From positions 1 through 64,000 of the forward strand of contig CANLII010000004.1 of the NCBI GenBank assembly GCA_947491315.1: a stretch of 64,000 nucleotides of DNA, in the 5' to 3' direction. This document shows positions 1 to 64,000 of this stretch, one piece after another; positions within the stretch are counted from its first letter, which is position 1; each line of letters opens with the position of its first letter. This DNA is from Ignavibacteria bacterium. GTDB taxonomy: Bacteria; Bacteroidota; Ignavibacteria; Kapaibacteriales; UBA961. The notes below the pieces were generated by a model, which was not told the origin of the DNA, did no database searches, and was given only the letters and a program-made list of their open reading frames with translations. The translations under genes were made by a program, and so were the position numbers.

Positions 1-70
1 GAAGTTAAGCCCTGTTGAGCCGATGGTACTGCATGCGTAGGTGTGTGGGAGAGTAGGTAGTTGCCGGGTT
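1..70 (+). rRNA. rrf: 5S ribosomal RNA, 3' part (cut by window start)
   Basis: The first ~70 bases read as the 3' half of a bacterial 5S rRNA: the GAAGTTAAGCCC loop region, the GAGCCGATGGTACTGC segment, the GGGAGAGTAGGTAG helix region and the closing TTGCCGGG strand, in the expected order and spacing. The 5' half lies outside the window. A rho-independent terminator follows 17 bases later, so this is probably the end of an rrn operon. The exact 3' end is uncertain by a few bases. Confidence 0.9.
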
Positions 71-86
71 ATCTTCTTCGCAATAT

Positions 87-116
87 GCCTCAGTCCCTTA
101 AAGACTGAGGCTTTTT
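87..116 (+). terminator. Rho-independent terminator after 5S rRNA
   Basis: Perfect 9-bp stem GCCTCAGTC / GACTGAGGC (87-95 and 103-111) with a 7-base loop, followed by TTTTT. It ends the rRNA transcript. Confidence 0.9.
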
Positions 117-175
117 GCATTCATTGCAATGTCAATTATATAGAGTGTTAGATATTCATTTTGAAGATATATTTA

Positions 176-697
176 ATGAAAAACATCCTTTTTATTTTCC
201 TGTGTTCTCTTTCAATAGCACATGCTAATCAAGAACAATTATCCTTCGGTCTTCGTCTTCAGCAATCCTGGAATATGTATAATGAAAATGGTATTACACT
301 TGAGTTTACTCCAAAAAATCTATTGAATGATCAGCTCTCTTTTGGAGCTACATATGTGTCTTCTAGATTTGGATCTGCCTTAAACTCAAATGCCATCATT
401 CAAGATAATATCCTCCTTCATTCCACTTATGTTTTCTCACCATCTGCACTATCTCCACTCATTAGACTTAATGCTGGATATTGCTTCGCTGATTATGAGT
501 CTTCTCTCTTTGATGAAATCGATGCATCCATGCCACTACTCTCCATCGAAGCAGGCGCGAGATATGCATTCGATATTCCATTGAAAGTGCAAGCAGGTCT
601 TGGATATAATCTTATCACCAGTGATGGTTCCTCAGGCATTGGAACAGTCTACCCGCTCTTTGTTCAATGTTCACTAATGTGGAGCTTCTCATTATGA
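176..697 (+). CDS. Outer-membrane beta-barrel-like protein, function unknown
   Basis: A 173-residue protein with a typical signal peptide (MKNILFIFLCSLSIAHA, cleavage near residue 17) followed by alternating hydrophobic/polar segments and an aromatic C-terminal end (MWSFSL), as in small outer-membrane beta-barrels. The frame is open back to a TTG at 161, but ATG 176 gives the better signal peptide. Its stop overlaps the start of the next gene (ATGA, 694-697), so the two are probably co-translated. I do not recognise a named family; the barrel call rests on composition and ends only. Confidence 0.65.
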   Translation: MKNILFIFLCSLSIAHANQEQLSFGLRLQQSWNMYNENGITLEFTPKNLLNDQLSFGATYVSSRFGSALNSNAIIQDNILLHSTYVFSPSALSPLIRLNAGYCFADYESSLFDEIDASMPLLSIEAGARYAFDIPLKVQAGLGYNLITSDGSSGIGTVYPLFVQCSLMWSFSL

Positions 698-1632
698 AAT
701 ACTTCATTCTCCTTGCTGCTGTCTTTTTCATTGGATGCGGCGGTGAACCCAATATTACCGATGCAGACTTGGATGGAAATGTTCTCTTCGACCCTTCACT
801 CTATTCACCTGAACAATTCCTCATCTCAAAATCTAAACCCAATCCTACAGAAGAAGATAAACTAAAGCCCGTGATTATTGTCGCTCATGGATATACCGCC
901 ACGACATTTGAATGGAATGAGTTCAAACGCTATGTGGACTCCACACAAGCAGATGTGCTGGTATCTCAAGTGCTTCTCGGCGGACATGGCAGAACATATC
1001 AAGACTTCAAGAATTCTACCTGGCGAGATTGGCAAGCAAGTATCATTGATGAGTATCAAAAACTTGTGCAAGCAGGTTATAGAAATATCTCCTTTGCGGG
1101 TTCATCAACGGGTGGACCACTCATCGTGAATCTCTTCGCTCAATCATTCTTCAAGAATTCGATAGAGCCAAAGCATGTATTTCTCATTGATCCAATCATC
1201 GTTCCCTCCAATAAAAGTCTTTCGATGATCGGTATATTTGGTCCCATGCTTGGATATGTGGAGTCCGGAGAAATGCCAGCTGAAGAAAGAAAGTATTGGT
1301 ATACATTCAGGCCCCAAGAAACCCTTCAAGAATTACTCGCTATCATAACAATCACAAGAAAGGATCTTGAGTCGGGAATTCGCTTTCCAAATTCAACGCA
1401 TGTATCAATCTATAAAAGTCTCTATGATGATGTTGTTGATAGAGTCAGCGCCGTCATGCTCTATAATGGAATCGAAACGCAAAAACCTGACATGAAAAAA
1501 GTATCGCTACCACATTCCGGTATTCATGTCATTACCAGACTCGAAGGCAGAGCTAATGTCACCGAGCAAGATCGAGTCCTTCAAAAGAAAGTATTCGATG
1601 AAATGATTCAAGATCTGAAATCAGTGCAATGA
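694..1632 (+). CDS. Alpha/beta-hydrolase lipoprotein (carboxylesterase-like)
   Basis: 312 residues with a lipoprotein signal whose lipobox FIGC places the acylated cysteine at residue 15. Alpha/beta-hydrolase landmarks follow: HGYTATT oxyanion region (about residues 65-71), nucleophile elbow GSSTG with Ser138, and a late GIH with His278 as candidate catalytic histidine; the acid is probably an Asp in the YDDVVD segment about 30 residues before it. The layout resembles bacterial monoacylglycerol lipase/carboxylesterases. The substrate is unknown. Start ATG 694 overlaps the preceding stop and its own stop overlaps the next ATG (1629-1632), so it is the middle gene of a three-gene translationally coupled cluster. 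An upstream in-frame start at 667 would spoil the signal peptide. Confidence 0.75.
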   Translation: MKYFILLAAVFFIGCGGEPNITDADLDGNVLFDPSLYSPEQFLISKSKPNPTEEDKLKPVIIVAHGYTATTFEWNEFKRYVDSTQADVLVSQVLLGGHGRTYQDFKNSTWRDWQASIIDEYQKLVQAGYRNISFAGSSTGGPLIVNLFAQSFFKNSIEPKHVFLIDPIIVPSNKSLSMIGIFGPMLGYVESGEMPAEERKYWYTFRPQETLQELLAIITITRKDLESGIRFPNSTHVSIYKSLYDDVVDRVSAVMLYNGIETQKPDMKKVSLPHSGIHVITRLEGRANVTEQDRVLQKKVFDEMIQDLKSVQ

Positions 1633-2027
1633 AGAAACAAGTAGTTGTGGGAATACTCATGAATACCGAAAAACAGGTGTTCATCGCGCAAAGATCGGCA
1701 TCGGGCACATATCCATTGAAATGGGAATTTCCGGGTGGAAAAGTTGAGGGAGAAGAAAGTTTCGAAGAGGCTCTCAAAAGAGAATTGCATGAAGAATTGG
1801 GATGCGAAATCCATCCTCCATTTGAACTTTTTCATAGCAATGATATCATCTATGATGATGGTGGGTCATTTTCAGTGCGATTCTATATAGTCAGATGCGA
1901 ACTTCCAAAGATTGCATCAATTTTGTGGGCAGAGACGAAGTATGAGCAGATTCAAAATCTACATCTCTATGACATGCTTGAGGGAAATAGGGAAGTCGTG
2001 AGATTGCTTCAAGAGCATTATTCATAA
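1629..2027 (+). CDS. Nudix hydrolase, MutT/8-oxo-dGTPase-like
   Basis: 132 residues with a complete Nudix box (G-x5-E-x7-REL-x-EEL-G) at about residues 36-59, preceded by WEFPGGK, the arrangement of MutT-type (d)NTP pyrophosphatases. Family knowledge suggests removal of oxidised nucleotides such as 8-oxo-dGTP, but Nudix substrate range cannot be read from the box alone. Its ATG overlaps the stop of the hydrolase upstream by four bases. The 3' end overlaps the convergent permease gene by 10 bases, and I see no terminator between them. Confidence 0.85.
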   Translation: MKKQVVVGILMNTEKQVFIAQRSASGTYPLKWEFPGGKVEGEESFEEALKRELHEELGCEIHPPFELFHSNDIIYDDGGSFSVRFYIVRCELPKIASILWAETKYEQIQNLHLYDMLEGNREVVRLLQEHYS

Positions 2028-3247
2028 CGAAGCGCTTCGATTGGATCCAAACTAGCCGCTTTCCATGCGGGATAACTTCCGAAAGCAAGACCCATCAATG
2101 TACAAATCACGATGCTAAATATAACCCAATTGACAGGAATTGCGGCTTCGGTATTGATAAGCGCGCCGAGTCCTTGACCCGCCAGCACCCCGAAAAAGAT
2201 ACCGATCAAACCACCTAATTGACATAATGTGATTGCTTCAATGATGAATTGAAACAAAATCCATTTTCTCTTTGCGCCAATCGCTTTTCGTATGCCGATT
2301 TCCTTGGTGCGTTCCTTCACTGAAACAAGCATGATATTCATGATGCCAACGCCAGCCGCAAGAAGGGAAATCAATCCGGAACCCAAACCAAATACTTGAA
2401 GATAATTTGAGAATGAAGCGAACTGACTGCTCACGGACTCATTGGTCTCAACTTCGAATGTATTGTCTTCCCATGGCTTAAGATTACGAAGTGAACGCAT
2501 CACGCCGATTGATTCATCCACCGCTTCAGCCAATTGTTCTTTGGAATATGCCTTAGTTGTTATTTCAACTGAACTTGTCCATTCATCGCTGTGATATCTG
2601 GAGAATACTGTGAGTGGAATCACTGCTTGTGCATCCAAGCTGCGACCAAACATCGAGCCTTGAGATTTCAATGTACCAATCACTTGAAACTGTTGAGTCT
2701 TGAGCGTGATGAATTGTCCGATTGGATTTTCGCCATTGAATAATTGCACCACCAAATCATTACCGATGATGACAACAGGCGCAGATGAAGATACTTCCGA
2801 CATGCCAAATGCTCTTCCGGTTTCAATTACGAAATTCTTTACAACGAAGAAGTTTTCATCGGCACCAATTAATGTTACCACAGGATCCGTGAAAAAATTA
2901 TTCCTCTTTGCTGTATATCCATCTGTTTCATTGTGAAGTGAAACTAGAGAAATACCTTCCATTTGATACTTGAAATCTTTCGCCTGCTGATAGGTGATGT
3001 CTTTCCGATTTCTATACTTGCGCCATGAATTTCCAAAATTGACACTTGGCGTGCGTTTGATCATGAATGTATTTTGTCCCATCGCCACCAATTGCGTATT
3101 GAAAGAACCTTCCAATGTACTAACGGCAGTACCCGCACCAATGATTGCAAATATGCCGATGGATATGCTGAGCAATGTCAGTACCGTTCTCAGCGTATTC
3201 GCTTTGATGGATTGCAATGCTTGTATGATGCTTTCAAGAATATTCAT
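2018..3247 (-). CDS. MacB-like ABC transporter permease (second of a pair)
   Basis: 409 residues: N-terminal membrane helix after a short cytoplasmic segment (about residues 17-42), a large periplasmic MacB-type domain, then three C-terminal helices of an FtsX/MacB-type permease with the conserved motif [16 protein letters not shown] on a cytoplasmic loop. It is a paralogue of the gene just upstream (shared WRK...RK-ITYQQA in the periplasmic domain and the [10 protein letters not shown] loop), so the two may form a heterodimer. It is the last gene of the efflux operon, 6 bases after the first permease. Confidence 0.88.
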   Translation of the reverse strand: MNILESIIQALQSIKANTLRTVLTLLSISIGIFAIIGAGTAVSTLEGSFNTQLVAMGQNTFMIKRTPSVNFGNSWRKYRNRKDITYQQAKDFKYQMEGISLVSLHNETDGYTAKRNNFFTDPVVTLIGADENFFVVKNFVIETGRAFGMSEVSSSAPVVIIGNDLVVQLFNGENPIGQFITLKTQQFQVIGTLKSQGSMFGRSLDAQAVIPLTVFSRYHSDEWTSSVEITTKAYSKEQLAEAVDESIGVMRSLRNLKPWEDNTFEVETNESVSSQFASFSNYLQVFGLGSGLISLLAAGVGIMNIMLVSVKERTKEIGIRKAIGAKRKWILFQFIIEAITLCQLGGLIGIFFGVLAGQGLGALINTEAAIPVNWVIFSIVICTLMGLAFGSYPAWKAASLDPIEALRYE

Positions 3248-3253
3248 GATGTT

Positions 3254-4501
3254 TTATGATTCATAACGAAGAGCTTCCACGGGATCGAGTGCGGAAGCGC
3301 GCATTGCGGGAACAATGCCTGCAAGAATGCCGACGATGATTGAAACGATTGCGGCAATCAAAATAAGTTGCGGAGGAACATAAGGCGTGAGAAAATCAGC
3401 TTCAGGTACGAGGCGAACAGCAATTGCAATCACCACCGAACAAAATGTGAATGCAATGAGCGCGCCAACCAAACAAAGCGAAGCGGATTCCACAAGGAAT
3501 TGTGTGAGAATAGAAGAACTTTTGGCTCCCAAACTTTTTCGGATGCCGATTTCTTTTGTTCTTTCAGTCACAGACACAAACATGATATTCATGATGCCGA
3601 TGATTCCAACAATAAAGGAAAGCAGTGTGAGACCAATGCCGATCCCCCAAGTTGCAAGCCGCAAAGTCTCAACTTGCTCTTTAAATGTCTGCGTTTCATT
3701 GATGGAAAAATCTTCTTCCTGTCCAGGTGGGACATTTCGAATTGAGCGCATCAAACCTGTGGCTTCAGCTCGAGTTTCATCAAGTTTTTCTGCGGAACCG
3801 GCTTTGACTGCTATTGATATACTTCGTCCCGTCATGCCATAGACACCGAAGAATGTGGAGATTGGAATAATTACTTGATTATCCACGAAATCCATCATCA
3901 TTGTGCCGCGTTTGATGATCACACCTATGATTTCAAATGTGCGACCGCCTATCTTGATTGTTCGACCAATTGCATCGCCTTCAGGAAAGAGTGCTTTAGC
4001 TACACCATATCCAAGAACGGTCACATTCGTGCTATATTCATCTTCGAATTGAGAGAAAAATCGTCCGTATAAAACCGTGCCGGCGGGTAATTGCGAATAA
4101 GAATAGGGAACACCAATCACGGAAATACCGGTGATGGTGCGATCTCTTTCTTTGACTGTCGTACCCCATTTATGTGCCTCAGGCAAACTCACCTCGGCAG
4201 TTTTCACTGAATTACAAAATTCCATTGCCTGTTGATAGGTGATGTTTTTTCTCTGCATGGTCTTGCGCCAGTTTTGTCCGCCGGACCAACTCCATTTATC
4301 AATATACATCACATCCGTACCGAGAAGATTCACGGTGGATTCCAATGCGGCATCGAGTCCATTCAAAAACCAACCCATGAGAATCACGAATGTGATCCCA
4401 ATCACAACGCCCAATGTTGTTAGGAATGAACGCAGTTTATTGGCTTGCAAACCTTCGAATGCAATGCGGAATGATTCCTGTATTTCACTGATGCGTATCA
4501 T
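3254..4501 (-). CDS. MacB-like ABC transporter permease (first of a pair)
   Basis: 415 residues with the MacB/FtsX architecture: one N-terminal transmembrane helix (about 25-48), a periplasmic domain of roughly 230 residues, and three C-terminal helices flanking the [16 protein letters not shown] loop. Unlike canonical MacB the ATPase is a separate protein, encoded upstream with a 4-base ATGA overlap (4498-4501). Together with the ATPase, the adaptor and TolC it should form a tripartite pump across both membranes; the cargo is not predictable. Confidence 0.88.
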
Positions 4502-5214
4502 GGAATTTCAAATGAAGTGACAGGATTTGGATTAATGGTGTCTGATTCCACCTTGCCATCACGAATACGAATGATTCTGCGAGCATGACGCGCGATATCT
4601 TCCTCATGCGTGACGAGAATGACCGTATTGCCTTTCGACCACAAATCCTGAAATAATTTCATGATTTCGATACCGGTTTTAGTGTCAAGATTTCCGGTAG
4701 GTTCATCGGCCAGAATAATGGAAGGTTCTGTGACGAGCGCTCTTGCAATCGCAACTCTTTGTCTTTGTCCACCGGACAATTCATTTGGACGATGAAGCAT
4801 TCTGTCACCAAGACCAACATCTTCCAATGCTTTGATTGCTCTTTCTTTTCGAATTTGGGAAGAAATGCCCGAATAAATCAGTGGAAGTTCAATGTTTTTG
4901 AGCGCAGTGGCGCGAGGCAAAAGATTGAATGTCTGAAACACAAAACCGATTTCTTTATTACGGATTTCCGCCAAATCATCATCAGTCATTTCATTCACAT
5001 CCAAACCTTTGAATGTATACACTCCCAAACTTGGCGTGTCCAAGCATCCGAGGATATTCATGAGTGTGGACTTTCCAGAGCCGGAAGGACCCATAAGCGC
5101 AACATATTCATTTGAATGAATATCAAGCGATACATCGCGTAGTGCATGCACGGTTTCTCCACCCATTTCATATGTGCGGGCGATATGCTCAATATGAATC
5201 AATGGAGTGCTCAT
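4498..5214 (-). CDS. ABC transporter ATP-binding protein (MacB/LolD-like)
   Basis: 238 residues with Walker [10 protein letters not shown] (about 41-49), Q-loop in [10 protein letters not shown], signature [15 protein letters not shown] (about 143-157), Walker [13 protein letters not shown] and the switch histidine in VTHE. The sequence is typical of the LolD/MacB subfamily that drives mechanotransmission-type permeases. It overlaps the adaptor gene stop by one base and the first permease start by four, so the complex subunits are translationally coupled. Confidence 0.92.
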
Positions 5215-6482
5215 TATTTGCCACCATTTGCAGGTGATGTTCCATTGTCAATGCGTATCACACTGCCATTCATGAGTAATTTATTGACGGCCTGAAAATT
5301 ACCACTGATGATTTCTTGTCCGGCAGATAATCCCTTGCTGATTTCAATGAAACCACGATCACTGAGTCCTGTTTCAACTCTCACCATCTTTGCCGTAATG
5401 CCATCTTTGATGAATACAACTGAAGGCGGGCGTTTTGTCATTGTCTTCTTTGCAGATTTGTCTTCGGTGATGCTTCCGGATTCTTCTTCTGTTTTATCTG
5501 CATTCATGCGAACAGTAACTGCTTGAAGGGGAACGGAGAGAACATCATAATGTGTATCAGTATCGATATCAACGGAACAACTCATGCCCGGACGCAATTG
5601 TTTGTTTTTATCGATGATGCGAATCTTTACTTGAAAATTTGTGACTTCTTCTTGCGTTCCTGCCGCGGCTGTTTTTGCGGAATGTCCGATTTCATAGACA
5701 TAACCAAGCAATTCCACATCAGGCATTGCATCCACACGAATTCTTGCAGTATCACCGATTTTTACGAATACGATATCATTTTCATCCACATCAACCCAAG
5801 CATTCATCACATTCAAATCAGCGATGCGCATCATTTCAGTGCCTTGCATTTGGGCGGTACCTACAACTTTTTCACCGGCTTCTACCGAGAGATTCGTGAC
5901 TGTTCCGCTCATGGGTGCATAGATCGTTGTTCGTGATGCTTGTGAACGCATTTGTTTCAATGCAGAAAAAGATCGTGAATATTCAGAGCCGGAAGCTTTA
6001 AACCTTGAAACTGCTTGATCCATCAATGCTTTTGCTCGATCCAATTCTTCTTTTGATGCATATTGTTTTGCGAATAGATCATTGATTCGTTTGAAATCCG
6101 CATTCGCTCTATCCATTTCAGCTCTTGCGGCATCAATCGAAATTTTGGAAGCATCTGCTGATGCTGTGAATTGTTCGAGTTGTGAAGTCACGATATCGGG
6201 TTGAATGCGAACAAGCAATTGACCTCTTGTTACTGAATCGCCATCACGAAATCCAAGCGTGATGATTTCACCGGATGCTTCTGATGAAATTTTCACTTCG
6301 GTTTCCGGACGAATTTTACCAATTGCACTCACTCTTTGTGTGATCGTCCGTTTCGACACTTTATCAGTTGACACGGGAATCGTTTCATCTTTTGGTCGGA
6401 ACATGAAATATCCGAGAATGATGACAAAGATGCCGAGTCCGATCAATGTGAGATTTCGCGCTTTGTGTGATTTCTTGGCCAT
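5214..6482 (-). CDS. MacA-like periplasmic adaptor (membrane fusion protein)
   Basis: 422 residues: one N-terminal transmembrane anchor (about 11-27), a split lipoyl domain (SEASGEI... and ...[16 protein letters not shown]), an alpha-helical hairpin rich in Ala/Lys/Arg between about residues 95 and 185, then beta-barrel and membrane-proximal domains. This is the RND/MacA adaptor layout. It bridges the inner-membrane ABC permeases and the TolC channel encoded upstream. A Thr/Lys/Glu-rich loop (about 330-350) interrupts the C-terminal domain. Its ATG lies 20 bases after the tolC-like stop. Confidence 0.9.
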
Positions 6483-6502
6483 AATGTATTCGATTTATAT
6501 GA

Positions 6503-7843
6503 TTAAAGATTGCCCAATGCAAATTTGATTTGATATTGAGCATCTATGTAATTGTACACAGCATTGATGCGATTGATCTTTGCCGTTACGAATTGTGTAT
6601 TTGCAGTTTGATATTCAACGATGCCGGAAGTTCCAACTTCAAAACGCTCTTTTGCGCTGAGATAATTTTGATCAGCGGATTTGAGTGATCTATCGGTGAT
6701 GTCGATTTGTTTCTCTGCCGCATTCAGATTGAGAAGTCCTGTTTGCAGTTGCGTTCTTACAGTTTGCTCTATGCGTTTGTATTCAAGTTCGGTTTGTTGC
6801 AATTGCACATTTGAGTTTTCTACTTGTTGTTGAATGCGAAATGCATCAAAGATGGGTACATCGATTGAAAGACCTACGAATGTTCTTGAAAAAACATCAA
6901 AATCTTTCAATTCAGAATTGAACCAGCTCCAGCCTCCGCTTGCTCCTATGCTTGGATAATAAGCACTTTTCGATGCTTCGACAGATGATTTCGCGGCGAT
7001 GATGCGATGTTGAGCAGATGAGAGATCATAGCGATTTTTGAGTGCGGAATTCACAACTTCATCCAATGTGCTGAATTGCATTTTGAATTGTGAAATGATT
7101 TCAGGTTTTACTTCGCTCGGAATATCGGTTGCTGAAAATCCTGCTTTCATGTCCGGAGCCAATCCCATTGCGGACAATAACTCCGCTTTAGCAATCGCAA
7201 CTTGATTTTCGGCTTGAATCACATCCAATTCTCTTTGTCCATTGTCAGCTTCTTGTGCATATACGGGAGCAATTTGCGCGACTCCTGCTTCAAAACGAGC
7301 ATTGACTCTAGCGAGTTCGGATTTTCCGAGACTCAGATTTTCTTTTCTGATTTCAACGATTTGCACGGCTCGAAGTACAGAAATATATCGCTGATAAATT
7401 CCCAATGCGATCTGTTGTTTTGTTTGTTTGACGGATTCTTTGATTGCATCCAGAGAATGATTTGTTGCATCGATTCTCGCTTCACGAGCAAAGCCATCAA
7501 ACACATTGATATTGGCAGTGGAAGAAAGTGAGAATTGGTCTGCAGGAGCGCGAAAACCACCGATATTGAATTGTCCACCACCGAGCTCATTCAATCGACG
7601 GGAATAACCTGCATTTGCATTCACTTGCGGGAGATAAGCACCAAATGCTGCTTTTTTATCTGCTTCTGCGCCTAGTATCCGTGATTGCGCCAAAAGTATA
7701 TCAAGATTTGCTGAATCAGCAATCGCAAGACATTCCTTCAAAGAGAATATTCTCATCGATCCGGTTGAGGATTGAGAATTCTGCGCAAACACATTGTGAA
7801 ATAATGCAGTACTTGCAAAAACGATCGTTAAAATTCTGATCAT
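6503..7843 (-). CDS. TolC-family outer-membrane efflux channel
   Basis: 446 residues with a signal peptide (cleavage near FAQ, residue 21), then two OEP repeats of long alternating helices rich in Ala/Gln/Asn, with SLKECLAIADSANLDI near the start and DVPIFDAFR opening the strand of the second repeat, as in TolC/OprM proteins. It is the first gene of the five-gene efflux operon that runs to 2018; a 71-base gap separates it from the preceding gene on the same strand. Confidence 0.9.
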   Translation of the reverse strand: MIRILTIVFASTALFHNVFAQNSQSSTGSMRIFSLKECLAIADSANLDILLAQSRILGAEADKKAAFGAYLPQVNANAGYSRRLNELGGGQFNIGGFRAPADQFSLSSTANINVFDGFAREARIDATNHSLDAIKESVKQTKQQIALGIYQRYISVLRAVQIVEIRKENLSLGKSELARVNARFEAGVAQIAPVYAQEADNGQRELDVIQAENQVAIAKAELLSAMGLAPDMKAGFSATDIPSEVKPEIISQFKMQFSTLDEVVNSALKNRYDLSSAQHRIIAAKSSVEASKSAYYPSIGASGGWSWFNSELKDFDVFSRTFVGLSIDVPIFDAFRIQQQVENSNVQLQQTELEYKRIEQTVRTQLQTGLLNLNAAEKQIDITDRSLKSADQNYLSAKERFEVGTSGIVEYQTANTQFVTAKINRINAVYNYIDAQYQIKFALGNL

Positions 7844-7914
7844 GGAAGATATTAATATGCTATGAAAGAAGACCGAGCCTATAACGCAGGCAATACTTGA
7901 ATGTTACAAGTAGA

Positions 7915-8856
7915 TCATTTTTTTTTCTTGACTTTTGATTTCTTCGCAGACTTTGCTTTGACATTTGGCACCGGACCATATATTCCTCTATTTGACACCA
8001 TTTTTTTCAATGTGATATTGGTTGTCACATAATGTCTGACTTTTTGCTCAATGTTTCCCTTTGAGGTTTCAATGATCATTGTATTCTTATTCTCATTTGT
8101 TCCAAAGAAATGAATGGGAATATGAAGCTTTTCAGACATTGCCAAGCGTGCATATCCTGCAATCACCGCATTGGTTCTGATATTCTGACCGGATTGAGTT
8201 TTTGTGTGATATGTGCCTTGCGCGCTGATAGTGGACTCAAATCTTGAGCATGAAAAATCGAGCGTATCAATAAGTGGTCTTGCTCTCATTGAAGAAAGAT
8301 AACGAATCATCGGTGCGGGGATTCCGAATTCAGGAGCATCCACTGTATCTTCGGCGATCCATCCACTATTGATGAGGTGATAACCTTGTCCGAGATATTG
8401 AAACATCAATGGTTGAAATGCACTGCCTGGAGAAAGCATTGCTTTTGCAGAATCTTCTGCACTGAAACCATGTCTTTTGCCGGTGGAATCCATGATGAAT
8501 GAAATCTTGATATTTTTCCATTCATGTGTTTTTCGATCAATGAGTTGAGAAATACCGGCATATTCCGAAGAAGTAATGTCAATGAGTCTTTGGGAAAGAT
8601 GCATCCTTCCTTTTGTATCAACTGAATCACAAGAAAGCAAAAAACGCTCTTTGCGATCGCGCAATAGCGGGGCTTGTTTGTCAATAAAAATGCTGTCCCG
8701 TGAAACTGCTTCATAAAGAAGAGTATCACCCTTCATGAATGTGTACACATATTGAGAACTATCTTTGGTATTGACCAAATCAGGGAATTGCTGTGCTGAA
8801 AGATTATCGGGAAAAGCAAGGAAGAGAAAGCAAGTGATTGCGGAAAAGCATTTCAT
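7915..8856 (-). CDS. Exported protein of unknown function with lysine-rich tail
   Basis: 313 residues with a signal peptide (cleavage after about LSAQ, residue 21). The mature part has many beta-type strands and no recognised catalytic motif; the last ~20 residues are almost entirely Lys/Ser/Ala/Val (KAKSAKKSKVKKKK). The gene starts two bases after the upstream gene, another exported protein of similar size and style, so they are likely made together. The basic tail could bind lipopolysaccharide, peptidoglycan or nucleic acid, but this is speculation. I do not recognise the family. Confidence 0.7.
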   Translation of the reverse strand: MKCFSAITCFLFLAFPDNLSAQQFPDLVNTKDSSQYVYTFMKGDTLLYEAVSRDSIFIDKQAPLLRDRKERFLLSCDSVDTKGRMHLSQRLIDITSSEYAGISQLIDRKTHEWKNIKISFIMDSTGKRHGFSAEDSAKAMLSPGSAFQPLMFQYLGQGYHLINSGWIAEDTVDAPEFGIPAPMIRYLSSMRARPLIDTLDFSCSRFESTISAQGTYHTKTQSGQNIRTNAVIAGYARLAMSEKLHIPIHFFGTNENKNTMIIETSKGNIEQKVRHYVTTNITLKKMVSNRGIYGPVPNVKAKSAKKSKVKKKK

Positions 8857-8858
8857 GA

Positions 8859-9812
8859 TTAGCGCCTTTTACTCGGCAAGATATTTGGTGATTTTTCGGG
8901 TAATGTCATGGAGCGAAGTCTGGAATAGATTGTTTCCATCGTCATTTGTACGGGAACAAGCATTTGTTCCTGACCGGTTGCCGCCATGCGAAGTTCATAT
9001 TCCATCAGGAGGGAAGCATTGAGTGGCATTCCGGTTTGGAGATCTATAGCATAGGTTCCTTTGGCTGAGCCTTCGCCATCTATCGTCATTGATACGCCCT
9101 GCTGCTCGATATTCCCTGCAAAACCAAGATCATTTGAGCCACATTCGATATATGCATGATGCACTCCATTGATGTGTTCTGTGCGAATCACTTTACAATT
9201 AAGTTCTGTATTGAGTACGATTGATGATTTGCCTTCGCTTGTTTGTGTTCCCACGGTATCGGATTTCTTGATATTCCATATAGTTCCAATTTTGATCGGG
9301 GATTTCGGAAATTCCAGAAGAAAGAACCTTGCACCTTGCGTGAGTGATTGCATCAATTGTTCTGATCTTGCCGATAGCTTTGCGGAAGTCTCGCCAGAAG
9401 CTCTTGATAAAATGATGCCTTTTGGAGAAATGCGTTCTTTAATTGATGGGATCAGCGGTCCATTCGAAGTGAATGTCGTATCAGGAATTCCTGCCATTGA
9501 AAGTCCGCTGAGTGCAACTATTCCGGGGGCATAGGAATAAGTGAATTGCATGTCTTTTTCTTTTTCGGTCTGTAAATACAATTCGGTGCTTGCAGATGTT
9601 CTGGCATCAAAATCAAGCATTTCTCCCAAGGATTGTGATACCATGCTTTTTACGGCATAGGTATATTGCATGGGATTTGTGACGGCATACACGAGATTGA
9701 TCAAAGAATCATGTTTTGGAGAGATTCCTTGCGATTGCAATGTCATGATCATGGAAGTACTCATCAAGCCAAGCAATAGAGCAAATCGTATTGTATATGT
9801 GTGTGTTTTCAT
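8859..9812 (-). CDS. Exported protein of unknown function
   Basis: 317 residues from ATG 9812, chosen because it begins a plausible signal peptide (MKTHTYTIRFALLLGLMSTS, hydrophobic core about 9-25). The frame is open 81 codons further upstream, but that extension would run through the divergent promoter region of the next gene and is low-complexity. The mature part carries repeated Y-x-Y and beta-strand-like stretches and ends in a basic tail (PSKRR). Its stop lies two bases before the start of the downstream exported protein. No family recognised. Confidence 0.65.
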   Translation of the reverse strand: MKTHTYTIRFALLLGLMSTSMIMTLQSQGISPKHDSLINLVYAVTNPMQYTYAVKSMVSQSLGEMLDFDARTSASTELYLQTEKEKDMQFTYSYAPGIVALSGLSMAGIPDTTFTSNGPLIPSIKERISPKGIILSRASGETSAKLSARSEQLMQSLTQGARFFLLEFPKSPIKIGTIWNIKKSDTVGTQTSEGKSSIVLNTELNCKVIRTEHINGVHHAYIECGSNDLGFAGNIEQQGVSMTIDGEGSAKGTYAIDLQTGMPLNASLLMEYELRMAATGQEQMLVPVQMTMETIYSRLRSMTLPEKSPNILPSKRR

Positions 9813-9881
9813 TATACTCTTGAACATTGGTTTGCTCATGACGAATATGATCTCCGAAGATTTCCCGGAATTGATTTTTGC

Positions 9882-9889
9882 TATCTTTG
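9882..9889 (+). promoter_or_regulatory. Candidate Bacteroidota-type -7 element
   Basis: TATCTTTG matches the TAnnTTTG -7 consensus of Bacteroidota sigma factors and lies 62 bases before the ATG at 9952. No good TTTG is seen at the -33 position, so this is a motif match only. Confidence 0.4.
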
Positions 9890-9951
9890 TGGGTATTACA
9901 TTTTGATTGAAATAGGTTACAAATTTACCATTATTCGACGAAGCAAAGAGC

Positions 9952-11088
9952 ATGGCATCGCAAAGACTTACCTTCATTGACATTTTGCGTGGAATTGCAT
10001 GTGTTTGGATGATTGAAACGCATGCTGTTAATGCATTCTTGAATGATGCTTTCACTGAGGGGATGCTCTACGGTGCATTGAAAATTAGTAATGGTTTTGT
10101 GGCCGTGATTTTTATTTTTTGCGCAGGAGCAGGTTTTAGACTAGCTCTGGAGTCGAAATTCCAAGATTATATCTCCTTTGGAACACCACTTCGGAACTAT
10201 ATCAGCCGTTTGCTTTTCATTTTGGGAATAGGGTATTCACTTCAAACGCCAATCTTTTCATTAGATTATTTGCTAGGTTCCTCACCTGAGGAATGGATGA
10301 GATTTTTGGATTCCAATGTACTCCAATTGATAGTAGTATCTTCATTTCTTGCATTGATTGGGCTATTTGTGACAAGATCTCTGAACAGAATGATCCTCTA
10401 TGCATGGCTTATGATGATCGGAGTATTTTGGCTTACGCCGATTATTTGGAGTTTTTCGAGTGAATCACTCATGCAAATCCCTGATTTCTTGAGGATATAT
10501 GTCTCAAGGCAGCCACCGGCATCATTCCCGCTTTTTCCATGGGTTGGGTATTATTTCGCGGGATATATCGCCACGCATTATTTTGTAGGTGCAAAAGACA
10601 GGAATCATGCTTCGAATATCTATCTCATTGTATCAATTGGACTTATGCTGTTTGTGTATGGCGTGAGCAGAACAGATTGGACATATTATTCGAGCGAACT
10701 GAATTGGTGGCTAGTTTCTCCCATGCATATGATGTTCAGGGTTTCAGGAGCAATGTTTCTCTTTGCTTTACTCTACAAACTGCAGGAAAAGCTCGCAGGA
10801 CCTATATCAAGAGCATTGATGGTGAATGGAAGGGAATCACTTATTGTCTATGTTGGTCAGGGCATCATTCTTTATGGAGCTGGCATGCAAGCAATCATAC
10901 GATCAATGTTCCCTGAAATCATCATGCCATGGCATATCGTTGTACTCACGATTTCTGTTATTGGGATCATGACCACATATGCATTTGTTTGGAATTCGTA
11001 TAAAAAGAGAATGCCGGTGCATGCCAAGTGGACTGTATATCTCAGCATGATCATTTATGTGCTGATTTTCGTACTAACCACGGCCTAA
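9952..11088 (+). CDS. HGSNAT/DUF1624-like membrane acyltransferase
   Basis: 378 residues, polytopic (about ten hydrophobic segments). It begins with RLTFIDILRGIACVWMIETHAV, the R-x-x-x-ID-x-LRG...H signature of the heparan-alpha-glucosaminide N-acetyltransferase catalytic family (DUF1624), and has FPLFPWVGYYFAGY in the middle, also typical of that family. Known relatives move an acetyl group across a membrane onto sugars; the acceptor here is unknown. The gene ends convergently with the asparaginase gene, overlapping by four bases. Confidence 0.75.
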   Translation: MASQRLTFIDILRGIACVWMIETHAVNAFLNDAFTEGMLYGALKISNGFVAVIFIFCAGAGFRLALESKFQDYISFGTPLRNYISRLLFILGIGYSLQTPIFSLDYLLGSSPEEWMRFLDSNVLQLIVVSSFLALIGLFVTRSLNRMILYAWLMMIGVFWLTPIIWSFSSESLMQIPDFLRIYVSRQPPASFPLFPWVGYYFAGYIATHYFVGAKDRNHASNIYLIVSIGLMLFVYGVSRTDWTYYSSELNWWLVSPMHMMFRVSGAMFLFALLYKLQEKLAGPISRALMVNGRESLIVYVGQGIILYGAGMQAIIRSMFPEIIMPWHIVVLTISVIGIMTTYAFVWNSYKKRMPVHAKWTVYLSMIIYVLIFVLTTA

Positions 11089-12077
11089 CTTAACCAAGAT
11101 TCAGGCTTTATAACTGTTCCATTCGGATGCTTTGCATCAGTCAATGAATAAGAAAACTCATTGTTTCGCATCCCAAAAGCACCTATTTCACCGTCTTTTC
11201 TCAGTGCAATGAATCCAATCTGAAGTTGTGGATGTGTTTTGGGGTGAATGTTCACAATTCTTTTGACCGCTTCCTTGCAGGCATCTTTGGGTTTCATGCC
11301 TTGCCTCATCAATTCCACGATCAAAAAACTTCCAACCACTCTGATGATTGCTTCGCCGACTCCCGTTGCTGTTGCTGCACCTATTTCATTATCAACAAAT
11401 AATCCCGGACCAATGAGTGGTGAATCACCGACTCTCCCCGGAAGTTTATAGGACAAACCGCTTGTCGTACAAGCGCCTGAGAGATTCCCACTTGAATCAA
11501 TAGCCAGCATGCCGATAGTATCATGATTTTCAGGACTAAGTGGAGGCGCTTTTTGGGATTTTTGCCAATTTCTCCACCGTTCAATCGCGTCATCGGTAAC
11601 AATGTTTTCTTTTGGAAATCCTTGAGAGATGGCGAAATCCAATGCTCCTGACCCAACCAACATCACATGAGGGGTTTTTTCCATAATTGCTCTCGCTACT
11701 GAAATTGGATGCATGATATGCTCCAAACCGGCCACTGAACCACACATGCCGCGATGATCCATAATGCATGCATCGAGGGTGAGACGGCCATCTCTGTCCA
11801 AGCTACCATTATATCCAACCGAAGTGACTTCGGGATCTGCCTCTGTTACTTTCACACCCTGCTCCACTGCATCAAGTGCTGTTGATCCATTTTGTAATAA
11901 TTCCCAGGCACGAGCATTTGCCGGAATACCAAATGGCCAAGTGGAAATCACTTTCATTGTGGAACCATCGGTGAATGGACTTGCGTTTTGTTCGAAAATC
12001 TTGGTCTTGAGTCCCGAAGTGGGAAGAGTCAATCCCAAAGCCAGGAGCATCCTTCGTGAAATTTTATCGGGCATCAT
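11085..12077 (-). CDS. N4-(beta-N-acetylglucosaminyl)-L-asparaginase (glycosylasparaginase)
   Basis: 330 residues, an Ntn-hydrolase of the isoaspartyl peptidase/glycosylasparaginase family. The autoproteolysis and nucleophile site HDTIG is present, with Thr187 expected to become the N-terminal nucleophile of the beta chain after self-cleavage. The downstream substrate motifs (GRVGDSPLIGPGLFVDN, then ATATGVGE) are the glycosylasparaginase rather than the plain asparaginase version. The N-terminus carries a twin-arginine-like signal (SRRMLLALGL), so the folded enzyme is probably exported by Tat, like the Elizabethkingia enzyme. It hydrolyses the bond between GlcNAc and Asn left by glycoprotein degradation. 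Either of two adjacent ATGs could be the start. Confidence 0.9.
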   Translation of the reverse strand: MMPDKISRRMLLALGLTLPTSGLKTKIFEQNASPFTDGSTMKVISTWPFGIPANARAWELLQNGSTALDAVEQGVKVTEADPEVTSVGYNGSLDRDGRLTLDACIMDHRGMCGSVAGLEHIMHPISVARAIMEKTPHVMLVGSGALDFAISQGFPKENIVTDDAIERWRNWQKSQKAPPLSPENHDTIGMLAIDSSGNLSGACTTSGLSYKLPGRVGDSPLIGPGLFVDNEIGAATATGVGEAIIRVVGSFLIVELMRQGMKPKDACKEAVKRIVNIHPKTHPQLQIGFIALRKDGEIGAFGMRNNEFSYSLTDAKHPNGTVIKPESWLS

Positions 12078-12090
12078 ATTGGACTCACAT

Positions 12091-12128
12091 AAAAATAGTG
12101 TCTATAAACTACGAAAATCACTATTTTT
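12091..12128. repeat. Inverted repeat between divergent genes (possible operator)
   Basis: Perfect 10-bp inverted repeat AAAAATAGTG (12091-12100) and CACTATTTTT (12119-12128) separated by 18 bases, centred between the divergent asparaginase and CADD-like genes. The right arm overlaps a TATTTTTG -7-like element. It lacks a T-run and is too far apart for a good terminator, so a regulator site or paired promoters is more likely. Confidence 0.5.
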
Positions 12129-12129
12129 G
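12122..12129 (+). promoter_or_regulatory. Candidate -7 element for the CADD-like gene
   Basis: TATTTTTG fits TAnnTTTG and lies 42 bases before ATG 12171 (15 before ATG 12144). It is embedded in the right arm of the inverted repeat. No clear -33 element. Confidence 0.4.
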
Positions 12130-12170
12130 CCCGACTAAAATTCATGCACCATTTTTCCCAGGATATAGTC

Positions 12171-12860
12171 ATGACTAATGAAGAATTTCTCGAAAAACTT
12201 GATGCCATCATTAATGAGCGTCACATGTTGCAGCATCCATTCTATCAGATGTGGAATACGGGTGATTTGACTATTCAAATGCTCCGCGAATATGCTCTTG
12301 AGTATTATCAGCAAGTGCATCATTTTCCAACATATGTGAGCGCAACTCATTCCAAGTGCGATGACATGGAAGTTCGCCAGATGTTGCTTGAAAACTTGAT
12401 TGAGGAAGAACATGGCCCGAATAATCACCCTGAACTCTGGCGTCGTTTTGGAGATGCCCTTGGTATTTCCAGAGACGAAATGATGTCTCGCAAGTATCTT
12501 CCCCACACAAAACAATCAGTGAAGATTTTAAAAGAGCTTGCCTGCAAAGAGAATGCTTCCGAGGGCTTGGCTGCTTTATATGCTTATGAATCTCAAATTC
12601 CTGAAATCTGTACAACAAAGATTGAAGGATTGAAGAATAGGTATAATCTTGACAATGAAGATGCTCTTGTGTTTTTCGAAGTGCATGAAGAAGCCGACAT
12701 TATTCACAGACAGGTCACACGCGATGCTCTCGTCCGTTTGTGTACAACTGTTGATCAAAAAATTCTTGCACTTGATGCAGCTCGTGAAGCCGCTGATGCA
12801 TTGAATCTTTTGCTTGATGGAGTCTATGAAACATATTGCGTGGATAAGCAAGCTGCTTAA
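12171..12860 (+). CDS. CADD-family diiron/heme-oxygenase-like protein, probable self-sacrificing pABA synthase
   Basis: 229 residues from ATG 12171, preferred over ATG 12144 because AGGA lies 7 bases upstream. It is an all-helical TenA/PqqC-like protein very close to Chlamydia CADD (CT610). By recall of that protein, with a constant offset of two residues, all metal ligands are kept: E79, H86, E140, H172, D176, H179. So are the tyrosine and lysine consumed or used in pABA formation (Tyr25 in HPFYQMW, Lys150 in TTKIEGL) and Tyr139 next to the metal site. CADD and Nitrosomonas NE1434 make para-aminobenzoate for folate by an oxygen-dependent, self-sacrificing reaction. The gene stands alone with its own terminator. 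Function is inferred from residue conservation. Confidence 0.85.
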   Translation: MTNEEFLEKLDAIINERHMLQHPFYQMWNTGDLTIQMLREYALEYYQQVHHFPTYVSATHSKCDDMEVRQMLLENLIEEEHGPNNHPELWRRFGDALGISRDEMMSRKYLPHTKQSVKILKELACKENASEGLAALYAYESQIPEICTTKIEGLKNRYNLDNEDALVFFEVHEEADIIHRQVTRDALVRLCTTVDQKILALDAAREAADALNLLLDGVYETYCVDKQAA

Positions 12861-12878
12861 TCCACAATGACTTCCGTC

Positions 12879-12916
12879 AAATCCGCTTGGATCTGTTGAA
12901 TCAAGCGGATTTTTAT
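12879..12916 (+). terminator. Rho-independent terminator after the CADD-like gene
   Basis: Perfect 11-bp stem AAATCCGCTTG / CAAGCGGATTT (12879-12889 and 12902-12912), 12-base loop, followed by TT-A-TTT. Located 19 bases after the stop. Confidence 0.85.
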
Positions 12917-13043
12917 TTGAGGACATAATCTGTGAATAACTTTTGCTTCATCCTCGAATGAACTTGCTTTGATGCGAATAGAAGGTTGGTCAAGTGTCGT
13001 CTCTTTCGTATTTTTAAAGCAGTTTTTAAGCGAGAATTTCCTT

Positions 13044-13934
13044 ATGTGCAGATTTGTCGCATATCTTGGGAGTGCGATTTTGGCGGAAGACCTGCTATTC
13101 AAGCCACGGTATTCGCTGATTTCTGCTCAGAGCATCAATGCAGGAGAGATGAGTACTCAAATCAATGGCGACGGTTTCGGTATTGGTTGGTATGCACCTG
13201 ATCTCGACCCTGAACCATGCGTGTTTCGTAGCATAAAGCCGGCATGGAGTGATCAAAATCTGAGGAATCTTTCAAAGAAAATTCTAGCCCCGTCTTTATT
13301 TGCACATATTCGAGCTGCTTCGCCTGGCATGCCTGTTGAGGAGTATAATTCTCACCCATTTACCTGCGGACACTTGATGTTCATGCATAATGGAATGATT
13401 GGTGGTTTCAAGGAAATCAGAAGGTCATTATTGAGAAAATTGAATGACACGGCTTATGATGCTATTTCCGGATCGACAGATTCAGAGCACTTATTTGGTT
13501 TGATTTTGAATCATGTTGAAAATCCGAAAGCAGCGATTACCTGTGAAGAAATGATGTATGCCACTGAAAAAGGATTGCATGATTTAAGTGAGATACTGGT
13601 AGAAGCTGAAGTGAAGCAACATTCCTATATCAATATTTGCCTAACGAATGGTAAAAGTTTGATAGCGGTTCGGTATACAACGAATCATAGTGTTCAACCT
13701 GCTTCCATGTATTATATGTATGGTAAGGAATATCATTGTCGAGGCGAGCATTGTGCAATGGAGCCGAGCAATGGAAAACCTTCTACAATTGTTGTTGCTT
13801 CAGAGCCATTCACATCTAAAAGATCTGAATGGATGAAAGTGGAGCGCAATTCGATTTTGACAGTTGATGAAGAAATGCGCATCAGTTTTCGCAATGTTGA
13901 TTTGCCAATTGAGCATGTCATATCCGAAGCATGA
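13044..13934 (+). CDS. Class II glutamine amidotransferase (EgtC/YafJ-like)
   Basis: 296 residues beginning MCRFVAYLG: the start at 13044 is fixed by Cys2, which becomes the N-terminal nucleophile of class II (Ntn) amidotransferases; the longer open frame upstream would bury it. Other landmarks are NGDGFGIGWY (about 39-48), the LFAHIRAAS segment and FMHNGMIGGF. Such stand-alone domains hydrolyse glutamine or gamma-glutamyl amides; EgtC acts in ergothioneine synthesis, but no egt genes are nearby, so the substrate is open. It lies about 40 bases before nuoL on the same strand. Confidence 0.85.
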   Translation: MCRFVAYLGSAILAEDLLFKPRYSLISAQSINAGEMSTQINGDGFGIGWYAPDLDPEPCVFRSIKPAWSDQNLRNLSKKILAPSLFAHIRAASPGMPVEEYNSHPFTCGHLMFMHNGMIGGFKEIRRSLLRKLNDTAYDAISGSTDSEHLFGLILNHVENPKAAITCEEMMYATEKGLHDLSEILVEAEVKQHSYINICLTNGKSLIAVRYTTNHSVQPASMYYMYGKEYHCRGEHCAMEPSNGKPSTIVVASEPFTSKRSEWMKVERNSILTVDEEMRISFRNVDLPIEHVISEA

Positions 13935-13977
13935 TGAATCTATTCACCTTTGACCACATTACTATTAAGTGTTTTAT

Positions 13978-15936
13978 ATGGCTGAGTTGATCTACCTCGT
14001 TCCTCTCCTTCCTCTTATTGGTTTTTTTATTATTGGTTTTTTTGGTAAAAAACTTCATAATGAAAAGCTTATTGGAGGTATTGCAAGTGCTGCCGTGGGT
14101 GGTGCATTTTTGGTTGCAGTGGGTATTTTTATGCAATTGCTTGGTGAGGCACCAGAAGCGCGTACACATATCATTCGATTATTTCCATGGATTCATACCG
14201 GCGCATTGTCGATTGACATTGCATATCAGGTAGATCAATTATCCATACTCTATACCCTCATCATCACTGGAATCGGTACGCTGATTCACATTTATTCCAT
14301 TGGATATATGCATGGTGACAAGAGTTTTCCGCGATTTTTTGCCTATTTGAATTTATTCGTGTTCATGATGCTCAATCTGGTACTTGCCAACAATTTTGTG
14401 TTGACATTTCTTGGTTGGGAAGGCGTGGGCTTATGTTCCTATCTCCTCATTGGTTTTTGGTATGATAGAACATTCGAAGGTTCTCACATTGTATGGACAG
14501 GCGATGCTGCAAAGAAAGCGTTTATTGTGAATCGAATTGGTGATTTTGGTGTATTGATCGCGATGTTCCTCATCTTCTGGAGATTTGGTTCATTGGATTA
14601 TGCAACTGTGAATACAATGGCTGCCACACAAGGCGTTGATGCTGGACTCATCACAGCAATCACATTATTGCTTTTCTTGGGTTGTACTGGTAAATCCGCA
14701 CAGATTCCACTTGGTGTATGGCTTCCGGATGCGATGGCGGGTCCAACACCCGTATCTGCATTGATTCATGCGGCAACGATGGTGACTGCCGGGATATTCT
14801 TAATTGCAAGAAATTCAACTCTTTTTGCTTTATCACATACAACCATGGCAGTGATTACCGGAGTTGGTATTACAACAGCATTGATTGCGGCAACTGTGGG
14901 TATTGTTCAAAATGACATTAAAAAAGTTTTGGCATATTCAACGGTAAGTCAGCTTGGCTTCATGTTCATAGCATTGGGAGTTGGAGCGTATACTGCAGCT
15001 GTATTCCATGTGATGACCCATGCCTTCTTCAAAGCATTGCTTTTCTTGGGCTCAGGTTCAGTGATTCATGGCATGCATGAAGAACAAGATATTCAAAAGA
15101 TGGGTGGTTTGAAGAAATACATGCCCCAAACGTATATTACCTTCTTGCTTGGTACGATTGCAATTGCGGGTATTTTTCCATTTGCAGGATTTTTCTCAAA
15201 GGATGAAATCTTGTGGTATGCATTCCTTAATGGAAGTCCGATTCTCTGGGGAGCAGGCGTACTTGCTGCTTTGTTCACTGCATTTTATATGTTCAGATTG
15301 CTCTATCTCACATTCCATGGGGAGGAGCGTTTTGATCATCATCATGTGCATCCTCATGAGTCTCCGGCAACAATGACTATTCCATTGTGGATTTTAGCAA
15401 TCCTTTCAGTCTTTGGTGGATTCCTCGGCATACCCAAAGCATTGTCATTTGGTGCGGATATTAATTTACTCGAGCATTGGTTGCATCCAATTTTCCACGA
15501 TGCGCATGAAATCCTTGCAAAGAGTCATGGCGAGCATGCACATTCACTTGAACTTGAATGGGGCTTAATGGCCGGTTCCTTGGGAATTGCAGTCATTGGC
15601 ATTCTTTTCGCAACTTCATTGTATAAGAAATCTTCTTCCAAGCCGGATGAACTTGCGGCAAAAAATAAAGGACTATATTCATTGCTTTGGAATAAATATT
15701 GGGTTGATGAAATATATCATGCAGTTATAGTTCGTCCTACATATACAATGTCACTCGAAGCTCTTTGGAAGATTTTCGACATAAAAGTAATCGATGGTAT
15801 TGTGAATGGTAGTGCTCGATCAATTGCTACATGGGCAGAATCAATCAGAAAAATTCAATCGGGCATTGCGCAGAATTATGCACTGCTCATGATGATTGGA
15901 ATTGTTGGTATCATAGCATGGATGGTTCTTGGATGA
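13978..15936 (+). CDS. nuoL: NADH-quinone oxidoreductase subunit L
   Basis: 652 residues, about 16 transmembrane helices, antiporter-like subunit of respiratory complex I. Visible landmarks: LGWEGVGLCSYLLIGFW (about 142-158), the LFLGCTGKSAQIPLGVWLPDAMAGPTPVSALIHAATMVTAG block with its key lysine and histidines, and the KDIKKVLAYSTVSQLG-type motif. The lateral helix region and last TM helix are present (NKYWVDEIYHAVIVRPTYTM). ATG 13978 is preferred over an in-frame GTG at 13969. First gene of the L-(DUF420)-M-(small ORF)-N cluster; its stop overlaps the next ATG (ATGATGA). Confidence 0.96.
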   Translation: MAELIYLVPLLPLIGFFIIGFFGKKLHNEKLIGGIASAAVGGAFLVAVGIFMQLLGEAPEARTHIIRLFPWIHTGALSIDIAYQVDQLSILYTLIITGIGTLIHIYSIGYMHGDKSFPRFFAYLNLFVFMMLNLVLANNFVLTFLGWEGVGLCSYLLIGFWYDRTFEGSHIVWTGDAAKKAFIVNRIGDFGVLIAMFLIFWRFGSLDYATVNTMAATQGVDAGLITAITLLLFLGCTGKSAQIPLGVWLPDAMAGPTPVSALIHAATMVTAGIFLIARNSTLFALSHTTMAVITGVGITTALIAATVGIVQNDIKKVLAYSTVSQLGFMFIALGVGAYTAAVFHVMTHAFFKALLFLGSGSVIHGMHEEQDIQKMGGLKKYMPQTYITFLLGTIAIAGIFPFAGFFSKDEILWYAFLNGSPILWGAGVLAALFTAFYMFRLLYLTFHGEERFDHHHVHPHESPATMTIPLWILAILSVFGGFLGIPKALSFGADINLLEHWLHPIFHDAHEILAKSHGEHAHSLELEWGLMAGSLGIAVIGILFATSLYKKSSSKPDELAAKNKGLYSLLWNKYWVDEIYHAVIVRPTYTMSLEALWKIFDIKVIDGIVNGSARSIATWAESIRKIQSGIAQNYALLMMIGIVGIIAWMVLG

Positions 15937-16517
15937 TGAAAACTTCTCAATCAAATGTAGTAGGCAGTGATAAGCTCAAATCGCTTAGTGAACGCACAAT
16001 GTCACTCCTTGTGTATTCAGTGTCAATCATCGTAGTATTGCTTGTTGCTTTCATGTTATATGTACCGCAAGCAATCTCGATTGACGGAATAAATGTCATG
16101 GTACTTCCCAAGTTAAACGCATTTATCAATTCGGCTTGCACGGTACTTCTTTCACTTGGGTATTATTTTATACGCAAAAAGAATATTGCCGCGCATCGCA
16201 TGATGATGATGAGTGCATTTGGTTTGTCTTTGCTGTTTTTATTGTCTTATGTGACTTATCATTCTTCTGCTCCTTCAACGACATTTGGGGGTGAGGGAAT
16301 CATACGATTGGTCTATTTCACGATTTTGATTACACACATAGTATTGGCTGCAGTCATTGTACCACTTGCATTGTTTACCCTGCTTCGAGCTTGGAGGTCG
16401 GAATTCTCATTGCACAAGAAAATTGCTCGTTGGACATTGCCTGTTTGGCTATATGTCACGATTACTGGTGTGATCGTATATCTCATGATTTCACCGTATT
16501 ATACGATGGGACAGTAA
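15933..16517 (+). CDS. DUF420 membrane protein (CtaM-like) inside the nuo cluster
   Basis: 194 residues with five hydrophobic segments and the DUF420 pattern: PKLNAFINSACTVLLSLGYYFIRKKNIAAHRMMMMSAF, then a TYHSSAPSTTFGG loop and a C-terminal HKKIARWTLPVWLYVTITGVIVYLM. DUF420 proteins (CtaM) assist assembly of heme-copper oxidases and are normally found with cytochrome oxidase genes. Here the gene overlaps the nuoL stop (ATGATGA) and precedes nuoM, so it is co-translated with complex I subunits. Histidines in helices could bind heme or copper; not provable from sequence. Confidence 0.82.
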   Translation: MMKTSQSNVVGSDKLKSLSERTMSLLVYSVSIIVVLLVAFMLYVPQAISIDGINVMVLPKLNAFINSACTVLLSLGYYFIRKKNIAAHRMMMMSAFGLSLLFLLSYVTYHSSAPSTTFGGEGIIRLVYFTILITHIVLAAVIVPLALFTLLRAWRSEFSLHKKIARWTLPVWLYVTITGVIVYLMISPYYTMGQ

Positions 16518-16592
16518 GCGCTGTCTTTCTCATTTAATTCATGTGCCTTTTGGCATTTATGTTCATCTTTTGTCAGTTCTACAGAGTAAAGC

Positions 16593-18185
16593 ATGCCACA
16601 TACTGATTCAGCAGGTTTGCTGTTATTGCCTTTGTTCTTGCCATTATTGGGATTTCTCTCAATACTTTTTATTGACAGAGAGCAAGAGAAGGCAATCAAA
16701 TATGTCACATTGATATTCTCGATGCTCACATTCTTTGCATCTCTTCCATTGTGGTTTATGTTCAATGATGGATTGGATGGTTTTCAATTTTATACGAATA
16801 TCTCTTGGATTCCATCGCTCGATGCAGGTTTCAGAACCGGTATTGACGGCATGTCATTATTGCTGGTCTTGCTTACGACATTCATCATGCCAATCAGCAT
16901 TCTTTCTTCTTTTGAATCAATAAAAAAGAAACATAAAGAGTATTATGCGATGCTGCTGCTGTTGGAATTTGGAATGCTTGGAGTGTTTGTTTCTCTTGAT
17001 ACCATGCTCTTTTATGTATTCTGGGAATTGATTCTCATACCGATGTATTTTTTGATTGGTATTTGGGGTGGGAAAGACAGAATATATGCTGCTGTGAAAT
17101 TCTTCCTTTATACTCTTGTTGGTTCATTATTGATGCTTATTGCGATCGTGTGGATGGGACTGTATGCAAAGTGGTTGCCAGGTGGACATTTCACAACTGA
17201 CTTCTTGATTTTGAAACAGCTTGCACCTGGAATTCCACTTGATATTCAAATCTGGTTATTCCTAGCTTTTGCATTGTCATTCTGTATCAAGGTTCCATTA
17301 TTTCCATTTCATACATGGCTTCCTGATGCTCACGTTCAAGCGCCAACTGCAGGTTCAGTGATTCTTGCCGGTGTATTGCTCAAGATGGGTACTTATGGTT
17401 TGATTAGATTCAATCTTGAATTATTCCCTCAGTCATTACATCTGTTTGCGCAGCCGCTTGCATGGTTATCCGTGATTGGCATCATCTATGGTGCGCTTGT
17501 AGCGATGGTTCAAACAGATATCAAAAAGCTTGTAGCATATTCATCTGTTAGCCACTTGGGTTTTGTTGTATTGGGTATTGTGTCCGTCACTCCCGAAGGT
17601 CTTCAAGGCGCAATCATCCAAATGGTGAATCATGGTTTGTCAACCGGTATGCTGTTCCTTTGTGTAGGCGTATTATATGAGCGTCGTCATACTCGTGAGA
17701 TTTCTGAATTTGGTGGAATAACCAAAGTGATGCCCAAATTTGCAGTGATGTTCACTATTGCAATGATGGCATCGGTTGGACTTCCCGGATTAAATGGCTT
17801 TATTGGTGAATACCTCACTCTGTTTGGATCTTTCCAATCCAAATTTTTGAATAATCCATGGTTTAGCATATTCAGTGCATCTGGTGTGATTTTCGCGGCT
17901 GTCTATCTATTGTGGATGTTCCAACGCGTGATGTTTGGAACCAATGACAATCCGAAGAATCATACATTGACAGATTTGACTAGAAGCGAATATTGGCAAT
18001 TGGTACCATTGGTAATTTTCATTGTGTGGATTGGAGTCTATCCAAAAACATTTCTCTCCCGCTCTGAGTTATATGCCCAAACATTGGTTGGATCCATTGA
18101 AAAAACTGTGTTCGGCACATCCGCATATCCAAAAATCAAAGCAATTGAAGTGGATGCATCTGCCGTAAAGAAAGCAGGGCATTGA
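16593..18185 (+). CDS. nuoM: NADH-quinone oxidoreductase subunit M
   Basis: 530 residues, about 14 transmembrane helices, second antiporter-like subunit of complex I. Landmarks: FRTGIDGMSLLLVLLTTF (about 84-101), FWELILIPMYFLIGIWGG with its conserved Glu, KVPLFPFHTWLPDAHVQAPTAGSVILAGVLLKMGTYG, and TDIKKLVAYSSVSHLG. It follows the DUF420 gene after 75 bases with no visible terminator. Confidence 0.96.
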   Translation: MPHTDSAGLLLLPLFLPLLGFLSILFIDREQEKAIKYVTLIFSMLTFFASLPLWFMFNDGLDGFQFYTNISWIPSLDAGFRTGIDGMSLLLVLLTTFIMPISILSSFESIKKKHKEYYAMLLLLEFGMLGVFVSLDTMLFYVFWELILIPMYFLIGIWGGKDRIYAAVKFFLYTLVGSLLMLIAIVWMGLYAKWLPGGHFTTDFLILKQLAPGIPLDIQIWLFLAFALSFCIKVPLFPFHTWLPDAHVQAPTAGSVILAGVLLKMGTYGLIRFNLELFPQSLHLFAQPLAWLSVIGIIYGALVAMVQTDIKKLVAYSSVSHLGFVVLGIVSVTPEGLQGAIIQMVNHGLSTGMLFLCVGVLYERRHTREISEFGGITKVMPKFAVMFTIAMMASVGLPGLNGFIGEYLTLFGSFQSKFLNNPWFSIFSASGVIFAAVYLLWMFQRVMFGTNDNPKNHTLTDLTRSEYWQLVPLVIFIVWIGVYPKTFLSRSELYAQTLVGSIEKTVFGTSAYPKIKAIEVDASAVKKAGH

Positions 18186-18209
18186 TTAGTATCATTGAGG
18201 AAATCTACG

Positions 18210-18470
18210 ATGGCGAATTTTTTAAAGAAGATTTTTGAAAAACCATATGATTGGAAGAAGAATGGGCATGACACCACCGATCAATGGAAATCAGTTCGAG
18301 TCGGTGATACTGTTGAGTTTGCCATGACAGTTACCGAAGAAGTATTATACAGCGTTGAAACATTGTATCCTGAGACTTCAGAAGCAACAATCAAGCGCAA
18401 AACAATGGATGACTCACAAGGTGAGACATATCGTGTCGGTTTGGTGATGCTTCGTCCAGTGAAAGCATAA
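18210..18470 (+). CDS. Small conserved-looking protein between nuoM and nuoN, unknown
   Basis: 86 residues from ATG 18210 (GAGGA 8-12 bases upstream), soluble, charged, with a basic N-terminal half (FLKKIFEKPYDWKKNG) and a beta-like second half (VRVGDTVEFAMTVTEEV). No transmembrane helix or metal motif. It sits 24 bases after nuoM and 41 bases before nuoN in a tight co-directional run, so it is very likely part of the complex I transcript. It is not one of the canonical Nuo subunits (NuoK and NuoJ are membrane proteins). Function unknown; an assembly factor or accessory subunit is a guess. Confidence 0.6.
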   Translation: MANFLKKIFEKPYDWKKNGHDTTDQWKSVRVGDTVEFAMTVTEEVLYSVETLYPETSEATIKRKTMDDSQGETYRVGLVMLRPVKA

Positions 18471-18511
18471 TCATCCAATCATTACAGAGAATATAACCAA
18501 GGAATAGAGGA

Positions 18512-19948
18512 ATGATTCAAGATTTACTGTTGACCGCTCCATTCACATTCTTGTCTGCAATGGCCATCATTGCGATGGTTGTGGATGCTTTGATCAAGAA
18601 TAGCGCTCGCATCACTTTCTTGTTCAGTGTGATCACATTGATTGTTTCGGGCATTTTGGCCATTGGAACATTTGGTCATCACGGCATTGGTTTCAATGGT
18701 ATGATTTCCGGTGGAGGATTCTCATCATATTTTGATGTTTTATTCTCTGTGGGAGGACTTCTCACCATTTTTGCCGCCCGCTCATATTTGCAAAAAGAGG
18801 GAATTGAGCATGATGAGTTCTACTCGCTCATACTATTTGCGATTGGCGGAATGATGCTTATTGGACATTCAAATAATCTTCTGACGCTGTTCATAGGTAT
18901 TGAAATCATGTCAGTCGTATTTTATATCCTTTCCGGATATATGCGTTCTTCCATTGCTTCTGTTGAGGCATCCTTGAAGTATTTCCTTCTTGGAGCATTC
19001 TCGACAGGATTTTTGGTTTATGGGATGGCATTGATTTATGGTGCCACGGGAAGCATGGATTATGGTCATATATCCATGAATATTTCTCGAGGTGCATTGC
19101 CATTGGGATCATTGCTTCCGATTGGCATTGCCCTGATGGTCATCGGTTTGAGTTTCAAGGCGGCAGCATTCCCATTCCATCAATGGGCACCTGATGTGTA
19201 TCAAGGTGCTCCAACTATCGTAACGGCATTTATGAGTACAGCAGGAAAGGCGGCTGCATTTGTTGCATTTATGCCGATTGTAATGGTACTCATGCCTGCA
19301 GCTCCTGCGAAACTACAAATGACATTTGCTGTTTTGTCGGCAGCAACAATGTTGATTGGAAATATCAGTGCACTCGCACAAACGAATATCAAGCGCATGC
19401 TCGCATTCTCATCTGTTGCACATGCTGGATATTTGATGATGGGCTTGGTATCAGGTTCTCAAGCAGGTTACAGTGGAATCTTGTTCTATCTCACTTCCTA
19501 TATGTTCATGCAAATTGGTTCATTCATCATCGTAGGTTTGCTTGAGCGACGTGGTGAAGAGCATTTACAGATTTCAGATTATGCAGGTTTGAGTAAAAAG
19601 TATCCTGTACTCGCGGCATTCATGTCTATTTTTATGTTTTCATTGGCCGGAATTCCTCCTTTTGCGGGATTCTTTGGTAAATATTATCTCTTTTCAGCAG
19701 CGATTGATGCAGGATTCTTGTGGCTTACAATTATTGCTGTTTTCTCATCGATTGTCTCAGTGTATTTCTATATCGGACTCATTGTTAAAATGTATTTCAA
19801 TGAACCTGAGAAGGAAATGCCTGACACTGAATTTGGTCTCTCCAGAATTTCTCTGTTCATCACAATTGCCGGCGTCATTCTTCTTGGCATTATGCCTTCC
19901 GGAATTTTGTCCATCGCTCATGCGATTTTCGGTCATTCAACTCATTGA
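18512..19948 (+). CDS. nuoN: NADH-quinone oxidoreductase subunit N
   Basis: 478 residues, about 14 transmembrane helices, third antiporter-like subunit of complex I. Landmarks: LFIGIEIMSVVFYILSGYMRSSIASVEASLKYFLLGAFSTGFLVYG, FKAAAFPFHQWAPDVYQGAPTIVTAFMSTAGKAAAF and TNIKRMLAFSSVAHAGYLMMG. AAGGA lies 8 bases before the ATG. The aminotransferase gene follows after 23 bases without a terminator. Confidence 0.96.
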   Translation: MIQDLLLTAPFTFLSAMAIIAMVVDALIKNSARITFLFSVITLIVSGILAIGTFGHHGIGFNGMISGGGFSSYFDVLFSVGGLLTIFAARSYLQKEGIEHDEFYSLILFAIGGMMLIGHSNNLLTLFIGIEIMSVVFYILSGYMRSSIASVEASLKYFLLGAFSTGFLVYGMALIYGATGSMDYGHISMNISRGALPLGSLLPIGIALMVIGLSFKAAAFPFHQWAPDVYQGAPTIVTAFMSTAGKAAAFVAFMPIVMVLMPAAPAKLQMTFAVLSAATMLIGNISALAQTNIKRMLAFSSVAHAGYLMMGLVSGSQAGYSGILFYLTSYMFMQIGSFIIVGLLERRGEEHLQISDYAGLSKKYPVLAAFMSIFMFSLAGIPPFAGFFGKYYLFSAAIDAGFLWLTIIAVFSSIVSVYFYIGLIVKMYFNEPEKEMPDTEFGLSRISLFITIAGVILLGIMPSGILSIAHAIFGHSTH

Positions 19949-19971
19949 TTTCACCACTCGGATCATACACT

Positions 19972-21147
19972 ATGATGCATATAGCAGAAAGAATTTCAAG
20001 GTTAGGTACTGAAACCGCATTCGAAGTATTGGTTCGTGCCAGAGCATTGGAAGCACAAGGAAAAAGTATTGTTCACCTGGAAATCGGTGAACCTGATTTT
20101 GATACACCTCAAAATATTATTGATGCTGCCAAAAAAGCTCTTGATGATGGGTTCACCCATTATGGTCCATCAGCAGGAATGCCTGAAGCAAGACAAGCCG
20201 TAGCTGATTATATCAAGCGTACGAGAGGTACGGAATATTCAGCATCTGAAATTGTGATCACACCGGGCGCAAAGCCTATCTTGTTTTATGGTATGATGGC
20301 TGTGATAGACAAAGGCGATGAAGTAATTTATCCAAATCCCGGATTTCCGATTTATGAATCCCTCATCAATTTTCTTGAGGCAGTTCCTGTTCCTTTGCCA
20401 CTGAAAGAAGAGAAAGAATTTCGATTTGATATAGCTGATCTCGAAGCACGCATCACGCCGAAAACTCGAATGGTGATCATCAATACTCCACAAAATCCAA
20501 CGGGTGGTATTCTCACCAAAGAAGATTTGGAAAAAATTGCAGAATTGGCTGTAAAACATGATTTCATTGTACTCAGTGATGAGATTTACTCTCAAATTAC
20601 GTATGATGGATTCGTACATGAGACAATCACGCAATTTCCCGGTATGAAAGAACGCACGATATTGCTTGACGGATTTTCAAAAACTTTTGCAATGACCGGA
20701 TGGCGCATGGGCTATGGTTGTATGCCTGAGCATATTGCACAGATAGTGGCTAAACTCCAAACAAATTGTACGAGTTGTACAGCCAGTTATAATCAAATAG
20801 CGGGTATAGAAGCATTGTCTGAAAGAACAGATGCCAAAGCCGCTGAGTTTGTGGCTGAGTTCAAAAGAAGAAGAGATGTTATTGTCACTGCATTGAATGC
20901 GATGCCCGGAGTGAGATGTCATTCTCCCAAAGGTGCATTCTATGTATATCCCAATATCGAGGGAACCGGCATGAGTTCACAAGAATTTGCGGATTTCTCA
21001 TTATATGAAGCGGGTGTTGCTTGCTTGAGCGGCACAGCATTTGGTAGTAATGGCGAAGGATTCGTTCGTTTTTCTTATGCCAATTCAGTTGAGAATATAG
21101 TAGAAGCAATGAAAAGACTCTCTGAGGCATTTGCCAAAAGAGGTTGA
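19972..21147 (+). CDS. PLP-dependent class I/II aminotransferase (aspartate aminotransferase-like)
   Basis: 391 residues from ATG 19972 (another ATG follows directly). Fold-type I landmarks: LEIGEPDFDTP near the N-terminus, NTPQNPTGG, LSDEIYSQITY, and the Schiff-base lysine Lys237 in GFSKTFAMTGWRMGY, with the substrate-carboxylate arginine in GFVRFSYANS near the C-terminus. Family members transfer amino groups from Asp, aromatic or other amino acids to 2-oxoglutarate; the specificity cannot be set from sequence. It is the last gene of the nuo transcript, ending at the terminator at 21169. The metabolic link to complex I is not obvious. Confidence 0.9.
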   Translation: MMHIAERISRLGTETAFEVLVRARALEAQGKSIVHLEIGEPDFDTPQNIIDAAKKALDDGFTHYGPSAGMPEARQAVADYIKRTRGTEYSASEIVITPGAKPILFYGMMAVIDKGDEVIYPNPGFPIYESLINFLEAVPVPLPLKEEKEFRFDIADLEARITPKTRMVIINTPQNPTGGILTKEDLEKIAELAVKHDFIVLSDEIYSQITYDGFVHETITQFPGMKERTILLDGFSKTFAMTGWRMGYGCMPEHIAQIVAKLQTNCTSCTASYNQIAGIEALSERTDAKAAEFVAEFKRRRDVIVTALNAMPGVRCHSPKGAFYVYPNIEGTGMSSQEFADFSLYEAGVACLSGTAFGSNGEGFVRFSYANSVENIVEAMKRLSEAFAKRG

Positions 21148-21168
21148 AAAATACATAACAAAACTCGT

Positions 21169-21195
21169 AAAGGCGTCTCAATGACGCCTTTTTTG
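21169..21195 (+). terminator. Rho-independent terminator of the nuoL-N/aminotransferase transcript
   Basis: Perfect 9-bp stem AAAGGCGTC / GACGCCTTT with loop TCAAT, then T-run, 22 bases after the aminotransferase stop. An in-frame ATG of the next gene at 21181 lies inside this hairpin and is therefore unlikely to be its start. Confidence 0.9.
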
Positions 21196-21201
21196 TATAT
21201 C

Positions 21202-21819
21202 ATGAATGAAAAAACACAAGGCACTGCACTCGATTTACCGAGCGATACTAGATCGGAAAAAATTTATGCATGTGTTTCTCGAAGACAACCATCAATGACC
21301 ATTGTACTTGAAAATGTACATGATCCTCACAATGTATCCGCAGTACTGAGATCTTGCGATGCAGTTGGTGTAATTGATATGCATTTGGTATATCATTCAG
21401 GTCAATCTTTCCCTGAATTGGAAGAAAAGAGCTCTGCCAGTGCTAGAAAATGGGTCTTAACACATAAGCATTCTTCCATTGAAGAATGTTATGACTTTCT
21501 TAGAAAGGAAGGGAAGAAGATCCTGTCAACAGGCATGAGCAATGAGGCAAAATCATTATATGACATTGATTTCACTGAACCCATTGCGATTGTTTTTGGT
21601 AATGAACATGCCGGTGTTTCCGAGGAAGCCATTCTGAAAGCTGATGGAAATATGCTTATCCCTCAAGTAGGGATGATTCAAAGTTTGAATATTTCTGTTG
21701 CTTGTGCTGTAACCTTATATGAGGGATTTCGTCAAAGATCCTTAAAAGGCATGTATGATTCCATCCAGATGGAGGATGCAATGCTTACAAATTATCTTAA
21801 TGTATTTTTAAAGAAATAG
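21202..21819 (+). CDS. TrmH/SpoU-family RNA 2'-O-methyltransferase
   Basis: 205 residues from ATG 21202 (the earlier ATG at 21181 is in a terminator stem). All three SPOUT motifs are visible: LENVHDPHNVSAVLRSCDAVGV (motif 1), PIAIVFGNEHAGVSEE (motif 2, SAM-binding knot) and MLIPQVGMIQSLNISVACAVTLYE (motif 3). The C-terminal extension after the knot resembles TrmH, which methylates Gm18 in tRNA, more than rRNA-modifying RlmB. Precise RNA target is inferred. Confidence 0.87.
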   Translation: MNEKTQGTALDLPSDTRSEKIYACVSRRQPSMTIVLENVHDPHNVSAVLRSCDAVGVIDMHLVYHSGQSFPELEEKSSASARKWVLTHKHSSIEECYDFLRKEGKKILSTGMSNEAKSLYDIDFTEPIAIVFGNEHAGVSEEAILKADGNMLIPQVGMIQSLNISVACAVTLYEGFRQRSLKGMYDSIQMEDAMLTNYLNVFLKK

Positions 21820-21829
21820 GAAAAGAATT

Positions 21830-22297
21830 ATGGAAGGTACTGAGTATACAATAGCGAATCCGGGAAAACGCATCTTGGCATATATCGTTGATTCCATTTT
21901 CATGTCCATAGCCTCGATAATTATACTGTTTCTCATAGGTCAAGGTGATGGATTGAACGACATGGCCACATTTTCTGGTGATGATATTGAGCAGATTATT
22001 GCGAAAGTGGTTCCCATCGTTTCAACACTCACCTTCATACAATTGATTCTCGGAGTATTTTATTTTGGGATATTTCAAGCGATGTCGAATGGGGCCACAA
22101 TGGGTAAGAAATTACTTCACATTCGCATTGTCTGTATGGATGGATCAGAATTCTCCAATATCAATTCCATTTTCAGATATCTTGTGAATACAATTTCGAT
22201 GCAATTATGTTTTGTTCTGGCAATTGTGATGTTTTTCACGACATATAAACAAGCATTGCATGATTTGGCAGTAAAAACAGTGGTGGTTAATGAGTGA
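21830..22297 (+). CDS. RDD-family membrane protein
   Basis: 155 residues with an RDD-type start (NPGKRILAYIVDSIF, giving the R...D..D positions with a variation) and three transmembrane segments, with NGATMGKKLLHIRIV before the third as in RDD proteins. Function of the family is poorly defined (some relate to ion transport). The gene starts 10 bases after the methyltransferase stop and its TGA overlaps the next ATG. Confidence 0.8.
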   Translation: MEGTEYTIANPGKRILAYIVDSIFMSIASIIILFLIGQGDGLNDMATFSGDDIEQIIAKVVPIVSTLTFIQLILGVFYFGIFQAMSNGATMGKKLLHIRIVCMDGSEFSNINSIFRYLVNTISMQLCFVLAIVMFFTTYKQALHDLAVKTVVVNE

Positions 22298-22716
22298 TGA
22301 AAACACTTATGCAGCGATCGCTCATTGCAATTGTTGGTGGTATATCCATACTGCTGGGAGTGTTTGCTCTCTTCACATACTTTCCGCCTGATGCGTATTT
22401 CTATGTCCCTTGTTTATTTCATTTGAGTACAGGACTTCATTGTCCGGGCTGTGGATCAACCAGAGCGGTTTCTTCATTCATGCATGGTGATATATTGATT
22501 GGATTGAAGAATAATCTCCTTATGATTCTTTGGGGACCCTATTTGATCTATCGTGTATTTATTATGGTGTTCTCATGGATTGATGGGAAGCAAAGAGTTA
22601 TTTGGTCACCACCTATTTCAACCGTCATCATATTTCTGATTCTCACGATGACATATACCATCCTTCGTAATCTCCCCATTGAGCCATTTATCACTTTGTT
22701 TGCACCGGTAGAGTAA
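22297..22716 (+). CDS. DUF2752 membrane protein
   Basis: 139 residues, three hydrophobic segments and the DUF2752 hallmark CLFHLSTGLHCPGCGSTRAVSSFMHGD (Cys-rich, with CPGCG and TRA). The family has no known activity. ATG 22297 overlaps the RDD stop by one base; a GTG at 22294 is the alternative. It converges on the msrC gene and overlaps its 3' end by 26 bases. Confidence 0.85.
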   Translation: MKTLMQRSLIAIVGGISILLGVFALFTYFPPDAYFYVPCLFHLSTGLHCPGCGSTRAVSSFMHGDILIGLKNNLLMILWGPYLIYRVFIMVFSWIDGKQRVIWSPPISTVIIFLILTMTYTILRNLPIEPFITLFAPVE

Positions 22717-23203
22717 AGTCTGTTGCAAACTGTAAAATTTCAATGAGTTGTTGTAAACCATGTTTGTCATCTTCATCGAATCTGGCATAGATCGGACTAT
22801 CAATGTCAAGAACTCCGATGATGATATCATCTTTGATCAAAGGGATGACAATCTCTGATTTTGAATCCGCATCACAAGCGATATGTCCGGGGAATTCATG
22901 TACATTTTCAATCATCAAAGTTTCTCTTTTGAACGCAGATGTACCACATACACCTTTCCCCATTTGAATTCTTACGCATGCCGGCTTACCATGAAATGGT
23001 CCAAGAACCAACTCTTGACCATCATATATGTAAAATCCACTCCAATTTATACTTGGTAATGAGAAATACAATAAAGAAGCCATATTGGCCATATTCGCAA
23101 TAGGATCCCGTTCTTCACCTAGTAAATTGCGCAAAGATTGCGCTAAGTCTATGTAAAATAGAGGTTTACCATGCTCTCGGCATTCTTGATTTACTGTAAA
23201 CAT
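22691..23203 (-). CDS. msrC: Free methionine-(R)-sulfoxide reductase (GAF domain)
   Basis: 170 residues, a single GAF domain of the fRMsr type. The three conserved cysteines are present: Cys76 (GKPAC), Cys86 (GKGVCG) and Cys110 (GHIACD), matching Cys84/94/118 of E. coli YebR/MsrC, together with WSGFYI and DSKSEIVIPL. It reduces free methionine-R-sulfoxide in the cytoplasm using thioredoxin. Single gene on the - strand, transcribed from the 222-base region that it shares with rlpA. Confidence 0.92.
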   Translation of the reverse strand: MFTVNQECREHGKPLFYIDLAQSLRNLLGEERDPIANMANMASLLYFSLPSINWSGFYIYDGQELVLGPFHGKPACVRIQMGKGVCGTSAFKRETLMIENVHEFPGHIACDADSKSEIVIPLIKDDIIIGVLDIDSPIYARFDEDDKHGLQQLIEILQFATDFTLPVQTK

Positions 23204-23425
23204 ATGATTTATATGGAATTATGAAAATAAATTAAGAGTAAATTCATTGGCAAAGTTCTAAAATTTTCTGTAATTGCATACATGCTTGAGAAATAGATGT
23301 TCTGCTTTTAGCATAAAGAGCAGTTTGTAAAACGAAAGAACATCGATTTCAGAGCTCTAATTTGTTGCTCATCTGACTCTGGGGGGAGGCGGATTGAGAT
23401 TATTCATTATAAGAAGGAGGCCCCT
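23204..23425. other. Divergent intergenic region between msrC and rlpA-like genes
   Basis: 222 bases without an open frame worth calling. AT-rich near msrC. It must hold both promoters, but I cannot pick a confident -7/-33 pair, riboswitch or repeat. The last 15 bases hold the strong ribosome binding site listed separately. Confidence 0.6.
23411..23420 (+). promoter_or_regulatory. Strong Shine-Dalgarno sequence before rlpA-like gene
   Basis: AAGAAGGAGG with 5 bases to the ATG at 23426. It is notable because most genes in the window have weak or no Shine-Dalgarno sequence, suggesting high translation of this envelope protein. Confidence 0.75.
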
Positions 23426-24217
23426 ATGCAAAAGACATCATTGCATGTGCGTAGACAAGTCCTCTCGATCAGCCACAACACCATGTCATTACTGATTGTG
23501 TTTTTCGCAATGGTAAGTTTGTTCTTTGTTCATTCCGCAGAAGCTCGTAAGGCCAATGGAAAATATGGTCCGGTTGTGCATGATTCAGTGCGCTATAGCG
23601 GTTTCCATAATAAAGTACCGAGACAATCTGGACCTGGTTCTTGGTATGGCAAACAGTTTCACAATCGCAAAACGGCAAGTGGTCAGACATTCGACATGTA
23701 TGGTTATACAGCCGCACATCGTACATTGCCACTTGGTTCTATAGCAAAAGTGACAAGTCAAGTCACAGGTAAATCAGTACTTGTATGCATCAATGACAGA
23801 GGCCCATTTGTACGCCCGAGAATTATTGATTTGTCATACACAGCAGCGGGTCAAATAGGTAATTCTTTGAATAGATTGTCAGTTGAGTATTTTACTCCTG
23901 AACATTTGTCATTACTCGGTCCATTGACATTCAATACAGCAAAGTATTTTGGTTTTACAGCCGATCATCAGCCACTGATTGTTCCTCTTTATGCTTGTAC
24001 CAATCTTGAAGTGTTTACCGACTTTACAAGTGCTGTAAAAAGACATCAGGCTAGACAAAGTATGGAACAAAAATCCGGCAATCAGGCCGTTATGATGATT
24101 GTTCCTGACGTAGTATCCGAGAAAGGTCGTAAATCTCGTATGCCAAAATATACATATCTTATCAGCTCTGTAAGTCCCGAGCTTGCTCAATTGCTCATGC
24201 ATCCAACAGAAAATTGA
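23426..24217 (+). CDS. RlpA-family septal ring lytic transglycosylase-like protein
   Basis: 263 residues. After an N-terminal signal or anchor (hydrophobic about 19-37, ending SAEA) comes a double-psi beta-barrel (about 70-160): GSWYGKQFHNRKTASGQTFDMYGYTAAHRTLPLG, VLVCINDRGPF, RIIDLSYTAAGQIG, including the catalytic-type Asp in NDRGPF. RlpA proteins cleave naked glycan strands at the septum. The usual SPOR domain is absent; the ~100-residue C-terminal part is unlike it. There is no lipobox at the signal end. Confidence 0.85.
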   Translation: MQKTSLHVRRQVLSISHNTMSLLIVFFAMVSLFFVHSAEARKANGKYGPVVHDSVRYSGFHNKVPRQSGPGSWYGKQFHNRKTASGQTFDMYGYTAAHRTLPLGSIAKVTSQVTGKSVLVCINDRGPFVRPRIIDLSYTAAGQIGNSLNRLSVEYFTPEHLSLLGPLTFNTAKYFGFTADHQPLIVPLYACTNLEVFTDFTSAVKRHQARQSMEQKSGNQAVMMIVPDVVSEKGRKSRMPKYTYLISSVSPELAQLLMHPTEN

Positions 24218-24236
24218 TATAGTAAGAAAGTAAGTA

Positions 24237-24268
24237 AAGCCTCGATCTTTTTAGGTCGGGGCTTTTTT
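24237..24268 (+). terminator. Rho-independent terminator after rlpA-like gene
   Basis: 11-bp stem AAGCCTCGATC / GGTCGGGGCTT with two G-T pairs, 7-base loop, then TTTT; 19 bases after the stop. Confidence 0.85.
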
Positions 24269-24352
24269 GTTATGTAATCATGATTGCAGGCTTGCCTATG
24301 ATTTCGTAAATTACAGGCTCAATTCTGCTTCACAAACATGGAATCATTTGCC

Positions 24353-25864
24353 ATGAAACTTATGAAAAAACATATTATTCTTGGTCTACTCCTTGGATCA
24401 TTGATCATCCAAAGTTTTCAGTGTGCCTCTCCTGACTTTACGGGTGCAAAGTTGGCCTATAATCAGAAGGATTATACAAAGGCGCTTGTCTCATTGGAAA
24501 AGGAAGTCATTAAGAATCCCACCAATGCCGAAGCATGGTACCTTCTTGCCGATTGTCATTTCAGATTAAATAATTTCAAAAAAGCTACAGAAAATTCTTT
24601 GCAAGCATCAAAACATGCCACGAAAGAACCGATGAAAACCAAAGTAGCGGAACAATTGTATTTTTTGTGGGCAGAAATTTTCAATAAAGGAACAAACTCT
24701 TACAATGAATTTATTGGTAAAGGTAAATCTGCTGATATCAATGATATAGTTGAATTGCTTGAATTAGCAATTACTTTAAAGCCTGAAAATTTAGAACCTT
24801 TGGCAATTTTGAGCAATGTATATGAAATCAAAGGGGATACAGTAAAAGCAATTTCCTCTTATGAGCGATATGTTCAGCAAGTCAAGCCTTCACTGGAGTT
24901 GTTGAAGAAAAACAATTTCACGATAGGCATGTCAAGAGAAGATGCATTGAGCTCGCTTGGCAAACCGGTTTCAACCAAAGCCTTCATGGATAATAATGGC
25001 GATTCACTCATAGTAGACAAAATAGTAATGAGTGGCAATGAAGCCTATCTATCTTCAGTCAAAAAAGAGGGCGGCAAGGCATTGATAGAAGGAATTCGAT
25101 CCAATCTTCCTTCTTCATGGCTTCCACAAGAAAAGGAGCGATTCTATGCCATCAATATCAGACCAATCGTGAATCTATCTTATCTCTATTATGGATCGAA
25201 GGCATATGACAAAGCTGTGGAAATGATTGAATATTCACTTTCCATCAATCCAATCGATGATGAACTTGCCAGCTTGAAGATTCAGATATACGATGAGCAA
25301 GGAAAATCGGATGAGGTATTAAAATCACTTGCGATATCGGTTCAAAAGAATCCAAATAATAAGTTTTTCTTAGAACAATATGCAAGAGTATTGGCAAGGC
25401 AGAAACAATATGACATGGCTATAGTCAACTATGAAAAAGCACTGGCTATCGACCCAAATTTTGAGAATGCCGTATTCAATATCGGTGCATGCTTTGTCAA
25501 TAAATCTGTTGACATCATTGATGAAGAGAATAAAAAAATGGATGTGAATTCAAAATATAAGCCGGATGAAACTAGATATTTCCCCTTGCTCAATAAAGCC
25601 GCGGAATATTTTTCTCAGTATCGCAATAATCCGGTCAACAAAGACAATCTTGGTGTATTGCAACAATTGTCTGATATTTATTTGATCACACGTCAAAATG
25701 ATAAGTTCAAAAAAATAATTACTGATTTGGAAGCTGCTGAACCGGCCAATCTTACAAATGTTGCGTATTATGAGTATATGGGTAAGGTATATGCCAAACA
25801 AGGCATGAAAGAGAAAGCTGATAAGTCATTCCAGATGGCTGACACATTGAAGAAGAATCAATAA
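24353..25864 (+). CDS. TPR lipoprotein with an embedded BamE/SmpA-like segment
   Basis: 503 residues from ATG 24353 (ATGs at 24338 and 24362 are alternatives). A lipoprotein signal ends in QSFQC. Tetratricopeptide repeats fill about residues 30-180 (e.g. NAEAWYLLADCHFRLNNFKKA) and 290-500 (NFENAVFNIGACF and similar). Between them, about residues 188-265, lies FTIGMSREDALSSLGKPV, resembling the BamE/SmpA fold start (IGMT...VLxxLGxP). This suggests an outer-membrane assembly or envelope scaffold role, but it is inference. Single gene with terminators on either side of its neighbourhood; the DUF3467 gene follows after 28 bases. Confidence 0.75.
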   Translation: MKLMKKHIILGLLLGSLIIQSFQCASPDFTGAKLAYNQKDYTKALVSLEKEVIKNPTNAEAWYLLADCHFRLNNFKKATENSLQASKHATKEPMKTKVAEQLYFLWAEIFNKGTNSYNEFIGKGKSADINDIVELLELAITLKPENLEPLAILSNVYEIKGDTVKAISSYERYVQQVKPSLELLKKNNFTIGMSREDALSSLGKPVSTKAFMDNNGDSLIVDKIVMSGNEAYLSSVKKEGGKALIEGIRSNLPSSWLPQEKERFYAINIRPIVNLSYLYYGSKAYDKAVEMIEYSLSINPIDDELASLKIQIYDEQGKSDEVLKSLAISVQKNPNNKFFLEQYARVLARQKQYDMAIVNYEKALAIDPNFENAVFNIGACFVNKSVDIIDEENKKMDVNSKYKPDETRYFPLLNKAAEYFSQYRNNPVNKDNLGVLQQLSDIYLITRQNDKFKKIITDLEAAEPANLTNVAYYEYMGKVYAKQGMKEKADKSFQMADTLKKNQ

Positions 25865-25892
25865 ATAAACGTATAAATTGGAGTCAATGTAA

Positions 25893-26192
25893 ATGGCTGA
25901 TAAAGAACAAGCCCCACAACATATCAATATCGAATTGGGTGAGAAAGAAGCAGAAGGCATCTATTCAAATCTTGCAATCATCCGTCATTCTCCTGCAGAA
26001 TTCGTGATCGATTTCACCAGAATTCTTCCTGATGTACCGAGAGCAAGGGTACATGCAAGAATCATCATGACTCCACAACATGCAAAAATGCTGCTTCAAG
26101 CACTTCATGATAATGTCCATAGATTTGAGTCTGAACATGGAGAAATTTCCATGGATGGACAAATGGTGATTGATTCAAAACAAGTCAATTAA
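25893..26192 (+). CDS. DUF3467 protein
   Basis: 99 residues matching the small DUF3467 family: INIELGEKEAEGIYSNLAIIRHSPAEFVIDFTRILP followed by RVHARIIMTPQHAKMLLQALHDN. Soluble, one-domain; no known function, common in Bacteroidota. It probably shares a transcript with the TPR lipoprotein and is followed by a strong terminator. Confidence 0.9.
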   Translation: MADKEQAPQHINIELGEKEAEGIYSNLAIIRHSPAEFVIDFTRILPDVPRARVHARIIMTPQHAKMLLQALHDNVHRFESEHGEISMDGQMVIDSKQVN

Positions 26193-26213
26193 TGAAAGAG
26201 ATAAAATATACTC

Positions 26214-26241
26214 AGCCACGCTCAAAAGCGTGGCTTTTTTT
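26214..26241 (+). terminator. Rho-independent terminator after DUF3467 gene
   Basis: Perfect 9-bp stem AGCCACGCT / AGCGTGGCT, loop CAAA, then at least six T. The next gene's ATG at 26242 begins right after the T-run. Confidence 0.92.
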
Positions 26242-27885
26242 ATGAATACTACGATGAATAAAACCCAAGTCATTCTACACTTGCATACCCATATGCCATA
26301 TGTCAAGAATCACGATATGTGGCCTCATGGTACAGTGTGGCTTTCTGAGGTTGTATTCGAATCATATCTTCCTATTCTTGAAATCATCCAACATCTCCAG
26401 CTGGAAGGAATAAGACCTTCCATATCATTCGATTTTTCTCCTGTTCTGCTTGAACAACTTGCTCATTCCAATGCCTTCATGATATTCGTAGAATATGCTA
26501 AGAATCAGATTGAACAATCCGAGAAAGATCTTCACAAATTTTCAAAGATTCCTGAAGCAGTCCATAATATTCCAATGGGTGAATATTGGAAGTCGTTTTA
26601 TGAACAACGATTGCAAACTCTTCATGAAATGAACGATGGTTCCATCATTGAACAATTTCGAATTGCTGAGCAAGAGGGATTGATTGAAATCATGACTTGC
26701 GGTCTAACGCATGCCTATGTTCCACTGCTTCACTTGGAACAGTCAACTCGGATGCAAATTGCAAGTTCGGTGATGATACATGAGCTCTACTTTGCTCATA
26801 AACCACAAGCATTGTTTTTGCCGGAATGTGGTTATGCACCAACGTTGAAAGGAGAAAATGGTGAGTATTACTTGGAAGATATCATTCTTGAACAATCGAT
26901 CAACATGATTGTGCTGGATCAACAACATTCGATGAAATATCTAGTAAGTGAATATCATGCAGTTAACACATTGCCGGAGTCACTAAGACCTTTATGCCAA
27001 GTAAAATTACAAAAGACATATAAAGATCAATCACTTAAAGTCTTGGTTAGACACAAAATAGCTTCTGACAAAGTGTGGTCTGAAAAAAGCGGTTATCCAT
27101 GTCATTCGACATATCTTGATTTTCACAAAAGAGAATTTGATTCTACGCTCAGATATTGGAAAGTGACCAATCATCCGGAATATCCCCAAGAAAAATATCC
27201 ATATATGAAGGCTGATGCCAAAAAACAAGCACATCTCGATGCAAAAGAATATGTGGAGTATCTGGAGAAACTTGCTATGTCATATACAGAACAAGTAAAT
27301 GAAAACGGGGTGATATGCCTTGCATTCGACACTGAATTATTCGGTCATTGGTGGTTTGAAGGACCCGAATTCCTTGCCAACCTCATTCGTGAAATGGATC
27401 AGTCAGATATTCTGTCATTGAAACTGCCATCGGAGATTCTATGGAATGATTCGATACACTCTGTGCAATGTTCTGCAGGATCTTGGGGAATGAATGGTAC
27501 GGATGAAACATGGAGCAATGAAAGTACGATGTGGTTGCTGGATAAAATGCATGATGCGGAACAGCACTTTGAGGATAGAGTGAATGGTATTGATATCAAT
27601 ACTCAATTACAAAAAAGGATCATGGATCAGGCATTGAGAGAACTTCTGCTTCTGCAGGCTTCAGATTGGCCATTTCTCATTACCAAGAATCAAGCTTCGG
27701 ATTATGCAAAAGAGAGATTCATGCAACATCATGAGTGTTTTACAACATTGATTACTTTTTTTGATATCATCAAGTCAGGTAAGCAATTAACAGATGATCA
27801 AAAGACCGTGCTTGCCGAGATTGAACAAGTTGATGATATATTCCAAACAATTGACATTCATCAATGGAGAAATCATTCTGCATGA
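26242..27885 (+). CDS. GH57 glycoside hydrolase, 1,4-alpha-glucan branching enzyme type
   Basis: 547 residues from ATG 26242 (ATG 26254 is equally plausible; the frame upstream runs through a terminator). The five GH57 regions are visible: HLHTHMPYV, the GLTHAY region, LPECGY with nucleophile Glu195, AFDTELFGHWWFEGP with acid/base Asp363, and GSWGMNGTDETW. The ELFGHWWFEGP form and length are those of GH57 branching enzymes that form alpha-1,6 branches in glycogen. Cytoplasmic, no signal peptide. No other glycogen gene is adjacent. It converges with the amidohydrolase gene and overlaps it by 13 bases. Confidence 0.88.
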   Translation: MNTTMNKTQVILHLHTHMPYVKNHDMWPHGTVWLSEVVFESYLPILEIIQHLQLEGIRPSISFDFSPVLLEQLAHSNAFMIFVEYAKNQIEQSEKDLHKFSKIPEAVHNIPMGEYWKSFYEQRLQTLHEMNDGSIIEQFRIAEQEGLIEIMTCGLTHAYVPLLHLEQSTRMQIASSVMIHELYFAHKPQALFLPECGYAPTLKGENGEYYLEDIILEQSINMIVLDQQHSMKYLVSEYHAVNTLPESLRPLCQVKLQKTYKDQSLKVLVRHKIASDKVWSEKSGYPCHSTYLDFHKREFDSTLRYWKVTNHPEYPQEKYPYMKADAKKQAHLDAKEYVEYLEKLAMSYTEQVNENGVICLAFDTELFGHWWFEGPEFLANLIREMDQSDILSLKLPSEILWNDSIHSVQCSAGSWGMNGTDETWSNESTMWLLDKMHDAEQHFEDRVNGIDINTQLQKRIMDQALRELLLLQASDWPFLITKNQASDYAKERFMQHHECFTTLITFFDIIKSGKQLTDDQKTVLAEIEQVDDIFQTIDIHQWRNHSA

Positions 27886-29393
27886 AATCTTCGAATTCCG
27901 GCAGAATATGTGGCAAGTACATTTGTTTCTTTAATTGCATCAACCGGACAAGACACAATGTCTGTATCAAGAATAGTTATATCAGCATCAAATTTGATTG
28001 CCAATGCTCCTCTTCTATATTCTAATCCTGATGCTTCATGTGCCCAGGCGGTATAACTCAATAATGCCTCTTTTTGCGTGATGATTTCTTCCGGCATCCA
28101 TGCTTCCTTTTCCTGCATTGGAATTCTTCTACAATATGCATCAATGCCCAATAGAGGATTTGCAGATTCAATTGGGAAATCTGAACTACCGGCAGGTTTC
28201 AATCCATGATCAATCAAACTCCTCCAAGGATATGCAATGCTGTCGCGATTACCCAATCGAACTTTGGCCATGTTTGTATCACTTATGCAATGAATGGATT
28301 GAGGAATTGATTTGATATCAAAATGATGCATTCTCTCGATATCAATTTCTTTCATTATTTGATTATGTTCTATTCTCAAAATTGTATGATCATCCGCAAT
28401 TCCTTCCATACGCAATTGTTGATATGCATTCATGACAAGCTGATTTGCCTTATCACCAATCGCATGCGTTGCAATGGAAAAACCTGCTTCGATACCGAGT
28501 TTTGCTTTTTCAAATAGCGTGTTTTCATCCATCAGAATCAGACCATGATGATCTGCATCTGCATAGGGTTCAATCATTGCCGCGCCACGAGACCCAAGAG
28601 CACCATCGGCAAAAAACTTCAAGCCCGCAATGCGCATGAATTCTCCTACTGCAGGCAAACATCCATGTTCGATCCATTCATCATTCTGTGCCTTCACATA
28701 CGATTGAATGCGAATCGGCAATGCTCCCGATTCAGCCAATTCAAGAAAGACCGGAAGGAATTCATGGTTTACATCCATATCATGCACTTCGGTGATTCCA
28801 AAAGCAGAACATACCTTTGAAGCGGTAAGGATATTCTCTCTGATCTGTTCTTGTGTCAAAGCAGGAATATGGATTGCAATGAGTTCCATTGCATTATCTA
28901 TGAACATGCCACTTGGATTTCCATGTTCATCCTTGAGAATAGTCCCGCCATCCGGATCAGGGGTCCGGGCATCAATTCCGGCAATTTGCATCCCTTTAGT
29001 ATTGACCCAAGCTGAATGTCCATCTGCTCTTCGAAGATATACGGGAATATCTGGAAAGATCTCATCAAGATCCTGAGCCGTGGGGTATGTTTTATCAGTC
29101 CATAATTCCTGATTCCAACCCATGCCATACAGCCAATCTCCTCGAAGTTTTACATGATTCTTGCAAGTATTCAGAATCTCTTCTTTTGAAGAAAGTGAAT
29201 ATAACATCAAGCCATTCAGTACTTCACCAAGGGCATGTAAATGACAATGTGCATCCACGAAACCGGGAACAGCATATGCACCGGGATATTCATGTCTGCC
29301 TTGTTCGGAGATGATGATCACTCCATTTGAATAAGGTTCAATGCCGACAATCCGGCCTCTTTCAGTGAAGATGATTGCTTGGATTGGATTCAT
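27873..29393 (-). CDS. Amidohydrolase family protein (YtcJ-like)
   Basis: 506 residues, metal-dependent amidohydrolase of the Amidohydro_3 type: VPGFVDAHCHLHALG (first two metal ligands), GDWLYGMGWNQELW, YLRRADGHSAWVNTKG, LKFFADGALGSRGAAM, FSIATHAIGDKANQLV with His, and GLKPAGSSDFPIE with the last Asp. YtcJ-like enzymes act on formamide or N-substituted amide substrates, but few are assigned. No signal peptide. A terminator for the upstream ferredoxin gene lies just before its start, so it probably has its own promoter. Confidence 0.87.
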   Translation of the reverse strand: MNPIQAIIFTERGRIVGIEPYSNGVIIISEQGRHEYPGAYAVPGFVDAHCHLHALGEVLNGLMLYSLSSKEEILNTCKNHVKLRGDWLYGMGWNQELWTDKTYPTAQDLDEIFPDIPVYLRRADGHSAWVNTKGMQIAGIDARTPDPDGGTILKDEHGNPSGMFIDNAMELIAIHIPALTQEQIRENILTASKVCSAFGITEVHDMDVNHEFLPVFLELAESGALPIRIQSYVKAQNDEWIEHGCLPAVGEFMRIAGLKFFADGALGSRGAAMIEPYADADHHGLILMDENTLFEKAKLGIEAGFSIATHAIGDKANQLVMNAYQQLRMEGIADDHTILRIEHNQIMKEIDIERMHHFDIKSIPQSIHCISDTNMAKVRLGNRDSIAYPWRSLIDHGLKPAGSSDFPIESANPLLGIDAYCRRIPMQEKEAWMPEEIITQKEALLSYTAWAHEASGLEYRRGALAIKFDADITILDTDIVSCPVDAIKETNVLATYSAGIRRFHAE

Positions 29394-29409
29394 AATACAT
29401 TCGAGATAA

Positions 29410-29455
29410 TAAAAAACCGGTTATCGATGGAGCAAAGTCCTTCCATAACCGGCAA
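29410..29455 (-). terminator. Terminator of the ferredoxin operon (- strand)
   Basis: On the - strand, CCGGTTAT...ATAACCGG (arms 29445-29452 and 29417-29424) with inner partial pairing, followed by TTTTTT. It lies 18 bases past the ferredoxin stop and before the amidohydrolase start. Confidence 0.8.
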
Positions 29456-29472
29456 AAGTTTGATTGCGATGA

Positions 29473-29823
29473 TTAATTTCTTCTTCTGCTCGGATCAATT
29501 TCATCCAAATAGGCAACCTTTGCGACCAATTGTTCTTCGGTCTCAACATTTTCTTCATCGGGTAAACAACAATCTACAGGGCAAACCGCTGCACATTGAG
29601 GTTCATCATGAAATGTCTTGCATTCTGTACATTTATCAGTAACGATGAAATAAAAATCCGGTTTCCAAAAATCACCTTTGAAGTTTCCCGGTGATGTTGA
29701 ATCCTCATATTGATTCTCACCAAGCGTCCACACTGAACCGCCTTCATAAATGGCATTGTTCGGACATTCCGGTTCGCATGCACCGCAATTAATGCAATCA
29801 TCAGAATTTATGTAAATAGCCAT
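29473..29823 (-). CDS. 2[4Fe-4S] ferredoxin (Allochromatium/Chlorobium-like type)
   Basis: 116 residues. First cluster motif DDCINCGACEPECP (about 9-22) and second KCTECKTFHDEPQCAAVCP with the longer gap between the second and third cysteine that is typical of Alvin-type ferredoxins. About 45 residues with several Trp/Phe/Tyr separate the two motifs, longer than in classic ferredoxins. Likely a low-potential electron carrier in the cytoplasm. It follows the DUF3127 gene by 26 bases and is probably in the same transcript. Confidence 0.88.
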   Translation of the reverse strand: MAIYINSDDCINCGACEPECPNNAIYEGGSVWTLGENQYEDSTSPGNFKGDFWKPDFYFIVTDKCTECKTFHDEPQCAAVCPVDCCLPDEENVETEEQLVAKVAYLDEIDPSRRRN

Positions 29824-29849
29824 GTTATTCCTCTAATGTTATTGTCTGA

Positions 29850-30215
29850 TTAAAATGGTACATCGTCATAATCTCCACCGCTTGCCGGAGGTTCTTGTCC
29901 ATAGTTTGGTTGTTGCGGCGCTGAATTTCCACCGGATTGACGGTCGATTTTCCATGCATTGATATTAGTGATATAGACCTGGCGTCCATCTTTTGTATTC
30001 ACTAATTTACCTCGAAGATCAAAGGAGACCTTTACTTGATCGCCTTTATTCATGGAATCGAGTAAATCGCATTTGTCTTGTACGGATTGCATTTTGATGT
30101 ACTCATTATACATTCCGCTTGTTGTTTCGACCACAAATTCTCTTTTTTTGAATGTGTCTGTGATCTGTTGGGTGTCGAAGATTTCAAACAATCTTCCTTG
30201 CAATTCATAAGCCAT
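29850..30215 (-). CDS. DUF3127 OB-fold protein with SSB-like acidic tail
   Basis: 121 residues. Residues 1-90 match DUF3127 (GRLFEIFDTQQITDTFKKREFVVETT, QVKVSFDLRGK, YITNINAWKI), a predicted OB fold. Residues ~92-113 are a Gly/Pro/Gln/Asn linker and the protein ends in DYDDVPF. SSB proteins have the same layout: OB fold, disordered Gly/Pro/Gln linker and an acidic tip ending DDDIPF that recruits repair and replication enzymes. I infer single-strand DNA or RNA binding and partner recruitment. Between the coiled-coil lipoprotein and ferredoxin genes. Confidence 0.85.
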   Translation of the reverse strand: MAYELQGRLFEIFDTQQITDTFKKREFVVETTSGMYNEYIKMQSVQDKCDLLDSMNKGDQVKVSFDLRGKLVNTKDGRQVYITNINAWKIDRQSGGNSAPQQPNYGQEPPASGGDYDDVPF

Positions 30216-30230
30216 TATGGACCTTATAGA

Positions 30231-31100
30231 TTATCGTTTATCAATGATGATCAAAAATTTTGAATTCCAGAATTTAGCCGGATCGATGATTGACATTCCA
30301 CCGGATACTTTTTCAAGAAGTTTTGGATTATGGGAAGATATTATCTGAAATTTATCGGGAACCGGAAGCATGCGCACAGTTCGAGCATCTATGCGAATAA
30401 AATCCTGTTCATTCAAATTTCTTCCAGGAACAAAAGTTCCACCAATTCCAAGAAATCCATTACCTTCTTCTATGATGATCCCTCTATCTTCGAGATCTTT
30501 TGCCTTGCCAATGATATAATAGTAAGTGCTTCTTTCAACTTCAATGCGCTCTTTTTCGCCCGCAATTTGATTTGCCTGGTCTTTGAATTGATCACGGCTC
30601 TGAGAAATAATACCTGCTTCCACTTTAAGTTGTTCAAGCTCTGTGTCTTTGGATAACATTTGCTCTTTCATTGCAGTTACATTTTTCTCCAATTCAGCAA
30701 TCTTCTTCGTTAATACATCTGCACTACTTTGCATTTGCTTAATCTTAACGCTACTTGCTTTGATGATTTGCTGAGAAGCGGTCAATGAGTCTGAAAGACC
30801 TCGAATCTTTTCAAGAATTCTCATTCTTTCATCACCAGAAGCTGATTTAACTTCTTCCATCGCAGAGTATATTTCATTTATGAAGCCTGAAGTTTGCATC
30901 AATTCAGACATCAATTTGTCTTTTTCCATTGATAAGGCTTCCAATTCAGCATTTTCAGCAATCAGTTGTTCCATTGATTTTCCCTCATAGGTCAATGGAG
31001 TGTCTTCCTTTTTGTCGCAGGAGGTCAATGCCAATGCAAGAATCATAATACAAACTATTTGAATTGGAAGCCTTGCAGAACCAAGTAATAACGAGATCAT
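30231..31100 (-). CDS. Coiled-coil lipoprotein of unknown function
   Basis: 289 residues: lipoprotein signal with lipobox ALTSC (Cys about 28), then a long heptad-rich helix from about residue 45 to 195 (IAENAELEALSMEKDKLMSEL and later KIAELEKNVTAMKEQM), then a ~90-residue globular C-terminal domain with GNGFLGIGGTFVPGRNLNEQDF. The layout recurs in Bacteroidota lipoproteins without a known role. It ends 15 bases before the DUF3127 gene, suggesting co-transcription. I do not recognise a named family. Confidence 0.72.
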   Translation of the reverse strand: MISLLLGSARLPIQIVCIMILALALTSCDKKEDTPLTYEGKSMEQLIAENAELEALSMEKDKLMSELMQTSGFINEIYSAMEEVKSASGDERMRILEKIRGLSDSLTASQQIIKASSVKIKQMQSSADVLTKKIAELEKNVTAMKEQMLSKDTELEQLKVEAGIISQSRDQFKDQANQIAGEKERIEVERSTYYYIIGKAKDLEDRGIIIEEGNGFLGIGGTFVPGRNLNEQDFIRIDARTVRMLPVPDKFQIISSHNPKLLEKVSGGMSIIDPAKFWNSKFLIIIDKR

Positions 31101-31198
31101 GGTAAATCCATGAAAATGGTATGGATAGTAAATTATCTTTTGCGCAATTTACAGATTTGAAGTAAAAGAATGGCACCTCAAATCCCATGAAATTGTAC

Positions 31199-33742
31199 TT
31201 ATGAACGGAATATGGACATTGGATCTTTGAGCATGGCCTCGAGTGCGGGTATATCTTTCGCACCTGCTGTTGCCATATGTGGCTTTCCTCCACCACCTCC
31301 ACCAAGTTTTTTTGCAATCATTCCAACTAATTGTCCGGCAGGACGCTCTTTGGCTATGTCATCGGTTGCTATGCAAACCAATGAAATTTTGTCATCCTGT
31401 ACAGATGCTATAAGCCCAAGTCCTTGAATATTCAAAGCTGAACGGAGTGAATCACCCAATTGTTTGGCTTCATCCATGGATAGACCATCTGCCCGCATTG
31501 ACACGAATTTTATGGTAGTATCAGGAAGAATGACAGCAGATTCAATGACGGATTGCAACTGAGATGATAAATCACCAATCTTCAATCCGGACAATTCCTT
31601 TTCGAGGGATTTGATCTGATCTTGAGCATTATGAATCATGTTATCTTTTTTATCCAATTCACCTCGGAGTCCTTGAATATAGGTTTCAATGCCAAAAGAG
31701 GTAATTGCTTCTATTCTGCGAATTCCTGAAGCAACGGAATTTTCGCTAAGGATATGGAAATATCCAATATCAGCTGTGTTATCCACATGCGTTCCACCAC
31801 AGAATTCCGATGAGAAGTGTTCATCTATGGTTATCACTCTGACCTTATCGCCATATTTATCTCCAAAAAACATCTTTACGCCCGGAATTGCTCTGGCTTC
31901 TTCAATGTGCAATTCACGTGTCAATACTTCAATTCTCTCGCGAATCTTTTGATTCACGATTGCCTGGATGTCGGCAATTTCTTCTGGACTCACTTTCTGA
32001 ATATGAGAGAAGTCGAAGCGTAAAGCATCGGGTCCAACAAATGAGCCGGATTGTTGAACATGCGTTCCCAAAACTCTGCGAAGTGCTTCATGCAACAGAT
32101 GCGTTGCTGAATGGTTTTTTTGAATATCCCATCTGCGATTTCTATTCACTGACAGATATGCCGAACTACCAGGATGTGCCATTACCTCTTTGTCAACGAA
32201 GTGTACGAAAGCGGATCCGGATTTTCTCACATCATTCACATGATAGGAAACATTATCAATCATGATGATACCCGTATCTGAAACTTGACCACCCATTTCG
32301 GCATAAAATGGTGTGACATTGGTTATGATTGTGTGTTGTTCAGCAAGTTGAACTTCTGCATCTGTTGTGAGTTCTTTCCAACCACGGAATTCAGTATGAT
32401 GATCATGTTGGAGTGATTCAACTTCTTGTACGATATTTTTACGAGCACTTCTCGAGCGATTTCTTTGTTCATCCATGAGAGCTGTGAAACCCGATGAATC
32501 AATGGTGAGACCTCGCTCCCTTGCCAGTAATTCCGTGAGATCGGCAGGGAAGCCGAATGAATCATAGAGGAGAAAAGTATCTGCGCCAGAAACAACTATT
32601 GCCTGTTCTTGTTTCATGGATTCATGGATAATTTCAAAACGCTCAAGACCACGCTCAAGAGTTTGAAGGAAACTTTCTTCTTCGGCTTTGATTACTCTTT
32701 TGACATGATCGAGATTGATTGTTACTTCCGGAAATACATCGCCCATAGTGTGTGATAAGATATCGGGCAATTGATAGAGCATTGGTCCTCTAAAGCCAAG
32801 ATTGCGAGCATATCTGCAGGCTCTTCTGAGAATACGTCTCAAGACATATCCTCTGCCTTCATTGCCGGGCATGGCACCATCAGCAATAGAGAATACCAAA
32901 GTGCGAATATGATCTGCGATGACTCGCATTGCAATGCCGTCTTTATTGTCAAGAATGCCGGAATAGGACTTCTTGCTTAGTCTTGAAATCTCATTGATGA
33001 TTGGAGAGAAAACATCGGTTTCATAATTCGAATCCACCTCTTGCATGACCGCACAAATGCGTTCGAATCCCATTCCTGTATCAACATGCTTTTGTGCCAA
33101 TTCTTCAAGCGTACCATCACTTTTGCGATTATACTGAATAAAAACTAGATTCCAGATTTCCATTACTTCCGGCACACCAACATTCACAAGTGGTCCACCG
33201 CTCAAATCGGGTGTGCGGTCGAAATGGATTTCCGAGCATGGGCCACAAGGACCTGTATCTCCCATTTCCCAAAAATTGTCTTTCTCATCAAATCGGTGAA
33301 TCTGACTCTCCGGCAAATATGCTTTCCATAATTCAAATGCTTCATCATCGGTTCGAAAAACGGTTGCATGCAAACGCTCTTTGGGTAATTTCCATCGTTC
33401 TGTGAGTAATTCCCAAGCAAATGCAATCGCATCTTTCTTGTAATAATCTCCAAAACTCCAATTTCCAAGCATTTCGAATAAGGTATGATGATAGGTATCA
33501 TATCCAACTTCTTCGAGATCATTGTGTTTGCCTGAAACTCGAATACATTTTTGCGTGTCGGCACATCTAGTATATGCTCTTTTGCCTTGACCTAGAAAAA
33601 TATCTTTGAATTGATTCATTCCGGCATTCGTGAACAACAATGTTGGGTCACCATGTGGAATGACTGGCGCACTGGGCACGATGGTGTGTCCCTTTGAAGC
33701 AAAAAAATCTAAAAAGGAAGCTCTGATTTCGCGTGAGGTCAT
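31199..33742 (-). CDS. alaS: Alanyl-tRNA synthetase
   Basis: 847 residues, close to the bacterial length. Class II catalytic core at the N-terminus (FLDFFASKGHTIVPSAPVIP, FTNAGMNQFKDIFLG, YHHTLFEMLGNWSFGDYYKKDAI), the editing domain with HSATHLLHEALR and SSEFCGGTHVDNT zinc ligands, and a C-Ala domain with a Gly run (GGGGGGKPHMATAGAKD). Charges tRNA-Ala in the cytoplasm. Preceded by a -7-like element. Confidence 0.97.
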   Translation of the reverse strand: MTSREIRASFLDFFASKGHTIVPSAPVIPHGDPTLLFTNAGMNQFKDIFLGQGKRAYTRCADTQKCIRVSGKHNDLEEVGYDTYHHTLFEMLGNWSFGDYYKKDAIAFAWELLTERWKLPKERLHATVFRTDDEAFELWKAYLPESQIHRFDEKDNFWEMGDTGPCGPCSEIHFDRTPDLSGGPLVNVGVPEVMEIWNLVFIQYNRKSDGTLEELAQKHVDTGMGFERICAVMQEVDSNYETDVFSPIINEISRLSKKSYSGILDNKDGIAMRVIADHIRTLVFSIADGAMPGNEGRGYVLRRILRRACRYARNLGFRGPMLYQLPDILSHTMGDVFPEVTINLDHVKRVIKAEEESFLQTLERGLERFEIIHESMKQEQAIVVSGADTFLLYDSFGFPADLTELLARERGLTIDSSGFTALMDEQRNRSRSARKNIVQEVESLQHDHHTEFRGWKELTTDAEVQLAEQHTIITNVTPFYAEMGGQVSDTGIIMIDNVSYHVNDVRKSGSAFVHFVDKEVMAHPGSSAYLSVNRNRRWDIQKNHSATHLLHEALRRVLGTHVQQSGSFVGPDALRFDFSHIQKVSPEEIADIQAIVNQKIRERIEVLTRELHIEEARAIPGVKMFFGDKYGDKVRVITIDEHFSSEFCGGTHVDNTADIGYFHILSENSVASGIRRIEAITSFGIETYIQGLRGELDKKDNMIHNAQDQIKSLEKELSGLKIGDLSSQLQSVIESAVILPDTTIKFVSMRADGLSMDEAKQLGDSLRSALNIQGLGLIASVQDDKISLVCIATDDIAKERPAGQLVGMIAKKLGGGGGGKPHMATAGAKDIPALEAMLKDPMSIFRS

Positions 33743-33772
33743 GACTTTTACAGTGAATTGTTATGATTGCTA

Positions 33773-33780
33773 CAAAAGTA
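33773..33780 (-). promoter_or_regulatory. Candidate -7 element of alaS
   Basis: On the - strand TACTTTTG matches TAnnTTTG, 30 bases before the alaS ATG, with an A-rich stretch (AAAAAAAA) just upstream. No good -33 element. Confidence 0.4.
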
Positions 33781-33820
33781 CGGTTTTTTTTGAGAGCTTG
33801 GATTGGATGTGGATAGCTGA

Positions 33821-34837
33821 TTAAACTCTGTGCATGGGTGTCTTGATCATGGTTCGAACCAAGCGGGACTTCAATCTTTTTGCATTGAAATATTCCGCAA
33901 TTCCATGATTGTTATGAGGATATTGATTTGTTTCACTTTCAATCAAATAGCGATAGTAAAAAGGACCAAATTCAAGTGTATGAGCATGATTGATGCGAAT
34001 ATTCAAGTCTTCTCCATCAATCTTTCCTTGAATATTGATCGAGGATGCTATGTGCATTAATGAAGAGGTGAGTTTAACATTCTCAAGTTGAATATGGCAC
34101 TGTTCAATTTTCTTGATGCCATGAACCGAATCTGCAATGAAAGCGATGCTGAATTCCTGGTTCTCATCAGACATTGGATAGTGATAATAAATGATGGTTT
34201 GATCATTGCCTATAGGACAACGACCCCAATACCAATCATCATAATCAGCAAATAATGCATCTGTTCCTGAATTGCAGTCATGATATCCATGTCCATTAAA
34301 TGTCCATTCTGAATGTATATCATTATACTGAGAAAGTGACAGAGTTCCTTCAACCTTACATTGCGGCGCAATCAAACGCCAGCAGTGATTTCCCTCGCCA
34401 TCTTCAACAGTATGTGTTTGTTCTTGTGGATTGTGAAAAGTCAATTCGCCATGTATGGAGTTGACAGAATCAGGATAGTCTGTATCAATACCTATTGTAT
34501 AAGAATTGCCACTTTTCCGGAATGTCATTCCACCCATGCGGATATGCAGTTCGTCTTGATGCGCAATGATTTCATTGTGTTCGGTATGATGCAGAAAACC
34601 GGCCAGTTTTTTTCCTTTGCGATAGAGTGAAACGGCATAGCCGGAATATTCTCGAGAATCCGCATTGGGAAGTGCTTCCAGCCAATAGGGAGACATCGGC
34701 ATTCCATCAAAAAAGATAATTGTGATTGCCAATTCCTGAAACTCATCAATGGCATCGAAATACCACCATTCATATGTTCCGGGTTCTTGGATTCGCATGG
34801 GCAAATCGCCATCCATTCCCACTTTCACATGCATCAT
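33821..34837 (-). CDS. CrtC/AttH-like lipocalin-fold protein (carotenoid 1,2-hydratase family)
   Basis: 338 residues, no signal peptide. It opens with GTYEWWYFDA, the signature of the CrtC/AttH double-lipocalin family, and has the second-half repeat SEWTFNGHGYHDCNSGT and DDWYWGRCPIG. CrtC adds water to the carotenoid end group, but AttH-type homologues have other, unknown hydrophobic ligands. No carotenoid gene is seen in the window. The gene start overlaps the histidine kinase stop by four bases (34834-34837), so the two are translationally coupled. Enzyme activity is not assured. Confidence 0.72.
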   Translation of the reverse strand: MMHVKVGMDGDLPMRIQEPGTYEWWYFDAIDEFQELAITIIFFDGMPMSPYWLEALPNADSREYSGYAVSLYRKGKKLAGFLHHTEHNEIIAHQDELHIRMGGMTFRKSGNSYTIGIDTDYPDSVNSIHGELTFHNPQEQTHTVEDGEGNHCWRLIAPQCKVEGTLSLSQYNDIHSEWTFNGHGYHDCNSGTDALFADYDDWYWGRCPIGNDQTIIYYHYPMSDENQEFSIAFIADSVHGIKKIEQCHIQLENVKLTSSLMHIASSINIQGKIDGEDLNIRINHAHTLEFGPFYYRYLIESETNQYPHNNHGIAEYFNAKRLKSRLVRTMIKTPMHRV

Positions 34838-36426
34838 GAATATGGATTCCTTCCATAGAATTGTGGTTGTTGTTTTGTTCTTTCAATCGGTGAATCAAGA
34901 ATTGGTAGCACTATGGTGATCATTGTTCCTTTGTCTTGTGTGCTTTCGGCTCTGATCGTTCCTTCATGTGCTTCGACGATCCATTTCACGATGGACAAAC
35001 CCAATCCATTACCTTGAATATCCTGCGATCTTGCTTGATCAGCTCTGTAAAATCTGTCGAAAATATGAGGTAAATGCTCAGGCGCTATGCCCACTCCCGT
35101 ATCGCTCACACGCAGTATGGCCCGATCACCTTCTTTGACCAATCGCATCAGAATATCTCCACCTTCGGGAGTATATTTGATTGCATTGTCCACTATATTC
35201 AACAGTGCTTGATGAAGTCTGACGGAATCACCATCTATCACAATATTGGGTTCTATCATACTGCCAACCGAAATGGAACCCTCCTCCGCCAAAATCATCG
35301 CATCTTCACTCAAGTCATCAAGCATTATGCTGAGATTCACGGTTTGATGATCAATGCTTACCTGACCTGTCTCGGCTCTTGACAAATCGAGCAAAGTTCG
35401 AACGACTTTTGATAAACGGCCAACTTCTTCCAATGCACTTATGAGCAAGGTCTGATATTCCTCCGGTGATTTGTCACTGCGCAATGCAACTTCCAATTCT
35501 CCCGTTAAAATAGCCAAAGGAGTTCTTAATTCATGAGACACATCAGCGGTGAATTGCTTGATTTGATTGAATGATCCTTCAAGGCGGGCAATCATCTCAT
35601 TCAATGTATAGGTTAATCTTGCAACCTCATCATTGGTTTTCGGTTCGGGCAAACGATTGCTGAGATTACTTGCAGTGATCTCTCTTGCTGATGTTGCCAA
35701 ATCATCTATTGGTTTTAGAGATACTCTTGCAAGAATAAATCCACCCAATGTGGAAATGAGCAATACCATTGGGAATCCAATGAGCAGTGCATTAAATAAT
35801 TCATACAGTGTTGAATCAATATCTTCGAGGGAATACCCCACCGTTATGAATGCTTTTGAAGTTTTTCCTCGATATAATCGAAGATTTTGCGATTCACTTT
35901 TAAATGAAGTGATTGTCATGATGCTGGAAAGGCCAGAAATCAAGCGGGTTACATCAAGCAAAGGAAGTGTATTTGTATCGAGATTTTCAGATCGCCAAAC
36001 TATTTGACCTTTGAGATCGGCAATTTGGATATAGTAATTTTTAGGATTGAAGAGAATATGTTCATACACCGCCGACCAAACGGGATCTTCATCAATTTCT
36101 GAGGTATCCGCACGAGACATGCGTATGGTATCGATAAGTGGAGAGGAATCCCTAAAAAAGGCGAATGAATCAGCAGGTTCCGACTGACTTCTACGAGCTT
36201 TCTTTCTTCTTTGGTTTGCAGGCCTGAGCGGTTGCATCGTTTCTTTCTGTTTTTTCCTTATGATATAATCCAAGGATGTTGCAACCCGTTCAAGAGAAGC
36301 ATCTAGATTTTGATATAAATCTTTGGAAACGGTGAGATATGCGGCAATGCCAAATGCAAGAAGCGTCAAAGTGACGATCGCACTATACCAAAAGACCAAT
36401 CGAAAGCGTAGTGAAATGCTTTTCAT
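34834..36426 (-). CDS. Membrane sensor histidine kinase (HAMP, HisKA, HATPase)
   Basis: 530 residues: TM1 about 10-32, a ~180-residue periplasmic sensor region that carries a strongly basic patch (RRKKARR, about 73-79), TM2 about 212-234, HAMP about 232-285, dimerisation/phosphoacceptor helix QFTADVSHELRTP with His298, and an ATPase domain with N, G1 and G2 boxes (NIVDNAIKYTPEGG, DTGVGIAPEHLP, GNGLGLSIVK). This is the CusS/EnvZ-type sensor layout. No response regulator is adjacent, so it is an orphan kinase; it is coupled to the CrtC-like gene downstream. Confidence 0.93.
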   Translation of the reverse strand: MKSISLRFRLVFWYSAIVTLTLLAFGIAAYLTVSKDLYQNLDASLERVATSLDYIIRKKQKETMQPLRPANQRRKKARRSQSEPADSFAFFRDSSPLIDTIRMSRADTSEIDEDPVWSAVYEHILFNPKNYYIQIADLKGQIVWRSENLDTNTLPLLDVTRLISGLSSIMTITSFKSESQNLRLYRGKTSKAFITVGYSLEDIDSTLYELFNALLIGFPMVLLISTLGGFILARVSLKPIDDLATSAREITASNLSNRLPEPKTNDEVARLTYTLNEMIARLEGSFNQIKQFTADVSHELRTPLAILTGELEVALRSDKSPEEYQTLLISALEEVGRLSKVVRTLLDLSRAETGQVSIDHQTVNLSIMLDDLSEDAMILAEEGSISVGSMIEPNIVIDGDSVRLHQALLNIVDNAIKYTPEGGDILMRLVKEGDRAILRVSDTGVGIAPEHLPHIFDRFYRADQARSQDIQGNGLGLSIVKWIVEAHEGTIRAESTQDKGTMITIVLPILDSPIERTKQQPQFYGRNPYS

Positions 36427-36496
36427 GAAGGTAATTAATTAAGGATACAACTATGTGCAATCTATGAAAATTCGATTTGTTGACCCCCACAAGAGC

Positions 36497-37141
36497 CTAT
36501 TTGAGAATGAATCCTGTTTCCATTGACCAAAACAAAAGGTCCATGGATTCCATGTCTATCTGCACTTCTTTACAGTATTTCAGCCATGCTTTTTCAATCT
36601 TGAGATATATGGATTTATTGGTCGGTGGATTTTTCGCACTTTTAATTCCACAGGCCAATAAATGTTTGAGAATATGTCTGTCAAGAATCGTCGGACCAAA
36701 TATCCCGATATTTCGCATGAAATGTGCTGATTCTTTCATGCCAAAACCTCGAACTTTTGCCGTAAGAACATCACGAAGCATAAGTGGTGTTTGTCGAAAC
36801 TCGTGAATCAATAACCTGATTTCAGGAAAATGCTCCTTGAGCAATTGCAGATTGATGGTTTTCTGATTGTGAAATCGAATATAATGCTCAGGATCTCGTA
36901 GAAGAGGCATTGGGTCCACATCATTGTATTCAAAATTCATGTCGATAAGTTTTTTTACGACTGCATCAGCATGCACGGCTTTGGACTGAGGCGTCAGAAT
37001 GCAATAACATGCTTCATAAAACCAGTCCTTTTCTGGAACATTGTGAAAATCTTGCAATCTCGTCTCAATGTCCGATTTCATTTTCCGGTATTCAGAGGCA
37101 TATATTTCAGGGAATTCGCTTTTCTTCTTTTGTGTACTCAT
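36497..37141 (-). CDS. Ogg2-type 8-oxoguanine N-glycosylase/DNA lyase
   Basis: 214 residues, HhH-GPD-like glycosylase of the Ogg2 (archaeal-type) group: CYCILTPQSKAVHAD near residue 46, VRGFGMKESAHFMRNIG carrying the catalytic lysine in FGMKES, and ILDRHILKHL with the catalytic aspartate, the K...D pair of Ogg2. It removes 8-oxoG opposite C and cleaves the abasic site. It is divergent from polA with ~90 bases between the two starts, so both repair functions share an intergenic region. Bacterial copies of Ogg2 are a minority, hence worth noting. Confidence 0.85.
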   Translation of the reverse strand: MSTQKKKSEFPEIYASEYRKMKSDIETRLQDFHNVPEKDWFYEACYCILTPQSKAVHADAVVKKLIDMNFEYNDVDPMPLLRDPEHYIRFHNQKTINLQLLKEHFPEIRLLIHEFRQTPLMLRDVLTAKVRGFGMKESAHFMRNIGIFGPTILDRHILKHLLACGIKSAKNPPTNKSIYLKIEKAWLKYCKEVQIDMESMDLLFWSMETGFILK

Positions 37142-37233
37142 GCTTCATCGCATCATGATTTTGTAATTTGTATACGAATATTGTGAATTTTCGCTTGAGT
37201 TCTTTCACTCTCGCTCATTGTCTATACCATCTC

Positions 37234-40035
37234 ATGCCAACAGCACTCTTCATTGATTCCATGGGCCTTGTTTTCAGGGCTTATCATGCAATGTCCAAAA
37301 GCGGATTCAAAGCCCCGAATGGCGAACCCACGGGAGCAGTATTCGGTTTTGCCAATATGATCACAGCAATTCTTGATGCGGAAAAACCCGATTTCATTGC
37401 CGCGGCATTTGATACATCTGCGCCGACATTCAGACATGATAGATATGATGGCTATAAAGCGCATCGAGATGAATTTCCCGAGGAATTGGTGCCACAAATG
37501 CCTCGCATCAAAGAGTTTTTGCGATTGATCGGAGTTCCTGTATTGGAATTACCGGGTTTTGAAGCTGATGATATCATTGGAACATTGGCAAAACAGGCTG
37601 GAGCTTTGGGATATGATGTGCGTTGCTTGACCTCCGACAAAGATTATTTTCAGCTCGTCGATGATCGCATTTGCATTCTGCGTCCTGGCAAGGATGGAAA
37701 TGCCTATGATGTGTATAGAAGGGATCAAGTGAAAGAAAAAATGGGTGTATTTCCTGAGCAAATCATTGACTTATTAGCCTTGATCGGAGATGCTTCCGAT
37801 AATATTCCTGGCGTGAAAGGAATCGGAGAAAAAACAGCGCAACCACTCATCGAGCAATTCGGTACACTCGAGAAAATATATGAGGCAATTGAACTCATAG
37901 AGCGAGAAACTGTCAAAAAGAAATTGATTGAAGGAAAGGATTCTGCGGTTCTATCCAAAGAATTGGTTACTATTCACACGGAAGTTCCGCTTCCCATAGA
38001 ACTGGTCAATTGTGTTCCTGGTAAAGCCGACCCGATTGGGATTGATGTTTTATTCTCAATGCTTCAATTCAATACTTTGCGTAGGAAATGGGCAGAAAGA
38101 ACATCAGGACAAATCAATGCTCAAACTGAATCTCAAGGTATTACTCAATTTGCTACGGTTGCAAATAGAGAGCATGATTATCAATTGGTGAATGATGAAT
38201 TGACCTTCAAATTGATGATGCATGAAATCAGGTCTGCAAAGAGAATCTGCTTTGATTTGGAAACAACTTCACTGAACACAATGACTTGCTCTATTGTTGG
38301 TTTTGCAATCAGCGCAAAACAGGGCAAAGCATTTTTTGTATTGACAACAGATGAAGATCTTGATGTTTTAGATATTCCGGAATCTTTGTTCGATGCACCT
38401 TCTGCGACATCACAATCCAAACATGCTCAAGCCACCACTTTGAAAGCACTAGATGTTGCATTGTCTTTAAAATCAGTCTTAGAGAATCCTGCGATTGAGA
38501 AAATTGCACAACATGGAAAATTTGATGCATTGATTCTCAAACGATATGGAGTCACCGTTCATCCTTTGTCATTCGATCCCATGCTTGCCAGTTATGTATT
38601 GAATCCCGATTCTCTGCATGGCATGGATGCACTTGCAAAAAAATGGATGGATTATGAACCCATTCCCATCAGCGCATTGATTGGTGAGAAAAAACAAGGT
38701 TCAATGCGTGATGTGGAGCCACTCAAACTCATGGAATATGCGGCGGAAGATGCCGATGTCACGCTCGCATTGGCTGATACATTAAATGCGCAATTATCAC
38801 AATCCGGTCAATTAAGTTTTGCGCAGACGGTGGAATTTCCACTGAGCGAAGTACTTGTAGAAATGGAGTATAATGGCGTTGCAATAGATCGTGATGCCCT
38901 CGGCACAATTTCTGTACATATCAAAACAGAGGTAACTGCTTTAAAAGAAAAGATTTATGAAGCTGCAGGTACGGATACTTTCAATATTGATTCTCCCAAA
39001 CAAGTTGGTGAGATATTGTTTGAAAGACTTGCTTTACCAAGTCCGAAAAAGACAAAAACCGGCTTTAGCACTGATGTTTCAGTTCTCTCTGAGCTTTCGG
39101 ATGAATATCCAATCGCAGGATATATCCTTGAGCATAGACAATTGCAAAAACTGCAATCAACCTATGTTGAATCATTACCTAAAATGGTGAATGCAAGAAC
39201 CGGAAGAATACACACAACATATAATCAGACAATCGCGGGTACAGGAAGACTTTCTTCCACTGAACCCAATCTGCAAAATATCCCCATCAGAACTGCATTG
39301 GGAAGAGAGATCAGAAAAGCATTCATACCAAAGAAAGGAAATCTACTGTTATCTGCTGATTATTCTCAAATCGAATTGAGAGTCATGGCTCATGTATGCA
39401 ATGATGTAACCCTTGTTTCTGCATTCAATGCCGGACATGACATTCACACAGCCACTGCTGCTGCTTTGTTCGGATTGGAATTGAATGATGTACAATCAGA
39501 GCAGAGGCGCATTGCGAAAACAGTGAATTTTGGAATTATGTATGGACAGGGAAGTTTTGGTCTTGCCAGACAGCTTGGTATCTCACGCACTGAATCTAAA
39601 GAAATCATCGATCAGTATTTTCTTCGATATCCAAATATCAAATTGTATATCGATGAAACAATTAAAAAGGCAAAAAAACAAGGATATGTTGAAACGCTTC
39701 TTGGAAGAAGAAGATATTTTCCTGCATTGGAGAGCAATAATCAAGCAATCAGACAGGGAGCCGAGAGAGCGGCAATCAATATGCCTATTCAAGGCACCGC
39801 GGCAGATATGATGAAGATTGCAATGATCAATGTACATGCACGCATGAAAAAGGAAGGTATGAATTCACTCATGATTTTGCAAATCCATGATGAACTTGTT
39901 TTTGATGCATTGAAGGATGAAGTTGATACCTTGCGAGATCTTGTTAAGCATGAAATGGAATCAGCAATGACACTTGGAGAAGTACCTATTCTAGTAGAAA
40001 CAGGAGTTGGCGAAAATTGGCAAGAAGCCCACTAA
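37234..40035 (+). CDS. polA: DNA polymerase I
   Basis: 933 residues from ATG 37234 (the open frame extends to a TTG at 37168, not a likely start). It has a 5'-3' flap nuclease domain at the N-terminus (ALFIDSMGLVFRAYHAM, CLTSDKDYFQLV), then a 3'-5' exonuclease domain with DLE intact (Asp341, Glu343), then the polymerase A palm with SADYSQIELRVMAH, the O-helix region RRIAKTVNFGIMYG and QIHDELVF. It fills gaps in repair and removes primers. Exonuclease III motif YAAEDADVT is also intact, so proofreading is likely active. Its stop abuts the convergent DUF2279 gene stop without a gap. Confidence 0.97.
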   Translation: MPTALFIDSMGLVFRAYHAMSKSGFKAPNGEPTGAVFGFANMITAILDAEKPDFIAAAFDTSAPTFRHDRYDGYKAHRDEFPEELVPQMPRIKEFLRLIGVPVLELPGFEADDIIGTLAKQAGALGYDVRCLTSDKDYFQLVDDRICILRPGKDGNAYDVYRRDQVKEKMGVFPEQIIDLLALIGDASDNIPGVKGIGEKTAQPLIEQFGTLEKIYEAIELIERETVKKKLIEGKDSAVLSKELVTIHTEVPLPIELVNCVPGKADPIGIDVLFSMLQFNTLRRKWAERTSGQINAQTESQGITQFATVANREHDYQLVNDELTFKLMMHEIRSAKRICFDLETTSLNTMTCSIVGFAISAKQGKAFFVLTTDEDLDVLDIPESLFDAPSATSQSKHAQATTLKALDVALSLKSVLENPAIEKIAQHGKFDALILKRYGVTVHPLSFDPMLASYVLNPDSLHGMDALAKKWMDYEPIPISALIGEKKQGSMRDVEPLKLMEYAAEDADVTLALADTLNAQLSQSGQLSFAQTVEFPLSEVLVEMEYNGVAIDRDALGTISVHIKTEVTALKEKIYEAAGTDTFNIDSPKQVGEILFERLALPSPKKTKTGFSTDVSVLSELSDEYPIAGYILEHRQLQKLQSTYVESLPKMVNARTGRIHTTYNQTIAGTGRLSSTEPNLQNIPIRTALGREIRKAFIPKKGNLLLSADYSQIELRVMAHVCNDVTLVSAFNAGHDIHTATAAALFGLELNDVQSEQRRIAKTVNFGIMYGQGSFGLARQLGISRTESKEIIDQYFLRYPNIKLYIDETIKKAKKQGYVETLLGRRRYFPALESNNQAIRQGAERAAINMPIQGTAADMMKIAMINVHARMKKEGMNSLMILQIHDELVFDALKDEVDTLRDLVKHEMESAMTLGEVPILVETGVGENWQEAH

Positions 40036-40902
40036 TCAGATTCTGATGCCATACCACACAATATTCGGATGAATCTTGATGCATGGCATTGGAAGTTTTA
40101 TCGAATTGAGAAGTCTTTTGAGTGTCAATCCCCATCCATCATCAAATGGCAAAGCTTCTGCATTGAAATCCAGTGAAAGAAATAGTTCATGATTTCCGCT
40201 ACCATATCGATTGATATTGTTCACGGAATGACCGATCGCTAGATTGATATATTCAGACCATCCACAAGTTTTGTTTTTTTCAATCATTCCAGCGATATTG
40301 AAGCTAAGCCAATGATAGGTACTTTGATAATCATTCAATAATGAATTTCCCCCATTGATTTTGAACGATTGAGAGGGAAGAAAAGAAAATTTCATGCGAA
40401 TGAAATCCAATTCTGGAACATAAACTTGGAGCAATGGGAGTCCTGCACCAATGACATTTGCAATGGCATCACCTCTGCTAAAACCCAGATAGGGAGCGCC
40501 TTCCGAGTAACCATCGCGGATTTCTACAACTGTTTGATGAAAGAGTGAAATTCCACTCCCAATCCACATTGAAGATCTTCTGTCATAACCACTTTGCTCA
40601 AATATGCCTGCAATATTTCTGGCCGCAACATAGGAGAAAGTTGCATGTCCGAGTTTATCCGCTAGCAATGCATCATCATATTCGGTTTGCCAATCCATGA
40701 CATGAAAAGGTGCGGGATCAGACCAATAGTCTTTTGCTTGTTGGCTGAATGAAATCCCCAGCATGACGGTTGATAATCCCCAAGGAATATATTGTTGATA
40801 TGTTGTATATGTTGAATCTTCCATAGCCAAAGTTCTATGTATGCTAGATACATACAAGCACAATAAGGCAAAAAAGGTGCATATGTGTTTTGAAGAATTC
40901 AA
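40036..40902 (-). CDS. DUF2279 exported protein
   Basis: 288 residues with a signal peptide (cleavage near LAMED, about residue 26). DUF2279 hallmark: DKLGHATFSYVAARNIAGIFEQSGY...GSGISLFHQTVVEIRDGYSEG...GFSRGDAIANVIGA, giving the conserved Lys/His and Asp/Asn pattern. Family proteins (some annotated YfiM) are envelope-associated with unknown activity. The C-terminal half looks beta-rich. The gene sits divergent to the ABC ATPase gene with 36 bases between starts. Confidence 0.8.
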   Translation of the reverse strand: MNSSKHICTFFALLCLYVSSIHRTLAMEDSTYTTYQQYIPWGLSTVMLGISFSQQAKDYWSDPAPFHVMDWQTEYDDALLADKLGHATFSYVAARNIAGIFEQSGYDRRSSMWIGSGISLFHQTVVEIRDGYSEGAPYLGFSRGDAIANVIGAGLPLLQVYVPELDFIRMKFSFLPSQSFKINGGNSLLNDYQSTYHWLSFNIAGMIEKNKTCGWSEYINLAIGHSVNNINRYGSGNHELFLSLDFNAEALPFDDGWGLTLKRLLNSIKLPMPCIKIHPNIVWYGIRI

Positions 40903-40938
40903 TTCAATAAATTGTGATAATCATTTGGAAGTCTTTTC

Positions 40939-41931
40939 ATGATCCATGTAGAATCATTGACCAAAATATTTCGAACCCATGTAAAACAGCCCGGTTTATT
41001 GAACTCAATGAAATCGCTGTTTCACCGCGAATATACAGAATTCATAGCAGCGGACTCAGTCACATTTTCGATTGAGGAAGGTGCTTTGGTCGGCATGCTG
41101 GGTGCTAATGGAGCAGGAAAAACCACAACGCTCAAGATGCTTTCCGGACTGCTTCACCCAAGTTCAGGGAATGCCACCGTAATGGGTTATGTGCCATGGG
41201 AAAGACATAATGATTTTAGAAGAAATTTCTCACTGGTGATGGGACAAAGAAATCAATTGTGGTGGGATTTGCCTGCTGGAGATTCTTTTCTTTTGAATAA
41301 AGAAATGTATCGGATAGCTGATCATGACTTTAATAAGCGATTGAATGAAATGTCAGAGCGTTTGGATATTGCCGAAAAATTGCATGTCCAAGTTCGCAAA
41401 CTTAGTCTTGGAGAGCGCATGAAATGTGAATTGATCGGTGCTTTACTCCATTATCCAAAAGTTGTTTTTCTTGATGAACCCACCATCGGGCTGGACATCG
41501 TAGCGCAACATTCCTTGCGCGAATTCATAGCTGAATTCAATAGAGAACAAGGTACAACCATCATTCTGACAAGTCATTATATGGATGATATTGTAGCATT
41601 GTGCAAAAGAGTCATTTTGATGGATGAAGGCAGAATTCAATTTGATGGAGCTTTAAGTGGACTGGTTGATAGATTCTCAGGAGTAAAAATACTAACGATT
41701 GTCATTGATCACGAAGTTAGTCTTGAAGATATTCCGAATAGTGAATATGTTACGGAAATCGGAAAAGATCATATCACCTTTAAAGTGCCAAAGAGTGAAA
41801 TAGCCAAGATCACATCGCACTTTTTGGCTCATTTTTCAGTGCGTGACATAACGATTTCCGAAATGCCGGTGGAAGAAGTGATTAGGGAGATATTTTCAGG
41901 GAAAAACATCGATGCATCATCGCAGAATTGA
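40939..41931 (+). CDS. ABC transporter ATP-binding protein (ABC-2 export type)
   Basis: 330 residues: Walker A GANGAGKTTTLK (about 55-66), signature LSLGERMKCEL, Walker B VVFLDEPTIGLD and switch His in SHYMDD, plus a ~90-residue C-terminal domain. The N-terminal insert with LFHREYTEFIAADSVTF is typical of the family normally encoded with two ABC-2-type membrane permeases (ABC2_membrane_6). No permease gene is adjacent here: the next gene is a secreted protein. Partners are presumably elsewhere. Substrate unknown. Confidence 0.87.
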   Translation: MIHVESLTKIFRTHVKQPGLLNSMKSLFHREYTEFIAADSVTFSIEEGALVGMLGANGAGKTTTLKMLSGLLHPSSGNATVMGYVPWERHNDFRRNFSLVMGQRNQLWWDLPAGDSFLLNKEMYRIADHDFNKRLNEMSERLDIAEKLHVQVRKLSLGERMKCELIGALLHYPKVVFLDEPTIGLDIVAQHSLREFIAEFNREQGTTIILTSHYMDDIVALCKRVILMDEGRIQFDGALSGLVDRFSGVKILTIVIDHEVSLEDIPNSEYVTEIGKDHITFKVPKSEIAKITSHFLAHFSVRDITISEMPVEEVIREIFSGKNIDASSQN

Positions 41932-42069
41932 TTGAGATTTGGGGACAAAATTCTGTTGGTCATGGCCTCTACTTTGGCTAATTTGCTCCAATGCCGTCAA
42001 ATACCTGTGTAATTACTGTGATTTGTGGCTGAATTAATATTCCATGAACACACAAGACATGGTGCATAT

Positions 42070-44370
42070 ATGCAAGCTATCATCTTCCTCTCTTTGTTTT
42101 TCCTTATTCAATGCTCGCTTTTTTCTCAGAGCAGTCCCAAAAGACTCGTACTCATAGAAGAATTCACAAGTGCGACTTGCAAACCATGCGTCGATGCCGA
42201 TAAAGTATTGAAAGTGGTTGCGAAATTGGATAGTGGAATCATCGCACTGAAATATCATTTGAATATTCCTTCACCGGGTGATCCTTTTTATAAAGCAAAT
42301 ACAGTGCACAATGATGCGCGAGGAGCTTTATATGCAGTTCCCGCATTGCCCGCTTCGAGAGTCAATGGACATAAATCAGTAGATCCGAGAGATTCCCTAG
42401 CGATGTGGAATCTAGCCCGGCTTGATCAGCAAATGCCATATCCGATCTTGATGTCCGTAAAGCAAGAAGTAGTTTCGGGAAATGAAATGAAAGTAACCGT
42501 TGATGTGGAAGCGGACATTGAATTGAAGAATTATGTTCTCCATACGATTGTATATAGCGATCTTGTAAATCTTCCGAATATTGTCAATACTCTACCTGCA
42601 TCAAATGGGCAAACTGAATTTGCATCTTCCATGATGACAATGCTTCCTGATGAAAAAGGAACTGCATGGAATACGAATGCAAAAGAAAAGAAAACAGTTT
42701 CTTATACCTATACCAAGGGAACCGGTGAATTGTGGAATAGTACAGTGAATGTCATCTCATTTTTACAAAATCCACGCACATTGGAAATCATTCAATCCTC
42801 TATAAGTGTACAAAAACCTGTTGGAACAATGATTTCAACAACATTGAGTTTTCCTCCGACTATTTCTCCTGTATTTGAAGCATTACCTGCTCAAGGAACA
42901 ATCACACTCAAAGCTTCAATCGGAAATGCTTCAGGCGCTGCAATTGTATATAATAATGTGTCCATAGCAAAATCGCCTCGCACTCCGCAGGATTGGACTT
43001 TGAAATTGACCGGTGATCAAACCTCATTCACACTCAATCCTGGTGAGAAAAAAGAAATCACAATGGAGTTTCAGAGATCCGCACAACCGGGAATTGGTGA
43101 AGTTCTTTTGACATTTGCTGAAGGTTCGGGAAAAACATATTCAGCCACTCCAATTACGATTGTTTCAAAAGAATCAGAAGCATTTTTGGTTCAAGACAAT
43201 CTCAGTGGCAATGTCGGACCATTTGCAGATGTCGTAACATTGCCCGGCGTCAAGAGATATATCGCCATGAGCACAAATGAATTCATGCAGAATATCGACA
43301 AATTTACTGCTCTAAAGCGTTTTGTTTGGCATTGTGCAGACAGTGGAAGAATCGTTAAGGCAGAATCTGATTTCATGCTTGGATTGGGAAATAAGGGCAT
43401 TTCATTTATGCTATCCGGACAATTCACCACGAATAATATGTTTTTTGATAAAGTAGCACTCTTTGATACAATCGGTGTAACCTATGCCGGATATATGGTC
43501 AGAAATACAGACTATACTTTGTCCGGTGTTCAAGGCGATACTATCTCGAATGGTTTGACGCTTCCTTGCGCTCCTAGAAGCTATGCTTTTTATCCAATGA
43601 AACTGAAGAACAAAACCAATACTTCAATTACGCCGATTTTAACACTGTCCACAAGCTCAACAGGTGATACAATCGGTGGTGTTCGTGTGCAGAGAAATAC
43701 AAATCGCATAGTGTATTTGGGTCTGCATCCATTTGCAATCACCGACTCTGCTCAGAGAAAAACGCTGATAGATCGCTCGCTTGCATGGATCGAAAATTTC
43801 ACATTCATTCCAAATCCGCAATTGACTACATCTGTGACATCCATCGATTTTGGAACAGTTGCATCAATGACCGGTAATACAAAGAAATTCATTCTCTCGA
43901 ATCCAGGAAATGTGGAAACAGTCATTGCCTCAGTTTCCTTGAAAGGTCTCGATCAGAGTATGTTTTCAATTCAGCCGGCAAATGTCTCTGCAATTCCTGC
44001 CGGGGGAAACATAGAAATCACCGTTTCATTCTCACCTTCCGGACCTGGAGCAAAAAATGCGGAATTACAGATTGTCCCGGAAAAGAATGATGTGGGAACC
44101 AAGATAATTGCATTGTCCGGTGCTTATGTCCCAAGTTCAGTTGAAGAATCACCCGAATTGGCAATGATTTCTCATATTGCTGACGGTATAATTATTCACA
44201 TGAATACTGAAAAAGGTATGCGGTATCGCATTGTGGATCTGTCAGGAAAAACATGCGCTTCCGGAGATATTGATGCAAATCCTTTCAAATTGCCTTTGAT
44301 GATAAGAGGATTATATCTTCTTCAGATTATTTCAGAAGATACAATGCAAGTTGTACCTTTCATTTATTGA
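42070..44370 (+). CDS. Omp28/thioredoxin-fold secreted protein with choice-of-anchor-D domain and type IX sorting domain
   Basis: 766 residues from ATG 42070. Signal peptide ends near LFSQS. The Omp28-like part begins LIEEFTSATCKPCVDADK, with a redox-type CKPC motif in a thioredoxin-like context, then GALYAVPALPASRVNGH. A Hydin/ASH-type repeat (about 590-690; SIDFGTVASMTGNTKKFILSNPGN) and a short C-terminal region like a type IX sorting domain follow (RGLYLLQIISEDT). Predicted to be exported and attached to or released from the cell surface. The CKPC could make it a disulfide-active enzyme. The PNGase F-like gene follows 29 bases later. Confidence 0.8.
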   Translation: MQAIIFLSLFFLIQCSLFSQSSPKRLVLIEEFTSATCKPCVDADKVLKVVAKLDSGIIALKYHLNIPSPGDPFYKANTVHNDARGALYAVPALPASRVNGHKSVDPRDSLAMWNLARLDQQMPYPILMSVKQEVVSGNEMKVTVDVEADIELKNYVLHTIVYSDLVNLPNIVNTLPASNGQTEFASSMMTMLPDEKGTAWNTNAKEKKTVSYTYTKGTGELWNSTVNVISFLQNPRTLEIIQSSISVQKPVGTMISTTLSFPPTISPVFEALPAQGTITLKASIGNASGAAIVYNNVSIAKSPRTPQDWTLKLTGDQTSFTLNPGEKKEITMEFQRSAQPGIGEVLLTFAEGSGKTYSATPITIVSKESEAFLVQDNLSGNVGPFADVVTLPGVKRYIAMSTNEFMQNIDKFTALKRFVWHCADSGRIVKAESDFMLGLGNKGISFMLSGQFTTNNMFFDKVALFDTIGVTYAGYMVRNTDYTLSGVQGDTISNGLTLPCAPRSYAFYPMKLKNKTNTSITPILTLSTSSTGDTIGGVRVQRNTNRIVYLGLHPFAITDSAQRKTLIDRSLAWIENFTFIPNPQLTTSVTSIDFGTVASMTGNTKKFILSNPGNVETVIASVSLKGLDQSMFSIQPANVSAIPAGGNIEITVSFSPSGPGAKNAELQIVPEKNDVGTKIIALSGAYVPSSVEESPELAMISHIADGIIIHMNTEKGMRYRIVDLSGKTCASGDIDANPFKLPLMIRGLYLLQIISEDTMQVVPFIY

Positions 44371-44399
44371 TTATTTGATATTCACCCAGAGAAGAGATC

Positions 44400-46703
44400 A
44401 TGAATACATTTCTACGCCATGCAATTCTATTGTTCATACTCATTCCAATGTTTGGGATGACCAAACTATTTGCAGAAAGAGGCGACACCACGAAGGTGAA
44501 GCTGTTCGACAAATATCTTTGGACCTGGTATGGAAATCAAAACCGTTGGGGAGAATTCCCATCCCAAGACAAAAGATTCGAAAGAATCTTCATGAATTTC
44601 ACATTGACTTGTCCTAAGGGTGGATGCGGTGAATGGGACTATACTATGAGAGTCTATGCCCGCACTAAAACAGGTAAAATGGATTCCAATTTGGTTGATG
44701 CTCCAATGTTCTCGAAAGCAGGTGCTTTTTCCGATTCATTGAGAGTTGCACTCCTACCAACATTTAAAACAAAATATAATGCGGCCGCAAAAAAAACAGA
44801 TACTGTTTTAAATAATCCCTTCCAGATGTGGATGTATAAAGATAATACAAAGCCATTTCTTGTGACTGATTCCATGCTGGCTTATGAAGCAGGTTATTGG
44901 AATATTCTGTTTAGTTCAACAGGCGCCAAAGTAGATTCCTTTTTTGTTGCAGGTGACACCACATTCATCAAAGGGACAAGGAAAGCATATAAGCCATTTG
45001 AAATAATCAATGAAACAGAGATTGGTCGATTCATCACACCATACGGAAAATGGCATAATGAAAATTGGTCATATACTTGGGACTTTGATGTTACTGATTA
45101 TGCTCATATTCTGAGAGATTCCACTGAAATAAAAGTGTTTTATGATGGTTGGTCACAGGGCTCACTGTTTAATCTGGATTTTACTTTCATCGAAGGAATT
45201 CCTGCAAGAGAAACATATGAACATAGAGTGTTTTGGTCTGGAAATCCTACTTATGGAGATCCTGGAAATCCTATCGAGAAATTCTTGAAACCGATGAAAT
45301 TCAATCGTTTGCAATTAACCGATAAGATTACACTTCGTTTGCAAACTACAGGGCATGGATTTGGTGGAACAGAAAATGCAGCTGAGTTTTCACAAAAAAC
45401 ACATAAGATATTGATAAACGGTGAAGAAAAATTTGAGCAATATCTCTGGAGAGGAGATTGTGGCCAAAATCCAATTTATCCACAAGCAGGCACTTGGTAT
45501 TATAATCGAGCAGGATGGTGTCCGGGTGATGTAGTCCAATATTGGGACTATCATATAACACCATTTTTCACCGGTTCTGACAGTCTTGAGATTTCTTATG
45601 CAATGGAACCATATGAAAATCAAGATTTGTCAAAAAGAGCAAGCTATATCATAGAAGGGCAGTTATTGTATTCCAAAGCTAATTTCATGAACAATGTATC
45701 TTTGGAAGAAATCAGGATGCCTAATAGTGCATATAAGTATCGCAGAATGAATCCGATTTGTCCTGGTCAAAAACCACTGTTGGTCGTGAAAAATCAAGGG
45801 TCCAATACTCTGAATTCTATGATCATTCGCTATCGCATTGATAGTGGTGAAGACAAGTATTTCAATTGGTCGGGAAATATAGCATTCATGGAAGAATCTG
45901 AGATTGAACTCCCAGTCATTGATTTTCCAAATGGTGATCATACATTTACCGTTCAAGTATTTGAACCAAATGGACGCTTGGATGAATCTGATATAGGAGA
46001 CATCAAGACAGTTTCATTCTCAAATCCGAAATTAACCACATCCGGAAAAGTGTCTTTGATGCTTAAGACTGATGCTGTTTCGGGCATTCCCAATGGTATT
46101 CGTTATGAAGTGCAAGATGCGGATGGATATATCATTAAGGAAAGAGGTAATTTCCAAGATGGAGCCACCATTCGTGATACCTTTGATTTGGAGAATGGAT
46201 GCTATCGCTTTGTGATATATGATGAGGGACTCGGTGATGGATTATATCCAATTTTCCAAGGCTCCACCAGAGGATTCTATTCATTGCGCGAAGTTGGTGG
46301 TTCTACAATCATCTTTAATTCTCAAGCAGCAAATTATGGTCAACCCTCCGGAGTATATGCCAGTTTTGGTGATCGAGAAATTATACCATTTCGCGTAAAC
46401 ACGAATGCAGTGTCCATAGATGAGGGAATCACTGATATTTCAGTACCTACTTTGAATATTGCTCCAAATCCAACTCTTTCAGGCATTGCGAATTTGCAAT
46501 TATTAGGCATGCCAAGAGATTTGGAAGGAACTATGCAGATTGTCTCAAGTATCGGACAAGTCATGTTGCAAGAAACTATTTCCACCACTGATGCTCAATC
46601 CATGCCAATCAATTTGCAAGGTTATCCAAGTGGTGCTTATGCTATAAGAATTACCGTAAAGGGAATGACCATTACGGGAATGATTATGCATAATGCTGAA
46701 TAA
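44400..46703 (+). CDS. PNGase F-like secreted glycosidase with type IX sorting domain
   Basis: 767 residues: signal peptide (cleavage near LFAER), then the peptide-N-glycosidase F two-domain fold, with TCPKGGCGEWDYTMRVYA near residue 60-80, ITPYGKWHNENWSYTWDFDVTDYAHIL, and LWRGDCGQNPIYPQAGTWYYNRAGWCPGDVV near 345. PNGase F removes N-linked glycans by hydrolysing the GlcNAc-Asn bond. Residues beyond about 460 form additional beta domains, ending with a type IX-type C-terminal segment (APNPTLSGIANLQL, GAYAIRITVKGMTITG). I cannot align the catalytic Asp and Glu with certainty, so active or not is open. In tandem with the Omp28-like gene. Confidence 0.82.
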   Translation: MNTFLRHAILLFILIPMFGMTKLFAERGDTTKVKLFDKYLWTWYGNQNRWGEFPSQDKRFERIFMNFTLTCPKGGCGEWDYTMRVYARTKTGKMDSNLVDAPMFSKAGAFSDSLRVALLPTFKTKYNAAAKKTDTVLNNPFQMWMYKDNTKPFLVTDSMLAYEAGYWNILFSSTGAKVDSFFVAGDTTFIKGTRKAYKPFEIINETEIGRFITPYGKWHNENWSYTWDFDVTDYAHILRDSTEIKVFYDGWSQGSLFNLDFTFIEGIPARETYEHRVFWSGNPTYGDPGNPIEKFLKPMKFNRLQLTDKITLRLQTTGHGFGGTENAAEFSQKTHKILINGEEKFEQYLWRGDCGQNPIYPQAGTWYYNRAGWCPGDVVQYWDYHITPFFTGSDSLEISYAMEPYENQDLSKRASYIIEGQLLYSKANFMNNVSLEEIRMPNSAYKYRRMNPICPGQKPLLVVKNQGSNTLNSMIIRYRIDSGEDKYFNWSGNIAFMEESEIELPVIDFPNGDHTFTVQVFEPNGRLDESDIGDIKTVSFSNPKLTTSGKVSLMLKTDAVSGIPNGIRYEVQDADGYIIKERGNFQDGATIRDTFDLENGCYRFVIYDEGLGDGLYPIFQGSTRGFYSLREVGGSTIIFNSQAANYGQPSGVYASFGDREIIPFRVNTNAVSIDEGITDISVPTLNIAPNPTLSGIANLQLLGMPRDLEGTMQIVSSIGQVMLQETISTTDAQSMPINLQGYPSGAYAIRITVKGMTITGMIMHNAE

Positions 46704-46741
46704 GAATATGTTACTTTTTTTCATTTTATGATTGGATATTC

Positions 46742-48229
46742 ATGAATATCGCCATCTCTCAATCAGCTCTGACCAATCAAAAAGCTGATATTGTCATTAC
46801 ATTTAGTTTTGAAGATGATTCTCTACTCAAGGCTACCAAAAAACGCTTGGTTGAATTATATCCTACCGCATCTGCTGTAGTTAATAGTGATGACTTCAAA
46901 GGTGCTCTTCGTTCAACGATGGTTATCTATACCGGTGCAAAAGGTGCATCCAAGATCATCGTGGCTGGTTTGGGTAAGAAGGATTCTTGCACAGCTGAGA
47001 CTCTGCGTCGTGCATCATCAGCCGCTGCAAAAAGAGCGGCTGCATATGGAGTGCAATCAATAGCAATTGAAGCAGTTTTGGGTAATGGCCTCACCCCTGA
47101 GGAAAGCTGTCTTTCTTTATTGGAAGGTGCAGTATTGTCGAATTATAAGTTTGACAAGTATATCACTGCAGCAAAAGGAAAGAAGAAAATTAATTCGATT
47201 ACATTGTTCTCTGATTCAAAACAACTTGTTGCGGCTGGTAAATCTGTTTTGACAATGGCAAAGTCCATCTATGATGGCGTTACTCTTGCCCGCGACCTCG
47301 CACAAGCTCCAAATAATGAGATATATCCAGAAACACTTGCAAAAGCTGCTGTAAATGCTGCAAAGGGTACGGGAATTAAAGTCACTATCTTGGATAAAAA
47401 GAAAATTCAAGCATTAAAAATGGGTGGATTGCTTGCCGTAAATCAGGGCAGTGTCAGACCACCTGTATTCATTGTCATGGAATATAAAGGCGGAAAGGCA
47501 ACTGATAAACCTTTTGTATTCGTAGGGAAAGGTATCACCTTTGATACAGGTGGAATCAGCATTAAACCTGCTGCTGGCATGTCCGACATGAAAGGTGACA
47601 TGCATGGAGCGGCAACTGTTATTGGTGGTATTATAGCAATTGCCAAAGCAAAGCTTCCCGTGAATGTTGTAGCACTTGTGCCATCTACAGAGAATATGCC
47701 AAGTGGAACTGCTTTCGTTCCGGGAGATATCGTGACCTTCATGAATGGCAAAACAGCTGAGATAGATAATACTGATGCTGAAGGTAGATTGGTTCTTGCA
47801 GATGCATTGACTTATGCTTCAAAATATAAGCCGAAAGCGGTAATAGATTTTGCAACATTGACTGGTGCTTGCGTTGTGGCTTTAGGTACTATTACTAGCG
47901 GACTCATGGGTACCGATTCTCATCTTATTGATCAAATCAAAAAGGCTTCAACTCGTACAAATGAATATGTCTGCGAATTGCCACTCTATGAAGAATATGA
48001 AGATTTGATCAAGAGTGATTTTGCGGATGTGAAAAATTCAGGTGGAAGATGGGCCGGCGCCATTACTGCAGGACTGTTCCTCAAACATTTCATTGGTGAC
48101 TATCCTTGGGCTCACATGGATATCGCAGGAACCGGCATGGCTCCTTCAGATAGAGACTATTGGCCAAAAGGTGGAACAGGTATCGGTGTGAGAATGCTTG
48201 TGGATCTAGTAAAGAATTGGAAAGCATAA
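46742..48229 (+). CDS. pepA: Leucyl aminopeptidase (M17)
   Basis: 495 residues, typical for M17. Metal-binding and active-site segments: VGKGITFDTGGISIKPAAGMSDMKGDMHGAA (Lys, Asp, Asp) and NTDAEGRLVLADAL (Asp, Glu, Arg). N-terminal macro-like regulatory domain before about residue 180. Cytoplasmic hexameric di-metal peptidase that trims N-terminal residues. 38 bases after the PNGase F-like gene without visible terminator, and followed by a perfect terminator. Confidence 0.96.
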   Translation: MNIAISQSALTNQKADIVITFSFEDDSLLKATKKRLVELYPTASAVVNSDDFKGALRSTMVIYTGAKGASKIIVAGLGKKDSCTAETLRRASSAAAKRAAAYGVQSIAIEAVLGNGLTPEESCLSLLEGAVLSNYKFDKYITAAKGKKKINSITLFSDSKQLVAAGKSVLTMAKSIYDGVTLARDLAQAPNNEIYPETLAKAAVNAAKGTGIKVTILDKKKIQALKMGGLLAVNQGSVRPPVFIVMEYKGGKATDKPFVFVGKGITFDTGGISIKPAAGMSDMKGDMHGAATVIGGIIAIAKAKLPVNVVALVPSTENMPSGTAFVPGDIVTFMNGKTAEIDNTDAEGRLVLADALTYASKYKPKAVIDFATLTGACVVALGTITSGLMGTDSHLIDQIKKASTRTNEYVCELPLYEEYEDLIKSDFADVKNSGGRWAGAITAGLFLKHFIGDYPWAHMDIAGTGMAPSDRDYWPKGGTGIGVRMLVDLVKNWKA

Positions 48230-48255
48230 AGTTCTGTCTCATACTTGCAATATAG

Positions 48256-48287
48256 ATCCCATCCATGTTTTGGATGGGATTTTTTTA
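48256..48287 (+). terminator. Rho-independent terminator after pepA
   Basis: Perfect 10-bp stem ATCCCATCCA / TGGATGGGAT with loop TGTTT, then T-run; 26 bases after the stop. Confidence 0.93.
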
Positions 48288-48297
48288 TGTCTATAAG

Positions 48298-48330
48298 CCA
48301 AAAAAAAAGCCTATCCAATGGATAGGCTTT
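48298..48330 (-). terminator. Rho-independent terminator for the barrel gene (- strand)
   Basis: On the - strand, AAAGCCTATCC / GGATAGGCTTT with a 3-base loop followed by a T9 run. It ends the gene at 48350-49237, back to back with the pepA terminator. Confidence 0.9.
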
Positions 48331-48349
48331 GAATGAACTTTAGCTTTGA

Positions 48350-49237
48350 TTACAAAGTGAATCGTAAATCAGCACCAATCTGAATCGCGCTTACGCTTGA
48401 ATTGTTGGAAGTGCTAATCTTAGTCAAACCAAGATTGTAATAGACTGCAGGAACTAAAAGAAGATTACCTGCGAGTATCTCATATTGAAGGCCGAACTTT
48501 AAAGCAAATCTGAATGATGAAGGATCGATGATAGCACCCTCATATAATCTGATAGAAGTTTTGGTATCATCCACATATTGAGGCTTATAACCATTCAAAC
48601 CAACCACAGGGTCAATTGGATCATTTTTCAGAATCAAAGAACCAGCTTCAGTTTCTTTCACAAATTGTACGGGATTATTCGCATCAAATTGCAATTCATA
48701 GCGTTGTTCTTGTGTTCCACCCATTGGAATGCCAAATTGTGGGCCTGCAGTCAGACCAAGCATTGTGCCGGGTAAATTGAAACGATACATCACTTCAAAA
48801 TTCAATAATGAATATTTGAACACTGAAGTATGAACAATTTGGGAGTTCACAATATTGTTTGAACCACCAATTGGTCTTGAAGGATAATTATCGCCATCCA
48901 ATTGAAAAGTAGCCGGCTGATAATCGTATACAGCTCTAGCGATGATTGATGAATTGGCATTTTTTGGATCACCGAGAAGATACTCAAGTGAAAAACCAAA
49001 ATAATATCCGTTCTCAGTTCCGGTCTCAAATGTTGGGCAGTTCGCATCAGCAGCTATTGATGAAAATCCACCTGAATGCATGGATTTATTATAGCCGGCA
49101 ACGGGACCAACCAGAAGTGGAGACTTTTTTGCTTGCGGTTTACGAGGGTCAGCCGCTTGTGAAAAAGCATCGGAAGTAAAGAAAAAAGTGAGAGCCGCAA
49201 GGGCAATGAACAGTCGCATAAGACGCATGAGTTTCAC
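48350..49237 (-). CDS. Outer-membrane beta-barrel protein
   Basis: 295 residues with a signal peptide (hydrophobic core about 8-22, cleavage near AFSQA), then alternating strands such as GYYFGFSLEYLLG, LLNFEVMYRFNL, FALKFGLQYEIL and a C-terminal IGADLRFTL ending in Phe-Thr-Leu, typical of beta-barrel outer-membrane proteins. GGTGA-like RBS lies upstream. Single gene with its own terminator. I cannot name the family beyond the barrel type; a porin-like or OprF/PorT-like role is possible. Confidence 0.75.
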   Translation of the reverse strand: MKLMRLMRLFIALAALTFFFTSDAFSQAADPRKPQAKKSPLLVGPVAGYNKSMHSGGFSSIAADANCPTFETGTENGYYFGFSLEYLLGDPKNANSSIIARAVYDYQPATFQLDGDNYPSRPIGGSNNIVNSQIVHTSVFKYSLLNFEVMYRFNLPGTMLGLTAGPQFGIPMGGTQEQRYELQFDANNPVQFVKETEAGSLILKNDPIDPVVGLNGYKPQYVDDTKTSIRLYEGAIIDPSSFRFALKFGLQYEILAGNLLLVPAVYYNLGLTKISTSNNSSVSAIQIGADLRFTL

Positions 49238-49485
49238 CTTTTCGCCAGTAAAAGTATCTTGTTATTTACATTCTTAGGGATGTGTTGGGGAAGTGCTATT
49301 TGATACACAATGACATACAATGATCGATTGAGATATTGAATGCAATCTGAAAGGGTTCAGATTATATCAGAGAAAGAACAATCACAACAACGAGTCAAAT
49401 TTAATAGAAAACTTGGCATTAGACAAGAAAAAATATAGGTTTTTCTCTGTTTCGTGCACTATGTGGAAAACCTTCGACAGATTCA
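49238..49485. other. Intergenic region between two - strand genes
   Basis: 248 bases, AT-rich. No open frame, tRNA or good hairpin is seen. It should hold the promoter of the barrel gene and the 3' end of the 1351-residue protein's transcript, but I cannot point to either with confidence. Confidence 0.5.
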
Positions 49486-52400
49486 TCATTTTGAGATTAT
49501 GATTTGTTCAGTCCATTGATGGTTAACTAATTGAAAAATAAGAACATAACCACCACCTGGCAATAATGAGGCATCAAGTGCTATTTTGTTGAATCCGGCA
49601 ATTATATTCCCATTTCTTTGTAAAACTGTTTCTCCAAAGAGATTTTTTAGTTCATAGGAGTACCATGTATCTTGTTTACTCAGTACTGCAATGTATCCCG
49701 ATTCAGGTATTGGATGAGGATAAATTCCCAATAATCCCTGTCCTTTGAGATCGTTTGAAACCACCCGAATATGTTTTCCACAAAATTCTGACAATTCCAG
49801 AGGAATGATTGCCGTATCACCAATGATGCAATCTGAAAGTTTGTTTTTGAGAATAATGCGGATTGAATCAGGTCTATCGGTTAAATATGTATCAAATGTA
49901 AGCTTTGTATTCCAAGCGCCTTGTCCTTTCAAGATTGTTTGCGTTTGTGCATTCAACATTGCTTTTCCCAAGCCATTGGTTACCTGCATTGGAAGTCGAA
50001 TGTCACCAGTATTAGTACTCAAATCAAACTGTGTTTGTGTGGTTTTGCAGTCTATGCTCTGTGGATTATACTCTAATTCCAAAATCGGCTCAAATCCGAT
50101 GTCAGTTTTCGATGCAACCGCAAAATCTCCACTGATGATCAATTCAAATGAATCACCTGGTAGATAGGTAATGGTTGACTTAATGGAGGAGTCGATGGAA
50201 ATATGATTGGTTTTTACCGAGAATGGAATTGTTTGTTTCAATTCAATTGTGTCTGCAATATATGCCGTCAAGTGAATTTCATCATTTCCTGAGGATTTTG
50301 AATCCAAGAGTAGAGAAATTGTAATGAATCCGCCACGCTTTTTGATGATTGAATCTGAAACAGCAGTGATGGAGATTGTTGAGCCTTTTAAAGATTGATT
50401 CAGTCTTGCTAGAATGGAATCCACACTGATATCGATATTGCCATCATTGCTGATTCGAGCTGTGATTAAGCGTTCCTCACATGCATGCAAAGTGTCAATG
50501 GGTTGAAAGCTCATTCTGACATCTATCGTGTCGATTGCATCGGCATCTCCCCAAATGATTGAGCGAGTATTGATACCCTGGCCAATCAATCCGGCATCAG
50601 ATTGAGTTTCCACCAATATCTCATGTCTTCCGGCTCTTTGTGGTTTGAATCTAATAGGGAGTACATGTGATGCCCCGGGGTTAAATGTCTTATAAATGAA
50701 ACCCGCGGTGTCTAAAGTAAATGAAGAAATATCCCCGGAGATGATAGTGAATCCTTCTATTGTCAGCGGTGCATTCCCGTTCGAAGTCAATAAGATGCCA
50801 CTTGTATCTTTGGTGGAATTCTCTTTTATGCGACCAACATATATGTCTTTTTGCTGAATACCTGGGATTATTCCCTTACCAATAAGCGTATAGGATGAGC
50901 TGTCATAACTGAAACCATTTGTGTAAGTGATCTTTCCTTCATATCGATATTCAATGCTATCTTTAGGTATAAAAGATGCGAGTACTGCAATTGTTTGATT
51001 GGATTGCAATACTGTATCCTTCTTTTGATTTGGGAATGAAATGCGAAAAACTGAATCGAGTGGAGCCAAATTGTCAAGACTGATTATTGCAATGTCATTT
51101 CCGGTATTTGTGATACTTGTCAGAGTATCATATTGAGCACCCAAGCGCCTTTCTTTCCAATCAATGATGAATTCACTCAATCCGGGTGATGCGCCATTGC
51201 CTTTAACTTCAGCTTGATTTGTAAGTGAGCGGTCATTCAAAATGGTAAAGAATTCTGAGTATGTCTTTCGTTCGAGTGGAGAAAAAGTGCAATTGATGCT
51301 GACAGTGTCTCTTGGTTTGAAAGTTCTGGGAAAAATCCCTGCAGTATCATAAGTGAATGCTCCGGAACTTGTCGGAACTTGTAATGAGATAGCAGTGAAA
51401 TCCGTGCCGCCTGCATTGATGATGCGGATGACTCCTGGTTTTGTATCACCAATTGCCACAGTGCCGAAATCATGTCCAATAACCTGTATGGCAGGATTCT
51501 CCATCACTCCGCTAATTTTTATTGCTTTATATATACCACAATCGAACAGTATCTGTAAAGTTGCATTAGCTGAATCGGAACCTGCAATTGCTCTGAAGCA
51601 TATCTCAATCTGAATGGAATCATTCGGAGGAATCATTGCATTTGTGAATGCAGATAGATTCGAACCAATCATTCTGGCATCGCCAATCAATTTTGAGAAC
51701 TTTATGAGAATGCTCTCTTTGCCAGTATTATGCAATACTATATTTCTGCATTGAGTATCACCCATAATCATCTTTTCAAATGAAAGTGAATCAGGGATGG
51801 TAATCTTTGGTGCAGTATATGAATAACGAATGCGGGATGAATTGCCGGCATTGTCCATCACTTCCATGACCATATAAGCATCTTTCAACTTATTGATGAC
51901 ATTTCCGGAGAAGGTTGTGGTCGTATCACCCTCTTTGAATCCTGCCAATGACCAATTCATGTTTTGCGTGGAATCTCTGATGACATTCACATCATGCAAA
52001 CCACTAAAATCATCAATAATGAATTCAGTAATTTTGCCTTTGATAATTCCACAAGAATCTTTGAGACTAATTTTAGGGGCAGTTGTATCAATTCCTTGGA
52101 CCATTCCAAAAGCTAGTGGATATGCATAAGCATCATCAGAACCTATGCCATAAAGTCCTGCTATGAAAGCACCTTCCATCGTGGTTAAACGATGAAAACC
52201 GGGTGTCACAGGAACAGTGACATAGAACATCTGAGTACCATTGACTCTTTGATTCGGGAAATTGGAAATCGCATTTCTGATGAGGCGATTGTCAAGCATC
52301 ACATGATCAACCGCATCTTCGGTACAGACAAGTGAAATGAAGTGTTGTACAAATTGTTTGGGATTTGTCGCTGGATTCGCAATTACATGGAAATTTGCAC

Positions 52401-53541
52401 TTTTGATTGACTTTTCCGTTGAAGGAACAAGCATCATGCAGGGATCGAAATTTTGCAATCGTTCATTTGAAGAAAAACTGCTTGTCATGTATTGAGCAAT
52501 GCTGATTGGTTTGTCTGATTCAATATGGAGAGGATCTCGAATGAAGCTTAATGTTCGAAAATCCCCGGGGTTGGAGAGAGTGAATGTTTGATTGATATTC
52601 CATCCTTTGACAGTCACTTTCGTATTTGGTGCAATGCAATGAATCCGAAAGAAATCACCTGTACCATCATTCGTGAATGGAACAGTAATGAATGAAGAAC
52701 CCCATTGCTCTGTTGGATACAGCATTTCTATGAGATGATTCTTGCTGTCGAATTCTGTAAGACCAAGTGGAATTGCTGTTCTGATATGTCCACTGAATAC
52801 ACCGATAGGTTTATCTCCACGAACGATCGTTCCTGAAAGATCGCCCTCACCGGATGGCAATGTATCAGACTGCACCAAATAACATTGGCCTTTATTCAAT
52901 GTGATGATGGTAGATTCATCGGGCTGAATTTGTCTAAGTGTTCTGCTTCTTGGCGCAAACTCTATGACTGTATTATCCTCGGATGCTATGATCATGAATT
53001 CGCTTGATCTTGGAATTTTTCCTTGAGGATCATCATCATGCATGTAAATGTCATTAGGCCATGAATGAATCACATATTCTCTGCCCCATTTCGAAACGGG
53101 AATAGCAGAATATCCATCAGTGGATAATGATTGACTACTTATACCACTTACGGAAATTGGCTGATCAGATTCAATTTCAATGGACTTGGATTGTATTTTT
53201 TCAGATTCAAACATTTCTAATTTATCATATGGAAATGTAAGCTCTACAACGGTATCACCTACCAATTGTACATATTGAGATGGACCTGTTATTGGACCAG
53301 CAATACGAACAGTGGTTGGCCTGATTGTTGAAATATGAACTGTTAATCGAATTCCGCCGGGTAATACAATCAATTCATTCTGCATGAACCCAATCAGAAA
53401 GTAACGCCCTGCATAGCCGGAAATGCCATTAGTAAGTGATTTTCCATTTTGAGCTTGAATGCTCATAACCCCATAAAAAAGCATGAGCAATAGTGTGATT
53501 GCCATGTTTTGAAGGAAATGTAAGAGTGTAGATTTTTTCAT
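49486..53541 (-). CDS. Giant secreted protein: IgGFc-binding domain, Hydin/choice-of-anchor-D repeats, type IX sorting domain
   Basis: 1351 residues. Signal peptide (hydrophobic about 11-28). Residues about 40-490 match the IgGFc-binding N-terminal domain family: ISGYAGRYFLIGFMQNE, IESDQPISVSGISSQSLSTDGYSAIPVSKWGREYVIHSW. About residues 590-1050 form a chain of Hydin/ASH-like repeats (FGTVAIGDTKPGVIRIINAGG and NRSLTNQAEVKGNG type endings). The C-terminus looks like a type IX sorting domain (LGIYPHPIPESGYIAVL...ALDASLLPGGGYVLIFQL). A large surface or extracellular adhesin-like protein is likely; true immunoglobulin binding is not implied by the domain name. Confidence 0.82.
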   Translation of the reverse strand: MKKSTLLHFLQNMAITLLLMLFYGVMSIQAQNGKSLTNGISGYAGRYFLIGFMQNELIVLPGGIRLTVHISTIRPTTVRIAGPITGPSQYVQLVGDTVVELTFPYDKLEMFESEKIQSKSIEIESDQPISVSGISSQSLSTDGYSAIPVSKWGREYVIHSWPNDIYMHDDDPQGKIPRSSEFMIIASEDNTVIEFAPRSRTLRQIQPDESTIITLNKGQCYLVQSDTLPSGEGDLSGTIVRGDKPIGVFSGHIRTAIPLGLTEFDSKNHLIEMLYPTEQWGSSFITVPFTNDGTGDFFRIHCIAPNTKVTVKGWNINQTFTLSNPGDFRTLSFIRDPLHIESDKPISIAQYMTSSFSSNERLQNFDPCMMLVPSTEKSIKSANFHVIANPATNPKQFVQHFISLVCTEDAVDHVMLDNRLIRNAISNFPNQRVNGTQMFYVTVPVTPGFHRLTTMEGAFIAGLYGIGSDDAYAYPLAFGMVQGIDTTAPKISLKDSCGIIKGKITEFIIDDFSGLHDVNVIRDSTQNMNWSLAGFKEGDTTTTFSGNVINKLKDAYMVMEVMDNAGNSSRIRYSYTAPKITIPDSLSFEKMIMGDTQCRNIVLHNTGKESILIKFSKLIGDARMIGSNLSAFTNAMIPPNDSIQIEICFRAIAGSDSANATLQILFDCGIYKAIKISGVMENPAIQVIGHDFGTVAIGDTKPGVIRIINAGGTDFTAISLQVPTSSGAFTYDTAGIFPRTFKPRDTVSINCTFSPLERKTYSEFFTILNDRSLTNQAEVKGNGASPGLSEFIIDWKERRLGAQYDTLTSITNTGNDIAIISLDNLAPLDSVFRISFPNQKKDTVLQSNQTIAVLASFIPKDSIEYRYEGKITYTNGFSYDSSSYTLIGKGIIPGIQQKDIYVGRIKENSTKDTSGILLTSNGNAPLTIEGFTIISGDISSFTLDTAGFIYKTFNPGASHVLPIRFKPQRAGRHEILVETQSDAGLIGQGINTRSIIWGDADAIDTIDVRMSFQPIDTLHACEERLITARISNDGNIDISVDSILARLNQSLKGSTISITAVSDSIIKKRGGFITISLLLDSKSSGNDEIHLTAYIADTIELKQTIPFSVKTNHISIDSSIKSTITYLPGDSFELIISGDFAVASKTDIGFEPILELEYNPQSIDCKTTQTQFDLSTNTGDIRLPMQVTNGLGKAMLNAQTQTILKGQGAWNTKLTFDTYLTDRPDSIRIILKNKLSDCIIGDTAIIPLELSEFCGKHIRVVSNDLKGQGLLGIYPHPIPESGYIAVLSKQDTWYSYELKNLFGETVLQRNGNIIAGFNKIALDASLLPGGGYVLIFQLVNHQWTEQIIISK

Positions 53542-53715
53542 TGGCTTTTGGATACATTTGTTAACCCCACCACAAATAATGAAAAAAACTTGAGTTGACC
53601 AATGGAAAATAATCAGATATTGTTGAATTGATTACAACAAAAGATATCGGGAGTCGTTGATAAACCCGAACTTTTTTTAGAAGCTTCCTCTATTTTCACG
53701 CAGTGTACTTACATC

Positions 53716-54591
53716 ATGGATTTTAAAGATTATTATTCCGTCCTTGGTCTTACCAAATCCGCCAAACCCGAAGATATAAAAAAAGCCTATCGCACTTTGG
53801 CTCAGCAATATCACCCGGACAAAAATCCCGGAGATGCAAAGTCCGAAGAAAGATTCAAAGAAATCAATGAAGCAAATCAAGTTCTGAGTGATCCTCAGAA
53901 TAAAGAGAAGTATGATCGACTCGGTTCCAGCTGGAATACGCATTCACATAAAGGCAGTACGGAAAGTCCATTTGATTGGCAAGCTTGGCAAAATCGAGGC
54001 TCTACTAGAAATGATTTCTCGCAATTCTCAGGCGGTTCAGGTTTTTCAGATTTCTTCGAGACCATTTTCAATGGAAATGGTGCAGGACAAAGAACCACTC
54101 GGCCACATAGAACAGCTTCTGTATTACAAGCCACCATATCTTTTCAACAAGCCTATAGTGGCTGTACGCTAAAGCTCACAACAGGTGGTAAGCAAAGAGA
54201 AATACGACTCAAACCTGGCATCAAAGATGGTCAGACCATAAATATTCCTTCCGGACAAGGACATGACATACATGTAAAAGTCCAAGTAAAGCCTGATGAA
54301 GTGTTCACAATGCATGGTTCTGATTTGGAAGCTGATTTGTCTATTCAGCTTTATACCGCCTTATTGGGAGGACAAATAAATTTTAAAACCTTAAAAGGTA
54401 CCGTGGAAGTGAAAATAGCACCGGAGACAAAACCGGGCACAAAACTGAGATTGAAAGGATTTGGAATGCCCATTCATGGCAAAGATCAAGAATTCGGAGA
54501 TCTCTTTTTATTGGTTGACATAGATTTTCCAGAGCATTTATCGGAAGAAGAAAAAACACTCATTTCCTCACTTGCAGCTTTGAGATCATAA
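53716..54591 (+). CDS. J-domain co-chaperone (CbpA/DnaJ-like, no zinc finger)
   Basis: 291 residues: J domain at about 1-65 with the HPD tripeptide (QQYHPDKNPGD), a Gly/Ser/Phe-rich linker (about 75-120) and the two DnaJ C-terminal beta domains (SFQQAYSGCTLKLTTGGKQREIRLKPGIKDGQTI). The cysteine-rich zinc domain of DnaJ is absent, as in CbpA. It would stimulate Hsp70 and pass clients. surE begins one base after its stop. Confidence 0.92.
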   Translation: MDFKDYYSVLGLTKSAKPEDIKKAYRTLAQQYHPDKNPGDAKSEERFKEINEANQVLSDPQNKEKYDRLGSSWNTHSHKGSTESPFDWQAWQNRGSTRNDFSQFSGGSGFSDFFETIFNGNGAGQRTTRPHRTASVLQATISFQQAYSGCTLKLTTGGKQREIRLKPGIKDGQTINIPSGQGHDIHVKVQVKPDEVFTMHGSDLEADLSIQLYTALLGGQINFKTLKGTVEVKIAPETKPGTKLRLKGFGMPIHGKDQEFGDLFLLVDIDFPEHLSEEEKTLISSLAALRS

Positions 54592-54592
54592 G

Positions 54593-55348
54593 ATGAATAT
54601 TTTGATTACAAATGATGATGGAATAGATTCGCCCGGCATACTTGCCCTTGTTCAGGCTTTAAAGAATATCGGTAATGTAACGGTTATTGCACCTGATCGT
54701 CAGCAAAGTGCAGTAGGACATGCACTTACGGTAAGTGCTCCTCTGCGTGCCGTGCCATTTCAAAGAGATGGTGATTTATTTGGATTTGCCATTAATGGTA
54801 CACCTGCTGACTGCGTGAAACTTGGAGTTTCAACATTGCTTTCAACAAAACCCGATTTGGTTGTTTCAGGCATCAATCATGGTGCGAATACGGCGGTGAA
54901 TGTGATGTATTCAGGAACAGTATCAGCTGCTACAGAAGCCATGATGATTGGAATTCCTGCTTTGGCAGTTTCATTGACATCGTTTTCGCTAGAAGCAGAT
55001 ATGTTAGCTGCCGCTGAATATGCTGCTAAGGTTGCAGGAAATATGTTGAATTGGGATCTTCCGATAGATACTATTCTCAACATGAATGTTCCTGCCATAC
55101 CCAAAGAAGAAATTAAGGGAATGAGAATCACAAGATTAAGCAATTCATATTGGGATGACAGCTATGATTCAAGGAAGGATCCAATGGGAAGAGAATATCA
55201 TTGGATTGTTGGAACTTATCGCGTGCCTGAAGAAGCAGATATTGAGACAGATGATGGGGCAGTGAGAAATGGTTGGGTTTCACTCACTCCCGTGCATTAT
55301 GATCTTACCCACAGAAAAATAGTAGAAAAGTTGAAAGGCTTATTGTAA
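54593..55348 (+). CDS. surE: 5'/3'-nucleotidase SurE
   Basis: 251 residues with the SurE active-site set: LITNDDGIDSPG (Asp8-Asp9), APDRQQSAVGHALT (Ser39 region) and SGINHGANTAVNVMYSGTVSAATEAM (Asn). Hydrolyses nucleoside 5' or 3' monophosphates in the cytoplasm and is induced in stationary phase in other bacteria. Coupled to the J-domain gene (1-base gap); a bidirectional terminator follows at once. Confidence 0.96.
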   Translation: MNILITNDDGIDSPGILALVQALKNIGNVTVIAPDRQQSAVGHALTVSAPLRAVPFQRDGDLFGFAINGTPADCVKLGVSTLLSTKPDLVVSGINHGANTAVNVMYSGTVSAATEAMMIGIPALAVSLTSFSLEADMLAAAEYAAKVAGNMLNWDLPIDTILNMNVPAIPKEEIKGMRITRLSNSYWDDSYDSRKDPMGREYHWIVGTYRVPEEADIETDDGAVRNGWVSLTPVHYDLTHRKIVEKLKGLL

Positions 55349-55350
55349 AA

Positions 55351-55390
55351 AAAAATCCCCGCCGAGAATGTTTCGACGGGGATTTTTTTT
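55351..55390. terminator. Bidirectional terminator between surE and M16 genes
   Basis: Stem AATCCCCGCCGA / TCGACGGGGATT (one mismatch), flanked by an A-run on the left and a T-run on the right, so it serves the converging surE and M16 transcripts. Confidence 0.88.
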
Positions 55391-55394
55391 TGAT

Positions 55395-57452
55395 TTATTC
55401 AGGTTTGAATTCTGAGTCTTTGACTTCTTGATTGATTTGATATTTCAATCCTTCCATCTTAATGACAATCTGTCCTTGCTCAAGGATGAGTTTGCTAGGG
55501 AATTGTACGCCACCAACATCTGTATAATTGGCAAATGATTGCGTGACTTCGACATCTCCTTGAGGACCTTTCGCTATGGATTTCATGGAAGTGATCAAGA
55601 AAGTGTTTGCGTCAAAATATAAAGTTTCAATTTCGCCGGCTGCATCTTTTACTTCAACGAGAATTGCATTTCCTTCCTGACCTTTGATAGTCAATGTTTT
55701 GCCAAGCTCCAACATGCGAGCTGATTCAACAATATGTGCATCATTGAGCATGCCTTGCTTTTCATCAGCTTCGGTAACTTCCTGAACTTGAGGACCCATC
55801 ATTCTCCATGCTTGATTTCCATCTGTCATCATTGTCTGCTTGAACATTTTGAAATCCATGATTTTTACTTGTTTGCCAGGTGCTTTCTGCTTGCGAAGCA
55901 GTGTGCCTTGCATTTGTTGTCCATTCATGTCAAATGAAGCTGTACCAGTTGTGATGAGTGTTGAGATTTTAGAAATATTCTCCATTCCACCTAAAGCTTT
56001 GCGATGTTTTTCCATTAATTCTTGCGGAGTCATATCTACTTTTTTTACTTCGGATTTCTTGACTTCAAAATCAGTGGTGTATTCATAGACTGGGCCAAAT
56101 TGTTTGAGTGTTTCCAATACATCCGGACTACCCACAACAACAATGGATAATTTCGACGAATGTTTGCTCATTGCACTCTTCATTTGCTCAGAGGTGATGG
56201 CTGTAAATCGATTTGGGAATTCCTTTACATACGATATCGGCTGATTATTATAATCGGCATTGAGTAGTAATCCTGCCACAAAATCAGAATTCTCAAAGTT
56301 CATTTTGAATTGTCCGACGACAAAACGCTTGATCAAATCCAATTCATCATTTGGTGCTAGTTCAGTAGTGATTTTTGTCATTTCTGATTGCATCACTTTG
56401 ATTGCTGAGTCTGTAACCGAGTTACGAACATCGGCTCCGCAAATAAAGCGATTGACATCTCTTCCGCTTGTGAGATAGGCATACGGTGTATATGTATAGG
56501 AATATGTCTCTCTCAATGTGCGGAATAATCTTCCGGAAAAACCGGCACCCATAAGATTTGCACCCAATCTCAATGCTTCAAATTCTGGATGATTATTTGG
56601 AACCGAGTTTGATGTCAATGCAGTGGCGGATTGTACAGAACTGGGACGAGCTATAAAATATACACCTTGTGGCATTGGTTCGGCTTTTGGTGTACGGAAT
56701 TCATTCACATCGCCGGGAGTCCATGCGCCAAGTGCCTTCTCAAGAATTGGCTTAATTTCTTCAGGTTTCACATCGCCAACAACTGCGAGAGTTGCATTAT
56801 TTGGACGATAATATGTAGAATAGAATTTCTTGATTTCATCAATCGTGATTGCATTGTATGAGGCTTCTGATTTATGTCTTGCAGAAGGATGATTTGTGCC
56901 ATAAGCAATCTTTCTGGACATTACTTGAAGCATGGCATTACCATTTGCTTTTTCAAGCTTCACTTCAGAAATCTTTTGTTTTTTGAGTTTTGTAAGTTCA
57001 TCTTTAGGGAAAGTTGCAGAACGCAATACTTCAGAGAAAATATCAAGCATGATAGGCATATGCTTTAGTATGCTTTCGCCTGTGACATTGGTGATATCAC
57101 CCGATGATGATGCACTTACACCAGCACCGACACCGTCCAATTCTTTTGCAATTGTCAAAGCATCTCTTTTTCCTGCACCTTTGGTGAGCATTTCTGCAAC
57201 AACTGCGGCTGTTCCGGGAATAGATTCCGAAACTTCGCCGCCGCGAATCTGTAGTTTTAAAGCCACTGTTGGTTGTTCATGATCTTCAATGACAAAGACC
57301 TTTAGTCCATTTGATAGGAATAATTCAGTGTATTTTGGAAAGGCGAATTCCTTTGCGGGAAGGGGTCCGGGTTTATCGCCTAGTTTAAGTCCTTGACCAA
57401 ATGCAGAATGCAAGGCCAAGAACATTGAGAAAAGAATGATATACTGTTTCAT
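55395..57452 (-). CDS. Non-catalytic M16-family protein with C-terminal LolA-like domain
   Basis: 685 residues with a signal peptide (cleavage near FGQG). Residues about 35-455 are an M16 fold, but the HxxEH metal motif is missing: the aligned stretch reads AVVAE (residues 83-87). Two M16 halves are still recognisable (e.g. YSTYYRPNNATLAVVGDVKPEE). Residues about 470-685 form a second domain (ISKISTLITTGTASFDMNGQQMQ...WRMMGPQVQE) that resembles LolA/LolB-type lipoprotein-sorting folds. It would pair with the catalytic M16 protein encoded next to it as a heterodimer, as for mitochondrial alpha/beta MPP. Confidence 0.83.
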   Translation of the reverse strand: MKQYIILFSMFLALHSAFGQGLKLGDKPGPLPAKEFAFPKYTELFLSNGLKVFVIEDHEQPTVALKLQIRGGEVSESIPGTAAVVAEMLTKGAGKRDALTIAKELDGVGAGVSASSSGDITNVTGESILKHMPIMLDIFSEVLRSATFPKDELTKLKKQKISEVKLEKANGNAMLQVMSRKIAYGTNHPSARHKSEASYNAITIDEIKKFYSTYYRPNNATLAVVGDVKPEEIKPILEKALGAWTPGDVNEFRTPKAEPMPQGVYFIARPSSVQSATALTSNSVPNNHPEFEALRLGANLMGAGFSGRLFRTLRETYSYTYTPYAYLTSGRDVNRFICGADVRNSVTDSAIKVMQSEMTKITTELAPNDELDLIKRFVVGQFKMNFENSDFVAGLLLNADYNNQPISYVKEFPNRFTAITSEQMKSAMSKHSSKLSIVVVGSPDVLETLKQFGPVYEYTTDFEVKKSEVKKVDMTPQELMEKHRKALGGMENISKISTLITTGTASFDMNGQQMQGTLLRKQKAPGKQVKIMDFKMFKQTMMTDGNQAWRMMGPQVQEVTEADEKQGMLNDAHIVESARMLELGKTLTIKGQEGNAILVEVKDAAGEIETLYFDANTFLITSMKSIAKGPQGDVEVTQSFANYTDVGGVQFPSKLILEQGQIVIKMEGLKYQINQEVKDSEFKPE

Positions 57453-57487
57453 GATATTTCAATTATGTGTGATCAAAATGAAGATGA

Positions 57488-58831
57488 TTATTTCTGCTTG
57501 GGCATATATTGAAGAATAGTTCTTGAATCTTGCGTGAAATATTTCTTGGCCACACGCTGAAGATCTTCTTTCTTGATCGACATGAAATCTTTGATCTCTG
57601 TGTTGATCATGGATGCTTTACCGAAATAGGTATGATATTGTGCAAGTGAACGGGCTTTTTCAAGTACATTCTTTTTACCCTCGATGAATCGCACTTCAGC
57701 AATATTCTTTGCCTTGGTAAACTCTTCATCGGTCACACCTTCATTTTTTACTTTCTCAATTTCTTCATCAACTGCTTTGATGACTTCATCGGTTGTTTTT
57801 CCTGGTGAAACAACGCCAAGCATGAACATCATGCCGGAATGTTGCAAATTTTGTGCTCCACCGCTGGCTTGAACAGCGATTTGATCTTTGTCAACCAAGC
57901 GTTGATATAAGCGTGAGCTTTCTCCTGAGCGTACGATGTCCATAAGCATTGACATCGCATAGGCATCTTTTTCACCGATTTTGGGTCCGCGATATCCCAT
58001 AAACACAGCAGGTAATTGTGCTTTCGGATCTTCGATTGTCTCACGAACGATACCTGGATTCATGTCTTTCATCACGACATTCGATCTTTTCGGAGCGATA
58101 CCTTTGGGAATGATTGCGAAATATTCTTTCACAAATCCTCTTACTTGTTTCATGTCTATATCACCGGAAATAACCAATGTTGCATTATTTGGCTGATAGA
58201 AATTATTATAGAATTGCTTGAATTCGTCAATGCTGGCATTGTCGATATGCTGTGCGGTTCCAATTGGAGTCCAGCTATATAATCCACCATTGAACAATTT
58301 GCCGGCAGTGCGCTCAAACCAATCACCATAGGGTGAATTGTCATAACGATTCTTACGCTCTTCTTTTACGACTCCGCGTTGAGTTTCCACACCGATGGAA
58401 TCCACATGGAGTGTACGCATGCGAGATGCTTCGATCCATAGCGGAAGACGAATTTCATTGCTTGGAACTTCGAAGTGATACACAGTTTCATCGAATGATG
58501 TATAAGCATTCAATTCACCACCAGCGCCTTGAATGAATTTATCCAATGAAGCGCGTTTATAATGATCGGTTGCTTCGAACATCAGATGTTCGAAAAAGTG
58601 TGCAAATCCGGTTCTTTGTGGATCCTCATCTCTTGCGCCAACTCGATAATGTACCAATACGGCCACATTTGGTGCGGAAATGTCTTTGTGGAGAATTACA
58701 TGCAAACCATTTGGCAATGTGTATTCTTCGAATGAAATGGGGTTGATCTGTGCATGAACTTGCATTGCATTCATGATGCTGATGGCAAACATGATCGGCA
58801 AAGCCCACATGATACGCTTAGAGCTTTTCAT
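57488..58831 (-). CDS. Catalytic M16 zinc metallopeptidase
   Basis: 447 residues from ATG 58831 (ATG 58840 or 58855 possible); the N-terminal signal peptide is best from 58831. The inverted zinc motif HFFEH is intact (His78, Glu81, His82), with third ligand Glu in GVVKEERKNRYD about 76 residues on. M16 B-type peptidase, periplasmic or outer-membrane associated. The partner is the HxxEH-less protein just downstream, 35 bases apart. Confidence 0.9.
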   Translation of the reverse strand: MKSSKRIMWALPIMFAISIMNAMQVHAQINPISFEEYTLPNGLHVILHKDISAPNVAVLVHYRVGARDEDPQRTGFAHFFEHLMFEATDHYKRASLDKFIQGAGGELNAYTSFDETVYHFEVPSNEIRLPLWIEASRMRTLHVDSIGVETQRGVVKEERKNRYDNSPYGDWFERTAGKLFNGGLYSWTPIGTAQHIDNASIDEFKQFYNNFYQPNNATLVISGDIDMKQVRGFVKEYFAIIPKGIAPKRSNVVMKDMNPGIVRETIEDPKAQLPAVFMGYRGPKIGEKDAYAMSMLMDIVRSGESSRLYQRLVDKDQIAVQASGGAQNLQHSGMMFMLGVVSPGKTTDEVIKAVDEEIEKVKNEGVTDEEFTKAKNIAEVRFIEGKKNVLEKARSLAQYHTYFGKASMINTEIKDFMSIKKEDLQRVAKKYFTQDSRTILQYMPKQK

Positions 58832-58869
58832 AGAACTCATTGTATATTGAAACATGAATAAATAGTCGA

Positions 58870-59118
58870 TTACGCTTTTCCATACCCTTTGTATTTGTCA
58901 TACTTGGCGCTATACATGACGATATTCATGGAACTGTCACGCAATGTTCCGCCAGAAGGGGAGAGATAAAAAGATTCAGTGGCATCTGTGATGCGCTTCG
59001 CAGGAACACCTGGAGCATCAACATAAAATGTAAGAATATGATATCCAAGTTGTAATTCAGATTCTTGCGCTTGCTGAAGAAGGTTTTCATGAGAGAAAAC
59101 CATTAAGTCATTGTTCAT
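58870..59118 (-). CDS. Small protein of unknown function
   Basis: 82 residues from ATG 59118 (an ATG at 59154 gives 94 and overlaps less well). Content: NNDLMVFSHENLLQQAQESELQLGYHILTFYVDAPGVPAKRITDATESFYLSPSGG and a basic, Tyr/Lys/Gly-rich end (YDKYKGYGK). No signal peptide, transmembrane helix or metal motif. It lies beyond the nuoGHI terminator and is separated from M16 genes by ~38 bases. It is not NuoJ or NuoK. Unrecognised. Confidence 0.5.
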   Translation of the reverse strand: MNNDLMVFSHENLLQQAQESELQLGYHILTFYVDAPGVPAKRITDATESFYLSPSGGTLRDSSMNIVMYSAKYDKYKGYGKA

Positions 59119-59184
59119 GATGGAGATCACCAACTGAAAATATGAATGAAGCAATAACGCTTATGTCTTTAGAAAGTTTCGATG

Positions 59185-59224
59185 AAAATGAAAAGAGCAA
59201 GCCAAAATATGTGGGGCTTGCTCT
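59185..59224 (-). terminator. Rho-independent terminator of the nuoG-H-I operon (- strand)
   Basis: On the - strand, AGAGCAAGCC / GGCTTGCTCT (10 bp, arms 59215-59224 and 59194-59203), 11-base loop, then TTTTCATTTTC. It lies 18 bases after the nuoI stop, before the small gene, so that gene is outside the operon. Confidence 0.85.
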
Positions 59225-59242
59225 AGACAAATTCTTATATGA

Positions 59243-59740
59243 TTATCTGTATTGGCGCAAGAACTCCAAGCGATCCTGCAATTGTGCTATCGGAATGAGC
59301 AATTTATCTTTCCCAAGTATTGCATCCTTGGGATCAGTAAATACCAATTCATAATCTTTGCTCATAATGATTGCTTCTTCAGGACATACTTCTTCGCAGA
59401 ATCCGCAATAAATGCATCTGAGCATATTAATCTCAAATTTTTCAGGGTAACGCTCTTTCACTTTGTCCGTTTCAGCCGCTCTTACTTCAATTGCAAGTGC
59501 AGGGCAAACTCTTGAGCAAAGTCCGCAAGCAACGCAGCGTTCACCTTCTTCTTCCAATACTAGTACCGGACGACCACGATATGAACCTGTAGGAATCCAT
59601 TTTTCTTCAGGATACTGTCTTGTGAAAGTGGGCTTGAACATTTGCTTGAAAGTCAATGCCAAACCTCTGCCTATTTCGGGTAAATATATTCTCTCCCAAA
59701 ATGACATTCTTTCCGATTCTATATTATGTTGTACATTCAT
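59243..59740 (-). CDS. nuoI: NADH-quinone oxidoreductase subunit I
   Basis: 165 residues from ATG 59740. Two [4Fe-4S] motifs, ERCVACGLCSRVCP (about 69-82) and LRCIYCGFCEEVCP (about 106-119), are those of complex I subunit I, which passes electrons from NuoG toward the quinone site. An N-terminal extension of ~13 residues is possible from 59779, but it overlaps nuoH. 25 bases after nuoH. Confidence 0.93.
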   Translation of the reverse strand: MNVQHNIESERMSFWERIYLPEIGRGLALTFKQMFKPTFTRQYPEEKWIPTGSYRGRPVLVLEEEGERCVACGLCSRVCPALAIEVRAAETDKVKERYPEKFEINMLRCIYCGFCEEVCPEEAIIMSKDYELVFTDPKDAILGKDKLLIPIAQLQDRLEFLRQYR

Positions 59741-59765
59741 GGATTTTTCCGATTTGACATTGTGA

Positions 59766-60827
59766 TTACATGATTCCAAAATACTTGAGAAGCATGATGC
59801 CTATACCTGTCAATAAAATATTAGCTAAAGCCAAAGGCAACATGATTTTCCATCCAAGATTCATCAATTGATCATATCTGAAACGGGGAAGAGACCAGCG
59901 AACCCAATAGAACAAAAAGAGCATCGGTACAACTTTTGCAAAGAAGACGCCAAATTGGATGAATCCCAATAATGGATTTCCTTGTGCTATTCCTATGCCT
60001 GCCAATTGTTCGTATAAGAATGGGACATCCCATCCACCCAGATAAATGAGTGCCATCAAGCAGGAAGCTGTAAACATGTTCACATATTCAGCCAGATAGA
60101 AGAGGCCGAATTTCATTCCGCTATATTCTGTATGATATCCACCAACAAGTTCAGGTTCTGCTTCAGGCAAATCAAAAGGTGCGCGATTTGTTTCGGCAAA
60201 TGCTGCAACCAAAAAAATCAAAAAACCAAGTGGTTGAAATATCACATTCCATTTTCCACCTGATTGTGCCTTAACGATTTCAACTAGATCAAATGAACCG
60301 GAGATCATTAAGGTACCGATAAGTGCAAGACCCATGGATAATTCATAGGAAATCATCTGAGCAGCTGAACGAAGTCCGCCAAACAAAGAATACTTGTTAT
60401 TAGAAGACCAACCAGCTAGGGTGATACCATATACACCGATTGAAGACATTGCAAGGATATACAAAATGCCAATGTCAATACCAGGTGCAACGACCATGAT
60501 ATTTGCGCCATTCACATAATATTCGCCAAATGGAATCACAGCATAAGCTGCCATTGCAACAGTCATCGAAATGAGTGGCGCAATGAGATGATAGCGTTTA
60601 TCAACCATTGCGGGAACAATGTCTTCTTTTGTCCAAAGCTTGAACACATCGGCAAATGATTGAAACAAACCGAGAGGGCCCACCCGATTGGGACCAATAC
60701 GATTTTGCATCCATGCGGAAATCTTGCGTTCGAAATACACAAGATATGCTGCTATGACAAGCAGTCCATTGACTATGATGAAAAGCTTGGCGCCAATTAT
60801 TAATGCGCCAACAGGGATGGCATCCAT
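59766..60827 (-). CDS. nuoH: NADH-quinone oxidoreductase subunit H
   Basis: 353 residues with about eight transmembrane helices. Landmarks include YFERKISAWMQNRIGPNRVGPLGLFQSFADVFKLWTKEDIVPA, YGITLAGWSSNNKYSLFGGLRSAAQMISYEL, NRAPFDLPEAEPELVGGYHTEYSGMKFG and YWVRWSLPRFRYDQLMNLGWK, with the conserved Glu/Arg of the quinone chamber. It links the peripheral arm to the membrane arm and forms the quinone site. Gap of 29 bases from nuoG. Confidence 0.97.
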   Translation of the reverse strand: MDAIPVGALIIGAKLFIIVNGLLVIAAYLVYFERKISAWMQNRIGPNRVGPLGLFQSFADVFKLWTKEDIVPAMVDKRYHLIAPLISMTVAMAAYAVIPFGEYYVNGANIMVVAPGIDIGILYILAMSSIGVYGITLAGWSSNNKYSLFGGLRSAAQMISYELSMGLALIGTLMISGSFDLVEIVKAQSGGKWNVIFQPLGFLIFLVAAFAETNRAPFDLPEAEPELVGGYHTEYSGMKFGLFYLAEYVNMFTASCLMALIYLGGWDVPFLYEQLAGIGIAQGNPLLGFIQFGVFFAKVVPMLFLFYWVRWSLPRFRYDQLMNLGWKIMLPLALANILLTGIGIMLLKYFGIM

Positions 60828-60856
60828 CTATTACCTGTAAGTAAATGAGTGCAACA

Positions 60857-62620
60857 TTACACTTGGGGTTTCAAAACATGTGATACATACATCACAGCTT
60901 TGGCTTCTGTTTCAGAAGCTTTATCCAATCTCAAACCTTGATTATCTTCCAATGATGCATAATTCATGCCTTTGAAATGCTGATTATGCGATGATATGTC
61001 ATTGAATACATCTTCTGCTGACGTGAATTTCATGGCATGACCGCATGCTTCTGAAATTCCTGTCAAAATCTTCCATGTCGGACGGGAATTGCGTCGCTCA
61101 CCTTGGGTCCAACGATCATTGAAAGCACCTAATTTATCCCAACGACTCATCTTCATTCCCATATAGCGCTCATTCTCTTTTGTCGTCACAGCAGGCTCAA
61201 TGAGTTGAACTCGGCGATCAACATTCGTGAATGTTCCTTCCACTTCAGCATATGTTGATGCAGGTAGAACAATCGATGCATTCTGTGTGGTCGCATTATG
61301 ATTGCTCGCTATGGCAATGATATGTTCAACTGTCGATGCATTCGCTCCAAATTCAGGATGTCCGACAATATCCTCCTGAACTGCAATAATCACTTTTACT
61401 TGATGTTGAACAATTCGCTGCGCAAGATTATCTGCATTCACACCATGATCTTGCGGTCTCAAACCCAATGCGATGGCACCAGCATGATTCGGAGTACGAT
61501 CTGCAAGACGCAAGAATTCATCGGCAAATATCGGGTCACGATGTTCAAGGAAGTCGATATTATGAGTTTTGACAGTCTCACGGGCGAATTTCACGGTGGC
61601 ATGAATATCTTCATTGGTGCCGCGAGCTGAGCCAATAATCATAATTTCTGATGGCTTATATGCTTTCAAAATATCGGCACAAGACTCCAAGGCAGATTTC
61701 CAATCACTTGAATTGCCCTTAATTGCAGGCTCAATAACACGATTATCATTCACATACGGATATTGTTCAAGTCTTCCGGCATCACACATCCAATATTCAT
61801 TGACATGCATATTGGTTCTTGGTTCTATGCGCTGAAGTTCATTGTCACGAATACCTAATTTCACATTGCAACCTCTCGCGCAACCAGGACAGACTGAATT
61901 CGTGAAACTCATTTCCCATACGCGTGAATGGAAGCGGAAGTCAATGCTTGTTAATGCTCCAACCGGACAAATGTCAATCACATTCATAGAATAAGGACTA
62001 TCGAATTCCATTCCGGGGAATGTCTGAATGGTGACATGATCACCGCGCTGCACGAAAGTAAGGGCCGGTTGCTTGGCAATCTCATCGGCAAAGCGAATAC
62101 AACGAGAACATGAAATGCAACGCTCACCATCAAACATTACATTTGGCCCTAAAGGAACGCGTTTGTCTTTGTGATTTTTTTGTTCAATAAATCTGGATTT
62201 TCCATTGGAATGCATAAAAGCATATTCCTGCAATTTGCATTGACCTGCTTCATCGCAAATGGGACAATCCAAAGGATGATTGATGAGCAAGAATTCCATA
62301 ATTGCATGCTGGGCATGCTCGGTTCTTTGACCTTCAGTGTCAATCACCATGCCATCAGCAACAGGAGTGGCACATGCAATGCTGAGTTTAGGACCCCATT
62401 GAATGGCAATTTTACCATCCGAGTCTATCTCTGGTTGGCCATCAGGACTCTTCTTTGGGAATCCAACATTGACCAAACACATTCTGCAGTTTCCGGCAAC
62501 ACTTAAGCCCGGATGCCAACAAAAATGAGGTATGGTCTTTTCGGCAAGCAAGGCAGCTTCAATAATTGTAGCTCCTGCGGCCGCTTCTATTCTCTGTCCA
62601 TCAATGATAATCTGAGGCAT
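60857..62620 (-). CDS. nuoG: NADH-quinone oxidoreductase subunit G
   Basis: 587 residues from ATG 62620 (GGAG about 9 bases upstream; ATG 62635 is the alternative). [2Fe-2S] ligands in HFCWHPGLSVAGNCRMCLVNVG and ACATPV, His-Cys motif HPLDCPICDEAGQC, [4Fe-4S] ERCISCSRC...CPVGAL, and a molybdopterin-like fold with CPGCARGCNVKLG and WMCDAGR in the second half. Complex I subunit of the peripheral arm. First gene of the G-H-I operon; the rest of the N module is not in the window. Confidence 0.94.
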   Translation of the reverse strand: MPQIIIDGQRIEAAAGATIIEAALLAEKTIPHFCWHPGLSVAGNCRMCLVNVGFPKKSPDGQPEIDSDGKIAIQWGPKLSIACATPVADGMVIDTEGQRTEHAQHAIMEFLLINHPLDCPICDEAGQCKLQEYAFMHSNGKSRFIEQKNHKDKRVPLGPNVMFDGERCISCSRCIRFADEIAKQPALTFVQRGDHVTIQTFPGMEFDSPYSMNVIDICPVGALTSIDFRFHSRVWEMSFTNSVCPGCARGCNVKLGIRDNELQRIEPRTNMHVNEYWMCDAGRLEQYPYVNDNRVIEPAIKGNSSDWKSALESCADILKAYKPSEIMIIGSARGTNEDIHATVKFARETVKTHNIDFLEHRDPIFADEFLRLADRTPNHAGAIALGLRPQDHGVNADNLAQRIVQHQVKVIIAVQEDIVGHPEFGANASTVEHIIAIASNHNATTQNASIVLPASTYAEVEGTFTNVDRRVQLIEPAVTTKENERYMGMKMSRWDKLGAFNDRWTQGERRNSRPTWKILTGISEACGHAMKFTSAEDVFNDISSHNQHFKGMNYASLEDNQGLRLDKASETEAKAVMYVSHVLKPQV

Positions 62621-62635
62621 AATCTCATGCTCCAA

Positions 62636-62856
62636 GTACGGGTCTCAGCTTGTTCAATACTGATAAAAGGTTGATCTCCATGGAGATATGCGCAAAACTG
62701 TAGAATTTTTAAGGCGCGAATTCCGTGTTTTGGCTATAATAGTGGTAAAATTACAATTTTTTAGTCAAGCAGTAAACATGAAATCTTCCACAATTATGCC
62801 TGAGATAATAATTTAGTAGAGGCACGAATTGTAATTGTTTATTGTTCTCGGGTTCC
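62636..62856. other. Divergent intergenic region between nuoG and the photolyase gene
   Basis: 221 bases. AT-rich with a TATAAT at 62735-62740, but without a convincing -35 element or TAnnTTTG match. Presumably it holds the promoters of both divergent units. Confidence 0.45.
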
Positions 62857-64000
62857 ATGAAAACAATACTCCATTGGTTCAAACATGATCTGCGCATCCA
62901 TGACATGCCCGGATTAGCATGCATTAATCCACAAGATTGCCTATTGCCGGTTTACATTTTCGATCCTAGGCATAGGGTCAAGCTCACATATGGATTCCCA
63001 AAAATGAGCGATCATCGATTGGCATTTCTAGAACAAAGTGTCCAGTCACTTAAAGAAAAACTCCAATTGTTGAATAGTGATCTATTGATTCTTGAAGGCA
63101 AGCCTGAAGAACTCCTTCCAATATTGGCCAAACAATTCAATGTCCATGCGATTCATACCGAAAAGGAAATCGCTCATGAGGAATTACAGGTATTACGCAA
63201 TGTGAGGAACAGTATTTCCATACCAGTCATTGAATTTGAAAGTAGAACGATGTTTACAGAGTCCCAATTGCCATGGAATGTGGATCAATTACCATCTGTA
63301 TTTACGGAATTCAGAAAGGGAGTAGAAAAACACATTGGATTGAATCATGTTGTCTTGGCAGAACATTCATTGCCCCAATTTCCAGAGTCATGTAACTTAA
63401 ACGAGATAGAAAACTTATGGCATGGTCCATATGCAAAACATAGGCCACTTCACCCAAAGTCAGCCATTAGAGGCGCTGGTGGCGAAGATGAAGGGTTGAA
63501 GAGGCTCCATAAATATACCTATGGAATGCATGGTATCGCTACCTATAAAGAAACCAGAAACGGTTTAATTGGCGAGGCATATTCTTCAAAATTTTCACCA
63601 TGGCTTGCATTGGGTAGTTTGTCTGCAAAAAACATTCTCAAAACTGTGAATGATTATGAGCAGGAATTCGGTGCGAATGATTCTACTTATTGGATGAAAT
63701 TTGAACTGTTGTGGAGAGATTTCTTTCAATGGACATTCAAAAAACACGGAAATGTCTGCTTTCAGGCCGGTGGATTCACTGGTATTGAAAAAAAAACAAG
63801 ACATAATCCTGACACATTTGATGCATGGAGATTTGGCGAAACGGAAGACGCCTTTGTCAATGCAAATATGAAGGAGTTATATCTGACGGGATTCATGTCC
63901 AATCGTGGAAGGCAAAATGTTGCAAGTTATCTGGTTCATACTTTAAAGCTGGATTGGAGAATCGGAGCCGCATGGTTTGAATCCAGACTTATTGATTATG
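62857..64000 (+). CDS. Cryptochrome-DASH/photolyase family protein (3' end outside window)
   Basis: ATG 62857 opens a frame of 381 codons that runs off the window at 64000. It begins ILHWFKHDLRIHDMPGL, as in photolyase N-terminal Rossmann domains, and later has TYKETRNGLIGEAYSSKFSPWLALGSLS and STYWMKFELLWRDFFQWTFKKHG, with GFMSNRGRQNVASYLVHTL, the DASH-type FAD-domain signature. Cry-DASH proteins repair cyclobutane dimers in single-stranded DNA and may also act as light sensors. Missing is roughly the last fifth of the protein. Divergent to nuoG. Confidence 0.92.
   Translation, partial: MKTILHWFKHDLRIHDMPGLACINPQDCLLPVYIFDPRHRVKLTYGFPKMSDHRLAFLEQSVQSLKEKLQLLNSDLLILEGKPEELLPILAKQFNVHAIHTEKEIAHEELQVLRNVRNSISIPVIEFESRTMFTESQLPWNVDQLPSVFTEFRKGVEKHIGLNHVVLAEHSLPQFPESCNLNEIENLWHGPYAKHRPLHPKSAIRGAGGEDEGLKRLHKYTYGMHGIATYKETRNGLIGEAYSSKFSPWLALGSLSAKNILKTVNDYEQEFGANDSTYWMKFELLWRDFFQWTFKKHGNVCFQAGGFTGIEKKTRHNPDTFDAWRFGETEDAFVNANMKELYLTGFMSNRGRQNVASYLVHTLKLDWRIGAAWFESRLIDY

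Follow-up and report, generated by a model that had tools for sequence, protein, structure and literature searches.

How can a bacterium make folate if it has no recognizable route from chorismate to p-aminobenzoate (pABA)? The question is raised by one gene in a 64,000-nucleotide stretch of DNA (hereafter, the window) from a Kapabacterial genome (FCB group) of 2.30 Mb, which is assembled in 49 contigs and 100% complete. Its named relatives are 'Ignavibacteria bacterium UBA961' (97% identical), 'Candidatus Kapaibacterium' (96%) and OPB56 (86%). From sequence and genome searches we obtained the family of the encoded protein, its predicted fold, its residues, the presence or absence of pathway genes and the distribution of the family across the order. 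The gene and its immediate surroundings are as follows:

11085-12077, minus strand: asparaginase-2/beta-aspartyl-peptidase-like gene, divergent neighbour of the CADD gene
12078-12170, no strand: divergent intergenic region of 93 bp between the asparaginase-like gene and the CADD gene, with AGGA before 12171
12171-12860, plus strand: gene for a CADD-family protein of 229 aa, very probably a self-sacrificing p-aminobenzoate synthase (TIGR04305 at 282 bits, PDB 1rcw/9pj4, residue table, fold match)
about 12880-12914, plus strand: intrinsic terminator-like hairpin with an 11-bp stem (AAATCCGCTTG/CAAGCGGATTT), then a T-rich tract (MFE -21.6, z -3.5)
12969-13934, plus strand: class-II glutamine amidotransferase (EgtC/YafJ-like), directly downstream of the CADD gene

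The open reading frame at 12171-12860 is translated into 229 residues. An alternative in-frame ATG is present at 12144, but the similarity of relatives begins only at 12171, and the sequence preceding this start contains the AGGA ribosome-binding site. The protein scores 282.4 bits against TIGR04305 ('CADD family putative folate metabolism protein'), for which the curated cut-off is 200. In contrast, it falls well short of the cut-offs of the PqqC (TIGR02111; 67 versus 240 bits), BesC (48 versus 500) and TenA (26 versus 130) models. When the PDB was searched with phmmer, the best match was 9pj4, annotated as '4-aminobenzoate synthase' (7e-53), with Chlamydia CT610 (1rcw; 4e-49) and 8va9 (9e-49) among the further matches. 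Identity to CT610 is ~39%. The AlphaFold2 model, built with an input of 32 natural sequences, has a mean pLDDT of 95.3 and is predicted to be a heme-oxygenase-like helical bundle. Its top fold match is CT610 itself (1rcw; rmsd 1.4 Å, TM 0.88-0.95), followed by PqqC at 3.8 Å. The preliminary description had called the protein a CADD homologue, and the family score, the gapless CT610 alignment and the fold match all bear this out. The genome contains a second, weak CADD match (C10, 23 bits), which we rejected as a candidate: its sacrificial Lys is missing, as are most of the accessory residues, and it resembles a remote member of the heme-oxygenase-like dimetal oxidase (HDO) superfamily.

The alignment with CT610 runs without gaps and with an offset of two residues from residue 5 to beyond residue 179, so that it covers all positions for which equivalence had been proposed. 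Metal ligands E79, H86, E140, H172, D176 and H179 correspond to E81, H88, E142, H174, D178 and H181 of CT610, which makes a complete set of three His and three carboxylates. The sacrificial Tyr25 corresponds to Y27 of CT610 and Y25 of the Nitrosomonas enzyme NePabS, the amine-donor Lys150 to K152 and K159, respectively, and Y139 to Y141 of CT610. Every ligand, Tyr25, Tyr139 and Lys150 were thus found in the equivalent place, just as the preliminary description had mapped them. Accessory aromatics Y41, Y45 and W90 are likewise present, as equivalents of Y41, Y45 and W99 in the Nitrosomonas enzyme, where mutagenesis has shown them to be essential or helpful (PMC11965152). Catalytic residues are retained in nearly all loci of the order and in 86 of 89 further loci. 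Tyr25 and Lys150 are nearly invariant, although they are not metal ligands.

One difference from CADD, absent from the preliminary description, is the replacement of Tyr170 by Phe168. Tyr170 is a metal-selectivity residue of CADD, and the aromatic pair beside the metals is Tyr141/Tyr170 in the Mn/Fe enzyme CADD and Phe148/Phe177 in NePabS, which uses Fe/Fe (PMC11965152). The F148Y change alone leaves NePabS functioning similarly with Fe/Fe and Mn/Fe, whereas changing Phe177 alone makes it prefer Mn/Fe (PMC11965152). The pair in the window protein, Tyr139/Phe168, matches that of the cambialistic F148Y variant and is shared by nearly all other Kapabacterial and cyanobacterial proteins examined. 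By analogy with this variant, we predict that the pair would let the enzyme use either Fe/Fe or Mn/Fe.

Does the genome have another way to make pABA? A family search for chorismate-binding proteins (PF00425) returned none in the whole genome, while the same search was positive in 14 of 14 control genomes; PabB, TrpE and MenF are therefore absent. The sole class-IV aminotransferase (PF01063) is the branched-chain transaminase IlvE (431 versus 279 bits), so PabC is absent as well. PabA has no role in pABA formation without PabB. FolP and FolK are both present, that is, the step that uses pABA is retained while PabB and PabC are missing. The proposal that pABA is made here outside the standard Pab route agrees with this gene content. 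The family search for chorismate synthase (aroC) did not find it in the genome either, and the sole match to EPSP synthase (aroA) has the strength of MurA (66 bits against a cut-off of 287). We read such aroA matches in shikimate-less genomes as MurA, since matches of ~57-90 bits occur in nearly every genome and true aroA scores far higher. The genome thus has no recognizable chorismate-based pathway to aromatic amino acids, which fits with pABA being derived from tyrosine, and folate synthesis appears to be uncoupled from the shikimate pathway.

We consider it very likely that the product of the gene is a pABA synthase of the HDO superfamily that sacrifices itself in a single turnover and feeds folate synthesis without chorismate. 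The reaction, its stoichiometry and the radical relay are carried over by analogy from the biochemistry of the Chlamydia and Nitrosomonas enzymes. In CADD and NePabS, the radical is transferred over about 14 Å, the carboxylate is derived from O2 and the amine from Lys (PMC11965152; PMC13108848). In the window protein, O2 would react at the dimetal site held by E79/H86/E140/H172/D176/H179, and the radical would be relayed to Tyr25 via aromatic residues, for which Tyr139, Tyr45, Tyr41 and Trp90 are candidates. The side chain of Tyr25 would be cleaved, with Gly left behind, oxidized to an O2-derived carboxylate and aminated by Lys150; Lys150 would become aminoadipate and pABA would be released. 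FolP could then couple pABA to the pterin that FolK supplies. Tyrosine imported from the surroundings and translated as Tyr25 would be the origin of the aromatic ring of pABA, and chorismate would be unnecessary for this reason, provided that tyrosine is imported. Tyrosine uptake by the organism is what we infer from the missing genes.

The neighbourhood has features that both extend and modify what had been claimed for the locus. The gene was said to stand alone with its own terminator. There is indeed a strong hairpin 3' of the gene, and a consensus terminator scanner gave no match for it at 12880-12914 because its loop is too long for the scanner. However, the isolation of the gene does not hold in related families, where the amidotransferase lies a few bases downstream. 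A class-II amidotransferase follows CADD in 34 of the 53 order loci (52 named loci and the window), in many of them only a few bases away, and where the distance is this short the two genes are probably one operon. In the window, the true start of the amidotransferase is probably near 13045 (MCRFVAY). A divergent regulatory region had been proposed as well; the divergent gap does exist, but it yielded no promoter-like match, and no Rfam family, the folate riboswitch included, was matched anywhere in the window. The asparaginase-like neighbour is probably unrelated to CADD. Clustering of CADD with folate genes is seen in Chlamydia and Wolbachia and is not defining; neither folP nor folK was found near CADD in the window or in the flanks (~6 kb on each side where the contig allows) of about 100 loci. 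As a separate observation, genes for subunits of Complex I, nuoL among them, occupy positions 13969-19948 of the window, in a genome without chorismate synthase.

The ClpS protease adaptor (PF02617) is encoded immediately upstream of CADD and divergently from it in 33 of the 53 order loci (for example, L072:5676-5993(-) and L074:7176-7475(+)), across families that share few other neighbours. ClpS was found beside CADD in none of 28 cyanobacterial or other later loci, and in none from the genus to which the window belongs. Adjacency of ClpS to a single-use enzyme that must be cleared is suggestive at the level of linkage.

Within the order, aroC is missing in 41 of 61 genomes, and of these 38 have a CADD-family gene and 40 have FolP. 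The absence of both chorismate synthase and EPSP synthase extends across the family of the source genome and several other families, well beyond the preliminary description. We considered assembly gaps as the cause of the missing genes and rejected them, as whole genera agree and so do three single-contig genomes (G016, G023 and G049), in which CADD, FolP and FolK are present, and aroC and PF00425 absent. PF00425 proteins occur in 18 of the 61 genomes. Among the copies classified, PabB was recognized in G022, G031, G036, G043 and G057, and the rest are isochorismate synthase or TrpE. Genomes G031, G043 and G057 are without CADD; G022 is the only PabB genome that also has an intact one. In G036, the CADD protein (L080:1664-2350) has Tyr25, Tyr41 and Lys150 all replaced by Phe, and PabB is found in the same bin. 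The tree places this protein within the intact clade of family f9, on a branch whose length is several times that of its neighbours. Such a branch is as expected if PabB made CADD dispensable, with the caveat that G036 is a fragmented bin in which mixing is possible. Among FolP genomes, intact CADD and PabB tend toward mutual exclusion (1, 43, 4, 5; Fisher p = 0.002), where shared ancestry inflates the significance and residues were inspected in part of the CADDs.

The order also contains exceptions. Three shikimate-less, FolP-bearing relatives have no CADD (G039, G048 and G013, the last at 82% completeness), and pABA uptake must therefore be possible somewhere in the order. Genomes of genus g11 in family f8 (G020, G041, G046, G051 and G059) have CADD above the cut-off and neither FolP nor FolK. 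Families f3 and f5 have short divergent CADD-like proteins (L081, L082, L083, L084 and L085; 72-82 bits to TIGR04305), in which Tyr25 and Lys150 are retained and the aromatic pair is Phe139/Tyr168, the Mn/Fe-preferring combination. In the CADD of G034 (L086), metal ligand Glu140 is replaced by Lys and there is an insertion ahead of the Asp176 position; this may be a copy that is decaying or has been altered. Across 247 genomes drawn evenly from the phylum, the only CADDs above the cut-off were those of this order and of two genomes from a single further family in the class.

These exceptions bear on two other ways of reading the gene. PqqC, BesC, UndA and TenA have the same scaffold in common and act on free substrates, and the window protein could be another such HDO, with pABA imported from the surroundings. 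Import would agree with the three shikimate-less FolP relatives, which are without PabB as well as without CADD, and the persistence of CADD in the g11 genomes, which are without FolP and FolK, also speaks for this reading. Nevertheless, we regard a PqqC-, BesC-, UndA- or TenA-like activity as highly improbable: the protein scores far too low with the PqqC, BesC and TenA models, and sacrificial chemistry explains the near-invariance of Tyr25 and Lys150, both of which are lost in G036, where PabB occurs.

It might also be argued that the protein does make pABA, while the community supplies most of the pABA or folate and CADD contributes little, or only conditionally, depending on oxygen. A single turnover is costly, as one protein is spent per pABA, the genome already relies on others for aromatic amino acids, and some relatives live without CADD or PabB. 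Yet CADD and FolP/FolK are retained together in nearly all shikimate-less relatives, single-contig genomes among them, and the residues are strongly conserved, so we judge such a subordinate role unlikely.

If the gene is indeed a self-sacrificing pABA synthase, a CADD-type enzyme is the apparent standing pABA route throughout most of a lineage that is not known to associate with hosts, in genomes where no way to chorismate can be recognized. Folate synthesis would then be independent of the shikimate pathway in bacteria that are not intracellular, and the use of external tyrosine in place of chorismate would explain why such a costly sacrificial enzyme is kept. A broader scenario may be drawn, in which an environmental order, most of whose families have lost the shikimate pathway, is self-sufficient in folate through a suicide enzyme converting external tyrosine to pABA, with ClpS helping to remove the spent protein in several families; we put it forward tentatively, as rather unlikely in its entirety. 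Natural variants within the order (the Tyr/Phe and Phe/Tyr pairs, and G036 with its sacrificial residues gone beside PabB) make the models of metal selection and of sacrifice testable. This type of enzyme and its residues are already in the literature, as is a free-living carrier, characterized in Nitrosomonas (PMC11965152), whereas the metabolic setting in Kapabacteria is new. For related hot-spring bacteria, an inability to synthesize aromatic amino acids has been suggested on the basis of partial genomes (PMC6338057). In the open literature, with few subscription papers covered, we found no paper linking CADD, chorismate loss and Kapabacteria.

Compared with known systems, the window protein is closest in predicted fold to CADD of Chlamydia trachomatis (CT610; 1rcw, 8va9), with which it also shares the ligands, the sacrificial Tyr/Lys and the Tyr at the Y141 position. 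It differs from CT610 in having Phe168 instead of Y170. Its loci have no folate cluster, and Kapabacteria, unlike Chlamydia, are not known as host-adapted, judging by habitats inferred from record titles. With NePabS (NE1434) of Nitrosomonas europaea, it shares Phe at the second aromatic position, the equivalents of Y25, Y41, Y45, W99 and K159 and a free-living carrier, but NePabS has Phe148 where the window protein has Tyr139 (PMC11965152). Structure 9pj4 has an insertion of 9 residues after residue 60 compared with the window protein, and the numbering of NePabS implies the same insertion. The HDO/TenA-like scaffold is common to PqqC, BesC, UndA and TenA, while the window protein stays far below the model cut-offs of PqqC, BesC and TenA. 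Finally, the TIGR04305 locus 'frC' of Rickettsia is likewise a CADD-family gene found where chorismate synthesis and PabABC are missing; however, it is reported to be degraded in almost all of these intracellular bacteria (PMC5615194), whereas the Kapabacterial gene is intact in the greater part of an order of environmental bacteria.
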